This document shows, piece by piece, positions 1-48,120 of a stretch of DNA of 48,120 nucleotides; the stretch's first letter is position 1; each line of letters opens with the position of its first letter. A program made the position numbers and the translations under genes. The notes under the pieces are model-generated. The model ran no database searches and was not told the origin of the DNA. It saw nothing but the letters and a program-made list of their open reading frames with translations. Origin of the DNA: Ferroacidibacillus organovorans (GTDB lineage Bacteria; Bacillota; Bacilli; Alicyclobacillales; SLC66); NCBI RefSeq assembly GCF_001642725.1, contig NZ_LSUQ01000019.1:1-48120 (forward strand), written 5' to 3'.

Positions 1-1443
1 CGTATACACTGCCAATTCGAGCGGTGTATACACCTCGTTTTGCCCGATTGCCGTATAAGGCAGATCGGTCAACTGAAGCGAACTATCGTTGAGATATCCG
101 ATTTCTTCTTCAGGCAAATCTATGCCTGTCCCTGTTCCGAGACCGAACCCTCGACTGTATTGCTCTAGTCGATGAAGCGTCTGTGGACGATCCGTTTTAA
201 GCCATGTGGATGTTCTTTCATTGCCGCGTGGCGGCCACCGGCCGTACCGCAAACTTGCTTGATAAAAATATACGTCACATGATTCTGCAATTGCGTGCGC
301 CATATCGAGTGGATCGTGGCGCGTCCAACAGCGAATGGTCGTGCCATCCGTATTCGGAAGTTTTAGCGCACCGTTGCAGTCAATCGTTTCTTTTAACGTG
401 ATCGCGTGCTGATTATACGCAAAGAGTGCTGTTAACGGTTTCATTGTAGAACCAGGAGCAATTGGCGCTTGTGTGACCCAATTTCGCTCGGCCGGTGCAA
501 ATCCGTTTTGATACGTTTGATAAGAGATTCCTTGAGAAAACCACTGGGGCTTGTAATACGGATAACTGGCGAGCGCAAGAATTGAACCATCTTGGGGATT
601 CATCGCGATCGCCATGGCGTGATCGATGCCGCGATGCCCGTGAGCTTTTAAATAGTGCACTTGCGCCGCGAGTAGATTTTGAACGGTTCTTTCGTAGGTG
701 TGGCTCAACGTCAGGACAAGATCCGCGCCTTTACTCGCATCGTGACAATCTGGAAGTGCATGCAAAGGGACATTGCGACTGTCCACCTCCATCACGATGC
801 GTCCAGGCTTCCCTCGCAATGCATTGTCATAGTACCCTTCAACGCCAGCCCAGCCAACGCGAGTAGACGGCGGGAAATGTTCCTTCGTCACCAATTGTTC
901 GATGCGGTGTCGCGGGATAGCATTAATATACCCGAGTATGTGGCAGGCAGTATCCGCGTCAGGATAATTGCGAATCGAGTCTGATACGATGCGCACACCG
1001 GGCAATTCGGATTGATGTTCGCGGATGTAAGAAACCGCACGCGCAGACACACGACTGGCAACCAGTGTGTGAACACTCCCCGTCCCATCCTCCTTGAGAA
1101 GACGAGTGAGTTCTGTACGCGGAACTCGCAAAACGCGCGACAACCTTTTTGCAACCGCATCGATGGGGCGATCCGACCTGGCGTAAATCACACTAAACGA
1201 CGGTGTGTCATAAGCCATAACATGGCCCATTGCATCCATGATTCTGCCACGCGGTGCAGGCGTTGAAAAGGTGTCAACGCGATTGCGCGCACCCGCCGCG
1301 AGATATTCCGCACTCCTGCGACACTGCATATCCCCGAGACGAAAGACTACTATTACGGCAGGCACGATGATGAGAATCCATAGTGCGCGAAACCGTCGTT
1401 GACACTCTGCCCACTTTTCATCGTCTTTTGCATCTCGATCCAT
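1..1443 (-). CDS. Penicillin-binding protein 2-type transpeptidase (partial, C-terminus beyond window)
   Basis: This is an open frame of 481 codons running off the left edge, so the protein is C-terminally incomplete. It reads as a class B penicillin-binding protein that cross-links peptidoglycan in the elongation machinery. A short cytoplasmic N-terminus is followed by a membrane anchor at residues about 20-37 and a dimerisation/pedestal region. The transpeptidase domain shows the active-site SxxK as APGSTMKP (Ser332, Lys335) and the second motif as SCD at 388-390. An Asp in the third position of the SxN motif is typical of the PBP2 (MrdA) subgroup, as is the later GTGIDLPEE stretch. The KTG motif would lie outside the window. 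The ATG at 1443 has AGGTG about 8 bases upstream. The gene follows mreD by 85 bases, the usual place for a rod-system PBP. No PASTA domain is visible in the part present. Confidence 0.93.
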   Translation of the reverse strand, partial: MDRDAKDDEKWAECQRRFRALWILIIVPAVIVVFRLGDMQCRRSAEYLAAGARNRVDTFSTPAPRGRIMDAMGHVMAYDTPSFSVIYARSDRPIDAVAKRLSRVLRVPRTELTRLLKEDGTGSVHTLVASRVSARAVSYIREHQSELPGVRIVSDSIRNYPDADTACHILGYINAIPRHRIEQLVTKEHFPPSTRVGWAGVEGYYDNALRGKPGRIVMEVDSRNVPLHALPDCHDASKGADLVLTLSHTYERTVQNLLAAQVHYLKAHGHRGIDHAMAIAMNPQDGSILALASYPYYKPQWFSQGISYQTYQNGFAPAERNWVTQAPIAPGSTMKPLTALFAYNQHAITLKETIDCNGALKLPNTDGTTIRCWTRHDPLDMAHAIAESCDVYFYQASLRYGRWPPRGNERTSTWLKTDRPQTLHRLEQYSRGFGLGTGTGIDLPEEEIGYLNDSSLQLTDLPYTAIGQNEVYTPLELAVYT

Positions 1444-1528
1444 GCATGCTTCACCTGTGAAGGGATTCCCGTTCCCACCCAGTCCCATAAAACTCGTTTA
1501 GAGGATGTACAAAAGAGTTCAGTCCGAT

Positions 1529-2050
1529 TCAAGATGCACCGTCAGCAGTCGCATCATTATAACTGACCTTCTTTTTCTTTAGAAAAGCCTTTCGATATGG
1601 TGCATAAAGAAGTAAAACGACAACCATGGAAACGAGTGACGTCTTGCTGGAACTGCGAATCACTTCGTGTAGCGTCGTCCCTGACGCCTCCAAGAGTCTG
1701 GCCTCTCCATACGTGACCCACGCAAACAACTCAGACGCAAGCCCTGTCACCAAAATGGCAAGCAGTGCACTCTCTCGCAATACCAGATGCCTAAAATAGC
1801 CTGCCAAATAACCGATCAACGCATACGCAAATGCAGTTTCACCAAGAAAACGTCCATAGTCAATATCTTGAATCAAACCAATGCCAAGCCCAAACAACAG
1901 GCCCATACGAGGTGTTCGCAAGAGGCCTGTCATGACAAGACCGATGACGACAAGGTTTGGCGCATACTCGGAGAGAATGGGCGCGCGAAAAACCGTCGAT
2001 TCTAAAACCAAACTCAAGAATAACGCCACGAAAAGAAGGGTTGACCTCAT
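1529..2050 (-). CDS. mreD: Rod shape-determining protein MreD
   Basis: A 173-residue polytopic membrane protein, the normal MreD length, with about five to six hydrophobic segments beginning at residue 3. MreD is part of the elongasome and works with MreC and the SEDS/PBP2 pair in lateral wall synthesis. The typical MreD feature of an acidic/aromatic patch between early helices is seen as QDIDYGRFLG. Its ATG overlaps the mreC stop (ATGA), which indicates translational coupling. The C-terminus is a lysine-rich cytoplasmic tail. MreD is poorly conserved in sequence, so the call rests on hydropathy, length and position between mreC and a PBP2. Confidence 0.93.
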   Translation of the reverse strand: MRSTLLFVALFLSLVLESTVFRAPILSEYAPNLVVIGLVMTGLLRTPRMGLLFGLGIGLIQDIDYGRFLGETAFAYALIGYLAGYFRHLVLRESALLAILVTGLASELFAWVTYGEARLLEASGTTLHEVIRSSSKTSLVSMVVVLLLYAPYRKAFLKKKKVSYNDATADGAS

Positions 2051-2907
2051 GGAATCACCTGTCCCGCTCCCGGAACAAGAACAAACACGTAATCAATCGC
2101 ATTAAAGTTAGCGGCAGGAGCAATCACTGCAGATTTCGTAATCCCTGTTCCATCGAGTTGAAAAGATTGAACCTTTCCAATCAAGATGCCACGCGGATAC
2201 ATCGTAGACAACCCTGAAGTGACAACAAGATCCCCGACATGGGCCGTAGTTGACATCTGCGAGATAAACTGCATCAGCAGATCATTTGGCGCAGCCGCAT
2301 TGCCCGATACAATTCCAAACGTGGCTTGTTTGCCATTGATAATACTCGCGGAAACGCCGTCTGCGCTTGCGCTTGAAGTGAGCAGTGAAACGACGCTGCT
2401 CAGATTCGAGGCGGAAGTTACTCTGCCTACCAACGCCCCATTCTGGTTCAGAACAGGCATATCACGCGCAACACCTGCATCTCTTCCTACAGAAATGGTG
2501 ATATCAGAATCCCACGTGAGTGGACTGCGTCCCGTCACACGGGCCGCAATCAATTTGTATTGTGGATTCGTCGAGCGATATCCCACCATTTGCTGAAGTT
2601 GAACGTTCGCCTGTTTGATTTGATCGAGAGAAATCTGGAGTGTCGCATCTTTAGCAGCTAACGCTTGCAATGCGCTATTTTCCTGATAAAGCGCCGTCAA
2701 ATTTTTAATGCGTGAAAAAAAGGTTTCCACTTGAAACGTCGGCGTATAAAGCCACTCACTCACAATGGACGTCACATCGCGTACAGCACGTTCAGGCCAC
2801 GATGAGCGAAACGCCCGATTATGAAGTGTGACTGCCGCAACAATAAACAAGACGATCAGTCCGGCAAGAAAGCCGAGCAGTCGACCACCCGAAAAAAGTC
2901 TACCCAC
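2047..2907 (-). CDS. mreC: Rod shape-determining protein MreC
   Basis: A 286-residue protein with one N-terminal membrane anchor (about residues 10-29), then a coiled-coil-forming stretch (about 65-100), then the two-barrel extracytoplasmic domain. Motifs such as ITISVGRDAGV, NQNGALVGRV and VVTSGLSTMYPRGILIGKV are characteristic of MreC. MreC forms filaments that scaffold PBP2 activation in rod-shaped cells. The start is GTG at 2907, with a purine-rich AGGGAGAGG upstream. It follows mreB by 25 bases and overlaps mreD by four. Confidence 0.96.
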   Translation of the reverse strand: MGRLFSGGRLLGFLAGLIVLFIVAAVTLHNRAFRSSWPERAVRDVTSIVSEWLYTPTFQVETFFSRIKNLTALYQENSALQALAAKDATLQISLDQIKQANVQLQQMVGYRSTNPQYKLIAARVTGRSPLTWDSDITISVGRDAGVARDMPVLNQNGALVGRVTSASNLSSVVSLLTSSASADGVSASIINGKQATFGIVSGNAAAPNDLLMQFISQMSTTAHVGDLVVTSGLSTMYPRGILIGKVQSFQLDGTGITKSAVIAPAANFNAIDYVFVLVPGAGQVIP

Positions 2908-2932
2908 GACCGCGCCTCTCCCTTACCCTCGG

Positions 2933-3988
<1,056 letters not shown>

Positions 3989-4714
3989 CTATTCCATTTC
4001 AATCGCTGCGTCCATGAAACCACGTTCACGCAAGCTTATATATCGTTTGTCACCGATGACAATATGATCCAAAACTTCGATCCCAAGAATGGTACCCGCG
4101 CGAACCAAACGTTGCGTCACACTGATATCCTCAGGACTCGGCGTCGGGTCACCTGAAGGATGGTTATGTGCGCAGATAATCGCTGCCGCGCTGCGGCGCA
4201 AAGGTGTTTTGAAAATTTCGCGCGGATGAACAATCGAAGCGTTCAAGGACCCTACAGACACCGTCTCTTCTCCGATGATTTGATGCTTCGTGTCGAGGTG
4301 TATCGTAAAAAAATGTTCCTTTTTGAGGAAGCGCAGCTTGTCCATTACATAATCTGCCGCATCCTTTGGTGAGCCAATCTTTACGATCGCTTCACCTCCG
4401 AGTGCAGAAACCCTGCGCCCCAATTCAATCGCCGCAAGGACGGCAAGCGCTTTTGCATGGCCAACGCCTGGGATTTGACGCAATTCGCGAACGTCCGCTT
4501 CCAAGAGTTCTCGAAGCCCTCCCATTTTTGAAAGAAGATCATCCGCTAGATCTAGAGCGGACACACCGCGCCGTCCTGTCCCCAAGAGAAGGGCTAGAAG
4601 TTCGCTTGTCGACAGCGACTGCGCGCCACGTTGCACCATTCGTTCTCGTGGTCGCTCGGCAAGCGGCCGATCCATCATCAGTGTACCACGTTCTTGCGCT
4701 CTACGCTCGGTCAT
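3989..4714 (-). CDS. radC: RadC family JAB-domain protein
   Basis: A 241-residue RadC-family protein. The N-terminal half has the RadC helix-hairpin-helix region (LGTGRRGVSALDLAD, LRQIPGVGHAKALAVLAAIELGR split over residues about 45-95). The C-terminal half is the JAB/MPN-like metalloprotein domain with the motif HNHPSGDPTPSPEDI near residue 180, which supplies the HxH and Asp metal ligands. The biological role of RadC remains unclear and a direct DNA repair role is doubted in the literature. The ATG overlaps the maf stop by four bases (ATGA) and has GAGGGGG 8 bases upstream. The maf-radC-mreB order matches Bacillus. Confidence 0.95.
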   Translation of the reverse strand: MTERRAQERGTLMMDRPLAERPRERMVQRGAQSLSTSELLALLLGTGRRGVSALDLADDLLSKMGGLRELLEADVRELRQIPGVGHAKALAVLAAIELGRRVSALGGEAIVKIGSPKDAADYVMDKLRFLKKEHFFTIHLDTKHQIIGEETVSVGSLNASIVHPREIFKTPLRRSAAAIICAHNHPSGDPTPSPEDISVTQRLVRAGTILGIEVLDHIVIGDKRYISLRERGFMDAAIEME

Positions 4715-5310
4715 TCGACATTCCCCCTCTGTAGGAGAAGATTAGAAATTTCTAACCTTGCAAACAGATCGAAGGTCAATGCGAGCGGCAACCCGACCAC
4801 AGCGTAAAAATCTCCGTGGATTTCCGTAATAAATGGCGCACCGATTCCCTGAATGCTGTAGGCCCCCGCTTTATCCATCGGCTCACCCGTTTTAACATAC
4901 CACGCAATCTCTTCATCGCGCAGCATGCGCATCGTGACGCGCACGTGCCTAAAGTCACTCACGCTACGATTGGCATTCTCATGAACAAGCGCTACACCTG
5001 TATACACATCATGCGTCTTTCCAGCCAATTTGCGCAGCATCGCCTTCGCTTCATCAGCAGACGATGGTTTTCCAAGCGGCTGATTCTCATAAAAGACGAG
5101 CGTATCTGCCCCCAATACAATGCAGTCCGTGTGCTTCACAGCGACACTTGCTGCTTTTCCATGCGCAAGCTTCATCACGAGCTCCTGAGGCGGCAGTAGC
5201 GTAGAATGTTTTTCTTCATAGTCAGGCGCCACAACTTCGTGTACGATACCCATCTGTGCTAACAAGTGCGTTCGTCTTGGTGAGGTTGAAGCCAAAAGAA
5301 TTCGGTCCAA
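4711..5310 (-). CDS. maf: Maf-type nucleoside triphosphate pyrophosphatase
   Basis: A 199-residue Maf protein that hydrolyses non-canonical or methylated nucleoside triphosphates. The conserved N-terminus ILLASTSPRR and the later GADTLV and AGAYSIQG motifs are all present. I place the start at the TTG at 5310 rather than the ATG at 5331. A perfect AGGAGG lies 8 bases before this TTG, inside the longer frame, and the resulting N-terminus fits the family and its usual length. The gene leads the maf-radC-mreBCD-PBP2 run. A TATACT hexamer (5346-5351) upstream could be a -10 element but has no clear -35 partner. Confidence 0.95.
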   Translation of the reverse strand: MDRILLASTSPRRTHLLAQMGIVHEVVAPDYEEKHSTLLPPQELVMKLAHGKAASVAVKHTDCIVLGADTLVFYENQPLGKPSSADEAKAMLRKLAGKTHDVYTGVALVHENANRSVSDFRHVRVTMRMLRDEEIAWYVKTGEPMDKAGAYSIQGIGAPFITEIHGDFYAVVGLPLALTFDLFARLEISNLLLQRGNVE

Positions 5311-5483
5311 ACAGGCATCCTCCTGAAACATTCGGTTTTGTCTTTAGTATAAAAGATGAGACACGACACGAACACTCCAATCGGATCCATCTGATATGTA
5401 CCGTGTGAGTTTTAATCAATTTCACAAAATGATACTTTCTACTCTCACGCGCTCATTTTTTCGTGCACCCTCCTAGTCCCCTG

Positions 5484-6452
5484 CTAGAATGATGCAATTT
5501 GCTGATAGCGAACATACGCTTTTGCCAGTTTCTCAATCACGAGTTCCTGATGATAGATTCCTGCTTGTCCTGGCGCATCCACCGCTTCCCACACCGCCTG
5601 CTGAAAACTGAACAGTTGTCGCTTAAAAGCAAGAGGGAGATTGGCACCTGATTTTAAGTATGCAAGATCTCGTTTGATTTGATGTGTCAAATCAAGCAAG
5701 GTTTGATGATGCAAGGCAGGTCGTTGCGCAAGTGAAAGCATAAGATCGACATCGAGTACCAACAATTCTTCGGTTCGTGACAGCAAATTTGTAGAAATCT
5801 GTCCGGCTCGCACAGTTCTCTGTGGAAGGGTGGATTCACTCACATAAAACGGTACCTCGCGATCATTTAAATAACTCGAAAACGGCGTGCCCTTCGGATT
5901 TGCGAGCGTCATCCCCACATAAACCGGAACGGGCTTCAGACTCCCCATGACAGCTTGCACACCACTTTGTGCAAGATCACTGACAGCCGACTGTGCACGC
6001 GCATGATTTCCGTACAATCCTGACTGATAGAGATAGACTGACACATTCGGCAAGATAAACGAATGCGTCGCTACCGCCTCTTTAATCCAAACAGAAGAGA
6101 GGGACTGCGTAAGTTCCTGAGCGTTTGCTTGCGCTTTGCTCACTGGTAGGCTGTGTAGAAGCGCCGTCAAAAGCGCGCCAAGAAAAAGCCCAATCGCAAG
6201 CGCGTACATCATGACATCACCAAACGTTTGCGTCGCGCCACGCGCAGCGTTTGGTCCTTTTGATCTGCGCGTTTTTTTGCGCGCGTTTAAGCGAGAATCC
6301 ATCGCACTTTTCCTGACGCGACGGCGATCAAAAGTCAAAGAAGAGGCCGCCGTTGCCACTTCACGAATCGCGTGTTCCATAGAATTCTGCGACGTTTCTC
6401 GCATCTTTTCAAATCGCCCATCCCGCGTCTTTACATAGGTCCACCGTGCCAT
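5484..6452 (-). CDS. SpoIIB-like SPOR-domain membrane protein
   Basis: A 322-residue protein with an arginine/lysine-rich cytoplasmic N-terminus (1-79), one membrane helix (about 80-102) and an outer part resembling a SPOR fold (about 134-185, VYLYQSGLYGNHARAQ through VYVGMT), then a helical tail. In Bacillus, spoIIB sits directly upstream of maf and has the same layout of charged N-terminus, one helix and SPOR region. It helps septal wall remodelling early in engulfment. The position here is equivalent. Of two adjacent ATG codons I prefer the second, 7 bases after AAGGTG. Sequence-level similarity is weak, so the name rests on architecture and synteny. Confidence 0.7.
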   Translation of the reverse strand: MARWTYVKTRDGRFEKMRETSQNSMEHAIREVATAASSLTFDRRRVRKSAMDSRLNARKKTRRSKGPNAARGATQTFGDVMMYALAIGLFLGALLTALLHSLPVSKAQANAQELTQSLSSVWIKEAVATHSFILPNVSVYLYQSGLYGNHARAQSAVSDLAQSGVQAVMGSLKPVPVYVGMTLANPKGTPFSSYLNDREVPFYVSESTLPQRTVRAGQISTNLLSRTEELLVLDVDLMLSLAQRPALHHQTLLDLTHQIKRDLAYLKSGANLPLAFKRQLFSFQQAVWEAVDAPGQAGIYHQELVIEKLAKAYVRYQQIASF

Positions 6453-6545
6453 CATCGATCACCTTAGTGTTTTGTCATTGCTAGAGTCTATGGCTGATTT
6501 CGTGAATCTATGAATGGCATGGAAGGGAGATTGAAACGCATAGAA

Positions 6546-6573
6546 TTGAGAGAAGAGACGCCTGTCCTATAGA
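6546..6573 (+). promoter_or_regulatory. Candidate sigma-A promoter of the antiporter gene
   Basis: TTGAGA (6546-6551) and TATAGA (6568-6573) are separated by 16 bases and lie just ahead of the AAGGAGG ribosome site of the antiporter gene. Confidence 0.5.
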
Positions 6574-6599
6574 CGTAAAAACTCATAAGGAGGTTTCGA

Positions 6600-7757
6600 A
6601 TGCGCACGGAACCTTTTGTCCTGTTCTCCCTGATTTGCATGATAGCCATCGCTGCATCGACGTTTACCGCACTGTTTCCGAAACTCCGTCTGCCGACCGC
6701 CGTCCTGGAGTTGTTGCTCGGCATCTTTCTTGGCAAATCAGGATTGCACACACTTCCTATCCCCTCTTGGTTTCACGACGCCTCTTCGCTCGGATTACTC
6801 TATCTCATGTTTTTAGCAGGGCTAGAAATACGGCCGCCGCAAAAAGGAACCCCACAAACGGCACGCGTCCCCTATCTACTCATATTTTCGATGTTTGCAC
6901 AGACGGCCGCACTCTCGATTCTTGCAGGGCAACTGCTTATTCATCTCGGGTGGTCATCCGATCCCCTGCTCAGCTCATTTATCTTTGCAACGACATCCCT
7001 CGGCATTCTGGTGCCAGTCCTACACGAACGTGGACTTTCAGCATCACGATTCGGACAATTAATTCTCCTTACAGCGGTCACCGCAGACATTGCGACTGCG
7101 ACACTGATCGGCATCGCGCTGCCAACGCGATCATCCGCGTTTAGCATTCCCATGCAATTGATCACCATGACAAGTTTGGGATTCCTTCTCTATTTCGCGA
7201 GTCGCATGTTTTTACGTGGCATGCGCAGTCGCGTTCCCATGGCGCGACGCGGTGCGTTTGGCATGCGTGGCGCACTCGCCATTGTCATGGTTTGCGGTGC
7301 GACCGCGCGCGTCATCGGCGCAGAATCGATTCTTGCCGGATTTACGGCAGGTCTTGTAGGTTCATGGCTTGCGGGTGATCAGCACAATGCGCTTCGCAGT
7401 CGACTTGAGACGCTTGGCTATTCCCTTTTCCTGCCCTTTTTCTTCATCTCAACCGGAATGTCTCTCACCCTGACACACGCGCGTATCGACCGTGTAGCCA
7501 GTCATCTTCCACTCTATCTCCTTCTCGCATTCGCCGTCAAAATCATCGGTTCACTCAGCATGCGCTTCCAATTCACATGGCGTGAAACATTTGCGGCAGG
7601 AACGCTGCTCTCCACACGCTTTACGCTCGTGATTGCCGTTGCGGCACTCGCCGCACACGCACATCTGATTGGCCAAACCGAAGAAGCGACTTTATTGCTC
7701 ACAGCGCTTGCAACCGTCATTCTGGCCCCACTCGCTTTTAGCCTTCAAAATCTCTGA
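6600..7757 (+). CDS. CPA2-family cation:proton antiporter
   Basis: A 385-residue integral membrane protein made of about 12 hydrophobic segments. The repeats LELLLGIFLG, LGLLYLMFLAGLEI, SESILAGFTAGLVG-like (AESILAGFTAGLVG) and FFFISTGMSL are typical of Na+/H+ exchanger (KefB/NapA-like) membrane domains, where the helix-5 acidic residue carries ions. No C-terminal TrkA-N/RCK domain follows, so it is a stand-alone transport domain. The substrate ion (Na+ or K+) cannot be told from sequence alone. A strong AAGGAGG lies 6 bases before the ATG. It is the only plus-strand gene in this section and ends at a shared hairpin terminator. Confidence 0.9.
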   Translation: MRTEPFVLFSLICMIAIAASTFTALFPKLRLPTAVLELLLGIFLGKSGLHTLPIPSWFHDASSLGLLYLMFLAGLEIRPPQKGTPQTARVPYLLIFSMFAQTAALSILAGQLLIHLGWSSDPLLSSFIFATTSLGILVPVLHERGLSASRFGQLILLTAVTADIATATLIGIALPTRSSAFSIPMQLITMTSLGFLLYFASRMFLRGMRSRVPMARRGAFGMRGALAIVMVCGATARVIGAESILAGFTAGLVGSWLAGDQHNALRSRLETLGYSLFLPFFFISTGMSLTLTHARIDRVASHLPLYLLLAFAVKIIGSLSMRFQFTWRETFAAGTLLSTRFTLVIAVAALAAHAHLIGQTEEATLLLTALATVILAPLAFSLQNL

Positions 7758-7777
7758 GTGTGATTCCCACACGCGAA

Positions 7778-7820
7778 TACAAAAAGGGAACATCCAAATG
7801 TGCGATGATCCCTTTTTGTA
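7778..7820. terminator. Bidirectional hairpin terminator between antiporter and bacilliredoxin genes
   Basis: A perfect 12-bp inverted repeat (TACAAAAAGGGA at 7778-7789, TCCCTTTTTGTA at 7809-7820), with an inner CATC/GATG extension, lies between two convergent genes. Each strand reads a T-rich run at the 3' arm, so it can serve both. Confidence 0.85.
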
Positions 7821-7842
7821 CTCTCTTCATCTGGATTGTCAC

Positions 7843-8175
7843 TTAAGCCTTTTCACCGTTTGCAATTGCAGTCGTTATGGACGCGTCCGTAATTTTATAG
7901 TGTGACGTATGCCATATCGCTTTTCCACGTTTAATTAAAATCACTTGGGGTGATGCGTGTCTCACACCGAGTTCATCCGCGAGAGCGAGCGAGAGCGAGC
8001 GTGACTCGATGACTTTAACCATTGCAATGGGGATACTCGCATGTTTCCCGTATTCGGTCACCTGACCGAACGCTGCCGCGCTAACGGGTCAGGTTGTACT
8101 GTGTTTAAAAAGAAGCATCAAATCTGAATTTTCCGCGATCGCAGTTAACGCATCACGCGTCTCAATTTCAATCAT
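7843..8175 (-). CDS. Predicted selenocysteine-containing monothiol bacilliredoxin (YtxJ/BrxC family)
   Basis: Read through one in-frame TGA (8089-8091, codon 29), the frame from ATG 8175 to TAA gives 110 residues, the usual YtxJ/BrxC length. The N-terminal part ends LLFKHSTT, then TGA, then PVSAAAF. BrxC proteins carry a single catalytic cysteine in a TCPIS motif at this point, so TGA replaces exactly that cysteine. The rest (VKVIESRSLSLALADELGV, SPQVILIKRGKAIWHTSHYKIT) is full-length family sequence and the protein has no other cysteine. GGAG lies 8 bases before the ATG. BrxC-type proteins remove bacillithiol from S-bacillithiolated cytosolic proteins. A hairpin fitting bacterial SECIS rules follows the TGA (separate entry). 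Alternatives are a nonsense mutation or sequencing error. Without recoding the gene would be broken, and a caller would report only 72 residues from GTG 8061. Confidence 0.8.
8053..8088 (-). promoter_or_regulatory. Candidate bacterial SECIS element in the bacilliredoxin mRNA
   Basis: Immediately 3' of the in-frame TGA, the minus strand forms a perfect 7-bp stem UUCGGUC (8070-8064) / GACCGAA (8059-8053), extendable by a G-U pair, with an AGGU loop. The loop starts 26 bases after the TGA, inside the spacing reported for bacterial SECIS elements, and holds a G in its first two positions as those elements require. A competing 8-bp stem pairs ACCUGACC (8094-8087), which contains the TGA, with GGUCAGGU (8067-8060). 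SelB binding is inferred, not shown. Confidence 0.6.
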
Positions 8176-8188
8176 CGATTTCACTCCA

Positions 8189-8217
8189 TAAAAAATCAGG
8201 GGAGCCTCGTGGCTCCC
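8189..8217 (-). terminator. Rho-independent terminator after the G5/3D protein gene
   Basis: On the minus strand GGGAGCC and GGCTCCC (8217-8211 and 8206-8200) pair around an ACGA loop and are followed by TGA and a run of six T. It ends only 14 bases before the bacilliredoxin ATG, leaving no room for a separate promoter between them. Confidence 0.85.
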
Positions 8218-8268
8218 TCCGTCTTGCGGCGCTGTCTGAATCTGCATGCACTGTCTCTTGATATCCCC

Positions 8269-9261
8269 CTACTTACCGAGAATATACACTTGAACGACCT
8301 GACGACCATAATCGATCGCCTGAGAGACAGAGTTAAAACACAGATCAATGCGATACCCCTGAATAGCACCGCCCGTATCATCGGCTACACCATAGCCATA
8401 CCCCGGAATATAAAGTTTCGTTCCGAGTGGAATGATGCTTGGATCTACGGCGATATCCCCATACCCAGCTGGTTGACCCGTAGCGGTTGTACCACCTGGA
8501 TTGGAGTAGGCAGTGGCAATCATGGTGACGACTTGACTTGTCACAAGCGAAGAGTTGCTGCGCGAACTCACGACAGGAGCTGGCGTCGGCGTCGGTTGCG
8601 CCGAACCAACCTCGATGAGTTCAGAAACGGGTCTTCTTACGACCCTGAGGTGACGTACACTGCGCACCAAACGGTTGTTGCGAAAATACTTGGTTACAAT
8701 CACTTTGTCCAACCCTTTTTGTCCACGGCGCGCTACCACATTCGTGCCAGTGACAAAATTGTTGCTCGATTGACGAACGGTCGTGTAGGCAATCGACTGC
8801 ATCATCGACTGAACAACCGAACGCCCGCGGATAATACGAACCTTCATGCCTCGTGTTAGTGGAGCACGGAGAGGAACGCTGACTGAATCCTCGGGTCCCA
8901 GTTCTATCCTCAGTTCGTGAAGCAAGTCGCCTACGTTATGTACTAACGTATGGACGACTGTAGGACGGTGATTCCCAACGGTCAGGAGAATCGGCAACGC
9001 CCTGACGACAACGATCTTCATTCCGTTTTGAAGGAGTGTCGCTCTTGCTGGTTCAACCAAATCATAATCGGCTACATGAACGTGTTGGGATGCGAGATAC
9101 TTCGCAACAGACTCAGTGGCATACGTGCCGCCCGTCGTCATTTTTCCATCCACGGACACGGTCACCGATCGGTAAGGGCTCATCCCCGTCGTCACGCCAA
9201 GCGCTAAAAGCGCGGCGCACGTGGTGGCGATACCTAACCGCATTCGGCGGAACTTCTGCAC
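8269..9261 (-). CDS. YabE/RpfB-like cell-wall protein with DUF348, G5 and 3D domains
   Basis: A 330-residue exported protein. The N-terminal hydrophobic segment (about 9-27) acts as signal or anchor. Two ubiquitin-like DUF348 units follow (about 33-75 and 88-130), then a G5-like adhesive domain (about 140-220) and a proline/threonine linker. The C-terminal 3D domain (about 240-330) has its three key aspartates in IAVDPSIIPLGT, VADDTGG and RIDLCF. 3D domains are related to MltA-type lytic transglycosylases, so a role in peptidoglycan cleavage during growth or spore resuscitation is likely. The start is GTG at 9261 with AGAGGTG upstream. It has its own promoter and terminator. Confidence 0.93.
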   Translation of the reverse strand: MQKFRRMRLGIATTCAALLALGVTTGMSPYRSVTVSVDGKMTTGGTYATESVAKYLASQHVHVADYDLVEPARATLLQNGMKIVVVRALPILLTVGNHRPTVVHTLVHNVGDLLHELRIELGPEDSVSVPLRAPLTRGMKVRIIRGRSVVQSMMQSIAYTTVRQSSNNFVTGTNVVARRGQKGLDKVIVTKYFRNNRLVRSVRHLRVVRRPVSELIEVGSAQPTPTPAPVVSSRSNSSLVTSQVVTMIATAYSNPGGTTATGQPAGYGDIAVDPSIIPLGTKLYIPGYGYGVADDTGGAIQGYRIDLCFNSVSQAIDYGRQVVQVYILGK

Positions 9262-9271
9262 TGAAACACCT

Positions 9272-9299
9272 CTTTTCCAGTAGTGTGGCTACGGAAAAG
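9272..9299 (-). promoter_or_regulatory. Leader hairpin abutting the ribosome site of the 3D-protein gene
   Basis: CTTTTCC/GGAAAAG (7 bp), an unpaired base and GTAG/CTAC (4 bp) enclose a 5-base loop. On the transcript the 3' arm runs directly into the AGAGGTG ribosome site. The structure could modulate translation or stability, but no known riboswitch class is recognised. Confidence 0.45.
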
Positions 9300-9342
9300 G
9301 GTATTGCATTTGACAGCGCCAACTGCCCTAAAGACAATTCGT

Positions 9343-9371
9343 AGTATAGCGATAGACTGAAAAGAGCACAA
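9343..9371 (-). promoter_or_regulatory. Sigma-A-type promoter of the 3D-protein gene
   Basis: On the minus strand TTGTGC (9371-9366) and TATACT (9348-9343) are separated by exactly 17 bases. The predicted leader is about 75 bases. Confidence 0.7.
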
Positions 9372-9390
9372 TGGTTTAATTTGGAAACCA

Positions 9391-10860
9391 CTACGGCAAG
9401 AGTGCAGGTTGAGCCATCGGTTGCAAAATCAATGTCGAAAACTGCGATGTGCCTGTGACAGGATTCGTTACAAATCGACGGTCGTACACCAAGACAAGAT
9501 TTCTCGATGGACTCGCATCGCGAGTATGGTTAATGGTAGTCCCCCCATCGTGAGAAAACACGCCATGACGCTGTTTAGCTCCAGCTTCTAGGATGACATT
9601 CTGCGCTTCAATGCCACCATAGAGAGAAAACTTGCCTGATGCATTGGTGATGGAAACTGTGGACGCGCTCGCGAAGAAGGCGTGAAGAATGATAGCCGAT
9701 TCATCGCCTTTACGTTTAACACGCGTTGGCGAGATTTTAATAGATCCGTTCGAAAAAAGTTCGAGACGTACAGTGTTGCCCTGATCATTACCACGTTGTG
9801 CGAGATTCGAAAAATCGCTACTGCCGTTTACAAAAATAGCGTCGTCTGCATTTAAGTTGCCTTGTACGATGAGTTTTCCAGTGACATAGATCGGTTTGCG
9901 AAAGGTTACCGTCGTCCCTTTGGAAATGATAAGGTTGCCTTGCACATACAAGGGCTGATCGATCGTAAACTTGCGAGAGCGTGTTTTCACTCCGTCGGAT
10001 GATACAATAAACCGATCACGCAATGAATTCGATACCTCGTGTGCGTGTCCCAGATAAAGTACATCAGCTTCCGAAGTAAGTTTGGCTGCTTCCTGTTGAA
10101 TGATAGATAAAACGGACGGTGGAGAAAAGGATGGAAATGAATTCACCTGCGTGACCCCTGCAAAATACTTTGGGAGGGTTGATACTGAAAGAGGAACCTC
10201 TATCGCTTCATTTAATAAATCCACTTGCTTGCCCACCGCGAGGGAGTACGGAGCAGCTAGGTACGGCAAAGCAGACGACATACTTTGCTTTAAATACAGT
10301 GTACCTCCCACTGCCACATTTCCTTCTAATTCCGGTCCCCCAGTGATGTTCAGGTTGCCTGGCGTATAGATTACATCATCGAGCGAAGGGAGCATTCCAG
10401 AAAAGGAAACCGTGCCTTGTAACGTATTTGACATATTGCCAGAATACCCTGTCACCTTAAGCTCCATCTGGTCAAAGATGACAGAAGATACGTTTGCTGA
10501 AAGTGAGCGTGGTCCATAGGCGATGGTTAGATGAAATTCACGTTGCTCCGTGTTGATCTGACTCGCCCAACTCATCCATGTCGACTCAACCGCCAGAAGG
10601 TTTGCGCGCGCGACAGATAGGGATGGAAAATTACCGTTTGTTGACACCGCATTCCACAATGTTTGCAATTCGTGATACGCTGATAGATATCCACTGCGCG
10701 CATTCGATAGCGCTTGTTCATGGTTCTTCAATTGATTTGAATACATCATCTGTTGAACTGTCAGACCGAAAAACGCGGTCAAGAGAACGGTTAACATGAC
10801 GATCGAAACGAGTACTGCCAAAAAGGTCGATCCTTCTTCGTGATACGTTGAACGATCCAT
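9391..10860 (-). CDS. PilX-like type IV pilus component with a large repetitive beta-rich body
   Basis: A 489-residue protein, the last of the type IV pilus operon. A hydrophobic segment near the N-terminus (FLAVLVSIVMLTVLLTAFFG, about 13-32) follows a short polar leader ending in EEGS, like PilX-family minor pilins. These lack the strict G/FTLIE site. The body contains repeated strand-turn units such as PGNLNITGGPELEGN, NVAVGGTLYL, YVQGNLIISKGTTV and YVTGKLIVQGNLNAD, which look like a right-handed beta-helix of bactofilin type. It could be a pilus-tip or surface adhesin. GGGGGTGGG precedes the ATG, which directly follows the upstream gene's stop. Confidence 0.75.
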   Translation of the reverse strand: MDRSTYHEEGSTFLAVLVSIVMLTVLLTAFFGLTVQQMMYSNQLKNHEQALSNARSGYLSAYHELQTLWNAVSTNGNFPSLSVARANLLAVESTWMSWASQINTEQREFHLTIAYGPRSLSANVSSVIFDQMELKVTGYSGNMSNTLQGTVSFSGMLPSLDDVIYTPGNLNITGGPELEGNVAVGGTLYLKQSMSSALPYLAAPYSLAVGKQVDLLNEAIEVPLSVSTLPKYFAGVTQVNSFPSFSPPSVLSIIQQEAAKLTSEADVLYLGHAHEVSNSLRDRFIVSSDGVKTRSRKFTIDQPLYVQGNLIISKGTTVTFRKPIYVTGKLIVQGNLNADDAIFVNGSSDFSNLAQRGNDQGNTVRLELFSNGSIKISPTRVKRKGDESAIILHAFFASASTVSITNASGKFSLYGGIEAQNVILEAGAKQRHGVFSHDGGTTINHTRDASPSRNLVLVYDRRFVTNPVTGTSQFSTLILQPMAQPALLP

Positions 10861-11400
10861 CTAATACCCACCCCCTGCCACATATTGCACGTTTTGCATC
10901 ACATGAAACGCCTCTGAAGTGCCAATTGCCGTCGCATTCAGGTGAAAAACGACGATATTTTGTTGAACTGTCATCGATGAATTCCGAAAATTTACATACG
11001 GGGTATTCCACGTCACACGTTTGATTTGCACTCCAGATGAATTGAATGCGGTCTCTTGAAATGTGTTCTGTCCATCAGGCAATCGAATCAATTGAAGATC
11101 CACCGTGTCACCATAGACATCAGTGCCTATCAATACACCCGAAGCGTTCACATGTGCTGATCCGAAGGTCATGTTTTGAACGAATTGTTGCAGATCAGTC
11201 TCCACTAATTCCAGGCTTGTATAGACGTGTTGTCGAGATACGACTTCGTTGAAACTAGCGGTTTCAAATGAAAAAATATAGATGATAAAACCCAGAATCA
11301 CAGTCGAAATGACGAGTGCAGCAAGGAGTTCAAGCAGCGTCGTCCCACGCTCTAAACCGTCAAGAAGATGAAAATCGGCGATCTTCTGATGGTCGATCAT
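10861..11400 (-). CDS. Type IV minor pilin, PilW/PilJ-like
   Basis: A 179-residue prepilin-like protein. After a charged leader the sequence GTTLLELLAALVIS (about residues 16-29) gives a class III prepilin site with Glu at +5, then a helix and a C-terminal globular domain rich in beta strands. Minor pilins of this type prime pilus assembly or sit at the tip. I use the ATG at 11400 because it overlaps the stop of the previous gene (ATGA). A longer frame back to 11466 would run through that gene. Function within the minor set cannot be resolved further. Confidence 0.8.
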   Translation of the reverse strand: MIDHQKIADFHLLDGLERGTTLLELLAALVISTVILGFIIYIFSFETASFNEVVSRQHVYTSLELVETDLQQFVQNMTFGSAHVNASGVLIGTDVYGDTVDLQLIRLPDGQNTFQETAFNSSGVQIKRVTWNTPYVNFRNSSMTVQQNIVVFHLNATAIGTSEAFHVMQNVQYVAGGGY

Positions 11401-11831
11401 CTTGTAAAAAGTTGTTTTAATGTTACCCTTTCTGTGACATCGGTTCCACGAAATGTTGTCACCCACGAGACGGTCACCTCCACATCTACTAATCCGTTTG
11501 CATAGCGAGGTTCTGTCGACGTAAGGTTTAACAGAGAAAGATGGTATGTCGTTCCGTCGTACATTAGCGTCTTTGGTTCAGTTGTATTCAGTGTAACAAG
11601 CGCTCCTTGTTGTGCCATAACGGTAAATTGTTGATTGGCGAGCATCGACGCCTGCTGTTCTTGCACAGACAAGTGTTCATAAAAAAGAAAAGAGGAAAGA
11701 ACCATGAGAAGCACCGTAGAAAAAATCGCAAGTACGACAACACTCGCCAATGTTTCCAGCAGCGTGAGTCCATCTTGACGCAATGGTACGCTCGCCGTTT
11801 TGCGACCACAAACATCTCGCTTAAGCTGCAT
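11397..11831 (-). CDS. Type IV minor pilin, PilV-like
   Basis: A 144-residue prepilin-like protein. The leader ends QDG and is followed by LTLLETLASVVVLAIFSTVLL, a prepilin cleavage region with Glu at +5 and a long hydrophobic helix. A short C-terminal domain follows. The likely ATG at 11831 overlaps the end of pilO by 11 bases. An in-frame GTG at 11843 is an alternative. No clear ribosome site is seen, so translational coupling to the upstream gene is likely. Confidence 0.8.
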   Translation of the reverse strand: MQLKRDVCGRKTASVPLRQDGLTLLETLASVVVLAIFSTVLLMVLSSFLFYEHLSVQEQQASMLANQQFTVMAQQGALVTLNTTEPKTLMYDGTTYHLSLLNLTSTEPRYANGLVDVEVTVSWVTTFRGTDVTERVTLKQLFTR

Positions 11832-12366
11832 AGGGCACAACACACGTAAAATTCAATTGAGAAGCGCCGTTCGCTGAAAGGGATAGATTTACCGATGAAA
11901 TTCCGGTAATCCACGGTGCCATTTGCACGTCTTGAATAAACTGTAGAAGTTGTGAGCGCTGTCCTGCGAGAGATAATTGCATCGCGAGATCAGACACGGC
12001 AGCCGATGCTCCGGAAAACCCAGCGTTCGCTGATGAGATTGGTGCGCTCGATGTCGTAGAAAACGACACATTCAAGATATGCGCGTGGGTCTCTCCGGCA
12101 ATTTTGTGAAAAAGCTGCAGCCAGGTTGTCTGCGCATTTCCTGTTTCCAAACGTTTTTCGAGCCCGCCTGATTGACGATCCTGTTTCAGCAATTGGCTCT
12201 GCTGAGCGACTTGTACAGATAGAATCTCAACCTGACTCTGAAGGGCTGTAATCATCTGATCATTATGAGTTACGCGCATCTGTGTCAAGCTATAAATACC
12301 GAGTAAGAGTGCCATGATGATGAACACAAAAATAAGATTGCGCGTTGATCGATTACGTAGGATCAC
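11821..12366 (-). CDS. Type IV pilus alignment protein PilO-like
   Basis: A 181-residue bitopic membrane protein with one helix (about 9-27, NLIFVFIIMALLLGIYSL), a coiled-coil stretch rich in Gln (about 35-75) and a small periplasmic-type alpha/beta domain. This is the PilO layout. It pairs with PilN to link PilM and the platform to the pilus. The GTG start overlaps the pilN stop (GTGA), with GGGAGG 12 bases upstream inside pilN. The open frame extends much further upstream, but that part is merely the antisense-phase shadow of pilN. Confidence 0.82.
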   Translation of the reverse strand: MILRNRSTRNLIFVFIIMALLLGIYSLTQMRVTHNDQMITALQSQVEILSVQVAQQSQLLKQDRQSGGLEKRLETGNAQTTWLQLFHKIAGETHAHILNVSFSTTSSAPISSANAGFSGASAAVSDLAMQLSLAGQRSQLLQFIQDVQMAPWITGISSVNLSLSANGASQLNFTCVVPYAA

Positions 12367-12890
12367 AGAAGAACCGCACCTCCCTTGACTTGAACCGTCA
12401 TTGTGAATGAAAAACCGGAAGACTGAAGAGATGTTACCGATTGCGTAAACGTTGACTGAATCGAGCGCAGGGTATTGAGTTTTAATTCGAATTGGGCAAT
12501 TTCCAAAAGCGTTAATGCATTTCCTGAGATGATCAGCGTGTTCCCATTTAAGGACAGTGTGCTCAAACTTGTCCCCGCCGGAAGGATACTCATTACTTCC
12601 GAGATGAGCCTCTGAACCATCCACTGTGAACCAACAGACTGAGCCAATTGAGAATTTGCGACATACATTTGCAGTTTTCCGTTTAAAGCATTTTGCTCTT
12701 GAAGAAGAGCGGATTGCTGAAAACGAATGGATTTCAGCGTTTGTTGCTCTGTGGTTAGTTGTGATTGATCGATTACGGTCACCGCTGCGGCGATTGCCGA
12801 AACACCTAGCAATAGGGTAATTAGCACACTGTTCACAAGGTATCGCGAACGCTCCCACATTGTTCGCCGCGGGAGAAGGTTGATATTCAA
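12363..12890 (-). CDS. pilN: Type IV pilus assembly protein PilN
   Basis: A 175-residue bitopic protein. The short cytoplasmic N-terminus MNINLLPRR is the conserved PilN segment that docks into PilM (typical INLLP motif). A helix (about 20-40) and an extracytoplasmic domain with coiled coil follow. The TTG start overlaps the pilM stop (TTGA) and has AAGGAGGG at 6 bases, which settles the start. Confidence 0.9.
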   Translation of the reverse strand: MNINLLPRRTMWERSRYLVNSVLITLLLGVSAIAAAVTVIDQSQLTTEQQTLKSIRFQQSALLQEQNALNGKLQMYVANSQLAQSVGSQWMVQRLISEVMSILPAGTSLSTLSLNGNTLIISGNALTLLEIAQFELKLNTLRSIQSTFTQSVTSLQSSGFSFTMTVQVKGGAVLL

Positions 12891-13834
12891 CGCACGCCCT
12901 CCTTGATTGCGAGGCCAAGCGAAACAAACTCTGACACCGGTGTTTGATTCATGATTTGTCGAAAATCATTCGACGATTCGCTTTTCCTGTACGCTGATAA
13001 ATCGTAAAACGTCGATTCGCCACGGTTCGTCAGTATTTGTTTGAACAGATCGTGCACGTGGAGCTGAGAATAGAAAAGATATACATTTTTTTGTAAAAAT
13101 AAACCGGGAAACGACATTTGGAAAAAATTTAAAATACGCTCAATCTCAGAAGTGAGCATTTGTGCAAATTGAGTGGAAGAGAAATCTGTTTGCACGTCAC
13201 TTACAAGTTCTAAATTTCGATAAAAGTAGAGAAATCCCTGTCGAAAAATGCTGATCGATAAATCTTCTTTTTCGACGTGAATCAACGTATAAAAACATGG
13301 TTCAACACAGGTTTTTGAGATTAAGCGATACAGAGCGAGAGGCGGAATATCAACCGCAATCGGCTGCAACTGTGCGCGTTTTGCCAATTCGACCGCCCGG
13401 TTGACGTGTTCGCGTGGCGCAGCGATCAAACTGATTGCCGTCAACTTCGGATCGATCTCCGTGAGTGGAGGAACTACAACCGCGTCAAACAGGGCATCCT
13501 CAAACGGCAGATGAATCGAAAGACCCAACTCATTTTGGATCATCGATTTGAGGTACTGATCAGGAACGGTGGGAACCGTCACATAGCGTACGATAAACTG
13601 GTGATTTGCAAGACCAATTACCGTTTTTACGCCCTGAAAACCGTTCCCCTTCATCACCTTACCCAAATCTCGGGTCTGTGTTGAATCTCCCGATGTCTCA
13701 TCGATGTCTTCGCTATTTCTTTGTTCGTTACTTCCTAGCCGCGTTACATTGCTTCGCGTGTGCCTAATGGCTGTCCACCGAAAGCTACGCGCTTCAAGGT
13801 ACAAACCTACTCGCGTCCTTGCCATGGTGCACAT
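12887..13834 (-). CDS. pilM: Type IV pilus assembly protein PilM-like (actin-fold)
   Basis: A 315-residue cytosolic protein with the PilM/FtsA-like layout. It starts ARTRVGLYLEARSFRW, with strand repeats around VKTVIGLANHQFIVRYVTVP, an ISLIAAPREHVNRAVELA helix and a C-terminal LGLAIKEGV. PilM polymerises or rings under the membrane and binds the PilN N-terminus. The ATP-binding motifs are less clear than in Gram-negative PilM. Two ATG codons (13834 and 13825) are possible. It lies 53 bases after the major pilin gene, across a hairpin. Confidence 0.85.
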   Translation of the reverse strand: MCTMARTRVGLYLEARSFRWTAIRHTRSNVTRLGSNEQRNSEDIDETSGDSTQTRDLGKVMKGNGFQGVKTVIGLANHQFIVRYVTVPTVPDQYLKSMIQNELGLSIHLPFEDALFDAVVVPPLTEIDPKLTAISLIAAPREHVNRAVELAKRAQLQPIAVDIPPLALYRLISKTCVEPCFYTLIHVEKEDLSISIFRQGFLYFYRNLELVSDVQTDFSSTQFAQMLTSEIERILNFFQMSFPGLFLQKNVYLFYSQLHVHDLFKQILTNRGESTFYDLSAYRKSESSNDFRQIMNQTPVSEFVSLGLAIKEGVR

Positions 13835-13862
13835 CCCATTTCTATGATCGATAAAATCCTTT

Positions 13863-13881
13863 AGGGCAGAAATACTGCCCT
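13863..13881 (-). terminator. Hairpin between major pilin and pilM genes
   Basis: On the minus strand AGGGCAG and CTGCCCT pair perfectly around a 5-base loop, starting 6 bases after the pilin stop. It is followed by AAAGGATTTTAT rather than a clean T-run. It looks like a leaky terminator or mRNA-stabilising hairpin that would raise pilin output relative to the downstream genes. Confidence 0.55.
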
Positions 13882-13887
13882 GTGCGA

Positions 13888-14514
13888 TTAATTCGCTCCA
13901 CTTCCAGCATCGGACACATTGGATATTGAAAGTGAACTTGCCGTTGTACCTAGTAGCGTGCCAGACGTCGTTGTACCTGAGTTTGCGCTCGTCGACGCTA
14001 CCGTTTGCGGTACTGAATTCTTATTTGTAACGTACAAGGCTGGATCTCCGGTAGCGAGCGTCGTCGACGGAGTCCCGATAATCGTTACGGTTCCAGACAC
14101 GGCTGCCTGCGTCGCCAACACGAACGAGTGACCGTGCGTTGAGTAGCCGTAGAAGAAATCATCGCTCCACGCGTCTTGAGGCAGTGACTGCATATAGGGG
14201 CCCCCAAACGTAGTCGACGACCCTGACGCTATGGTACCGGACGTGAGAAGCGACGCCAACGTGGCTGTGCCAGATGGCATTGGATAAACGCCGTCATTGT
14301 ACGCGGCATAGCGATCGAGCGCTTCTGTAATGATGGCCATGTCCTGTTTTGTTGTGTTCACTTTCGCCTGAACGATCGAATTTAGGACGACCGGAATCGC
14401 AATCGCCGCAATGATCGCGAGAATAACAACAACCGCCAACAATTCAATAAGGGTGACACCCTTTTCTCCTGCGGATGATGCGAATTTCCGAAACTTCCTA
14501 TGAAGAGATTTCAT
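13888..14514 (-). CDS. pilA: Major type IV pilin (type II/IV prepilin)
   Basis: A 208-residue prepilin. The positively charged leader ends GEKG, followed by VTLIELLAVVVILAIIAAIA, so the cleavage site and Glu+5 are intact (about residues 20-21). A helix (NSIVQAKVNTTKQDMAIITEALDRY split over about 45-65) and a G-type-pseudopilin-like body with YPMPSGTATL and LPQDAWSDDFFYG follow. The last 60 residues are Ser/Thr/Gly-rich, a likely surface or glycosylated tail. I choose the ATG at 14514 because AAGGAAGG lies 6-7 bases before it. A TTG at 14532 would place the ribosome site inside the gene. Confidence 0.92.
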   Translation of the reverse strand: MKSLHRKFRKFASSAGEKGVTLIELLAVVVILAIIAAIAIPVVLNSIVQAKVNTTKQDMAIITEALDRYAAYNDGVYPMPSGTATLASLLTSGTIASGSSTTFGGPYMQSLPQDAWSDDFFYGYSTHGHSFVLATQAAVSGTVTIIGTPSTTLATGDPALYVTNKNSVPQTVASTSANSGTTTSGTLLGTTASSLSISNVSDAGSGAN

Positions 14515-14587
14515 GAATGACCTTCCTTTCAAATGGGGTGTATCAACTGAATCAAATGAATTCCACTATGACGCGTGTGCCACGCAT

Positions 14588-14595
14588 CCCCCCCC
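14588..14595 (-). repeat. G8 homopolymer between pilC and the major pilin gene
   Basis: Eight consecutive G on the minus strand lie 15 bases after the pilC stop and 73 bases before the pilin ATG. They double as a strong ribosome site for an 11-codon reading frame that begins with the ATG directly after the tract. Confidence 0.6.
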
Positions 14596-14609
14596 TCAAG
14601 ATCAATTTT

Positions 14610-15854
14610 TTATTGAAGCGTACCCACCTGCTGATAAATGGAAAACATCGGGAGAATGACAGACGTTACGATTGTTCCAACGATCACGGCGAGAAAGAGC
14701 ACCGTGAGAGGCTCAATGAACGCCTTCAATCGATCAACCATTGCTTCCGTCTCTGCCTCGTAAAAGTCAGCCACCTTCGAGAGCATCGATTCCAAATTCC
14801 CAGTCTCTTCCCCTACGCGAACCATGTGAATGAACATCGGTGGAAACAAACGATTTTCTGCGAGCGGCTCAGATAACGCTTGCCCGCGCGCCAGACTGTC
14901 TGAACTGTTTTTCAGTGCTCGCGCAATCACTTCATTATCTAGAATATCGGACGTAAGTTGAATGCTTTGCAGCACAGGCACTGCGCTCGAAAAAAGTGTA
15001 CTCAGCGTACGCCCTATCTTTGCCAACGACGATTTCACCAGAAGATCGCCAAACACTGGAACGCGAAACAAAACAGAGTCTCTCACATAGCGCCCGCGCG
15101 GTTTGCGCATCGCTCTCCGATAGAAGAAGATTACGATCGCCAGCAAAAACAGCAGTAGATACCCGTCACCCCTTAAAAACAGAGAGACATTCAAAACGAT
15201 TCGTGTCGCAAGCGGCAACTTCATATGATAGTTTTGAAACAGACCGACAAATGTTGGAATCATTCCTACAAGCAAAAAAATGGACACGCCAATTGAAACG
15301 ATGCCAACGAGAATGGGATACGTCATGGCCGATTTCATTTTTTCCGAAGTATAGTGTTCCTTTTCAAAAAAAACAGCCAATCGCTCCAAAACAATGTCAA
15401 GTGTACCAGATATCTCGCCTGCGCGGATCATATTAATAAATAGGGGAGAGAAAATGTCTCGGTGTTCGGATGCCGCTTGAGAAAGTTGATTTCCTTTTTG
15501 AATTTCAAGCGTCATCGCTTGAAGAGTCTTTGCAAACGTGCGATTTGATGTCTGCTCAGAAAGAATACGAATCGACTCAGAAAGAATAACACCTGCGCGG
15601 GTGAGCGCAGAGAGTTGCCGAACAAATACGGCCATCTCTCCACTTTTCACCTTTTTTCCAATTCGAATTTCCGCTTTGAGCGCCCATGTTAGGAGAGAGG
15701 ACGCAGCGCCGAATCGCTGTGCACGCTCGTGAATGCGCAGAACGATGAGCCCGCGCTCCCGCAACATGCGCACTGCCTCACTCTGATTGGAAGCCGTTAC
15801 ACGCCCCTTCTGAACGTTACCATCTGGCGCCATCACCTGATACGCATACTCCAT
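14610..15854 (-). CDS. pilC: Type IV pilus inner-membrane platform protein PilC
   Basis: A 414-residue GspF/PilC platform protein. It starts with MEYAYQVMAPDGNVQKGRV, the usual N-terminal strand region, and has two copies of the T2SSF domain (about 80-200 and 285-400). Helix motifs are VFVRQLSALTRAGVILSESI and LVKSSLAKIGRTLSTLFSSAV. Three membrane helices are visible. The protein couples the PilB/PilT motors to the pilus base. A G-rich ribosome site (GAGGGGGGG) precedes the ATG. It lies 15 bases after pilT. Confidence 0.95.
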   Translation of the reverse strand: MEYAYQVMAPDGNVQKGRVTASNQSEAVRMLRERGLIVLRIHERAQRFGAASSLLTWALKAEIRIGKKVKSGEMAVFVRQLSALTRAGVILSESIRILSEQTSNRTFAKTLQAMTLEIQKGNQLSQAASEHRDIFSPLFINMIRAGEISGTLDIVLERLAVFFEKEHYTSEKMKSAMTYPILVGIVSIGVSIFLLVGMIPTFVGLFQNYHMKLPLATRIVLNVSLFLRGDGYLLLFLLAIVIFFYRRAMRKPRGRYVRDSVLFRVPVFGDLLVKSSLAKIGRTLSTLFSSAVPVLQSIQLTSDILDNEVIARALKNSSDSLARGQALSEPLAENRLFPPMFIHMVRVGEETGNLESMLSKVADFYEAETEAMVDRLKAFIEPLTVLFLAVIVGTIVTSVILPMFSIYQQVGTLQ

Positions 15855-15869
15855 GCAATTCCCCCCCTC

Positions 15870-16895
15870 TCACATCGCGCTAACTAGCGCGAGCGCGTCC
15901 GCGTGAATTCGGCCTTCACCAATCAGTTCTCTCACATGCATCTCCATCGTTTGCATGCCGTGCGCCCGTCCCATCTGCATCGACGACCGAATCTGATGCG
16001 TCTTCTCCGTTCGAATCAAATTCGCAATCGCAGGCGTATTCATCAAAATCTCAAGCGCAGCGGTCCGGCCATTCCCTTGAAGTGTCGGAAATAGACGCTG
16101 AGAGATTACCCCGAGCAAAACGGACGACAACTGAGCGCGCACCTGCGCCTGCTGACTCGCCGTAAACGAATCGATAATTCGATCCATCGTCTGCACCGCG
16201 TCACTCGTGTGAAGGGTCGCCAATACGAGATGCCCCGTCTCCGAGGCAGTAATCGCGGTGCGGATCGTCTCTAGATCGCGCATCTCTCCGACCAAAATCA
16301 CATCAGGGTCTTGCCTGAGCGCCGCGCGCAGTCCACTTGAAAAATCTCTGCTATCCGAGCCAATCTCTCGCTGATCAATGATCGACTGGTTGTGCCGGTG
16401 GAGGTATTCAATCGGATCCTCCAGAGTAATCACGTGTTTGCGCTGCGTTTTATTAATATAATCAATCATTGCCGCAAGGGTTGTCGACTTTCCACTTCCC
16501 GTAGGCCCAGTCACCAGTACAAGACCGTGATGCCTTGTCGTGAATGATTTCAACACGGCAGGCAACCGCAGGTCGTCGAGCGTCGGAACGAACGCCGGGA
16601 TGATCCTCGCCGCGAGGCTAATGCAATTACGCTGGCGGTACACGTTTACCCGAAAACGCGAAACATTCGTTAAACTGTATGAAAAATCAAGATCCCCTCG
16701 CTCAATAAACAATTTCCATTGATCCTCAGTTAAAAGATCCCTCGCCATCGCATCTGTATCTTCCGGACGCAGTTTCTCACCTTGCGTTACCAATTCACCG
16801 TGGATGCGAAAAACGGGAGCCGCATTTACAGATATGTGAACATCTGACGCAGAGCGGGCATGCGCTTCACAAAAAATATCTTCAATCTCTCTCAT
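15870..16895 (-). CDS. pilT: Type IV pilus retraction ATPase PilT
   Basis: A 341-residue hexameric ATPase. It shows Walker [11 protein letters not shown] (about 128-137), the Asp box [11 protein letters not shown], Walker [13 protein letters not shown], the His box [13 protein letters not shown], and the C-terminal AIRAGKI-like position replaced by a short tail. PilT powers pilus retraction for twitching and DNA uptake. Its ATG overlaps the pilB stop (ATGA). The presence of PilT argues that this is a true retractile type IVa system rather than only a competence pseudopilus. Confidence 0.95.
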
Positions 16896-18583
16896 TGCTC
16901 TCTCCCTTGCGCACCATCCAATTCATCTCTCATACACACACGAAGAACCTCGGCAAGCGTGGTCATCCCTTGCATCACCTTGTCGAGTCCATCTTGGAGG
17001 ATCGTCAAATTCCCGATTGCACTGAGCTGTTTTCGATAAACCGCGTCGCTTTGTCGTTTTAAAATCAATTCACGCAGACTGTCATCAAGACGTACGACCT
17101 CGTGCAGCGCAATTCTGCCGCGATACCCCGTCATGTGACAATTTCCACATCCACTGCCTTTAAGCAGGTGAGTAGGATGATACCCTCGCTCATTCAACCA
17201 TGTCGCTTCTGATCGGTTCAACGGCTCTTCTGTCTTACACGTCTCGCATATTTTTCTCACAAGTCGTTGACTGACAAGACCAACAATCGAAGAAGCGACG
17301 AGAAACGGCTCAATGCCCATATCAATCAGCCTTGTCACACTACTCACCGCATCGTTTGTGTGCAGTGTGCTAAACACGAGATGTCCAGTAAGTGCCGCGC
17401 GCACGGCTACCTCTGCCGTCTCGCGATCACGGATTTCTCCTACCATGATCACGTCCGGATCCTGGCGCAAAATCGCGCGAAGTCCACGCGCAAACGTCAT
17501 GCCAATGCCAGATTGGACCTGAACCTGATTGATTTCAGGCAACGAATACTCCACAGGATCTTCGATCGTGACGATGTTTTTGTCAGGCCCCGCAAGCGAC
17601 TGAAGCGCAGCGTAGAGGGTTGATGTCTTCCCGCTGCCAGTTGGCCCCGTCAACAGTACAATACCGTTTGGCAAACTGATCAGATCTTTAAAGCGCGCGG
17701 CATTCTGCTCAGACATGCCAAGCAACGAAAGACTTAAAACAGCGTTGCGCGCATCAAGAAGCCGCAGGACACACTTCTCTCCGTGCAGCGTCGCCATCGT
17801 CGACACTCGAACATCGATGCTTCCCACGTCGAGTTCCACCTGCATTCGTCCGTCTTGCGGCAATCGTCGCTCTGCGATGTTCAGCCCAGCCATGATTTTG
17901 ATACGCGCCGCAATCATCGGGTGCATCGAGCGCGGCAGGGACTGCTCCGTCCGCAGAATTCCATCGATTCGATAGCGAATCAAAACGCTACTCTCACGCG
18001 GATCAATGTGGATATCGCTCGCACGCTGAGTCACCGCGTGTGAGATAAACTGGCTGACCAGACGAACAATCGGAGAATCGCTCGCGGTGACCGCATCGAC
18101 AAGCGTCTCTTCTTTAGGCGCTGCCGCGAGCAACTCATCAACTGACTCCTGAAGGCCGTAATACCGATCAATAAACATCTCAATCTCGGACTTCGACGCA
18201 ATCACAGGGTCAATCGAGAAGCCCGTACTGATCCGCAATTCTTCTAGCGCATAGAAATCGAGCGGATCGTTCATCGCCACCGTCAGGCGATTTTTCGTGC
18301 GGCGAAAGGCAAACGCAAGAAAGCGACGCGCTAAACCTTCCGCAACGAGATGAACAATGGACGAATCGATCTCCACGCGATACAAGAGCACATGCGGGAT
18401 CCCCAATTGAAATTCGAGCACTTCGATCAATTGCGTCTCCGTCAAATAACCCTTTTTAATGATCAGATCGCCAAACCGTTCTTTAGTCGTTTTTTGAAGC
18501 AAAAGGATTTCATCCACTTGCGCTTGAGACAGGTGCTTCGCCTCAACAAGAATGTCACCGAGACGCTTCTTCTCTTCGCTCAT
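16892..18583 (-). CDS. pilB: Type IV pilus extension ATPase PilB
   Basis: A 563-residue protein with an N-terminal MshEN/T2SSE-N domain (about 1-140) and a C-terminal ATPase. It has Walker [11 protein letters not shown], Asp box [12 protein letters not shown], Walker [18 protein letters not shown] and His box [13 protein letters not shown]. The zinc-binding four-cysteine loop is CETCKTEE followed by [11 protein letters not shown]. PilB drives pilin polymerisation. The MshEN-like region ([20 protein letters not shown]) may bind cyclic-di-GMP, an inference from the family. It follows the prepilin peptidase gene by 31 bases. Confidence 0.96.
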
Positions 18584-18614
18584 CCCAACCCCCCATTTGA
18601 TCCGTTTTGCCCAT

Positions 18615-19406
18615 TCACTGTGGAGATACGTGAAGTAAATGCAAATACCAATCGATTACGGGACTCCCAACCAGCGATGTCAAAAAGACTCCCCCCGCGA
18701 TAAACGGTACAAACGGTATCGCTTGACGCGGTTTTAGCCTCCCGCTAAAACGCAGCGAATAGCCGATCAAAGTCCCAAGCATGGACGCCGCAATTAAAGA
18801 AAAAAGCGTGCCGTAAGGCCCCAAAACAATGCCAATACTCAAATACAGCTTGGCATCGCCCAATCCCATCTTTCCTTTTGATAGGAGATGAATTCCGGTG
18901 ATGAGAAGAAAACCCACGGCCATTCCTAATAGCGCATCAGAGATTGACCTTGGGTGTAACACCACACAGATCAATAAAAAGAGCGCGGCAGAAGGATAAC
19001 TGATCACATTCGGTACAATCATCGCTTCCAGATCTGTCGAGGAAGTCACAAGCAAGAGGCCCCAAAAGAGCCACCACTCGCTGCGCAGCGTCCACGTTGG
19101 CTCATGCCATAAGGTGTATAACGCGAGAACACCTGCGAGCGTTTCAAAAACAACATGCTTCGCGGAAACTCGTCCACCACAAGTGCGACACGTCCCACGC
19201 AGGAATCCATAAGAGAGAATAGGTATTAATTCATAAAACATAAGCGGTCGCTTGCACAGATCACAGTGCGATCCCGGAAAAATGATCGACTCACCACGTG
19301 GAATACGCATACCGACCACATTTAAAAAGGAGCCAAAAAAAGCTCCCGCAACAAATACATAAATCGAAAGAAAAACCGCGAAGAGGGGTGAATCGGCAAA
19401 TGCCAT
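18615..19406 (-). CDS. pilD: Prepilin leader peptidase/N-methyltransferase (PilD/ComC)
   Basis: A 263-residue polytopic aspartic peptidase of family A24A. The N-terminal methyltransferase part has the paired cysteines CDLC and CRTC (about residues 48-75). The peptidase aspartates are in SSTDLEAMIVPN and MGLGDAKLYL. It processes and methylates type IV prepilins and probably competence pseudopilins as well. AGGGA lies 5 bases before the ATG. In Bacillus, comC occupies this place between folC and spoIIB, so this gene is the syntenic anchor around which the pilus genes are set. Confidence 0.95.
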   Translation of the reverse strand: MAFADSPLFAVFLSIYVFVAGAFFGSFLNVVGMRIPRGESIIFPGSHCDLCKRPLMFYELIPILSYGFLRGTCRTCGGRVSAKHVVFETLAGVLALYTLWHEPTWTLRSEWWLFWGLLLVTSSTDLEAMIVPNVISYPSAALFLLICVVLHPRSISDALLGMAVGFLLITGIHLLSKGKMGLGDAKLYLSIGIVLGPYGTLFSLIAASMLGTLIGYSLRFSGRLKPRQAIPFVPFIAGGVFLTSLVGSPVIDWYLHLLHVSPQ

Positions 19407-19501
19407 GAGCGTCCCTGCATTCTCAACGTTATAAAATGCGCAAATCCTTTATCTACGCTTATGACTGTTCGACAAGAAACCCAAAATTCCTTCATAAAAA
19501 C

Positions 19502-19528
19502 AAAAAACCCGAACACGAAGTGTCCGGG
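19502..19528 (-). terminator. Rho-independent terminator after murC
   Basis: CCCGGACAC and GTGTTCGGG pair (9 bp with one G-U) around TTC, followed by six T on the minus strand. It separates murC from the pilus operon, which must therefore have its own promoter in 19407-19500. A possible TTGTCG/GATAAA pair with 16-base spacing is weak. Confidence 0.9.
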
Positions 19529-19542
19529 GTCACCTATTTCTT

Positions 19543-20985
19543 TCACACAACATCTGGTTCGGGTTGCGCGAATACGTGTTGATCAATCCAGGAAGAGAGC
19601 TCAACTCCGATCTTCCACACATCCCCCGCCCCCATCGTTATCACGAGATCGCCATCGCGGACATGTTCCTTCAAATAAGCAAGCACATCATCTCTTGTTT
19701 TGCAGTATTTTGCGGCCGCCTGACTGCTCTCCCTGATTCCATCTACCAAACGACTGGCCGTCACCCCGGCGATTGGTTGCTCGCCAACAGGAGAATAAAT
19801 ATCCATAATCAGCACATCATCCGCTTCTGCAAACGCTTCGGTAAATTCTTTAAACAAGTGGTACGTCCGCGTGTATCGCTGCGGTTGAAAAACAGCGATT
19901 ACCCTGTGCCCCGTCTCACGGGCAACGGTTAAGGTCGCTCGAATCTCAGTCGGATGATGCGCGTAGTCATCCACAATCAAGATTCCCTGATCGTCGTGCA
20001 ACACTTGAAACCGGCGAAGTGCCCCGTGGAATTCTGCAAGCGCGCGCAACGCGACATCACAGGGCACACCTGTGCGCTCAGCGACCGCAAATGCACAAAG
20101 CGCATTATAAATGTTGTGATCTCCAGGCACGTGAAGGGTAAGCGTGCCTAAAATTTTCCCATTGCCCACAATCGTTGACGTACTCCCGCGCGCATTTCGC
20201 GTAATCTCTTGCGCGTAATAATCCGCGCCAGTGCCGCGCACCGAGACGGTTTTCACCTCACATGAAACTTCTGTGAGAAGGCGTCTGACCACAACGTCCT
20301 CATCATTCGTGACGAGCAACCCATTCTCAGGCACGAGCCGCATAAATTTTCCATACGCAGCTTCTAAATTTTCAACTCGTCCTTGATAGTGTTCAAGATG
20401 ATCCGCTTCGATATTAAGAACAACCGCAATCGTTGGTCGATAGTTCAAAAAACTTCCATCGCTCTCATCCGCTTCTGCGATCACCCACTCACTATGTCCA
20501 GCCTTCGCGCCTGTGTCAAGATTTGACACCACGCCGCCAACCAAGAACGTGGGGTCGAGTCCCGCCCGTTCCAGGACATACGCAATCATCGACGTTGTGG
20601 TCGTTTTCCCGTGCGCTCCTGCAACCGCGATTCCCGACCCGAGCTTCATGACCTCAGCGAGCATCTGTGACCGATGAAGCACAGGAATCTGCGCTGCGCG
20701 AGCAGCCGCAAGCTCCACGTTGTCATCTGGAACCGCCGTCGAATATACGACAATCTGAGCGCCGTCGATTTGCTCCGCCCGATGACCGAGATAGACTGTT
20801 GCACCGCGAGCGGAAAGCCTTCTCGTATAGTCATGCGCGGTCACATCGGAACCGGAAACAGGGTAGCCTCGATCGAGCAGAATGCTCGCAATCGTACCCA
20901 TACCTGCCCCGCCGATTCCGATAAAATGCACATGAGGATGATCCGCTTTTTTTTCGATCGACTCGAATTCTGTCACATACTCCAC
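19543..20985 (-). CDS. murC: UDP-N-acetylmuramate--L-alanine ligase MurC
   Basis: A 480-residue Mur ligase that adds L-alanine to UDP-MurNAc in cytosolic peptidoglycan precursor synthesis. It shows the N-terminal Rossmann motif HFIGIGGAGMGTIA, the ATP loop GAHGKTTTTSM, the EADESDGSFL signature, and C-terminal IVDDYAHHPTEIRATL and FQPQRYTRT. The start is GTG at 20985 with AAGG 6 bases upstream. A GTG three codons later with GAGG at 8 bases is equally good. It lies 44 bases after folC. In Bacillus murC is elsewhere, so its place here is a local difference. Confidence 0.97.
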   Translation of the reverse strand: MEYVTEFESIEKKADHPHVHFIGIGGAGMGTIASILLDRGYPVSGSDVTAHDYTRRLSARGATVYLGHRAEQIDGAQIVVYSTAVPDDNVELAAARAAQIPVLHRSQMLAEVMKLGSGIAVAGAHGKTTTTSMIAYVLERAGLDPTFLVGGVVSNLDTGAKAGHSEWVIAEADESDGSFLNYRPTIAVVLNIEADHLEHYQGRVENLEAAYGKFMRLVPENGLLVTNDEDVVVRRLLTEVSCEVKTVSVRGTGADYYAQEITRNARGSTSTIVGNGKILGTLTLHVPGDHNIYNALCAFAVAERTGVPCDVALRALAEFHGALRRFQVLHDDQGILIVDDYAHHPTEIRATLTVARETGHRVIAVFQPQRYTRTYHLFKEFTEAFAEADDVLIMDIYSPVGEQPIAGVTASRLVDGIRESSQAAAKYCKTRDDVLAYLKEHVRDGDLVITMGAGDVWKIGVELSSWIDQHVFAQPEPDVV

Positions 20986-21029
20986 CTCTTACCTTAACGA
21001 TAAAAACAAAAATGCCGTAAAACACCTAC

Positions 21030-22373
21030 TTAAGAAACAGGCGTAACGTCTACGCCAACACGTCTATCTCCAAGCTTCGCGCGCGCTTCCGCCACAGTAT
21101 AGAGTGAGCCCGTCACACAAATCGGGCATTTACCTGCGCGCGAAGCAAGTGCGATGGAGAGCGCATCCGCAATGGAATCGGCCACTGTGATGCAGAGTTC
21201 ACGTTGATAGGTTTGAAATGCAAGCTTGAGTTCATCAGCATCAAGTGCGCGCGATTGTGCCGGTTGCGTAACAATCACCTCTTTTGCTATGGCCGCAAAA
21301 TGCGGAATCATGGCCGAGATGTCCTTTTCTTTAAGACAGCCGACAATGAGAATCCCCTTAGGTAAACGCAATGTTTCCCACGTCGATTGTAACGCAATCG
21401 CGCCCGCCTCGTTGTGAGCGCCGTCAAGGAAAATCAGTGGATCGCTCCCAGCCACTTCAAACCGCCCTGGCCATACCACCTGACGCAATCCCGCGCGAAC
21501 CGCATCATCCGAAATTGCGAGGCCCGCATTGCGCGCGAGTTCAACGACCGCGAGCGCCACGCTCGCGTTGACCACTTGATGGGGACCGAGAAGTGAAAGG
21601 TTTGCGCCGAGGAGATCTCGCCGTCTTCCCCAATACGAAAAGCGCTGTGACGAAAGTGAGCGCTCTTCTTCAACGGAGCGAAAATCCCTTCCATAAATTA
21701 CGAGGGGAGAATTCATTTCGCGCGCAACATTCGCAATGACACCAAGCGCTGCACCACTTGCCGCCGTGACCACAGGCCTGCCCTGCTTGATGATCCCCGC
21801 CTTGTCGCTGGCAATCTTTTCTATGGTATCCCCAAGTATCTCCATATGATCCATGGAGACGTTCGTAATCGCGCTCACGAGCGGCACTACGACATTCGTC
21901 GCGTCATAACGGCCGCCAAGCCCCGTTTCAAGCACGACCACATCCGCTTTCTGATCTGCAAAATGACAAAAAGCGAGAACGGTAGCCACCTCAAAGGCAG
22001 TTGGTTGTAGGGGCGAGTCGGCGTCCAAAGACGCGATGGCCGTCGCAACCGCGCGCGTATGGTAAACGAGACGGTCTTCGCCGATTGGCATGCCGCGCAC
22101 CACGACGCGATCCTCAAAACCGGCGAGAGACGGAGAGGTATAGAGTCCAGTTCGCATGCCCGCCGCCTCGCAAATTGCATAGAGTAGCGCACACGTGGAC
22201 CCTTTCCCGTTCGTACCCGCGATGTGAAGGAAGCGCAATCCGCGCTCTGGATGGCCCATCGCATCAAGCAGCCACACAGTGCGAGACAGTCCAGGCTTTA
22301 TGCCGAATACACTGCGCGATGAAATGTATTCGCGCGCCTCTTGCCCGGTTTCAATTGGGCGATGTGCACCCAT
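21030..22373 (-). CDS. folC: Bifunctional folylpolyglutamate synthase/dihydrofolate synthase
   Basis: A 447-residue Mur-ligase-fold enzyme that adds glutamate to folates and may also make dihydrofolate from dihydropteroate. Motifs are FLHIAGTNGKGSTCALLYA (P-loop, about 50-68), YTSPSLAGFEDRV, VVLETGLGGRYDATNVV, VSMDHMEILGDTIEKIA and FLDGAHNEAGA. I take the ATG at 22373, which has AGGGG about 9 bases upstream. The ATG at 22382 abuts that site. It is directly after valS, as in Bacillus. Confidence 0.95.
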   Translation of the reverse strand: MGAHRPIETGQEAREYISSRSVFGIKPGLSRTVWLLDAMGHPERGLRFLHIAGTNGKGSTCALLYAICEAAGMRTGLYTSPSLAGFEDRVVVRGMPIGEDRLVYHTRAVATAIASLDADSPLQPTAFEVATVLAFCHFADQKADVVVLETGLGGRYDATNVVVPLVSAITNVSMDHMEILGDTIEKIASDKAGIIKQGRPVVTAASGAALGVIANVAREMNSPLVIYGRDFRSVEEERSLSSQRFSYWGRRRDLLGANLSLLGPHQVVNASVALAVVELARNAGLAISDDAVRAGLRQVVWPGRFEVAGSDPLIFLDGAHNEAGAIALQSTWETLRLPKGILIVGCLKEKDISAMIPHFAAIAKEVIVTQPAQSRALDADELKLAFQTYQRELCITVADSIADALSIALASRAGKCPICVTGSLYTVAEARAKLGDRRVGVDVTPVS

Positions 22374-22389
22374 CCTATTCATCCCCTAT

Positions 22390-25050
22390 TCACTCTGTCA
22401 CAGATCGGAGGCGAATCAATTCGCGATCCACTTGGTCGCGCTGCTTTTCATAGCCCACAAGTTTTTCGCGTTCTTTCGCAACAACCGCGTCAGGCGCACG
22501 CTCGACAAAGGATGGATTCGCGAGCTTTGCCACCAGACGGTCTACTTCAAACGTTAAATTCGCGCGCTCTTTTTCAAGTCTGGCACACTCCACATCAAGA
22601 TCGATCACGCCAAGCAGCGGCACATACAACTCTGCGTCCTGAAGAACACCCGTCGCACACTGATCAGGTGCCACGATCGAAGGGTCAATCATAAGCGAAG
22701 ACGTGTTGCATAACCGCTCTAGATACGCAGCCGCCGCGCACACGTCGGCCTCTCTTTTTCGTGCTGGGCGAATCAGAAGAGGGATCGCCTTACTCGGAGA
22801 AAGGTTTAACTCTTGCCGCATCGTACGCAGTGTCCTGATGATTTCCATAACATACTGCATGCGCTGTTCTGCGTCATCATCCTGCTTAAAGGAGCGAACG
22901 CTCGGCCACGGAGCACGCATGATGGTTTCTCCATCGTGTGGCATGGTCTGCCAAATCTCTTCCGTGACAAATGGCATAAAGGGATGCAAGAGTCGCAGTG
23001 CCTGATCGAGAACCGTGCGCAGTGTGCGTTTCGTGACGACGCGTGCGTCAGCCGCCGACTCTCCTTCTGCATACAGGCTCACTTTTGACAATTCAATATA
23101 CCAATCACAGAAATCGTTCCAAAAAAATTCATAAATCGCTTTCCCAGCTTCTGCAAATTCGTACGCTTCAAGTTTTAGTGTGACCTCAGAAACAGTTGCT
23201 GCGAGACGCGACAAAATATAGCGATCCGCGAGTTTCAATGCAGCTGCGTCGGGTTCCTCAGTCTGCGCGTCATCCAAGTTCATCATGACAAAACGCGACG
23301 CGTTCCACAGCTTTGTCACGAGTGCCTGCGCCGCCTCCACGCGCTCTTCATAGAAACGCATGTCTTGCCCCGGTCCGGCTCCTGTCAAAAGCATGAAGCG
23401 CAGCGCGTCAGCACTGTAGCGTTCAATCACTTCCATCGGATCGATTCCATTGCCAAGGCTCTTGGAAAACTTTCGGCCTTGCGCGTCACGTACGAGTCCG
23501 TGAATGAGCACATCCTGAAAGGGCGATTGACCCGTAAATTCGAGCGAAGTAAACACCATCCGCGCTACCCAGAAGTAGATGATGTCAAAACCTGTGACAA
23601 GAACTTGAGTCGGAAAAAAATCAGCCAAATCTTCCGTCTGCTCTGGCCACCCCATCGTCGAAAACGGCCACAGCGCGGAGGAAAACCAGGTGTCGAGCAC
23701 ATCCGTATCCTGTTCAATCTCAGTGCTTCTGCAATGCCCGCACACGGTGATGTTCTCGCGTGAAACCGTAATTTCTCCGCACGCGCTACAGTGCCACGCC
23801 GGAATCCGATGCCCCCACCATAATTGCCGGGAAATGCACCAATCGCGAATGTTTTCGAGCCAGTGCGCGTAGGTTTTTTCAAAGCGTTCCGGCACAAAGC
23901 GAAGCGCTCCTGACGAAACGACATCCATCGCAGGTTTCGCCAATGGCTCCATGCGCACAAACCACTGAAGGGACAGCCACGGTTCAACCACCGTACTGCA
24001 GCGTTCACAGTGACCGATTGATAACTGGTGGGGAAGTTCTACAAGTGCATTTTCTGCACGCAATGCGTCTAGAATCGCCGCCCGCGCCGCTCTACGATCC
24101 TGCCCAGCAAAAGCGCCCGCATGCGCATTGAGCGTACCATCGCGATTCATCACATTGATTTGCGGCAGCCCGTGACGACGACCTACTTCAAAGTCGTTCG
24201 GATCGTGCGCAGGCGTGATTTTTACCGCACCGGTACCGAACGCAGGATCGACATAGTCATCTGCGATCATTGGAATGACGCGATCGGTCAGAGGAAGACG
24301 AAGGGATTTTCCGATCAAGTGACGATAGCGCTCATCATCAGGGTGAACAGCAACCGCCACATCCCCAAATAGCGTTTCCGGTCGCGTTGTCGCAATCACC
24401 ACATGACCCGTGCCATCGGCAAGTGGATAAACGATTTGGTAGATCGACCCTTGCGTCTCTTCGTGAATCACTTCAATATCGGAAAGCGCCGTCTCACAGC
24501 GGGGGCACCAGTTGATGATATAGTTGCCGCGATAGATGAGTCCTTTCTCATAGAGCCGTACAAATACCTCGCGAACCGCCGCAGACAAACCCGGATCCAT
24601 CGTGAATCGCTCGCGCGACCAGTCACACGACGCGCCCATTCGTCTGATTTGGCTGCGAATGACCTCTGCGTAGGTTTCTTTCCACGCCCACACCCGTTCA
24701 ATAAAAGCTTCGCGTCCTACGTCGTGCCGTGTCAGGCCTTCTTCTTTTTTCATCGTCGATTCGACGCGTGTCTGCGTGGCGATTCCTGCGTGATCAGTCC
24801 CCGGCATCCAGAGTACGCGCTTTCCTCGCATTCGTTGATAGCGCGTCAGCAAATCCTGCATCGCCATGTCCATCGCGTGACCTAAATGGAGTATGCCAGT
24901 CACGTTTGGCGGCGGCATGACAATCGCATACGACGAGTCACCTTGCGAAGGCTTAAAATAACCCTGTTCCATCCACCACCGATAGCGGCGCGTCTCGATC
25001 TCATTAGCGTCATATGCGCCTAGTTTCGACGTTTTTTCCATGAGCGGCAC
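22390..25050 (-). CDS. valS: Valyl-tRNA synthetase
   Basis: An 886-residue class Ia synthetase. It has the HIGH motif within PPPNVTGILHLGHAMD, a CP1 editing domain (ATTRPETLFGDVAVAVHP), the KMSKS motif as GRKFSKSLGNGIDP, an anticodon-binding helical domain and the ValS-specific C-terminal coiled coil (ECARLEKERANLTFEVDRLV). The start is GTG at 25050, 10 bases after AAGGAG. The open frame continues upstream only because it runs through the T-box leader. Expression is controlled by that leader. Confidence 0.97.
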   Translation of the reverse strand: MPLMEKTSKLGAYDANEIETRRYRWWMEQGYFKPSQGDSSYAIVMPPPNVTGILHLGHAMDMAMQDLLTRYQRMRGKRVLWMPGTDHAGIATQTRVESTMKKEEGLTRHDVGREAFIERVWAWKETYAEVIRSQIRRMGASCDWSRERFTMDPGLSAAVREVFVRLYEKGLIYRGNYIINWCPRCETALSDIEVIHEETQGSIYQIVYPLADGTGHVVIATTRPETLFGDVAVAVHPDDERYRHLIGKSLRLPLTDRVIPMIADDYVDPAFGTGAVKITPAHDPNDFEVGRRHGLPQINVMNRDGTLNAHAGAFAGQDRRAARAAILDALRAENALVELPHQLSIGHCERCSTVVEPWLSLQWFVRMEPLAKPAMDVVSSGALRFVPERFEKTYAHWLENIRDWCISRQLWWGHRIPAWHCSACGEITVSRENITVCGHCRSTEIEQDTDVLDTWFSSALWPFSTMGWPEQTEDLADFFPTQVLVTGFDIIYFWVARMVFTSLEFTGQSPFQDVLIHGLVRDAQGRKFSKSLGNGIDPMEVIERYSADALRFMLLTGAGPGQDMRFYEERVEAAQALVTKLWNASRFVMMNLDDAQTEEPDAAALKLADRYILSRLAATVSEVTLKLEAYEFAEAGKAIYEFFWNDFCDWYIELSKVSLYAEGESAADARVVTKRTLRTVLDQALRLLHPFMPFVTEEIWQTMPHDGETIMRAPWPSVRSFKQDDDAEQRMQYVMEIIRTLRTMRQELNLSPSKAIPLLIRPARKREADVCAAAAYLERLCNTSSLMIDPSIVAPDQCATGVLQDAELYVPLLGVIDLDVECARLEKERANLTFEVDRLVAKLANPSFVERAPDAVVAKEREKLVGYEKQRDQVDRELIRLRSVTE

Positions 25051-25104
25051 GATTCCGTCACTCCTTTGTCTCCAGCAGAAAAACCTTTCCCAACCCGAGA
25101 AACA

Positions 25105-25335
25105 CAAAAAAGACAATTTCCATCGCCATTGCAGGACGAAAGAAAATGTCTTCCGCGGTACCACCTGTCGTTCTGTGCAGTGCACAGCGCTTCATTGAGA
25201 GCGATAACGGACCCTACCCGAACAGCATCGCCTCGGGACGACGTTCAGCAAGCGCACAGAGGCGGCCTCTCAGCGTTTGGCGCCCTCTCTTACTGCTCGA
25301 CATGCTTACTCTTTCCCGCTGTTATTCACGTAATT
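25105..25335 (-). ncRNA. T-box leader (riboswitch) of valS
   Basis: The 350-base gap upstream of valS holds a T-box. The conserved T-box core AGGTGGTACCGCGG is at 25153-25166 on the minus strand. It is followed by a terminator stem (25142-25151 with 25111-25120, one mismatch) and a run of T at 25105-25111. A likely valine specifier GTC lies at 25240-25242 in the segment GAACGTCGTCCC; an overlapping-frame GTC at 25237-25239 is the alternative. Uncharged tRNA-Val would stabilise the antiterminator and allow valS transcription. Confidence 0.93.
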
Positions 25336-25341
25336 TTTTAC

Positions 25342-25370
25342 AGTATAGAAAAGGACGCAACCCGTGTCAA
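25342..25370 (-). promoter_or_regulatory. Sigma-A promoter of valS
   Basis: TTGACA (25370-25365) and TATACT (25347-25342) are separated by exactly 17 bases, directly upstream of the T-box leader. Confidence 0.9.
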
Positions 25371-25399
25371 TCCTTCGTTGAATCGGCGCGCGTTTCACG

Positions 25400-25999
25400 T
25401 CAGCGTTTTTTCTTGCGATTGTAGCGATGGACACGCACACGCGGTTTTTCGAGCGTTTTCGTTTTTGAACGCGCAGGTTGTGTGCCCCGTTTCGCTTCCA
25501 GCTCAAGACGCTTCTTTTCCGTCCACTGACTCACGAACGAAAACAGCCAAGCGACGGCAAGAGTGCCGAATAAATAACCGACAAACCCGCTCAACACCAC
25601 ATTACGTGCAGGCCAATAGCGAGCATTCGCAAAGACAAACAAGAAGATCATCGTCACAATTCCCGCAAAGACGCCCCCAAGTGTACCTTGAATGACGCGT
25701 CGCGTTTTCGTTCGCGGGATGATAATGTATGGCGTCAGGAGCATTGCAAGCGCCAAACTCGTTCCCAGATTTCCGTTGACAGGTCCTTTTGAAACGAGGC
25801 CGAGAATTCCACCGAGAATACCGAAACTCGCGCCAACCAAAAAGATCAGCTTGTACCTCATGCCTTCTTTTGGAGTTGCGAGCAAGCGCTCCCGAACCCT
25901 TTCCCACGCAGATCGTTGCGCCACACAAACACCTTGCTTTCCAAGAAATGATCGCCTGTCTTTTGATGGTTGCTTTTTACCACGCTTCGGTTTGAGCAA
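25400..25999 (-). CDS. Four-helix membrane protein of unknown function
   Basis: A 199-residue protein not recognised as a named family. Basic residues dominate both ends (N-terminal KPKRGKKQ, C-terminal KPRVRVHRYNRKKKR). Between them are four hydrophobic segments (about 49-66, 75-92, 103-123, 130-150). The topology suggests both ends are in the cytosol. The TTG start at 25999 has AAAAGG very close to it. A GTG at 25924, preceded by AAGGTG, is a plausible alternative that would give about 174 residues. A TATAGT -10-like hexamer lies just upstream. It is downstream of the CotS-like genes and just ahead of the valS promoter. Confidence 0.65.
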   Translation of the reverse strand: MLKPKRGKKQPSKDRRSFLGKQGVCVAQRSAWERVRERLLATPKEGMRYKLIFLVGASFGILGGILGLVSKGPVNGNLGTSLALAMLLTPYIIIPRTKTRRVIQGTLGGVFAGIVTMIFLFVFANARYWPARNVVLSGFVGYLFGTLAVAWLFSFVSQWTEKKRLELEAKRGTQPARSKTKTLEKPRVRVHRYNRKKKR

Positions 26000-26146
26000 G
26001 CCTTTTAACTATAGCATGGCAAGCAGCCGTCAGAAAGAGGCACAGCAAGGAATTTTGCGTGGATTGTGCCGTTCACATCCCCTCTTTTTTCGCATAGGCT
26101 ATAGGATGATCAAATCATCCACTGCAGCGATCGGGGGTTACTATCC

Positions 26147-26308
26147 ATGCCGCAGTTCTTCTATGCGCTGGCACGCTTTGCAAAAGTCATCCTATTAGGT
26201 TGCATTTTTTTAACCATGTTGCAAATGATGTTCTTCCCATCCTTTATAAGCCTACTCATTCTAGGAGGGCTCGTGCTCGTTCTTGTCACCCTCTTTCTCG
26301 GAACGTGA
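26147..26308 (+). CDS. Predicted small hydrophobic membrane protein (53 residues)
   Basis: A plus-strand frame from ATG 26147 to TGA 26308 encodes a 53-residue protein with two hydrophobic segments (about 11-28 and 29-52, ending VLVLVTLFLGT). A GGGGG run lies 9 bases before the ATG. A TTCACA and TAGGCT pair with 17-base spacing lies upstream. Its last 48 bases overlap the 3' end of the opposite CotS-like gene. It fills the gap between 25999 and 26261, which otherwise holds nothing. No family is recognised and the coding status is inferred. Confidence 0.5.
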   Translation: MPQFFYALARFAKVILLGCIFLTMLQMMFFPSFISLLILGGLVLVLVTLFLGT

Positions 26309-27364
26309 ATATGCCCCTAGTGTCTCGTCATCTCGTGTGGGGCGTGTCGCAGAAAAGAGCGCCGGAAGAATCTCTGTAGAAAGCAAATTGCTCGCTGTCC
26401 ACGCATCTTCAAGCGCGTCCACAAGGTCATCTTCATCAGCATTGCCATTCTTCAGACGCGCCTCAACACAGCGCATCACACCTTGCGGGTAGCAAAGCAA
26501 TTGGCCTAAGACCGCCCACTCTGCTTGATTGATCGGACGAATTGCCGCATAGGCCATCAGCGTGCGCCGCAAGACATCCTCGCGCGACAGGAATGGCGCA
26601 AGATAGTGCAACAAAAACGTCGCCAACTCTGCCATTTGCGGACCCGCATAAACGTGATCGTGATCAATCACCGCATACGTGCCACGCTCACTCTCTAGTA
26701 GATTCTTTCGCACATAAGATCCGTGACAGATCTCACCAGTAGCAAACGCATAGCTTCGCACGCCCTCATACTTCACTTCGCTCAGACGCTCACCTACTTC
26801 ACGCAAACGACGTTCCAATTCCTCATGCAGGCTTAAAAACCACTCGTCAAACTCGTGCGCCAAGCGATCCTTTGCGAGTACGCGCGCGCGCAGTGTATCG
26901 ATGGTCAGCAAATCATTGCGAATGCGCGCCGCCGCATCTGACCGTTCAGCAAACCAGAGGTTTCCAGGAACCGTGTGGGCGAGCGAATGCCAGCGCGCGA
27001 GTGTCTCCACGCCTTCTAAAAATAACGCTAAACGTTCAAACGAGGCTGGTTTTCCGTCGCAGCTCAGTGTAACATAATAATTTCCCGATTCATGGATGAC
27101 AAACGGATCACCAAATTGATTGTGCACAAAGCGAGCGACCTGTACCCCTCCCGAAACGCGATCAAGTAAAATATGAATCTGTTCAAGACGTTGTGCGGAG
27201 AAAGGTACACCTTTTACATAGTAGATTTCATCCGCCGCGTGAACGCGCCATGCCCCGCCGCATTTCTCGACACGCGCATCGGATAGGCCATACTCGCGCA
27301 GGATGTGTGGATCAAACGGCAGAGAAGACTGATCACGCTCTCGTGCAACCCCAATTTCTCTCAC
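26261..27364 (-). CDS. CotS/YsxE-family spore coat protein (kinase-like fold)
   Basis: A 367-residue protein of the CotS/YutH/YsxE group, which has an aminoglycoside phosphotransferase-like fold. The catalytic-loop-like region GEICHGSYVRKNLL and the following AVIDHDHVYAGPQMAELATFLLHYL resemble the HGDxxxxN and DxD segments of choline-kinase-type enzymes. The first Asp is replaced by Ser (HGSYVRKN), while D in DHDH remains. I start at GTG 27364, which overlaps the upstream stop (GTGA) and has AGAGGAG at 8 bases. It is probably co-translated with the preceding paralogue. A coat assembly role is inferred from the family. Confidence 0.8.
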   Translation of the reverse strand: MREIGVARERDQSSLPFDPHILREYGLSDARVEKCGGAWRVHAADEIYYVKGVPFSAQRLEQIHILLDRVSGGVQVARFVHNQFGDPFVIHESGNYYVTLSCDGKPASFERLALFLEGVETLARWHSLAHTVPGNLWFAERSDAAARIRNDLLTIDTLRARVLAKDRLAHEFDEWFLSLHEELERRLREVGERLSEVKYEGVRSYAFATGEICHGSYVRKNLLESERGTYAVIDHDHVYAGPQMAELATFLLHYLAPFLSREDVLRRTLMAYAAIRPINQAEWAVLGQLLCYPQGVMRCVEARLKNGNADEDDLVDALEDAWTASNLLSTEILPALFSATRPTRDDETLGAYSRSEKEGDKNEHEPS

Positions 27365-28347
27365 AAACGGTTCTCCTCTCGCGAGATGGCCTTTTTGCGA
27401 GAAAGATGCGTCAAGCGCGCAACCCACATCTCCACATCTTCGCTGGAAAGTGGCGAGCGATCTTCACACGTTCGCAAATAGGCTTGCGCGATCTCTGCGT
27501 ATTCGTTTGGGAAGAGCGCCATGCCGACGATTCGCGACTGTCGTTCATCACGATTTCCGCCCACAATCTCATCATATACGGCAAGAAAAGAGGTCGCGAT
27601 TGCAGCCTCATCTTGCGGCAGTTCATAGACTGGTGAGGCATAGATCGCACGCAAAGCAAGGACGACATCCTCCTCGGGATCGCCCGGCTGTATGGAGTCT
27701 GCCTCGATCAGTGAAATCTGGTGATAGATGTCGCGACCAAAGGCGTGAAACGGATCGTTGCCAAGGCGCAGTTGCTGCGAATTTGCAGCGATCCGTTCGG
27801 GCATTCTCCCCTTTGCGACGGTAAGAAGTGCACGATCGGCGCGCTCAATGAGGTGCTGTCCCACGCGTGAAAAGTGCTCCAAAAAGGCGTTTCCTCCTTG
27901 TATTGCGCGCTGATTCAGATCGTAGAGCGACGCTCTTTTCATGCGCATGTCAGAGTACAAGGACGCGCTGTGATCCACGGATTGAACAGACACTCCTTCT
28001 AGTGCGAGATGGAACTTTGCGAGTTCCATTGCGAGCAACCGACCGTCTTCAAGGTTCATCCGCAGCAAACTGTGTTCAACGTCATCACAAAGTGAGAGGA
28101 GCACCCCCTGGACATCGGCCAGGGGATCCCCGTATTTGGTGCGAATGAGCCGTGGTGTCTTGCGATAGCGATGAAGCGCCACCTGATCAAGAATCTGAGA
28201 GCGGCGCAGCGCAGAACTCTGCTCCTCAATGCGCAGCCACTTGCGACCATGATCGGTCGCCAAGCGGCAGCGCTCTCCACTGACCCATTTCCAATCGTAT
28301 ACGCGATACCCGTAATGCTTCTCCACAGCATGTACTACGCTCTTCAC
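27361..28347 (-). CDS. YsxE-like spore coat protein (kinase-like fold)
   Basis: A 328-residue protein related to the downstream gene. The N-lobe fits (GYRVYDWKWVSGERCRLATD, followed by GRKWLRIEE), but the catalytic region is strongly degenerate: no HGD or DFG-like pair is apparent. In Bacillus, ysxE lies directly between spoVID and valS and its product joins the spore coat, so this is the positional match. The start is GTG at 28347, 7 bases after GGGGAGG, which rules out the longer frame from 28383. Confidence 0.75.
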   Translation of the reverse strand: MKSVVHAVEKHYGYRVYDWKWVSGERCRLATDHGRKWLRIEEQSSALRRSQILDQVALHRYRKTPRLIRTKYGDPLADVQGVLLSLCDDVEHSLLRMNLEDGRLLAMELAKFHLALEGVSVQSVDHSASLYSDMRMKRASLYDLNQRAIQGGNAFLEHFSRVGQHLIERADRALLTVAKGRMPERIAANSQQLRLGNDPFHAFGRDIYHQISLIEADSIQPGDPEEDVVLALRAIYASPVYELPQDEAAIATSFLAVYDEIVGGNRDERQSRIVGMALFPNEYAEIAQAYLRTCEDRSPLSSEDVEMWVARLTHLSRKKAISREENRL

Positions 28348-28459
28348 ATGCAATCCTCCCCATGGTAAGCCACTCGGGTACATGTGGATGACAACACCTC
28401 GGCGCGCGCAGCCTGCCCACGCGTTCGCTTGTACTTGTCACTTGCGAAAACAACGCACA

Positions 28460-29887
28460 CTAATTGCGCGGTATATAGAGAAGCGCCCCGTCTGCGATTG
28501 GCTGCTCAAGCGATGCATTTGCGTGCAGCAATTGTGTTACTGTGAGATCGTAAGATGCAGCTACTTCTTCCAATGTTTCCTTGCCCCTGACAATGCGAAA
28601 CGTCATTTTATAGACGGATTCACCTGTGGGGATATTGAGCGTCTTCCAAAACCACTCTGCGGCAGTCATCTCAATGTGCGTCTCTGGAACGGCCGTATAA
28701 GACATCTGAGGCACTCCGTCTCCTTCTGACGCCGCGTACTTTTTCTCTGTCCTCTCCATGGATTCTTCTTCTTTTGGGAGGACAGGATGAACCGATGGAG
28801 CTACGGGCGATCCAAAAGGGGCCATGTTCGTTTCTAAAAAGGATTCACTCACACCGCCCGAGCCAAAAAGACTCTGATCAATCGCCGATCGCTCAGAATC
28901 CGGAGTTGACTCCATTTTCATTGGTTGATTCGTTGTAACGTCAGAGGACTCATAATGGAACGATTGCAGCTCAACCGTTTCATACTGCGCATTCACACGC
29001 TCATCATCTGTCCGTTCCTGCGGCTCTTTCCCTATCACAGCGGCCGCTTCTCTCTCACCAGCCGTTTCCATCGATTCATGTTTATTGTCAACCGACTCTG
29101 CAACTGCGCCAAACAGAGCGCGATCCGCTTCGACAAGATGCGTCTTCCACCCCAGTTCGGACAGAGATTCCGCTTGACCAGCGTTTGACTCCTCTTGATC
29201 GCTCCTCGCGTGAGGGTGCGAAGGAGGTACATGCGCTTGATCTGTCCACGTCTGGTACGCGAGACCTGACAAATCCTTCATCTCAAACGGCATGAGTGGC
29301 TCTTCCTCAGAGCGCAACAAGACAGCATCTGCGGGCGCTTGTTCAAATGTTGCGTCATTCGCTTCAAGGAATTCAGACGGGGACGTCTCTTTTGCAAATG
29401 GAGGCGCGACGAACGCATCCCCTTTTTCGCTCTCTGTTTCAGCACGCGCTGGAACAAGAATTTCCTGCGCGCCACAATGCGCCACATAACCTGCACGGTC
29501 ATCTAAACCCGTAATTTCAAGCGCACCTTTTACATTTACCCACCCGGGGCCCAAGACGCAAAGCTCCGCTTCTGGCATCTCGACACTCACATTCAGCATG
29601 GTCTGTGACTGCCCAGATACCGGGACGCGCAAATCAAACGGCATGCGGTGCCGCATGTGCTTAATGGACGATGCGTCAAGCGCCGCAGAAAGCTCCTGAG
29701 GTTCACGAAGAAAAGCGGAAAAAAGAATATTGCCTTCAAGGAAAAATGAATCACCGCGCTGTTCGAACGTTACAACTTCTGTCGGTGCAGAATACTCTTC
29801 CATCGTTTCATCGCCATGCACCACGTCCGTGAACACCTGTTGATCGACTTCCAAAACAATCTTTCGCGTGCGTTCCTCTTCTGGCAC
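28460..29887 (-). CDS. spoVID: Spore coat encasement protein SpoVID-like with C-terminal LysM
   Basis: A 475-residue acidic protein. The N-terminal region (about 40-135, SFFLEGNILFSAFLRE to VNVKGALEITGL) fits the SpoVID encasement domain. The long middle is low-complexity and rich in Glu, Ser and Pro. A LysM domain closes the protein (about 425-475, MTFRIVRGKETLEEVAASYD to GALLYIPRN). SpoVID docks coat layers around the forespore. The position after the hem genes and before ysxE/valS matches Bacillus. The GTG at 29887 lies 7 bases after GGGAGG. An ATG two codons earlier would be too close to that site. A weak sigma-E-like GTATATC/CGTATGGT pair lies upstream. Confidence 0.85.
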   Translation of the reverse strand: MPEEERTRKIVLEVDQQVFTDVVHGDETMEEYSAPTEVVTFEQRGDSFFLEGNILFSAFLREPQELSAALDASSIKHMRHRMPFDLRVPVSGQSQTMLNVSVEMPEAELCVLGPGWVNVKGALEITGLDDRAGYVAHCGAQEILVPARAETESEKGDAFVAPPFAKETSPSEFLEANDATFEQAPADAVLLRSEEEPLMPFEMKDLSGLAYQTWTDQAHVPPSHPHARSDQEESNAGQAESLSELGWKTHLVEADRALFGAVAESVDNKHESMETAGEREAAAVIGKEPQERTDDERVNAQYETVELQSFHYESSDVTTNQPMKMESTPDSERSAIDQSLFGSGGVSESFLETNMAPFGSPVAPSVHPVLPKEEESMERTEKKYAASEGDGVPQMSYTAVPETHIEMTAAEWFWKTLNIPTGESVYKMTFRIVRGKETLEEVAASYDLTVTQLLHANASLEQPIADGALLYIPRN

Positions 29888-30025
29888 AGTCATCCCTCCC
29901 TAAGCCCAAAGGCTTCTCCCACACCATACGTACAGGATGAGTTGGATATACCTTTTGCGCGCGATGTTTACGCGACATCCGCATCCATTTCGCGTGATAT
30001 CATGAGGACAGAGGGGGTTCGATCT

Positions 30026-30265
30026 GTGGATCACATCCATTCACTGCTTTACAGCTACGCGACACTCGATATAAATTATCAAAAAACGAAAGACGCGACC
30101 TATAAAAAGGGGTTAGCGATGATGCGAACGCGTTTGCGTCGCCTCGGGATCGACATTCTTGAAGTGCACGCGGACGACACCTATGTGTACGTTCAATACC
30201 TTTGCGACAGAAAGGTGAGCGTACACGTCATCGAAACGAAAGCTCCCGCGCAACCGGCGCTTTGA
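30026..30265 (+). CDS. Small conserved-looking hypothetical protein (79 residues)
   Basis: A plus-strand gene divergent from spoVID. The GTG at 30026 lies 8 bases after AGAGGGGG. The product is predicted soluble: an N-terminal helix (DHIHSLLYSYATLDINYQKT), a basic helix with MRTRLRRLGIDILEV, then two strands (TYVYVQYL, KVSVHVIE). It has no membrane segment and no motif I recognise. Its last 38 bases overlap the 3' end of the opposite DUF192 gene. The longer frame back to 29816 runs through the spoVID start and is rejected. Confidence 0.65.
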   Translation: MDHIHSLLYSYATLDINYQKTKDATYKKGLAMMRTRLRRLGIDILEVHADDTYVYVQYLCDRKVSVHVIETKAPAQPAL

Positions 30266-30605
30266 CACATAATTCCGTAAATTGCAAGCGATCGCGCGGC
30301 TCGATTCCCATGCGCCGCGCCGCGCCTGCCTGCAGCTCAAGCGTTTTGGCGGCGCCCCGGCAATAACTAAATTGCCCCGGTGGAACACACTCCACAACCT
30401 TGACGATTTCATCGCTCCGATCCATGAAAATGATATCGATTGGAATCTTCATAAAAAACGTATGCACCGCGCTGCAGTGATTAAAATACATTCCTGCGTG
30501 CGCAGACAGTCTATGAACTCCAGTCAAACCGCGAAGACGTTGGAAAAAAGAACGCGCCTCGTGAATATCGTGTGCAATAAGTAGATCCCCTTTGTACATA
30601 TACAC
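30228..30605 (-). CDS. DUF192 family protein
   Basis: A 125-residue DUF192 protein. The family core is clear: RLRGLTGVHRL near residue 23, then MYFNHCSAVHTFFMKIPIDIIFMD with the conserved HTFFMKIPID segment, and PPGQFSYCRGAAKTLELQAG. The molecular role of this family is unknown. The GTG start has AGGAGG 8 bases upstream and follows tadC by 13 bases, so it is the last gene of the Tad operon. It has no signal peptide, unlike some secreted DUF192 proteins. Confidence 0.9.
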   Translation of the reverse strand: MYMYKGDLLIAHDIHEARSFFQRLRGLTGVHRLSAHAGMYFNHCSAVHTFFMKIPIDIIFMDRSDEIVKVVECVPPGQFSYCRGAAKTLELQAGAARRMGIEPRDRLQFTELCVKAPVARELSFR

Positions 30606-30618
30606 TATCTTTTCCTCC

Positions 30619-31509
30619 TCATGCGTGTGAGAGTCCCGCGATAATTCGCAAGACAGCAGGTCCCATTAAAATGACAAATAATCCTGGAAAGATAAAGAAT
30701 ACAAGTGGAAACAAAATTTTGATCGGAGCTTTCATCGCTTTTTCCTCAGCCTTTTGTTTTAGACGTCTGCGCACCTCAGCACCTTGGATGCGCAATACCA
30801 AAGCGATCCCCATCCCCACGCGGTCTGCGTGAATCAGTGCATTCATTACACTTTGAAACTCATCGATCCCCACCCGATTGGCGGCGTCGCGAAACGCATT
30901 TCTTCTTGATTTTCCGAGACTCATCTCAAGAAGAACCTGACGTAATTCATCGATCAAAGGCGAGTTCATCTGTTCCGTCACGCGGGTCAGTGATTGGTCA
31001 AACCCGAGACCTGCCTCAACGCTGATCGTGATCATATCGATAACCTGCGGTAAATCTCTTCGCGTTTTCTCTTGCAGCAATCGCTCACGCCGTTTTAAAT
31101 AAAAGCGAAATCCAATCAGAACAAAAAGAGGAAATACAATCGCCAATTCAAGGTGGATTGCGCTGTGTCCCGATAACAAACTGAAAATAGGCAAGATAAT
31201 TGCCACACCGTAAACACTCCCGCGCAAACGCTCGTATTGGCGAATGGCTTCTGCCGTTTTGAACCCTGATCTACGCGCTTGTACCTGCTCTCGCTCGCCA
31301 ATGTGCTTCGGAGTCATTCTTTGCAACCACGTCAAGTAGACCAGGGCGATACGACTCGCAGAAGTCCGCCAAGCCAGATGACGGGTGGACTCTGGTAAAA
31401 GTTCTTTGACGCGAGCTTCTACAGTGAGTTGTCGCGAAAACAGGAGGGTAAGTAACAAATAAAGCGCGAGTCCCGTTGAGCAAAAAAGAAGAATAGCGAT
31501 GGTAGACAT
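30619..31509 (-). CDS. tadC: Tad pilus membrane platform protein TadC
   Basis: A 296-residue membrane protein with a T2SSF domain (about 150-275, VIDMITISVEAGLGFDQSL and MNALIHADRVGMGIALVLR). Helices lie at about 4-22, 95-130 and 265-290. TadC and TadB form the platform on which the TadA motor acts. GGAGG lies 7 bases before the ATG, 19 bases after tadB. Confidence 0.93.
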   Translation of the reverse strand: MSTIAILLFCSTGLALYLLLTLLFSRQLTVEARVKELLPESTRHLAWRTSASRIALVYLTWLQRMTPKHIGEREQVQARRSGFKTAEAIRQYERLRGSVYGVAIILPIFSLLSGHSAIHLELAIVFPLFVLIGFRFYLKRRERLLQEKTRRDLPQVIDMITISVEAGLGFDQSLTRVTEQMNSPLIDELRQVLLEMSLGKSRRNAFRDAANRVGIDEFQSVMNALIHADRVGMGIALVLRIQGAEVRRRLKQKAEEKAMKAPIKILFPLVFFIFPGLFVILMGPAVLRIIAGLSHA

Positions 31510-31528
31510 GGGGACACCTCCTCACTCC

Positions 31529-32458
31529 CTACACTTCGATTTGAACAATTTTACGAATCAACAGGGCTCCCGTGATCTGTCCGAGTAAAGCAAGCGCGAC
31601 GAGGGTCAGTCCAAGTTCATTCGAAAAGAGCAGGGAAAGATAGCCTGGATTAAAAAGATCAAGAATGACTGCAATGCCTGGTGTCATCAAAAGGAAAATC
31701 CACATCGACATTCTCCCTTGAGCGGTAAGCGAGCGAATCTCCCCTTTTAAGCGTATACGGTCGCGAATGGTCTCCTCGACCGTTTCCAGCACCTCTGCCA
31801 AATTTCCGCCCACCTGTCGCGAGACCAGAAAAGCATTTGCAATCAGTTCAAAATCACCCGATTGAATTCGCAACACCGCGTGTTTGATTGCCTCTTCGAC
31901 ACTGACACCCAGGGACATCTCGCGAATCATTCGACGAAACTCATCGCCAAGAAGACCATGTGCATCACGCGCAACCATGTCAATCGCTTGAAAAAAAGAA
32001 TTTCCTGCTCGCAATGCGCCAGAAATGACACGAAGCATTTCAGGAAGGTCACGCTCGAATGCGCGAAGCCGAATGGATTTACGACGCCTTCTATCAAATT
32101 GAATCCACGCGTAGAGCGCACCCCAATACACCAGACCGAGCAGCGGTCTACCTATGAAAAATGCAGTCACAAACGGAACGAGGATTAAAACAGCCGAATA
32201 GATTCGTGCTCGCTCAAGTGAAACCGGCATCCCTGTTGCGATCATCCACGTCGCCAGCGCATCAAACCAGCGTGACAGGCGTGTTTCTTCAGATTTTTCC
32301 TTTTTTTGTCGCTTTTTGACGGGTCGTGACTCTTCTTTCATCAATCTGTCATCCGCTATGGCGCGCAGGCGATCTTTTACGCGTGCGTTTCGATTGGTTG
32401 CAAAAAAAAGTGGCGTATAGATCAAGAGAAAAGAGGTGAGAAAAAAAATGATTTGCAC
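31529..32458 (-). CDS. tadB: Tad pilus membrane platform protein TadB
   Basis: A 309-residue membrane protein with a T2SSF domain (about 140-265, LPEMLRVISGALRAGNSFFQA and ANAFLVSRQVGGNLAEVLE). N-terminal helices are at about 3-20 and 88-120, and C-terminal helices follow. The charged segment around 30-65 (RPVKKRQKKEKSEE) is cytoplasmic. The GTG start has GGGGGG at 7 bases. Partner of TadC. Confidence 0.93.
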   Translation of the reverse strand: MQIIFFLTSFLLIYTPLFFATNRNARVKDRLRAIADDRLMKEESRPVKKRQKKEKSEETRLSRWFDALATWMIATGMPVSLERARIYSAVLILVPFVTAFFIGRPLLGLVYWGALYAWIQFDRRRRKSIRLRAFERDLPEMLRVISGALRAGNSFFQAIDMVARDAHGLLGDEFRRMIREMSLGVSVEEAIKHAVLRIQSGDFELIANAFLVSRQVGGNLAEVLETVEETIRDRIRLKGEIRSLTAQGRMSMWIFLLMTPGIAVILDLFNPGYLSLLFSNELGLTLVALALLGQITGALLIRKIVQIEV

Positions 32459-32496
32459 TCACACGCCCCCCATCCTCGCTCAAAATGATCATCTCT

Positions 32497-33861
32497 TCAC
32501 TCATCCAGCGCTTGAAACCAGTCCATGCGAAATGGGATGCCGTACGCTTGCATCGCCTCCGTACACGCTGGAACAATCCCAGTCGCACGGTGTTTCCCAA
32601 TTACCGTTCCGTCAGGACGTCGTCCACGCTGTTCAAAGGTAAAAATATCCTGAAGAACAATTTGATCACCCTCCATGCCCATCACCTCCGTAATATAGGT
32701 CACTTTACGGCCCCCGTCCGATAGACGCGACTGCTGAACGATGAGGTCAACGGCTGAAGCGATTTGTTCCCGAATCGCCCTCATTGGGAGGTCCATTCCC
32801 GCCATCATCACCATCGTCTCAAGGCGTCTGAGCATATCGCGCGGCGTATTCGCGTGAGCGGTCGTAAGCGATCCGTCATGACCCGTGTTCATCGCCTGAA
32901 GCATATCGAGCGCCTCTGCCCCGCGCACCTCACCGACAACGATGCGATCAGGCCGCATCCGGAGCGCGTTTTTAACAAGATCTCGAATTGAGACCGCTCC
33001 ACGTCCCTCCACGTTTGCAGGTCTCGCCTCAAGCGTAACCAGATGGCGTTGCTGGAGCTTAAGTTCTGCAGCATCTTCAATCGTTATGATTCGCTCATCC
33101 TCGCGAATAAAGTTCGAAACAACATTCAAGGTCGTTGTCTTGCCAGAACCCGTCCCTCCTGAAATGACGATGTTTAACCGTGCATTGATCGCGGCGCGTA
33201 AGAACTCTGCCATGGGAGGCGTCAGCGTCCCAAAGTGAATTAAGTCTGACACTTGAAGTGGTACGGCTGAAAACTTTCGAATCGTGAGGCATGGTCCTTT
33301 TAAAGCAAGGGGAGGGATGATCGCGTGAACACGTGAGCCATCCGGTAACCGCGCGTCTACATATGGGACTGACTCATCAATCCGCCGCCCTATTGGCGCG
33401 ACAATCTTTTCAATGATGCGATGTACATGATCCGCGTCTTTAAACCTGATTTCTGTGAGCTCAAGTTTCCCTTTTCTCTCGATGTACACTTGATCGGGCG
33501 CGACCACCATGACTTCACTGATTGTCTCATCATGCAAGAAGGGATCGATCGGGCCAAATCCGCGAATCTCGGCGCGCAATTCACTCCACAAACGGTCGCG
33601 ATCTGCCTTTGGCAATACAATGCCGTCCTCGGCCAATGCCTGAAGAAATACACTCTCATACTCCTCTTCATTCTCTTGCTCCGTTAAGCGATCAACCAAT
33701 TGAATGTGAAGTTTTGTTTTCAAATCGGTAACACCTGTGTTCACGATCTGCGTCGGTGCTTCTCGCACTTCATGAGGGACATACTCATCGACCGCTTTGT
33801 ACTCGTTTATCATCTCCGTCGTCTTTCGACGTTCCATGCGATCCCTTAGCGTCAGGCTCAT
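32497..33861 (-). CDS. tadA: Tad pilus ATPase TadA/CpaF
   Basis: A 454-residue secretion ATPase of the CpaF type. After an N-terminal helical domain come GFGPIDPFLHDETISEVMV (about 97-115), Walker A ISGGTGSGKTTTLNV (about 230), the Asp box IITIEDAAELKL, Walker B MRPDRIVVGEVRGAEALD and the His box TGHDGSLTTAHANT. It is the single motor for Flp pilus assembly and possibly retraction. The ATG overlaps the tadZ stop. Confidence 0.96.
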   Translation of the reverse strand: MSLTLRDRMERRKTTEMINEYKAVDEYVPHEVREAPTQIVNTGVTDLKTKLHIQLVDRLTEQENEEEYESVFLQALAEDGIVLPKADRDRLWSELRAEIRGFGPIDPFLHDETISEVMVVAPDQVYIERKGKLELTEIRFKDADHVHRIIEKIVAPIGRRIDESVPYVDARLPDGSRVHAIIPPLALKGPCLTIRKFSAVPLQVSDLIHFGTLTPPMAEFLRAAINARLNIVISGGTGSGKTTTLNVVSNFIREDERIITIEDAAELKLQQRHLVTLEARPANVEGRGAVSIRDLVKNALRMRPDRIVVGEVRGAEALDMLQAMNTGHDGSLTTAHANTPRDMLRRLETMVMMAGMDLPMRAIREQIASAVDLIVQQSRLSDGGRKVTYITEVMGMEGDQIVLQDIFTFEQRGRRPDGTVIGKHRATGIVPACTEAMQAYGIPFRMDWFQALDE

Positions 33862-35072
33862 CCTTTAGCCCCCCTTGCCAAAAAATTCAGCCGCGATGGT
33901 TTAGCGCGTGGCTCACGCCGTCTGGATTCCTCAGCGATTACTTTTGCCGCGAGGTGCTTTAGATCACGTACAGCGCGCGAAGTGCGATGTTCCAATACGG
34001 CGGGAATTCCCACATCAGCCGCTCCACAAAGTGTTCCTGGATCGTAGCCAATTGCAGAAAAGGTTTCCAGTGACAAAACATCCTCAACAGCACGTTCACT
34101 TAGCTTGCCACGCTGCACAAGAAGGTGACGCAATAATTTTGGCTCACTTCCTACCGCTTTGAGTGCTTTTAACAACCGTTGGTTATTCTTGATCGACGCC
34201 AAGTCTGCCGTACTCACGAGCCACGTCTCATCCGATGTTTCGAGTGCTGCAAATAACACATCCGACAGTGCAGGGGCAGTATCAATGACAATGTAGTCAT
34301 ACGATGAACGCAATGCTTTTACAAGATCTTCGATATAGTGTGCAGAAATCAATTCACCCTGTTCGATTTGTTGGGGCGCGGCAAGAAGCGCTAATCCACA
34401 AGAGTGAGTGAGCAAATACGATGGTACCATTTCAAGGTAGTGATCACCTTCTAGCATCAGCGTATAACTATTCCTCGATTGATCGCTGCACCCCAGCAAA
34501 AGCGCCGCGTCGCCAAAAAATAAATCAAGATCGAGCAAAACGACCTTTTTCCCTTTTGCCGCCATGGCGCACGCTACATTGACCGCGATCGTCGATTTTC
34601 CGACACCGCCTTTTGCACTCAACATAGAAATGACGCGGGAGCGCGAACGGAAATTTTCCGTCAAAATTTGTGTTGTTGTCGCACGAACAGAACGTTCCAT
34701 TTGGTGATAGACCGAGCGAATGGATTGCGCCAAACTCTCCGTTGTAAACGGTTTTAGAAGGTACTCTTTTGCGCCGACCTGAATGGCGCCTCGAAGTGCC
34801 TGAAACTCCTCTTGTACAGAGACGATGATCACCGCTGTATTCGGCGCCACCTCAGCGATTCTACGCGTCGCCTCGATGCCGTCCATCACTGGCATATTGA
34901 TATCCATCAAGACAAGATCCGGTTTTAATAACTCCACCAATGCGATTGCGTCTTTGCCGTTTTTTGCTTCACCGACCACTTCAAAATCGCTGTGAAACGA
35001 CAGAAGCTGCTTTTCCGTTTCTAGAATTTCCGTTGCGTCATCGACAAGAAGAATGCGAATGATCGATTTCAT
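33858..35072 (-). CDS. tadZ: TadZ/CpaE-like protein: receiver domain fused to MinD-type ATPase
   Basis: A 404-residue localisation factor for Tad pili. Residues 1-120 form a receiver domain with a full set of phosphorylation residues: D11/D12, phosphoacceptor D57 in VLMDINMPVMDG, S85 and K107 in LLKPF. Residues about 146-380 form a ParA/MinD ATPase with deviant Walker A SAKGGVGKST (154-161), VVLLDLDLFFGDAALLLG and VIDTAPALSDV. Many CpaE/TadZ receivers lack the acceptor Asp, so an intact one suggests control by a kinase. GGAGG lies 6 bases before the ATG, which overlaps the cpaB stop. Confidence 0.92.
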   Translation of the reverse strand: MKSIIRILLVDDATEILETEKQLLSFHSDFEVVGEAKNGKDAIALVELLKPDLVLMDINMPVMDGIEATRRIAEVAPNTAVIIVSVQEEFQALRGAIQVGAKEYLLKPFTTESLAQSIRSVYHQMERSVRATTTQILTENFRSRSRVISMLSAKGGVGKSTIAVNVACAMAAKGKKVVLLDLDLFFGDAALLLGCSDQSRNSYTLMLEGDHYLEMVPSYLLTHSCGLALLAAPQQIEQGELISAHYIEDLVKALRSSYDYIVIDTAPALSDVLFAALETSDETWLVSTADLASIKNNQRLLKALKAVGSEPKLLRHLLVQRGKLSERAVEDVLSLETFSAIGYDPGTLCGAADVGIPAVLEHRTSRAVRDLKHLAAKVIAEESRRREPRAKPSRLNFLARGAKG

Positions 35073-35800
35073 GGCCGACCTCCTGCAAAAACGGTGTCAT
35101 TATTCACTTGCTTACCAAGCGAAGTCGGGGAACCATGAGTTGGCTCCAGGAGCAGATCGAGCTGACCAAAGGTTTCAAGATAAGCAATTTGATTCGCTTC
35201 CTTCGGGTTGACTGCCAACACGACCGTCCGTGTCGCATTGGCAGTCCCAGAAGTTCCGCTTAAGGAATAAGACTGCCCAGTTATTGAAAGCACGTAGATA
35301 TGGTTCGCAAGGATATAGGACTCATAGAGATTATTGTCGTACGATTTTGTAAGAACACCGAGAACTGATACGTAATCTCCAGTCTGGATGAATCCACCAG
35401 CGTCATAGAGCGGATTGTACAAGACAGCCATCGCGACATCGCCACTCGGTATTTTGTCGGCAAATTGAAGCGTTTGTACTTGCCCTGAAACGAGTTGTGG
35501 GATGAGTTGTTCCCCAGGAAATAGATTTTGCGCCGCATATTTCCCTACCACTTGAGAGAATTGAACAAATGCGTTTGGTTCGCGGCCTCCGAGTGGAACA
35601 GAGGCAACTCGCCATGTCGTAGACGTAAGGGGTGAACCGGCCGTTACCTCTCTTGTCGCGACAAGCACAGGCACAGTTTTTACGCTGGCGCGCGTCGCTT
35701 GAACTGTGTTTCGAAGAATGGATTCAACAGTAACTGTGGCAAGCAATGCCATCACGACTGAGCTTAGCAATAACAGTGTCGAGAGTCGTAACCGTTTCAA
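35069..35800 (-). CDS. cpaB: Tad pilus assembly protein CpaB/RcpC
   Basis: A 243-residue protein with an N-terminal helix (about 6-25) and then an SAF-type domain (VPVLVATREVTAGSPLTSTTW, about 43-63) followed by the RcpC/CpaB region (SGDVAMAVLYNPLYDAGGFIQTGDYVSVLG in two parts). In Gram-negative systems CpaB works beside a secretin. Here there is no secretin, so it probably acts at the cell wall. I start at TTG 35800, 6-7 bases after AAGGTGGG. The longer frame from 35836 has no such site. Confidence 0.88.
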   Translation of the reverse strand: MKRLRLSTLLLLSSVVMALLATVTVESILRNTVQATRASVKTVPVLVATREVTAGSPLTSTTWRVASVPLGGREPNAFVQFSQVVGKYAAQNLFPGEQLIPQLVSGQVQTLQFADKIPSGDVAMAVLYNPLYDAGGFIQTGDYVSVLGVLTKSYDNNLYESYILANHIYVLSITGQSYSLSGTSGTANATRTVVLAVNPKEANQIAYLETFGQLDLLLEPTHGSPTSLGKQVNNDTVFAGGRP

Positions 35801-35851
35801 TGTAAACCCACCTTCGCTATAGCATTTCTCGAACACCTGAATTAAGCTCTG

Positions 35852-36751
35852 TCACAGATCGAGATGGACGCCGTATAGGCCAAAGTTTGGCCCCGGACCC
35901 GTTGAGCCTGAAACGACCATTTGCAAAAACCTGCCTTCGATCATTTGGTGGCCTCCTTCACCCGAGATTCCCTCAAGAAAAAAAGCGGCAAAGCCGACAA
36001 TCGTGACACTCGCTCGACCGTGACTGGGGAGGGCGTTTATCACAGGCAGAATCATGACGCGCGGCGAAGAGCGATTCACAGAGGTGTAGTCCTCGCCTTC
36101 TCCTTCACCCATGCGAAAATGAATGGCGGTGGCGACAGGACCTGTCATGATGCCAGGTTCACTCTCTACAACATCCCCTACATGCAACTCGCCAGAATAT
36201 CCGTACATTACATTGTTTTCAAGTACACTCGCGCCGGTACCGCCAAGTGCGAGAAATCCGTAATTCCCTTGACTCCCATCCCCTGCAGCGCACGACAATT
36301 GGACAAGTTGACCATACTGAAAACTTTGTTGAACGACGCCGATCGGAACAAATCCGGTTCCACCAATCAAGGTTTGCGCCTGCGCGTGCGAAACTGCTGA
36401 AACGGACGCCTGATTGACCCCAAAAACGCGAGCAAAATAGAGCGGAACAAGTTTTTCACTTTGCACGGTGACCGTATTCGTCGCAGCGTCAAAGGATACA
36501 GTTCCAATAGGTTCTCCATTCTCTGTCATATATTGATCTGCCGCCTGTGTCATTGCAGACATTCCGCCTAAAAATGCAGCCGCACCTGCCAATGCGCCGG
36601 CGTCTACAGCATTTGAAAGCGCTTGGCGCTCTACATACACGGTTCCAAAATCTGTGACAAGTCCTGTGAATCCGAGCAAACTCACGAGAGAGAGTGAAAA
36701 CAGTATGGCTACATTTCCCTTTTCCTCTCGAAGAATCCGCACCGTGTTCAC
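35852..36751 (-). CDS. tadG: TadG-like pilus-associated protein
   Basis: A 299-residue protein. The N-terminus shows the TadG/TadE-like membrane helix and motif EEKGNVAILFSLSLVSLLGF, followed by RQALSNAVDAGALAGAAA (about 40-57), which is diagnostic of the TadG N-terminal domain. The remainder is a beta-rich extracytoplasmic domain without an obvious von Willebrand domain. It may cap or anchor the pilus. The GTG start overlaps the tadE stop (GTGA). Confidence 0.88.
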   Translation of the reverse strand: MNTVRILREEKGNVAILFSLSLVSLLGFTGLVTDFGTVYVERQALSNAVDAGALAGAAAFLGGMSAMTQAADQYMTENGEPIGTVSFDAATNTVTVQSEKLVPLYFARVFGVNQASVSAVSHAQAQTLIGGTGFVPIGVVQQSFQYGQLVQLSCAAGDGSQGNYGFLALGGTGASVLENNVMYGYSGELHVGDVVESEPGIMTGPVATAIHFRMGEGEGEDYTSVNRSSPRVMILPVINALPSHGRASVTIVGFAAFFLEGISGEGGHQMIEGRFLQMVVSGSTGPGPNFGLYGVHLDL

Positions 36752-37152
36752 TCCATTCTCATGGTCGTCTGCGCCGTCAAATTAATTTTTGCAGGAAGAA
36801 ACGTGAAGAGAAATGGATCAATCGCAACTGGATAAGAGACGGTAACCGTCACCGGATTTCCAGGGATCCGCTCACCGCTTGCAGGCGAGACAGTTATCGC
36901 GAGTTGACTCGGAATTAAAAAAGGACAGTCACTCACTACCACTGCGTCAATCTGTGTATCCGTCGCGCCAAGACTCGCATAGCGAGCCGCGTCACGCGAT
37001 GCAGCACTGATCGTGAGTTCGTTCCACATGATCCTTCCAAAATCAAAGACTCCGAATAAAAGCAATAGAAACAGCGGGATAACGAGCGCAAATTCTACAA
37101 GTGCTTGTCCTTTTTCTGAGCGAATCAGCGTGTGAAATCCGTTACGCACCAC
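36748..37152 (-). CDS. tadE: TadE-like minor pseudopilin
   Basis: A 134-residue TadE protein. The motif EKGQALVEFALVIPLFLLLL near residue 15 is the TadE pseudopilin signature, with a prepilin-type Glu. RDAARYASLGATD and a C-terminal strand-rich part follow. I start at GTG 37152, which has GGGAGG at 9 bases. The open frame extends far upstream, but that stretch is only the other phase of the peptidase gene. It overlaps that gene by 28 bases. Confidence 0.88.
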   Translation of the reverse strand: MVRNGFHTLIRSEKGQALVEFALVIPLFLLLLFGVFDFGRIMWNELTISAASRDAARYASLGATDTQIDAVVVSDCPFLIPSQLAITVSPASGERIPGNPVTVTVSYPVAIDPFLFTFLPAKINLTAQTTMRME

Positions 37153-37610
37153 AAGAGAACACCTCCCGTGATGGCGAACGCATAAGGAATCGAAGGTTTG
37201 CTTGGCGCGAACGATTCGCGCAAAAGCGGGTCGGTTGCAATCGGATTCCCCAATCCTGCTGACACACGGGGAATGTTCGCGTGAATCACCAGCGCAAGAA
37301 ACGCTCCTGTCACCGCCATCCCCACCAAAACATAGGCCATTCCCGAGATGCCCACAGCAAGCCCTACAGCGCTTAGGAGCTTTACATCGCCAGCCCCCAT
37401 TCCGCGCAATACGTACGGTAAAAACAGTGCACAAAACCCGAGAAATCCGCCTTCTACCATAGATAAAAACGAACGATCCAGAAACATTCCAATAAAAATC
37501 GCGAAAAACGCGAATCCCCCTGTGAGCCAATTGGGTATCCTTCGCGCTCGAAGATCTGTGACCGAGGCAATCGTGCATGCCGTGAGGGTCAATAAAACTT
37601 CAGCGTTCAT
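37125..37610 (-). CDS. tadV: Tad prepilin peptidase TadV/CpaA
   Basis: A 161-residue polytopic protein of the short A24 family, lacking the methyltransferase half. The catalytic aspartates are in VTDLRARRIPN (about residue 19) and GMGAGDVKLLSAVG (about 73). It processes the Flp and TadE prepilins and is distinct from the larger peptidase at 18615-19406. The ATG at 37610 lies about 7 bases after GAGGTG. Confidence 0.92.
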   Translation of the reverse strand: MNAEVLLTLTACTIASVTDLRARRIPNWLTGGFAFFAIFIGMFLDRSFLSMVEGGFLGFCALFLPYVLRGMGAGDVKLLSAVGLAVGISGMAYVLVGMAVTGAFLALVIHANIPRVSAGLGNPIATDPLLRESFAPSKPSIPYAFAITGGVLLWCVTDFTR

Positions 37611-37662
37611 AGGATTCACCTCATAACCCCAAGGGGATGGAAGAGCAACTGCGTACGTTCTT

Positions 37663-37893
37663 TCAACTACCCGATGTAGTTAAAGTTCCTGAAATATTCT
37701 GAAATATGCCACCTAACCCTTTTCCTAATAAACCCAAACCGACAATCGCCGCAATCGCGACAAGCCCAATGATCAATCCGTACTCGACCAGCCCCTGACC
37801 CGACTCATCACGCAGGCGATGTTTTGCCAAATAGGCGACGCGGCCTGACCATACTGTAAGCGATACGATACCGTCTTTGATCTTATCCATCAT
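37663..37893 (-). CDS. flp: Flp-type major pilin
   Basis: A 76-residue Flp/Fap pilin. A basic leader is followed by DESGQGLVEYGLIIGLVAI, with the Flp motif G/xxxxEY (GLVEYGLI), and a hydrophobic helix to about residue 60, then a short GTLTTSGS tail. It is the structural subunit of the Tad pilus and the first pilus gene of the module. AAGGGG lies 9 bases before the ATG at 37893; a TTG at 37902 is less likely. Confidence 0.93.
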   Translation of the reverse strand: MMDKIKDGIVSLTVWSGRVAYLAKHRLRDESGQGLVEYGLIIGLVAIAAIVGLGLLGKGLGGIFQNISGTLTTSGS

Positions 37894-37940
37894 CCCTGAC
37901 AACCCCTTTTCATTTTCTACTTTCTTTTCATGTATTCATC

Positions 37941-37979
37941 ATAAAAGAAAAGAAGAGTCACCCAACAGGGTAAACTCTC
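37941..37979 (-). terminator. Hairpin terminator after the response regulator gene
   Basis: On the minus strand GAGAG(T)TTACCC pairs with GGGTGACTCTT around a 4-base loop with one bulge, followed by CTTTTCTTTTAT. It separates the two-component genes from flp. Partial read-through could link them. Confidence 0.6.
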
Positions 37980-38011
37980 CTATCTTTTCTTGCATATTTA
38001 TTAATAGATTC

Positions 38012-38755
38012 CTAGGAAAAAAGACCTAGTATGCCCGTGTTTGTAGAAATGTCCTGGGACAGCGCCAGCACAACCGCCTGGGTTCTAGTCTTAACACCGA
38101 GTTTTTGTAAAATGCTCGTCGTATGATTGCGCGCTGTCTTAGGCGTGATAAACAGCCGATTTGCAATCTCATCGTTAGGGTGACCTTCTGCCATCAACCG
38201 CAGAACCTCCAATTCGCGCGGAGTGAGTTCCTCAAGTCCAGGCGAGAGTCGCGTAACCGTCGGCAAAGCAGTGGGTGTGCGCGTAGGATTCGTAGGTATG
38301 GGTTGAACGGTTTCCGATTCTTCTCCTCGAACCCGATCCATGAGATACGGTAAGAGTCGCTTGTCGATATAGCGTCTGCCAAAAGACACTTCCCGCACCG
38401 CGTTCTTTAACTCTTCACCGTCACAATCTTTTAATAGATACCCACATATTCCCGCGCGGATTGCGCGCAGAACCGTATCACTCGAATCGTCATTGCTGAC
38501 AATCAGAATCGGCGTGTCAATTGATGCGTCGCGCAATACACGAGCCACATCCACACCCGACAAATCAGGCAAGCCAATATCAAGGATGAGCACATCCGTC
38601 TCTGCGGCGTGATCCATCATATAGCGAATCGTATCTGACCCATTTTTGGTAGTACCTAGTACATGAATCTCATCTGATATTTGAAATAAAGCCATCATGC
38701 CGCTTACAAACAATCCCTGATCGTCCGCAATACACACTGAAATCGTAGAATCCAC
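38012..38755 (-). CDS. NarL/DegU-type LuxR-family response regulator
   Basis: A 247-residue regulator. The receiver domain (1-120) has ADDQ near residue 10, the acceptor Asp in VLILDIGLPDLSG, and the Lys in GYLLKDCDG. A Thr/Pro-rich linker (about 150-170) leads to a LuxR helix-turn-helix (about 175-235, LTPRELEVLRLMAEGHPNDEIAN). It is encoded 20 bases after its kinase and directly upstream of the Tad genes, so control of pilus expression is the natural inference. Confidence 0.93.
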   Translation of the reverse strand: MDSTISVCIADDQGLFVSGMMALFQISDEIHVLGTTKNGSDTIRYMMDHAAETDVLILDIGLPDLSGVDVARVLRDASIDTPILIVSNDDSSDTVLRAIRAGICGYLLKDCDGEELKNAVREVSFGRRYIDKRLLPYLMDRVRGEESETVQPIPTNPTRTPTALPTVTRLSPGLEELTPRELEVLRLMAEGHPNDEIANRLFITPKTARNHTTSILQKLGVKTRTQAVVLALSQDISTNTGILGLFS

Positions 38756-38775
38756 AGACGTTCACGTCCTTTTAC

Positions 38776-39504
38776 TTAAACCTTAAGTCTGATTTGCACC
38801 GTCGTGCCTGTCCCTGGCGCCGTATCTATCGCGACATGCGCCCCGATCAACTTCGCTCTCTCTTGCAAGCCAAGAAGTCCATAGCGACCTGTCACCGCGC
38901 CTGCGCCCATGCCGACACCGTCATCTGCAATCGTCAGGATCAAATCGCCCTCTTCGCATTCGGCGCGAATGGAAATTGTCTGCGCCTGCGCGTGCTTCCC
39001 CGCATTTGTGATGCATTCTTGAACCATGCGATAGAGTGTGATCGATGCATCCTCCGAGAGTGCCGGCAGCGCATCCACATCAACCGTCACATTTCGATCA
39101 AGCAGGTTGACACAGCGCTCGCCATACGCGCGCAGCGCCCCCGCGAGTCCAATCTCCGCCATTTCAACTGGACGCAAATCATAGATCAAGCGCCGCAACT
39201 CTCCCACTGAATTGCGCATCAACTCTTGAATCCGCAGAATTTCTGGCAAGACGTGATCGGGTTGATGACGAAGCATTTCCTTGACGACTTCAAGTCGCAT
39301 CGTGAGATTCGTCAACATTTGCGCAGGGCCATCATGAATGTCGCGCGCAAGTCGCCTGCGTTCTTCCTCCATCGCTTCAATCGCAAAACGCGTATCCAAG
39401 ATCTCCGCACCTCCACCATCAAAAAGCGCCTGCACATCAGCGCAGACGCCCGGGACACCGCGTGAGCAATCGTTCGCGACTACGATCCCACACATCTCAC
39501 TCAT
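38776..39504 (-). CDS. Soluble DegS/NarX-type sensor histidine kinase
   Basis: A kinase of about 242 residues with no membrane helix. The short N-terminal part has three cysteines at C5, C13 and C21. The HisKA_3 segment follows (RRLARDIHDGPAQMLTNL, His about 57) and then an HATPase domain (ECITNAGKHAQAQ, LILTIADDGVGMG, RYGLLGLQERA). It should phosphorylate the downstream regulator. The exact start is uncertain: TTG 39522, ATG 39504 and ATG 39495 are possible and none has a clear ribosome site. I chose the first ATG. Confidence 0.9.
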   Translation of the reverse strand: MSEMCGIVVANDCSRGVPGVCADVQALFDGGGAEILDTRFAIEAMEEERRRLARDIHDGPAQMLTNLTMRLEVVKEMLRHQPDHVLPEILRIQELMRNSVGELRRLIYDLRPVEMAEIGLAGALRAYGERCVNLLDRNVTVDVDALPALSEDASITLYRMVQECITNAGKHAQAQTISIRAECEEGDLILTIADDGVGMGAGAVTGRYGLLGLQERAKLIGAHVAIDTAPGTGTTVQIRLKV

Positions 39505-39553
39505 CTCACACTTGCGTTTCAACGGAATTTATCGTTCGTCTACGTTTGACGAA

Positions 39554-39582
39554 ATTGTAAACCGGGATGACGAACCTGTCAA
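39554..39582 (-). promoter_or_regulatory. Sigma-A promoter of the kinase-regulator (and possibly Tad) genes
   Basis: TTGACA (39582-39577) and TACAAT (39559-39554) are separated by exactly 17 bases in the gap after hemL, near-consensus. Confidence 0.85.
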
Positions 39583-39614
39583 ACTTTGTCGAATCAGAAT
39601 CGTCAGACACGATG

Positions 39615-40925
39615 TCAGTGAATCGCGCGCATCGCAGAATCGATCGCTTCACACGTTTCCGCCAAGGCCACATCGTCGTGCACGAGCGAGACGAACCCCG
39701 CTTCCAGGTGGGAAGGCGCCAGATATACGCTACGATCGAGCAACGCGTGAAAATAAGACGCATAACGCGCCTTGTCTGACTGCGCTGCGCTCTCATAATC
39801 AGTGACTGGATGCTCAGCAAAGAAGCACCCGAACATTCCGCCAAGGAAGGTTCCCTGGACTGGAAAACCATATCTTTTGCCTGCATCGAGAAAGGTTGAG
39901 ACAAGCTGTGCCGAACGCGCTTCAAGCCCTTCGTAGACCCCTTCTGTCGCGAGTGTCTTTAGCGTGGCAAGACCCGCCGCAACAGCTAACGGATTGCCGG
40001 AAAGCGTGCCCGCCTGGTAGACAGGACCTGCCGGAGCCACAAGGTCCATGATGTCTTTGCGGCCACCATAGGCGCCCACTGGAAGACCCCCACCAATGAC
40101 TTTCCCGAGTGTCGTCAAATCAGGTTTTACACCATAGTACCCTTGCGCTCCGCCAAACCGTACGCGAAACCCTGTCATCACTTCATCGAAAATGAGCAGC
40201 GCCCCATACGATTGCGTAACGGCGCGCAATCCCTGTAAAAAGCCATCCTTTGGCGGCACCATCCCCATGTTGCCGCCGACTGGCTCAACGATGATCGCGG
40301 CGATCTCCTCACCAAACTGCGCAAACGCGCTTTCCACCGCCGCGAGATCGTTATAGGGCAACGAAATCGTGAGTGCGGCAATTTCCGGAGGCACACCCGG
40401 AGAGTCCGGGAGACTAAACGTCGCTACACCTGATCCCGCGCGGATGAGCAGGCTATCCGCATGCCCGTGATAACAACCAATAAACTTGATGATTTTTGAG
40501 CGACCTGTAAACCCGCGCGCCAAACGCAGCGCACTCATCGTCGCTTCTGTGCCAGAATTGACCATGCGAACTAGGTCCATCGATGGCAGAGCACTCAAAA
40601 TCAAGGCGGCAAGATCCGATTCAAGCTCCGTCGGCGCGCCATAACTCGTCCCGCGCACAGTCTGCTCCGTAATCGCCTGAACGACCGCCTGGTGCGCGTG
40701 GCCGAGAATCAGCGGACCCCACGAAAGGACATAGTCGATGTATCGATTGCCATCAAGATCATAGAGATACGGACCTTCACCACGCGTCATGAAACGCGGT
40801 GTCCCCCCGACCGCCCGAAAGGCGCGCACCGGGCTGTTCACCCCGCCTGGAATCAACGTTTGTGCGCGTTTCATCGCCTCTGCCGAGCGAGCGGTGCGGC
40901 GTGTCATTGACACATGTTCATCCAT
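39615..40925 (-). CDS. hemL: Glutamate-1-semialdehyde 2,1-aminomutase
   Basis: A 436-residue PLP enzyme that converts glutamate-1-semialdehyde to 5-aminolaevulinate in the C5 haem pathway. It has [15 protein letters not shown] near the N-terminus, [22 protein letters not shown] and the PLP lysine in [17 protein letters not shown], then [14 protein letters not shown]. The ATG at 40925 lies 9 bases after GGGAG; the ATG two codons upstream is too near. Last gene of the haem operon. Confidence 0.97.
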
Positions 40926-40962
40926 TGACATTCACTCCCGTCATCCCTAAAAACCACACTGA

Positions 40963-41949
40963 TTAGCGGCGATTTCCGTGATCTCTTTGCAGAATGCGTG
41001 CAACATCCTTTGAGAAATAGGTGATGAGGATATCCGCGCCCGCGCGCGTCAAGCTGGTCATCGTTTCCATGACGATCGCCTCTTCATCCACCCAACCGCG
41101 CTGTGCCGCCGCTTTGATCATCGCGTACTCCCCGCTCACGTGATACGCGGCGAGCGGAACATCATACTGTTCCTTAAGCGCGCGCACAACGTCAAGATAG
41201 GGCATGGCCGGTTTGACCATCAACATGTCAGCGCCTTCCGCCAGATCAGACTCCGCCTCGCGAAACGCCTCGCGCACATTGGCCGGATCCATCTGATAGC
41301 TGCGGCGATCCCCAAACGACGGGGCAGAGTGCGCCGCCTCGCGAAACGGGCCATAAAACGCTGACGCGTACTTCACAGAATAAGAGAGGATCGGGGTGTT
41401 TTGATAGGATGCTTGATCGAGCGCTTCGCGGATCGCCGCAATCCGTCCATCCATCATATCTGAAGGCGCAATCAAATCCGCACCAGCCTGCGCATGCGAA
41501 CGCGCCGTTTTTGCGAGCAGTGACAAACTCTCGTCATTCACAATCTCTTCGCCGCGTACGATCCCGCAATGCCCAGCCGGATTATAGGCGCAAAGACAGA
41601 CATCTGTTGCGACCACGATGTCTTTATTCTCTTCCTTAATCGCCCGGATCCCTTGTTGTACGATTCCCTCTTCCGCATACGCTTCTGAACTGAGATCATC
41701 CTTTGTCTTTGGGAGCCCGAACAAAAGTACAGAACGAACGCCGAGTTCCGAGAGTTCATGGATCTCTCGACGCAACGCGTCGATGGACAGGTGTTCCACA
41801 CCTGGCATCGCGTCGAGCGCGTCGCGACCTTCACCGTGTTTCACAAAAAGAGGTAACATCAACTGATCCGTATTCACCCTTGTTTCGCGGACCATGGCGC
41901 GAATCCCCTGGTGATTTCGCAGCCTGCGATGACGATCAAAGTCAATCAT
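40963..41949 (-). CDS. hemB: Porphobilinogen synthase (5-aminolaevulinate dehydratase)
   Basis: A 328-residue enzyme that joins two aminolaevulinate molecules into porphobilinogen. The zinc-site cysteines are seen in [15 protein letters not shown], and the two Schiff-base lysines in [17 protein letters not shown] and [13 protein letters not shown]. The ATG at 41949 is 7 bases after AGGAGG, which fixes the start. It overlaps the hemD end by 8 bases. Confidence 0.97.
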
Positions 41950-42718
41950 CCTCATGCCTCCTATACGCTTCATCTTTTTTATTCAAAGCGAGTCTCTGAA
42001 GCGCAGCAACAACAGACGCGCTGTCAGGCGCTCTCGCCTGTTCATCCACCCGCAAATTGCACGCCCTCATTACGTTTGACGTCTGCGGGCCAATCGAGAG
42101 AAATTGCAGGCGCCCATCTAGCCACACCCGCATCCGCTCGGTATGCCACCCTGCCGCAAAAGCAGTAACCGCCGAGCCGCTCGCAAACGTGACGACATCG
42201 ATTCGCCCCCGCCGTGCCGCGGTGAGTAGACCCTCCGCAGAAAGTGCTCTTGTCTCATAGAAAATCGGCGCCACGACCTGATAGCCAGCCGCCGTGAGAC
42301 GATTCGCAAGCTCATCATCCGCCAAGTTCCCGCGCGGATATACGATGCGCTCCCCACGTCCGTGTAAAAAGCGCGCCTCAATCCACGAGAAGACGCCCTC
42401 TGCGCGTTTCGTTTCTGCCTCATGAACGGTGTAAAACCCAGCCTGTTTTGCCGCTGCGCAGGACGCGCTGCCAACCGTTACGACAGGAATATGCCGGATG
42501 GCATTCAGCATGCGCGCATCCTGCATCAGGGCGCGGATCGCATTCACACTCGTAAAAATGATTAAAAATGCCTGATCCGGCACGAGTCGATCGACGGGAA
42601 GCAAGCGGATTTCAACAAGCGGAAAGTGCAACGGATACCCGCCACCTTTGCGGATGGCGCCAGACCAATTCGCACTTGTTTCAACAGGGCGTGTCAGGGC
42701 GATCCGCATCCCTTTCAT
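41942..42718 (-). CDS. hemD: Uroporphyrinogen-III synthase
   Basis: A 258-residue HemD. The family is poorly conserved, but the two-domain pattern is visible: [15 protein letters not shown] at the N-terminus, [48 protein letters not shown] and [15 protein letters not shown]. It cyclises hydroxymethylbilane with ring-D inversion. It is encoded 3 bases after hemC, in the normal hemC-hemD-hemB order. Confidence 0.94.
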
Positions 42719-42721
42719 ATC

Positions 42722-43663
42722 TCAAACTTCTCCAACCATCGATAACAAGCGATCGCCACCGCTCGCGAGCATGCGCGCGGCCAATTCTCGCCCAAGTTCG
42801 CGCGCATCTTCACCCATCAACGCACCGCGCAGGACTACATTTCCACTCGCATCCGCGAGCATCGCCGTAAGATTCAAGCGGGAGAATGAAGGTGTAGCGT
42901 ATGCGCCAACCGGAACCTGGCAACTGCCGCCAACCTCTGCCAAAAACGCGCGCTCAGCCGTCACACAGCGTGCCGCTTCACGATCGTGAAGGGCAGCAAG
43001 CAGTTCTCGCACTTCTGTGTCTTGCTCGCGACACTCAATGGCGAGCGCCCCTTGCCCCGCTGCTGGGACACACTCAAACGGCGTGAGCGGCGTGGCCTCA
43101 TACGCCACGCCCGTCGTTGAAACGCGATTCTCAGTTAGCCATCCCATTCTGCGAATCCCGGCCGCGGCGAGTACGATCGCATCCAAATCCTGCAACTTTC
43201 GCAGACGCGTGTCAATGTTTCCGCGTAGAGACACGATCTCAAGGTCTGGGCGGATCGCCAAAAGTTGCGCTCGTCGACGAAGGGAACTCGTCCCTACACG
43301 GGCACCCTCCGGAAGTTCCAAAAGGGACTGACCGTGTTTTACGATCAAAAGATCGCGCGCATCTTCACGCGCTGGGATCGCCCCAATGACGAGCCCCTGT
43401 GCGAGGATCGCCGGAACGTCTTTTGCGCTATGTACGGCCAGATCGATGACACCTTCTTGAAGCGCCTTCTCAATCTCCGAGACGAAAAGACCCTTCCCAC
43501 CCACTTTGGATAAGGAGACATCGAGAATTTGATCTCCTCGGGTCACAATTTCAACCGTCTCAATGTCAAGGTCCGGTCGTTCCTTTTTAAGCGCTGCAAC
43601 CACATCGCCCGTCTGTGTCGTGGCGAGTTGACTCTTTCTTGTGCCTACACGCAGCCTTCTCAA
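42722..43663 (-). CDS. hemC: Porphobilinogen deaminase (hydroxymethylbilane synthase)
   Basis: A 313-residue enzyme that polymerises four porphobilinogens. It begins LRRLRVGTRKSQLATTQT. The dipyrromethane cofactor cysteine is in EVGGSCQVPVGAYA. Other motifs are AVHSAKDVP and ARVGTSSLRRRAQLL. I choose the TTG at 43663, 7 bases after GGGGAGG, giving the usual family length. The ATG at 43738 lies within hemX. Confidence 0.97.
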   Translation of the reverse strand: MRRLRVGTRKSQLATTQTGDVVAALKKERPDLDIETVEIVTRGDQILDVSLSKVGGKGLFVSEIEKALQEGVIDLAVHSAKDVPAILAQGLVIGAIPAREDARDLLIVKHGQSLLELPEGARVGTSSLRRRAQLLAIRPDLEIVSLRGNIDTRLRKLQDLDAIVLAAAGIRRMGWLTENRVSTTGVAYEATPLTPFECVPAAGQGALAIECREQDTEVRELLAALHDREAARCVTAERAFLAEVGGSCQVPVGAYATPSFSRLNLTAMLADASGNVVLRGALMGEDARELGRELAARMLASGGDRLLSMVGEV

Positions 43664-43706
43664 GTGTAATCCTCCCCTGCACATGCTGTATCCTTGCCCA
43701 TATGCT

Positions 43707-44534
43707 TTACCAGCGATGAAACGCTGACATGAATTCACCGATCACCAAGAAATTCAATAGGACGCCAACAAAAGAAATCAAGTTAAACCACGCTGCGCGG
43801 CGACCGCTGATTCGCTCGGTGCCGCGCAGCCACAAATAGATGAAATAAAGGACTAACAAGAGTCCTGACGCAATCGGCTTTGGATCAAGCCACAAAAAAT
43901 GACGCGTAAGCATGGCGTACCAAATCGCCCCGATCAACATGCCAATCAATAAAAGCGGCCCGCCGACAAGCGCAGTTCGATACGCATAGACATCGAGTCT
44001 TTCAAGCGCCGGCAACCTGCGAAAAGGACCACTCGCAAACCGTTTTTTTCGCAGCGCTGTATCCTCAAGAAGGTAGAGCACGCTAAAAATCGCTGATACA
44101 GAAAAGAGCAAATACGATAAAATCGACACGGAGATATGAAGCACCAGTAGATCGCCTTGTTGCGGGACAGCCGTCGCCAAATGACCATGCACAATCGCGT
44201 CAAAGCCCACAAGCAAGAAACCAAACAGATTGACGAAAAGTGTAAAAAAATCGATGCGCGAAAAGAGACTGATCGCAACCGATAAACTGATTAAGAGCCA
44301 GGCAAAAAACAGGGTTGCCTGGACATAGGAATAGAGCGGCAAAGCGTGTTGCGCTAATACGCGCTGACTAAGAATTACCGTCTCAAGAACCCAGACGACG
44401 CCAAGCGTGAAAAGACCCACGCGGTTCGCAAGTTTGTTATCGCGAAGAAAATCAATAAAAAACAACGTTAGACTCACGCCATAACAGCTCAAAATGGCGG
44501 CGTACGCATAGGGGGACGCCAGTTCAATGAGCAT
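43707..44534 (-). CDS. hemX: HemX-like membrane protein (CcsA/ResC fold)
   Basis: A 275-residue membrane protein with about eight helices, the same length as Bacillus HemX. The central LVLHISVSILSYLLFSVSA region resembles the CcsA/CcmC haem-handling family, with a conserved His in LHIS. In Bacillus HemX lowers the cellular amount of HemA. The ATG at 44534 lies two bases beyond the hemA stop; the longer frame runs into hemA. Confidence 0.92.
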   Translation of the reverse strand: MLIELASPYAYAAILSCYGVSLTLFFIDFLRDNKLANRVGLFTLGVVWVLETVILSQRVLAQHALPLYSYVQATLFFAWLLISLSVAISLFSRIDFFTLFVNLFGFLLVGFDAIVHGHLATAVPQQGDLLVLHISVSILSYLLFSVSAIFSVLYLLEDTALRKKRFASGPFRRLPALERLDVYAYRTALVGGPLLLIGMLIGAIWYAMLTRHFLWLDPKPIASGLLLVLYFIYLWLRGTERISGRRAAWFNLISFVGVLLNFLVIGEFMSAFHRW

Positions 44535-44535
44535 C

Positions 44536-45960
44536 TCACGCGAGCGTCGGTGAAACGCGCGAACGGGGCGTCTCACCGGATTCAGATTTTGTCGCAAGGA
44601 CACTCGCTTGCGTCAGTGAGTGTGTCCTCATTGAATCAGAAGATGTGTTCGTCTTTTGCAAGAAAGTCTGATCAACACCGTGTGTCTCATCGGGTGGCGC
44701 GACCAGATCAAAGATGCGCGCAAACGTTCGCAATGCATCGCCGCCGCCCGGTTCTTTCGCCATTTCCTTGATGCTCGCAATCGGATCGCGCAACAACTGA
44801 TTCACAATGCTTGACGTGTGTTTTCTAAGCACGTCAACTTGGCGCTCATCGAGATCCGGCAATTTATGTTGCAGACTTTCCATTACCGCCGCCTGAATGG
44901 CGAACGACTTTTCGCGAAGCTCTGCAATGAGCGGCACAACCTGTTGCTCTGCCTGCCACTTGGCGAACGCGATGAGTTCATCTTCGATCATCTGTTCAAC
45001 CTGACTCGCCTCGTGATGCCGCAGCGCAAATCCTTCTGCCACCATCCCTTGCAAATCATCAATGTCATAGAGATACAACCCATCCAGCTGAGCGACACTC
45101 GGATCGACGTCTCTTGGCACCGCGATGTCGATGATAAAGAGCGGGCGACGTTTCCGAGAGCGAAGGGCTGTCGACACCATCGTTTCTGTGAGAACGTACC
45201 CTTTTGCACCCGTTCCGCTGATGACAATGTCCGCTTCTGCGAGAGATTCCGCCAATTGCTCCCAGGGACGCGCAATCCCCGCAAAAGCAGAAGCGAGCGT
45301 TTGGGCGTTTTCAAGCGTGCGATTGACCACAACAATTTTTGCGACGCCGTTTGCGCGAAGATGCGTCAGCGTCAATTCACTCATCTTTCCGGCGCCGATG
45401 ACCAAAACGGTTTTCCCGCTCATGGTTGAGAACACTTTTCTCGCAAGCGATACAGCCGCGTAGCTCACAGAAACAGCCGCCTGTCCAATCATCGTTTCTG
45501 TCTGCACGCGTTTTCCAAACGAGATTGCCGAGCGCATGGCGTAATTCATGAGGTGCCCTGTTGCCAAGTGGTCTTGTGCGATCAGATAGGCTTGGCGAAC
45601 CTGTCCAAGAATCTGCGTTTCGCCGATGACCATAGAATCGAGTCCTGATACGACCCGCAGGAGATGATCCACCACGTCCCGTTCTTGATAGCGGTTCAGC
45701 AGTCTCGAAAGCGTCTCTTGATCCATTTCACCAAAGCGTGAAAGATAACCAATAAACTTTGCGATGGCAGGTCCTGGCTGCTCAACATCAGCATAGAGTT
45801 CCGTTCGATTGCAGGTGGAAAGCAGCACAACCTCATGGATGCCCTGCATCTCGTGAAGTTCAGAGACGAGTTCACCAACCTGATCTTCAGGGACTGCGAA
45901 CCGCTCCCGCACTTCCACGGGCGCCGTTCGATAGTTAAGGCTCAGGGCCACAAGGCTCAC
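44536..45960 (-). CDS. hemA: Glutamyl-tRNA reductase
   Basis: A 474-residue enzyme catalysing the first committed step of haem synthesis from Glu-tRNA. The catalytic cysteine is in VLLSTCNRTELYA (about 50). The NADPH domain has VLVIGAGKMSELTLTHL, and SGLDSMVIGETQILGQVR is diagnostic. The helical dimerisation domain is followed by about 45 extra residues rich in Ser and Thr (from HGVDQTF onward), which most homologues lack. The GTG start has GGAG 10 bases upstream. First gene of hemAXCDBL. Confidence 0.97.
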   Translation of the reverse strand: MSLVALSLNYRTAPVEVRERFAVPEDQVGELVSELHEMQGIHEVVLLSTCNRTELYADVEQPGPAIAKFIGYLSRFGEMDQETLSRLLNRYQERDVVDHLLRVVSGLDSMVIGETQILGQVRQAYLIAQDHLATGHLMNYAMRSAISFGKRVQTETMIGQAAVSVSYAAVSLARKVFSTMSGKTVLVIGAGKMSELTLTHLRANGVAKIVVVNRTLENAQTLASAFAGIARPWEQLAESLAEADIVISGTGAKGYVLTETMVSTALRSRKRRPLFIIDIAVPRDVDPSVAQLDGLYLYDIDDLQGMVAEGFALRHHEASQVEQMIEDELIAFAKWQAEQQVVPLIAELREKSFAIQAAVMESLQHKLPDLDERQVDVLRKHTSSIVNQLLRDPIASIKEMAKEPGGGDALRTFARIFDLVAPPDETHGVDQTFLQKTNTSSDSMRTHSLTQASVLATKSESGETPRSRVSPTLA

Positions 45961-45983
45961 AATAGAACATCTCCAACTCGGAT

Positions 45984-45997
45984 TTATTCCGTAATAA
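45984..45997. promoter_or_regulatory. Small inverted repeat in the hemA leader
   Basis: TTATT-N4-AATAA lies between the hemA -10 element and the start codon. It is a possible operator; in Bacillus the hemA operon is PerR-controlled, but this repeat matches the PerR box only loosely. Confidence 0.25.
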
Positions 45998-46048
45998 TAA
46001 ACAAGATGAGAACGAACATGAATTCAAGTTTCTCACGTTCCACAATAT

Positions 46049-46079
46049 ATTATAACATCTTGTCGAATTTGGTTGTCCA
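46049..46079 (-). promoter_or_regulatory. Candidate promoter of the haem operon
   Basis: A perfect TATAAT (46054-46049) lies 90 bases before hemA. The best -35 is TGGACA or GGACAA (46079-46073), at 18-19 bases spacing. Confidence 0.6.
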
Positions 46080-46118
46080 ATCGATGTGAACGGTTCCTAT
46101 CACTTCTGTGCAAAAGTG

Positions 46119-46147
46119 TTGACGAGTAGCTTTACGAATGACACAAT
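46119..46147 (+). promoter_or_regulatory. Sigma-A promoter of the EamA transporter gene
   Basis: TTGACG (46119-46124) and CACAAT (46142-46147) are separated by exactly 17 bases. Transcription would start near 46154, which rules out the ATG at 46086. Confidence 0.75.
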
Positions 46148-46166
46148 AGCGCGTGAGGTGAAAGGG

Positions 46167-47099
46167 TTGAACCGTGTTCTTGCCGATTGGGTACTCGTAT
46201 TGGTTACGTTTGTCTGGGGTGCAACATTTGTCGTCGTGCAAGACGCCATTAAAGACATTCCCGTCTTTGCATTTCTCGCCATACGCTTTTTATCGGCGGG
46301 CGTCATTCTGCTCTTCGCGGCGCTGCTGCTAAAGCGTGGAAGGGCTGCGTTGCGGACGTTCTCCTTGTGGAAAAACGGCCTCATCCTCGGTTTTTGGCTC
46401 TATGCAGGTTACGCCTTTCAAACGCTCGGACTCATGCATACCACTGCTGCCAAATCAGGTCTCATCACAGGACTATGTGTCGCGCTGGTGCCAATCTTTT
46501 CAATTTTCCTACTCCGCCACAAACCACCGCGCGGCGCGTTTATCGGCGTCGGGATAGCGACACTCGGACTTTTTTTACTCTCCGGTATTCGTTCAGGCAC
46601 TGTAAACATCGACGATTTTCTCACACTACTTTGCGCGATCGCATTTGCGATTCAGATCGTCTTGATGGCCAAACACGCGCGTGAGCACGACCCACTCACG
46701 CTCGCCGCTGTACAAATTCTGTTCGTTGGAGTGTTGAGCGAATTTTCATCGCTTTTTATGCGCGAATCACTCCACCTTATCGCGACTTCACTCACCGTAC
46801 CAACCGTCTGGATCGCCCTGCTGATTTGCTCACTCTTGGCCACCGTCATCGCCTACTTTGCTCAAGCAGCATTTCAACGCTATACTACGCCAACGAAAAC
46901 CGCGCTCATTTTTTCACTGGAACCTGTGTTTGCGGCGCTCGTCGCCGTTTGGTACGGCGGAGAATCACTAACCCTGTTTTCTATCTTTGGTGGTTTTCTG
47001 ATCGTCGCAGGTATGTTGACCGCAGAATTCTCAGGTCAGGAGCGTGCGCATTCCAGAAAGAAACAAGGTGAGCGTCCTGCGAAGCAATCTACGCTCTGA
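46167..47099 (+). CDS. EamA/DMT-family transporter
   Basis: A 310-residue membrane protein made of two EamA repeats (about 5-135 and 145-285), with ten hydrophobic segments. Typical features are VLVTFVWGATFVVVQDA at the start, PVFAFLAIRFLSAGVIL and, in the second repeat, PTKTALIFSLEPVFAALVA. Such proteins export or take up metabolites such as amino acids; the substrate here is unknown. I chose the TTG at 46167, 8 bases after GAGG and downstream of the predicted transcription start; a GTG at 46158 is also possible. It stands alone on the plus strand between the hem operon and engB. Confidence 0.9.
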   Translation: MNRVLADWVLVLVTFVWGATFVVVQDAIKDIPVFAFLAIRFLSAGVILLFAALLLKRGRAALRTFSLWKNGLILGFWLYAGYAFQTLGLMHTTAAKSGLITGLCVALVPIFSIFLLRHKPPRGAFIGVGIATLGLFLLSGIRSGTVNIDDFLTLLCAIAFAIQIVLMAKHAREHDPLTLAAVQILFVGVLSEFSSLFMRESLHLIATSLTVPTVWIALLICSLLATVIAYFAQAAFQRYTTPTKTALIFSLEPVFAALVAVWYGGESLTLFSIFGGFLIVAGMLTAEFSGQERAHSRKKQGERPAKQSTL

Positions 47100-47111
47100 G
47101 AGGACTGCGGC

Positions 47112-47133
47112 GGGGGATCACAAAAGATCCCCC
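47112..47133. terminator. Hairpin shared by the transporter and engB 3' ends
   Basis: GGGGGATC and GATCCCCC form an 8-bp stem around ACAAAA between convergent genes. It overlaps the engB stop codon. Neither side has a T-run, so intrinsic termination is uncertain. Confidence 0.45.
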
Positions 47134-47735
47134 ACATCACTTTGACCTTTACTCAGACGCCCTTCAACATGTTCCCAAAGTGCATCAATTCCATACCCCG
47201 AGTCGGCAGATGTCAAAAAAATGGGATGATCAGCTTCGAGATGCAAGTCCTTGCGAATGACGTGTTGCTGTCGCGCATAGGCACCACGCGCTATTTTATC
47301 AGCTTTCGTTGCCGCAATCACGTGGCGTTCATAAAAAATGGATTGTAAATAAGCGGAAACATCGCAGTCGAGAGCACTCGGAGGATGCCTGATATCGATC
47401 AGTTGAATGACCCACACAAGCGTTTCTCGATCTGTAAGATAGCCTTCAATCATCGGTCCAAACTCGCTGCGTATCGATTTTCTCACATTAGCATACCCAT
47501 AACCTGGAAGATCAACCAAGCGAAAGGTCTGGTTGATATCATAAAAATTGAGCGTCTGCGTCTTGCCAGGCGTTGCTGATGTGCGCGCGAGTCTTCGACG
47601 ATTTAGCATGCGGTTAATGAGTGATGACTTTCCGACATTTGAGCGTCCAACCATCGCCAATTCTGGGCGATCCGCTTCCGGAAACTGTTCCTTGGTAACG
47701 GCTGATGTGAGAAATTCTGCTGCTTTAATAATCAT
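47118..47735 (-). CDS. engB: Ribosome biogenesis GTPase EngB/YsxC
   Basis: A 205-residue TrmE-Era-EngA-YihA-Septin-type GTPase. It has G1 GRSNVGKSSLINR (about 31), the G2 region TSATPGKTQTLNFY, G3 LVDLPGYGYA and G4 TKADK. YsxC/EngB is needed for 50S subunit assembly. The ATG lies two bases after the lon stop. The lon-ysxC-hemA order is that of Bacillus, apart from the inserted transporter. Confidence 0.97.
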   Translation of the reverse strand: MIIKAAEFLTSAVTKEQFPEADRPELAMVGRSNVGKSSLINRMLNRRRLARTSATPGKTQTLNFYDINQTFRLVDLPGYGYANVRKSIRSEFGPMIEGYLTDRETLVWVIQLIDIRHPPSALDCDVSAYLQSIFYERHVIAATKADKIARGAYARQQHVIRKDLHLEADHPIFLTSADSGYGIDALWEHVEGRLSKGQSDVGDLL

Positions 47736-47737
47736 TT

Positions 47738-48120
47738 TTACATTTGATCCCGCAACGCGTTTTCCAACACTTGATCCATATGCTCAACGAACACAAGATT
47801 CAGATGTTGACGAACCGTTTCTGGAATATCCTCCATATCTTTTGCGTTGTCTCGCGGCAAAAGCACCGTTTGTATCCCTGCGCGATGAGCACTCAAACAT
47901 TTTTCCTTCACCCCACCGATAGGCAAAACGCGTCCGCGCAGTGTAATTTCTCCTGTCATGGCGACATCGCGGCGAATCGCCCTTCCCGTCAGCGCAGAAG
48001 CGAGCGCCGTCGCCATGGTAATCCCGGCAGATGGGCCGTCCTTTGGAATCGCTCCTTCCGGAACGTGGATGTGAATATCGTGATTCTCAATAAAATCGCC
48101 AGGGATGGAAAGCTCATGCG
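47738..48120 (-). CDS. lon: ATP-dependent protease Lon, C-terminal part (partial)
   Basis: The right edge cuts the gene. The 127 residues present are the end of the Lon peptidase domain, with the catalytic serine in [11 protein letters not shown] and the lysine in [15 protein letters not shown]. It reads VHVPEGAIP near the window edge. Lon degrades damaged and regulatory proteins in the cytosol. Confidence 0.97.

Follow-up and report, generated by a model that had tools for sequence, protein, structure and literature searches.

A predicted selenocysteine form of the bacilliredoxin BrxC (YtxJ) in Ferroacidibacillus organovorans and related bacteria

A stretch of 48,120 nucleotides of Ferroacidibacillus organovorans DNA (positions 1 to 48,120 of contig NZ_LSUQ01000019.1, assembly GCF_001642725.1; hereafter, the window) carries on its minus strand a gene that very probably encodes a selenocysteine (Sec)-containing variant of the known BrxC/YtxJ family, made through the established Sec pathway of bacteria; there is no direct evidence that Sec is inserted. 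BrxC is a monothiol bacilliredoxin with its active Cys in a TCPIS motif. In the window gene, the codon at this position is TGA. An initial annotation of this DNA had predicted the gene product to be a selenoprotein, a reading that is now supported by the presence of Sec machinery, the recurrence of the TGA among relatives, intact reading frames and a fitting SECIS-type hairpin.

The gene, brxC (ytxJ), runs from an ATG at position 8175 to a TAA at 7845-7843 (minus strand) and is predicted to encode a monoselenol bacilliredoxin of 110 residues. The in-frame TGA is codon 29 (8091-8089, minus strand), giving the predicted Sec29 in the context FKHSTT-U-PVS, and is the sole interruption of an otherwise complete BrxC/YtxJ frame. 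The initial annotation gave no strand; several stops occur on the plus strand of 7843-8175. The protein scored above the cut-offs of both Pfam BrxC (PF11009; 103.3 bits, cut-off 24.2, E-value 7.1e-30) and NCBIfam YtxJ (TIGR04019; 99.9 bits, cut-off 77.25). A GGAG ribosome-binding site can be read from the sequence 8 nt 5' of the ATG (8187-8184, minus strand). The initial annotation had held that the TGA falls exactly on the catalytic Cys, that the ribosome site and the length fit, and that no other Cys is available to take over. All of this is confirmed: the frame contains no Cys codon, and the single redox residue, inferred to be Sec from its TGA codon, occupies the TCPIS position without a resolving Cys. 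A family definition that insists on Cys at this position would not cover it. It had also been stated that other genes of the window stop normally at TGA, and this codon indeed terminates 15 of 28 minus-strand ORFs picked from the window's ORF list (brxC being among the 28), which rules out a general reassignment of TGA.

An AlphaFold model of the window BrxC, for which Sec was written as Cys and six Sec-form sequences were included in the alignment, had a mean pLDDT of 94.5, with residue 29 directly preceding a helix at residues 30-43. The best match among solved structures was 3iv4 (TM 0.88, rmsd 1.2), which was also the sole PDB sequence match at an E-value of 0.001. The protein is predicted from this model to adopt a thioredoxin fold with Sec at the N-terminus of the active-site helix.

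When 61 genomes (that of the window and 60 relatives) were searched with the window protein, 32 were matched, and all 36 BrxC loci in them were read. The motif-Cys codon was TGA at nine of these loci and TGC or TGT at the other 27. Eight TGA loci belong to the family of the window genome (G000, the window genome itself, and G001, G003, G005, G007, G012, G021 and G024, with the proteins of G007 and G021 being the same) and one to the next family (G053). The latter is Alicyclobacillus mengziensis S30H14, an isolate with a complete chromosome (NZ_CP071182.1), while G003, G005, G007, G012, G021 and G024 are MAGs labelled Bacillota. A base error at the TGA codon is very unlikely, because the codon recurs in separate assemblies that include the complete genome of an isolate. 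Apparent TGA codons in G054 and G049 were discounted, as these frames run past their own stop and both loci have Cys codons. The second BrxC copy of G057 (L041) was rejected as a Sec form: its TGA lies at a conserved Trp codon, 7 codons past an intact motif Cys, and is likely a real nonsense mutation, providing a contrast case.

An order-level search of 59 genomes identified no further locus. A species-wide scan of 84,980 species, with a pattern of AGY as the first Ser codon and S/T-T before the TGA, returned 14 loci: seven of BrxC and seven in unrelated frames (five in Pseudomonas, one in Flavobacteriales and one in Eremiobacterota), which were set aside. Seven of the nine Sec-BrxC genomes were thereby found as public named records; the scan may omit records of the window genome or one very near it, consistent with the absence of G000 and G001. 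As a single pattern was used, the scan would overlook Sec forms whose codons or residues differ from it. A class-wide search with PF11009 matched 267 of 398 genomes and showed no stop among the best matches; the lower-scoring matches, among which Sec forms would be expected, lay outside this set, and the search therefore gives no information on frequency. Motif scans of viral contigs gave two loci and one locus, all three being unrelated frames.

A TGA within a coding sequence could also be a nonsense mutation in a decaying pseudogene or a sequencing error, and the second copy of G057, in a genome with no selA above the cut-off, is a real nonsense case nearby. This explanation is given next to no weight for the Sec loci, where TGA occupies the same codon in nine genomes, including the complete one. 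The frames downstream of the TGA are intact in all nine, with 79-84 codons to the stop; in the Cys forms, 76-87 codons follow the motif Cys, except in the broken G057 copy. Downstream dN/dS could be computed for five pairs (dS being saturated for three further pairs) and was 0.13 (G000/G001), 0.11 (G007/G024) and 0.24 (G012/G005) for Sec/Sec pairs, and 0.26 (the two copies of G003) and 0.07 (G053/G049) for Sec/Cys pairs. All nine loci also possess a SECIS-type hairpin (described below). A pseudogene was rejected on the grounds of TGA recurrence and selection. The view of the initial annotation that chance would hardly place a nonsense mutation at exactly the Cys codon is strengthened by the nine TGA codons among 36 loci; the alignment of homologues that it had proposed gave the codon counts above, and decay among relatives, which it had named as grounds for refutation, was not seen in these frames or dN/dS values.

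The window genome is a draft of 3.03 Mb in 98 contigs (96.8% complete), of which the window is contig 19. The search for selA, selB, selD and a tRNA-Sec, likewise proposed at the outset, identified all four above curated cut-offs: SelA (567.4 bits, cut-off 267.9), SelB (372.5 bits, cut-off 242.25), SelD (387.9 bits, cut-off 125) and tRNA-Sec (63.3 bits, gathering cut-off 47), the last being called by ARAGORN as tRNA-SeC with anticodon tca. The selD gene adjoins selA and has its own in-frame TGA, 3' of which is a hairpin with a GGC loop (GGUCC-GGC-GGACC; the stretch folds at -9.4). No stop was found inside the matches of the two formate dehydrogenase alpha genes above the cut-off (G000:C84:3444-5450 and G000:C3:21854-23860). 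This leaves SelD and BrxC as the two Sec genes seen in the genome, in the absence of a wider selenoprotein survey. Sec decoding is kept in this genome without a Sec-containing formate dehydrogenase among these two alpha genes.

Across the nine Sec-BrxC genomes, SelA and SelD were above their cut-offs in all nine and SelB in eight, and tRNA-Sec was above its cut-off in five of the six that were searched for it. The exception in both cases is G012, an 88% complete MAG, in which SelA and SelD are present, SelB is represented by a contig-end fragment (193.4 bits) and not by a full match, and the best tRNA-Sec match scored 44.1. SelA is above the cut-off in 24 of the 32 BrxC-bearing genomes and not in the other eight; Sec forms occur in nine of the former versus none of the latter (one-sided p 0.047, not corrected for kinship), a modest link. 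G025, one of the eight SelA-negative genomes, has SelB and SelD above their cut-offs and is only 60% complete.

A SECIS-type apical hairpin, GUUCGGUC-AGGU-GACCGAAU, was identified at 8052-8071 (minus strand), its loop at 8063-8060 lying 25 nt past the TGA; the initial annotation had made no mention of such an element. Criteria for the loop, stem and spacing of bacterial SECIS elements were coded from the legend of Fig. 2 of PMC13188914. Hairpins fitting these rules were found 3' of the TGA in all nine Sec loci, with an unbroken stem of -4.5 to -11.4 kcal/mol, and at -4 or lower in two of the 27 Cys loci. The eight Sec loci of the window's family share the loop CAGGWG (AGGU or AGGA closed by C-G), and the loop of the A. 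mengziensis hairpin is GGA. A stem of 4 bp or more capped by an AGGW loop occurs in eight of nine Sec loci versus one of 27 Cys loci; in this one (G046) the stem has 4 bp and the hairpin is not the best of the locus. When the hairpin was imposed as a constraint and the boundaries of the stretch were set to minimise the energy, MFE values of -8.9 to -21.4 resulted over the nine Sec loci; the published limit for bSECIS elements is -7.5 (PMC13188914). The free fold of the SECIS stretch contains the hairpin in eight of the nine, differing in G001.

Covariation was assessed with seven sequences of the window's family, six of them distinct (G007 and G053 were excluded). Over the 8-bp stem, 87.5% of cells were paired, with 13 two-sided changes and a covariation score of 0.742, and each of these three values was matched by none of 500 shuffles; sliding the stem partner left 0-2 two-sided changes. 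Two further measures did not rise above the shuffles, namely the number of pairs with a two-sided change (84/500) and further pair types (358/500). Among 2000 synonymous recodings, the energy of the hairpin was reached by 2 for the window, 3 for G005, 4 for G012, 24 for G003 and 77 for G001. The hairpin is not unusual by this comparison in G007, G021, G024 and G053, where 211-288 of 2000 recodings were as good. Folded without constraint, the 68 nt around the window TGA prefer another structure, in which the UGA itself is paired (z -1.44; 16 of 200 shuffles as good). These 68 nt include sequence 5' of the TGA, and it may be inferred that this part would be occupied by the ribosome pausing at the UGA.

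UGA is leaky in many bacteria. The codon could be read in some other way, through near-cognate read-through with Trp or Cys, or as a programmed stop giving a peptide of 28 residues. No evidence in favour of this was found, and it is considered very unlikely, as the corresponding codon is one for Cys, and not Trp, in all 27 other loci, the Sec machinery is present and the hairpin covaries. Decoding of the TGA as Sec remains the preferred reading.

In the window's family, the same 3D/G5-domain gene is located upstream of brxC at six loci of the Sec form (G000, G001, G005, G007, G021 and G024) and at five of the Cys form (G002, G004, G011, G023 and G025), and these are therefore a single orthologous locus. 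The brxC flanks of G012, G008 and the G003 pair lack this neighbour. On a protein tree of 35 BrxC sequences, from which the broken G057 copy was left out, the distribution of Sec requires five changes, at least three of which are forced by well-supported branches. Two recent Sec/Cys exchanges are seen: G053 (Sec) stands beside G049 (Cys), and the G003 MAG carries two copies of brxC (L024 and L040), one Sec and one Cys, with approximately 96% DNA identity. In the loop, the TGA copy of G003 reads CAG GTG versus CAT GTG in the TGC copy, the latter keeping the stem and losing the loop G. The Cys copy may represent a SECIS that has been lost or one that is emerging.

In nine genomes of the window's family, a conserved element comes after the 3D/G5-domain gene, on its 3' side, and immediately precedes brxC. 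It is made up of GACAGCGCCG, with YAAGAC next in most cases, then a GC-rich hairpin and, usually, a run of T residues (window 8190-8240, minus strand; further loci L011, L012, L013, L014, L019, L020, L021, L022 and L040). No Rfam match to it was obtained. A role as a regulator of brxC was set aside, as in G003 the element trails the 3D-domain gene at a distance of 1.57 kb from brxC. Its staying with the 3D gene at this distance suggests that it belongs to the 3D/G5-domain gene, either as a conserved terminator or as part of the 3' UTR.

With regard to bacillithiol, the window genome encodes BshC (370.6 bits, cut-off 265.8) and a BrxA/B family protein with a CGC motif (183.3 bits). Of bshA, bshB and bshC, only bshC was searched for, and the thiol itself has not been demonstrated. 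No YpdA/Bdr was found above the cut-off in this 96.8% complete genome (best match 59.9 bits, cut-off 339.9); this protein was treated as a partner, and not a defining part, of BrxC. From the parts present, SelB with Sec-tRNA-Sec (UCA anticodon) would recognise the mRNA hairpin 3' of the UGA, the UGA would be decoded as Sec and translation of brxC would continue to the TAA. The presence of BshC and a CGC-type BrxA/B allows a further route to be inferred, modelled on the Cys family and without demonstrated activity, in which the BrxC selenolate would attack the mixed disulfide that joins bacillithiol to an S-bacillithiolated protein and the resulting Sec-S-bacillithiol may then be released by a second bacillithiol. 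Higher nucleophilicity of the Sec form is inferred from what is known of Sec chemistry, and it is speculative whether Sec brings any advantage where these bacteria live.

Sec may alternatively be inserted into a protein whose main role is no longer de-bacillithiolation, for example a peroxidase or a carrier of selenium or a metal. The lack of a YpdA/Bdr above the cut-off would be compatible with this, as would a relative in Deinococcus, AbxC (NF053651), for which bacillithiol-dependent peroxidase activity is described in PMC8301015. AbxC has a BrxC-type domain (the window BrxC scores 44.1 bits, far below the NF053651 cut-off of 340) and differs in its Cys-bearing TCHKT motif and an extra C-terminal domain (PMC8301015). 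Such a change of role is considered unlikely, given that the remaining BrxC profile is intact, that Cys orthologues share the gene neighbourhood and that bshC and a CGC-type BrxA/B are present; none of these points comes with activity data. A rather doubtful conjecture may be added, namely that Sec gives BrxC either a peroxidase activity dependent on bacillithiol or a fast de-bacillithiolase activity that resists oxidation and has no need of YpdA/Bdr, making it the counterpart of selenium glutathione peroxidase among bacillithiol users, with the order toggling between states through repeated Cys/Sec exchange.

Sec-BrxC is not a new kind of system. It resembles BrxC/YtxJ (PF11009, TIGR04019; BrxC of Bacillus subtilis) in its whole-length match, TCPIS-type site, single redox residue, predicted thioredoxin fold and bshC-encoding host, and differs in having a Sec codon in place of that for the catalytic Cys and in the SECIS-type hairpin that its coding sequence contains. 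Sec-containing glutaredoxin is likewise a thioredoxin-fold oxidoreductase with Sec at the attacking position, from a family of glutathione chemistry. Its UxxC form, listed in Table 1 of PMC13188914, possesses a second Cys, whereas the window BrxC has none.

This 2026 review (PMC13188914) gives 119 prokaryotic selenoprotein families and subfamilies; BrxC is absent from its Table 1, and a search of its text gave no occurrence of PF11009, TIGR04019, DUF2847, YtxJ or bacillithiol. The accessible portions of PMC12013277 and PMC9312934 make no mention of bacilliredoxin, YtxJ or bacillithiol, and Sec is described as a toxic Cys analogue in that of PMC12822559. In the open-access literature, nothing was found pairing YtxJ with a selenoprotein, most subscription papers, supplements and database annotations being outside this scope. 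No title on Sec-BrxC occurred among the open-access matches listed for bacillithiol and selenoprotein, and those for Alicyclobacillus and selenocysteine or selenoprotein were, by title, unrelated work only.

Sec-BrxC is best read as a family new among the selenoproteins: a bacilliredoxin of the bacillithiol system with a single selenol. If true, it would add one more family to the prokaryotic selenoproteins, and the first that the authors have seen in the bacillithiol system. Where annotation takes every TGA for a stop, such genes would be split or labelled as pseudogenes. The question of why some enzymes use Sec and not Cys becomes testable here: the protein, which is small and combines a single redox residue with the lack of a resolving Cys, is found in an isolated species, and natural Sec and Cys orthologues and the near-identical Sec and Cys paralogues of one genome offer test material.
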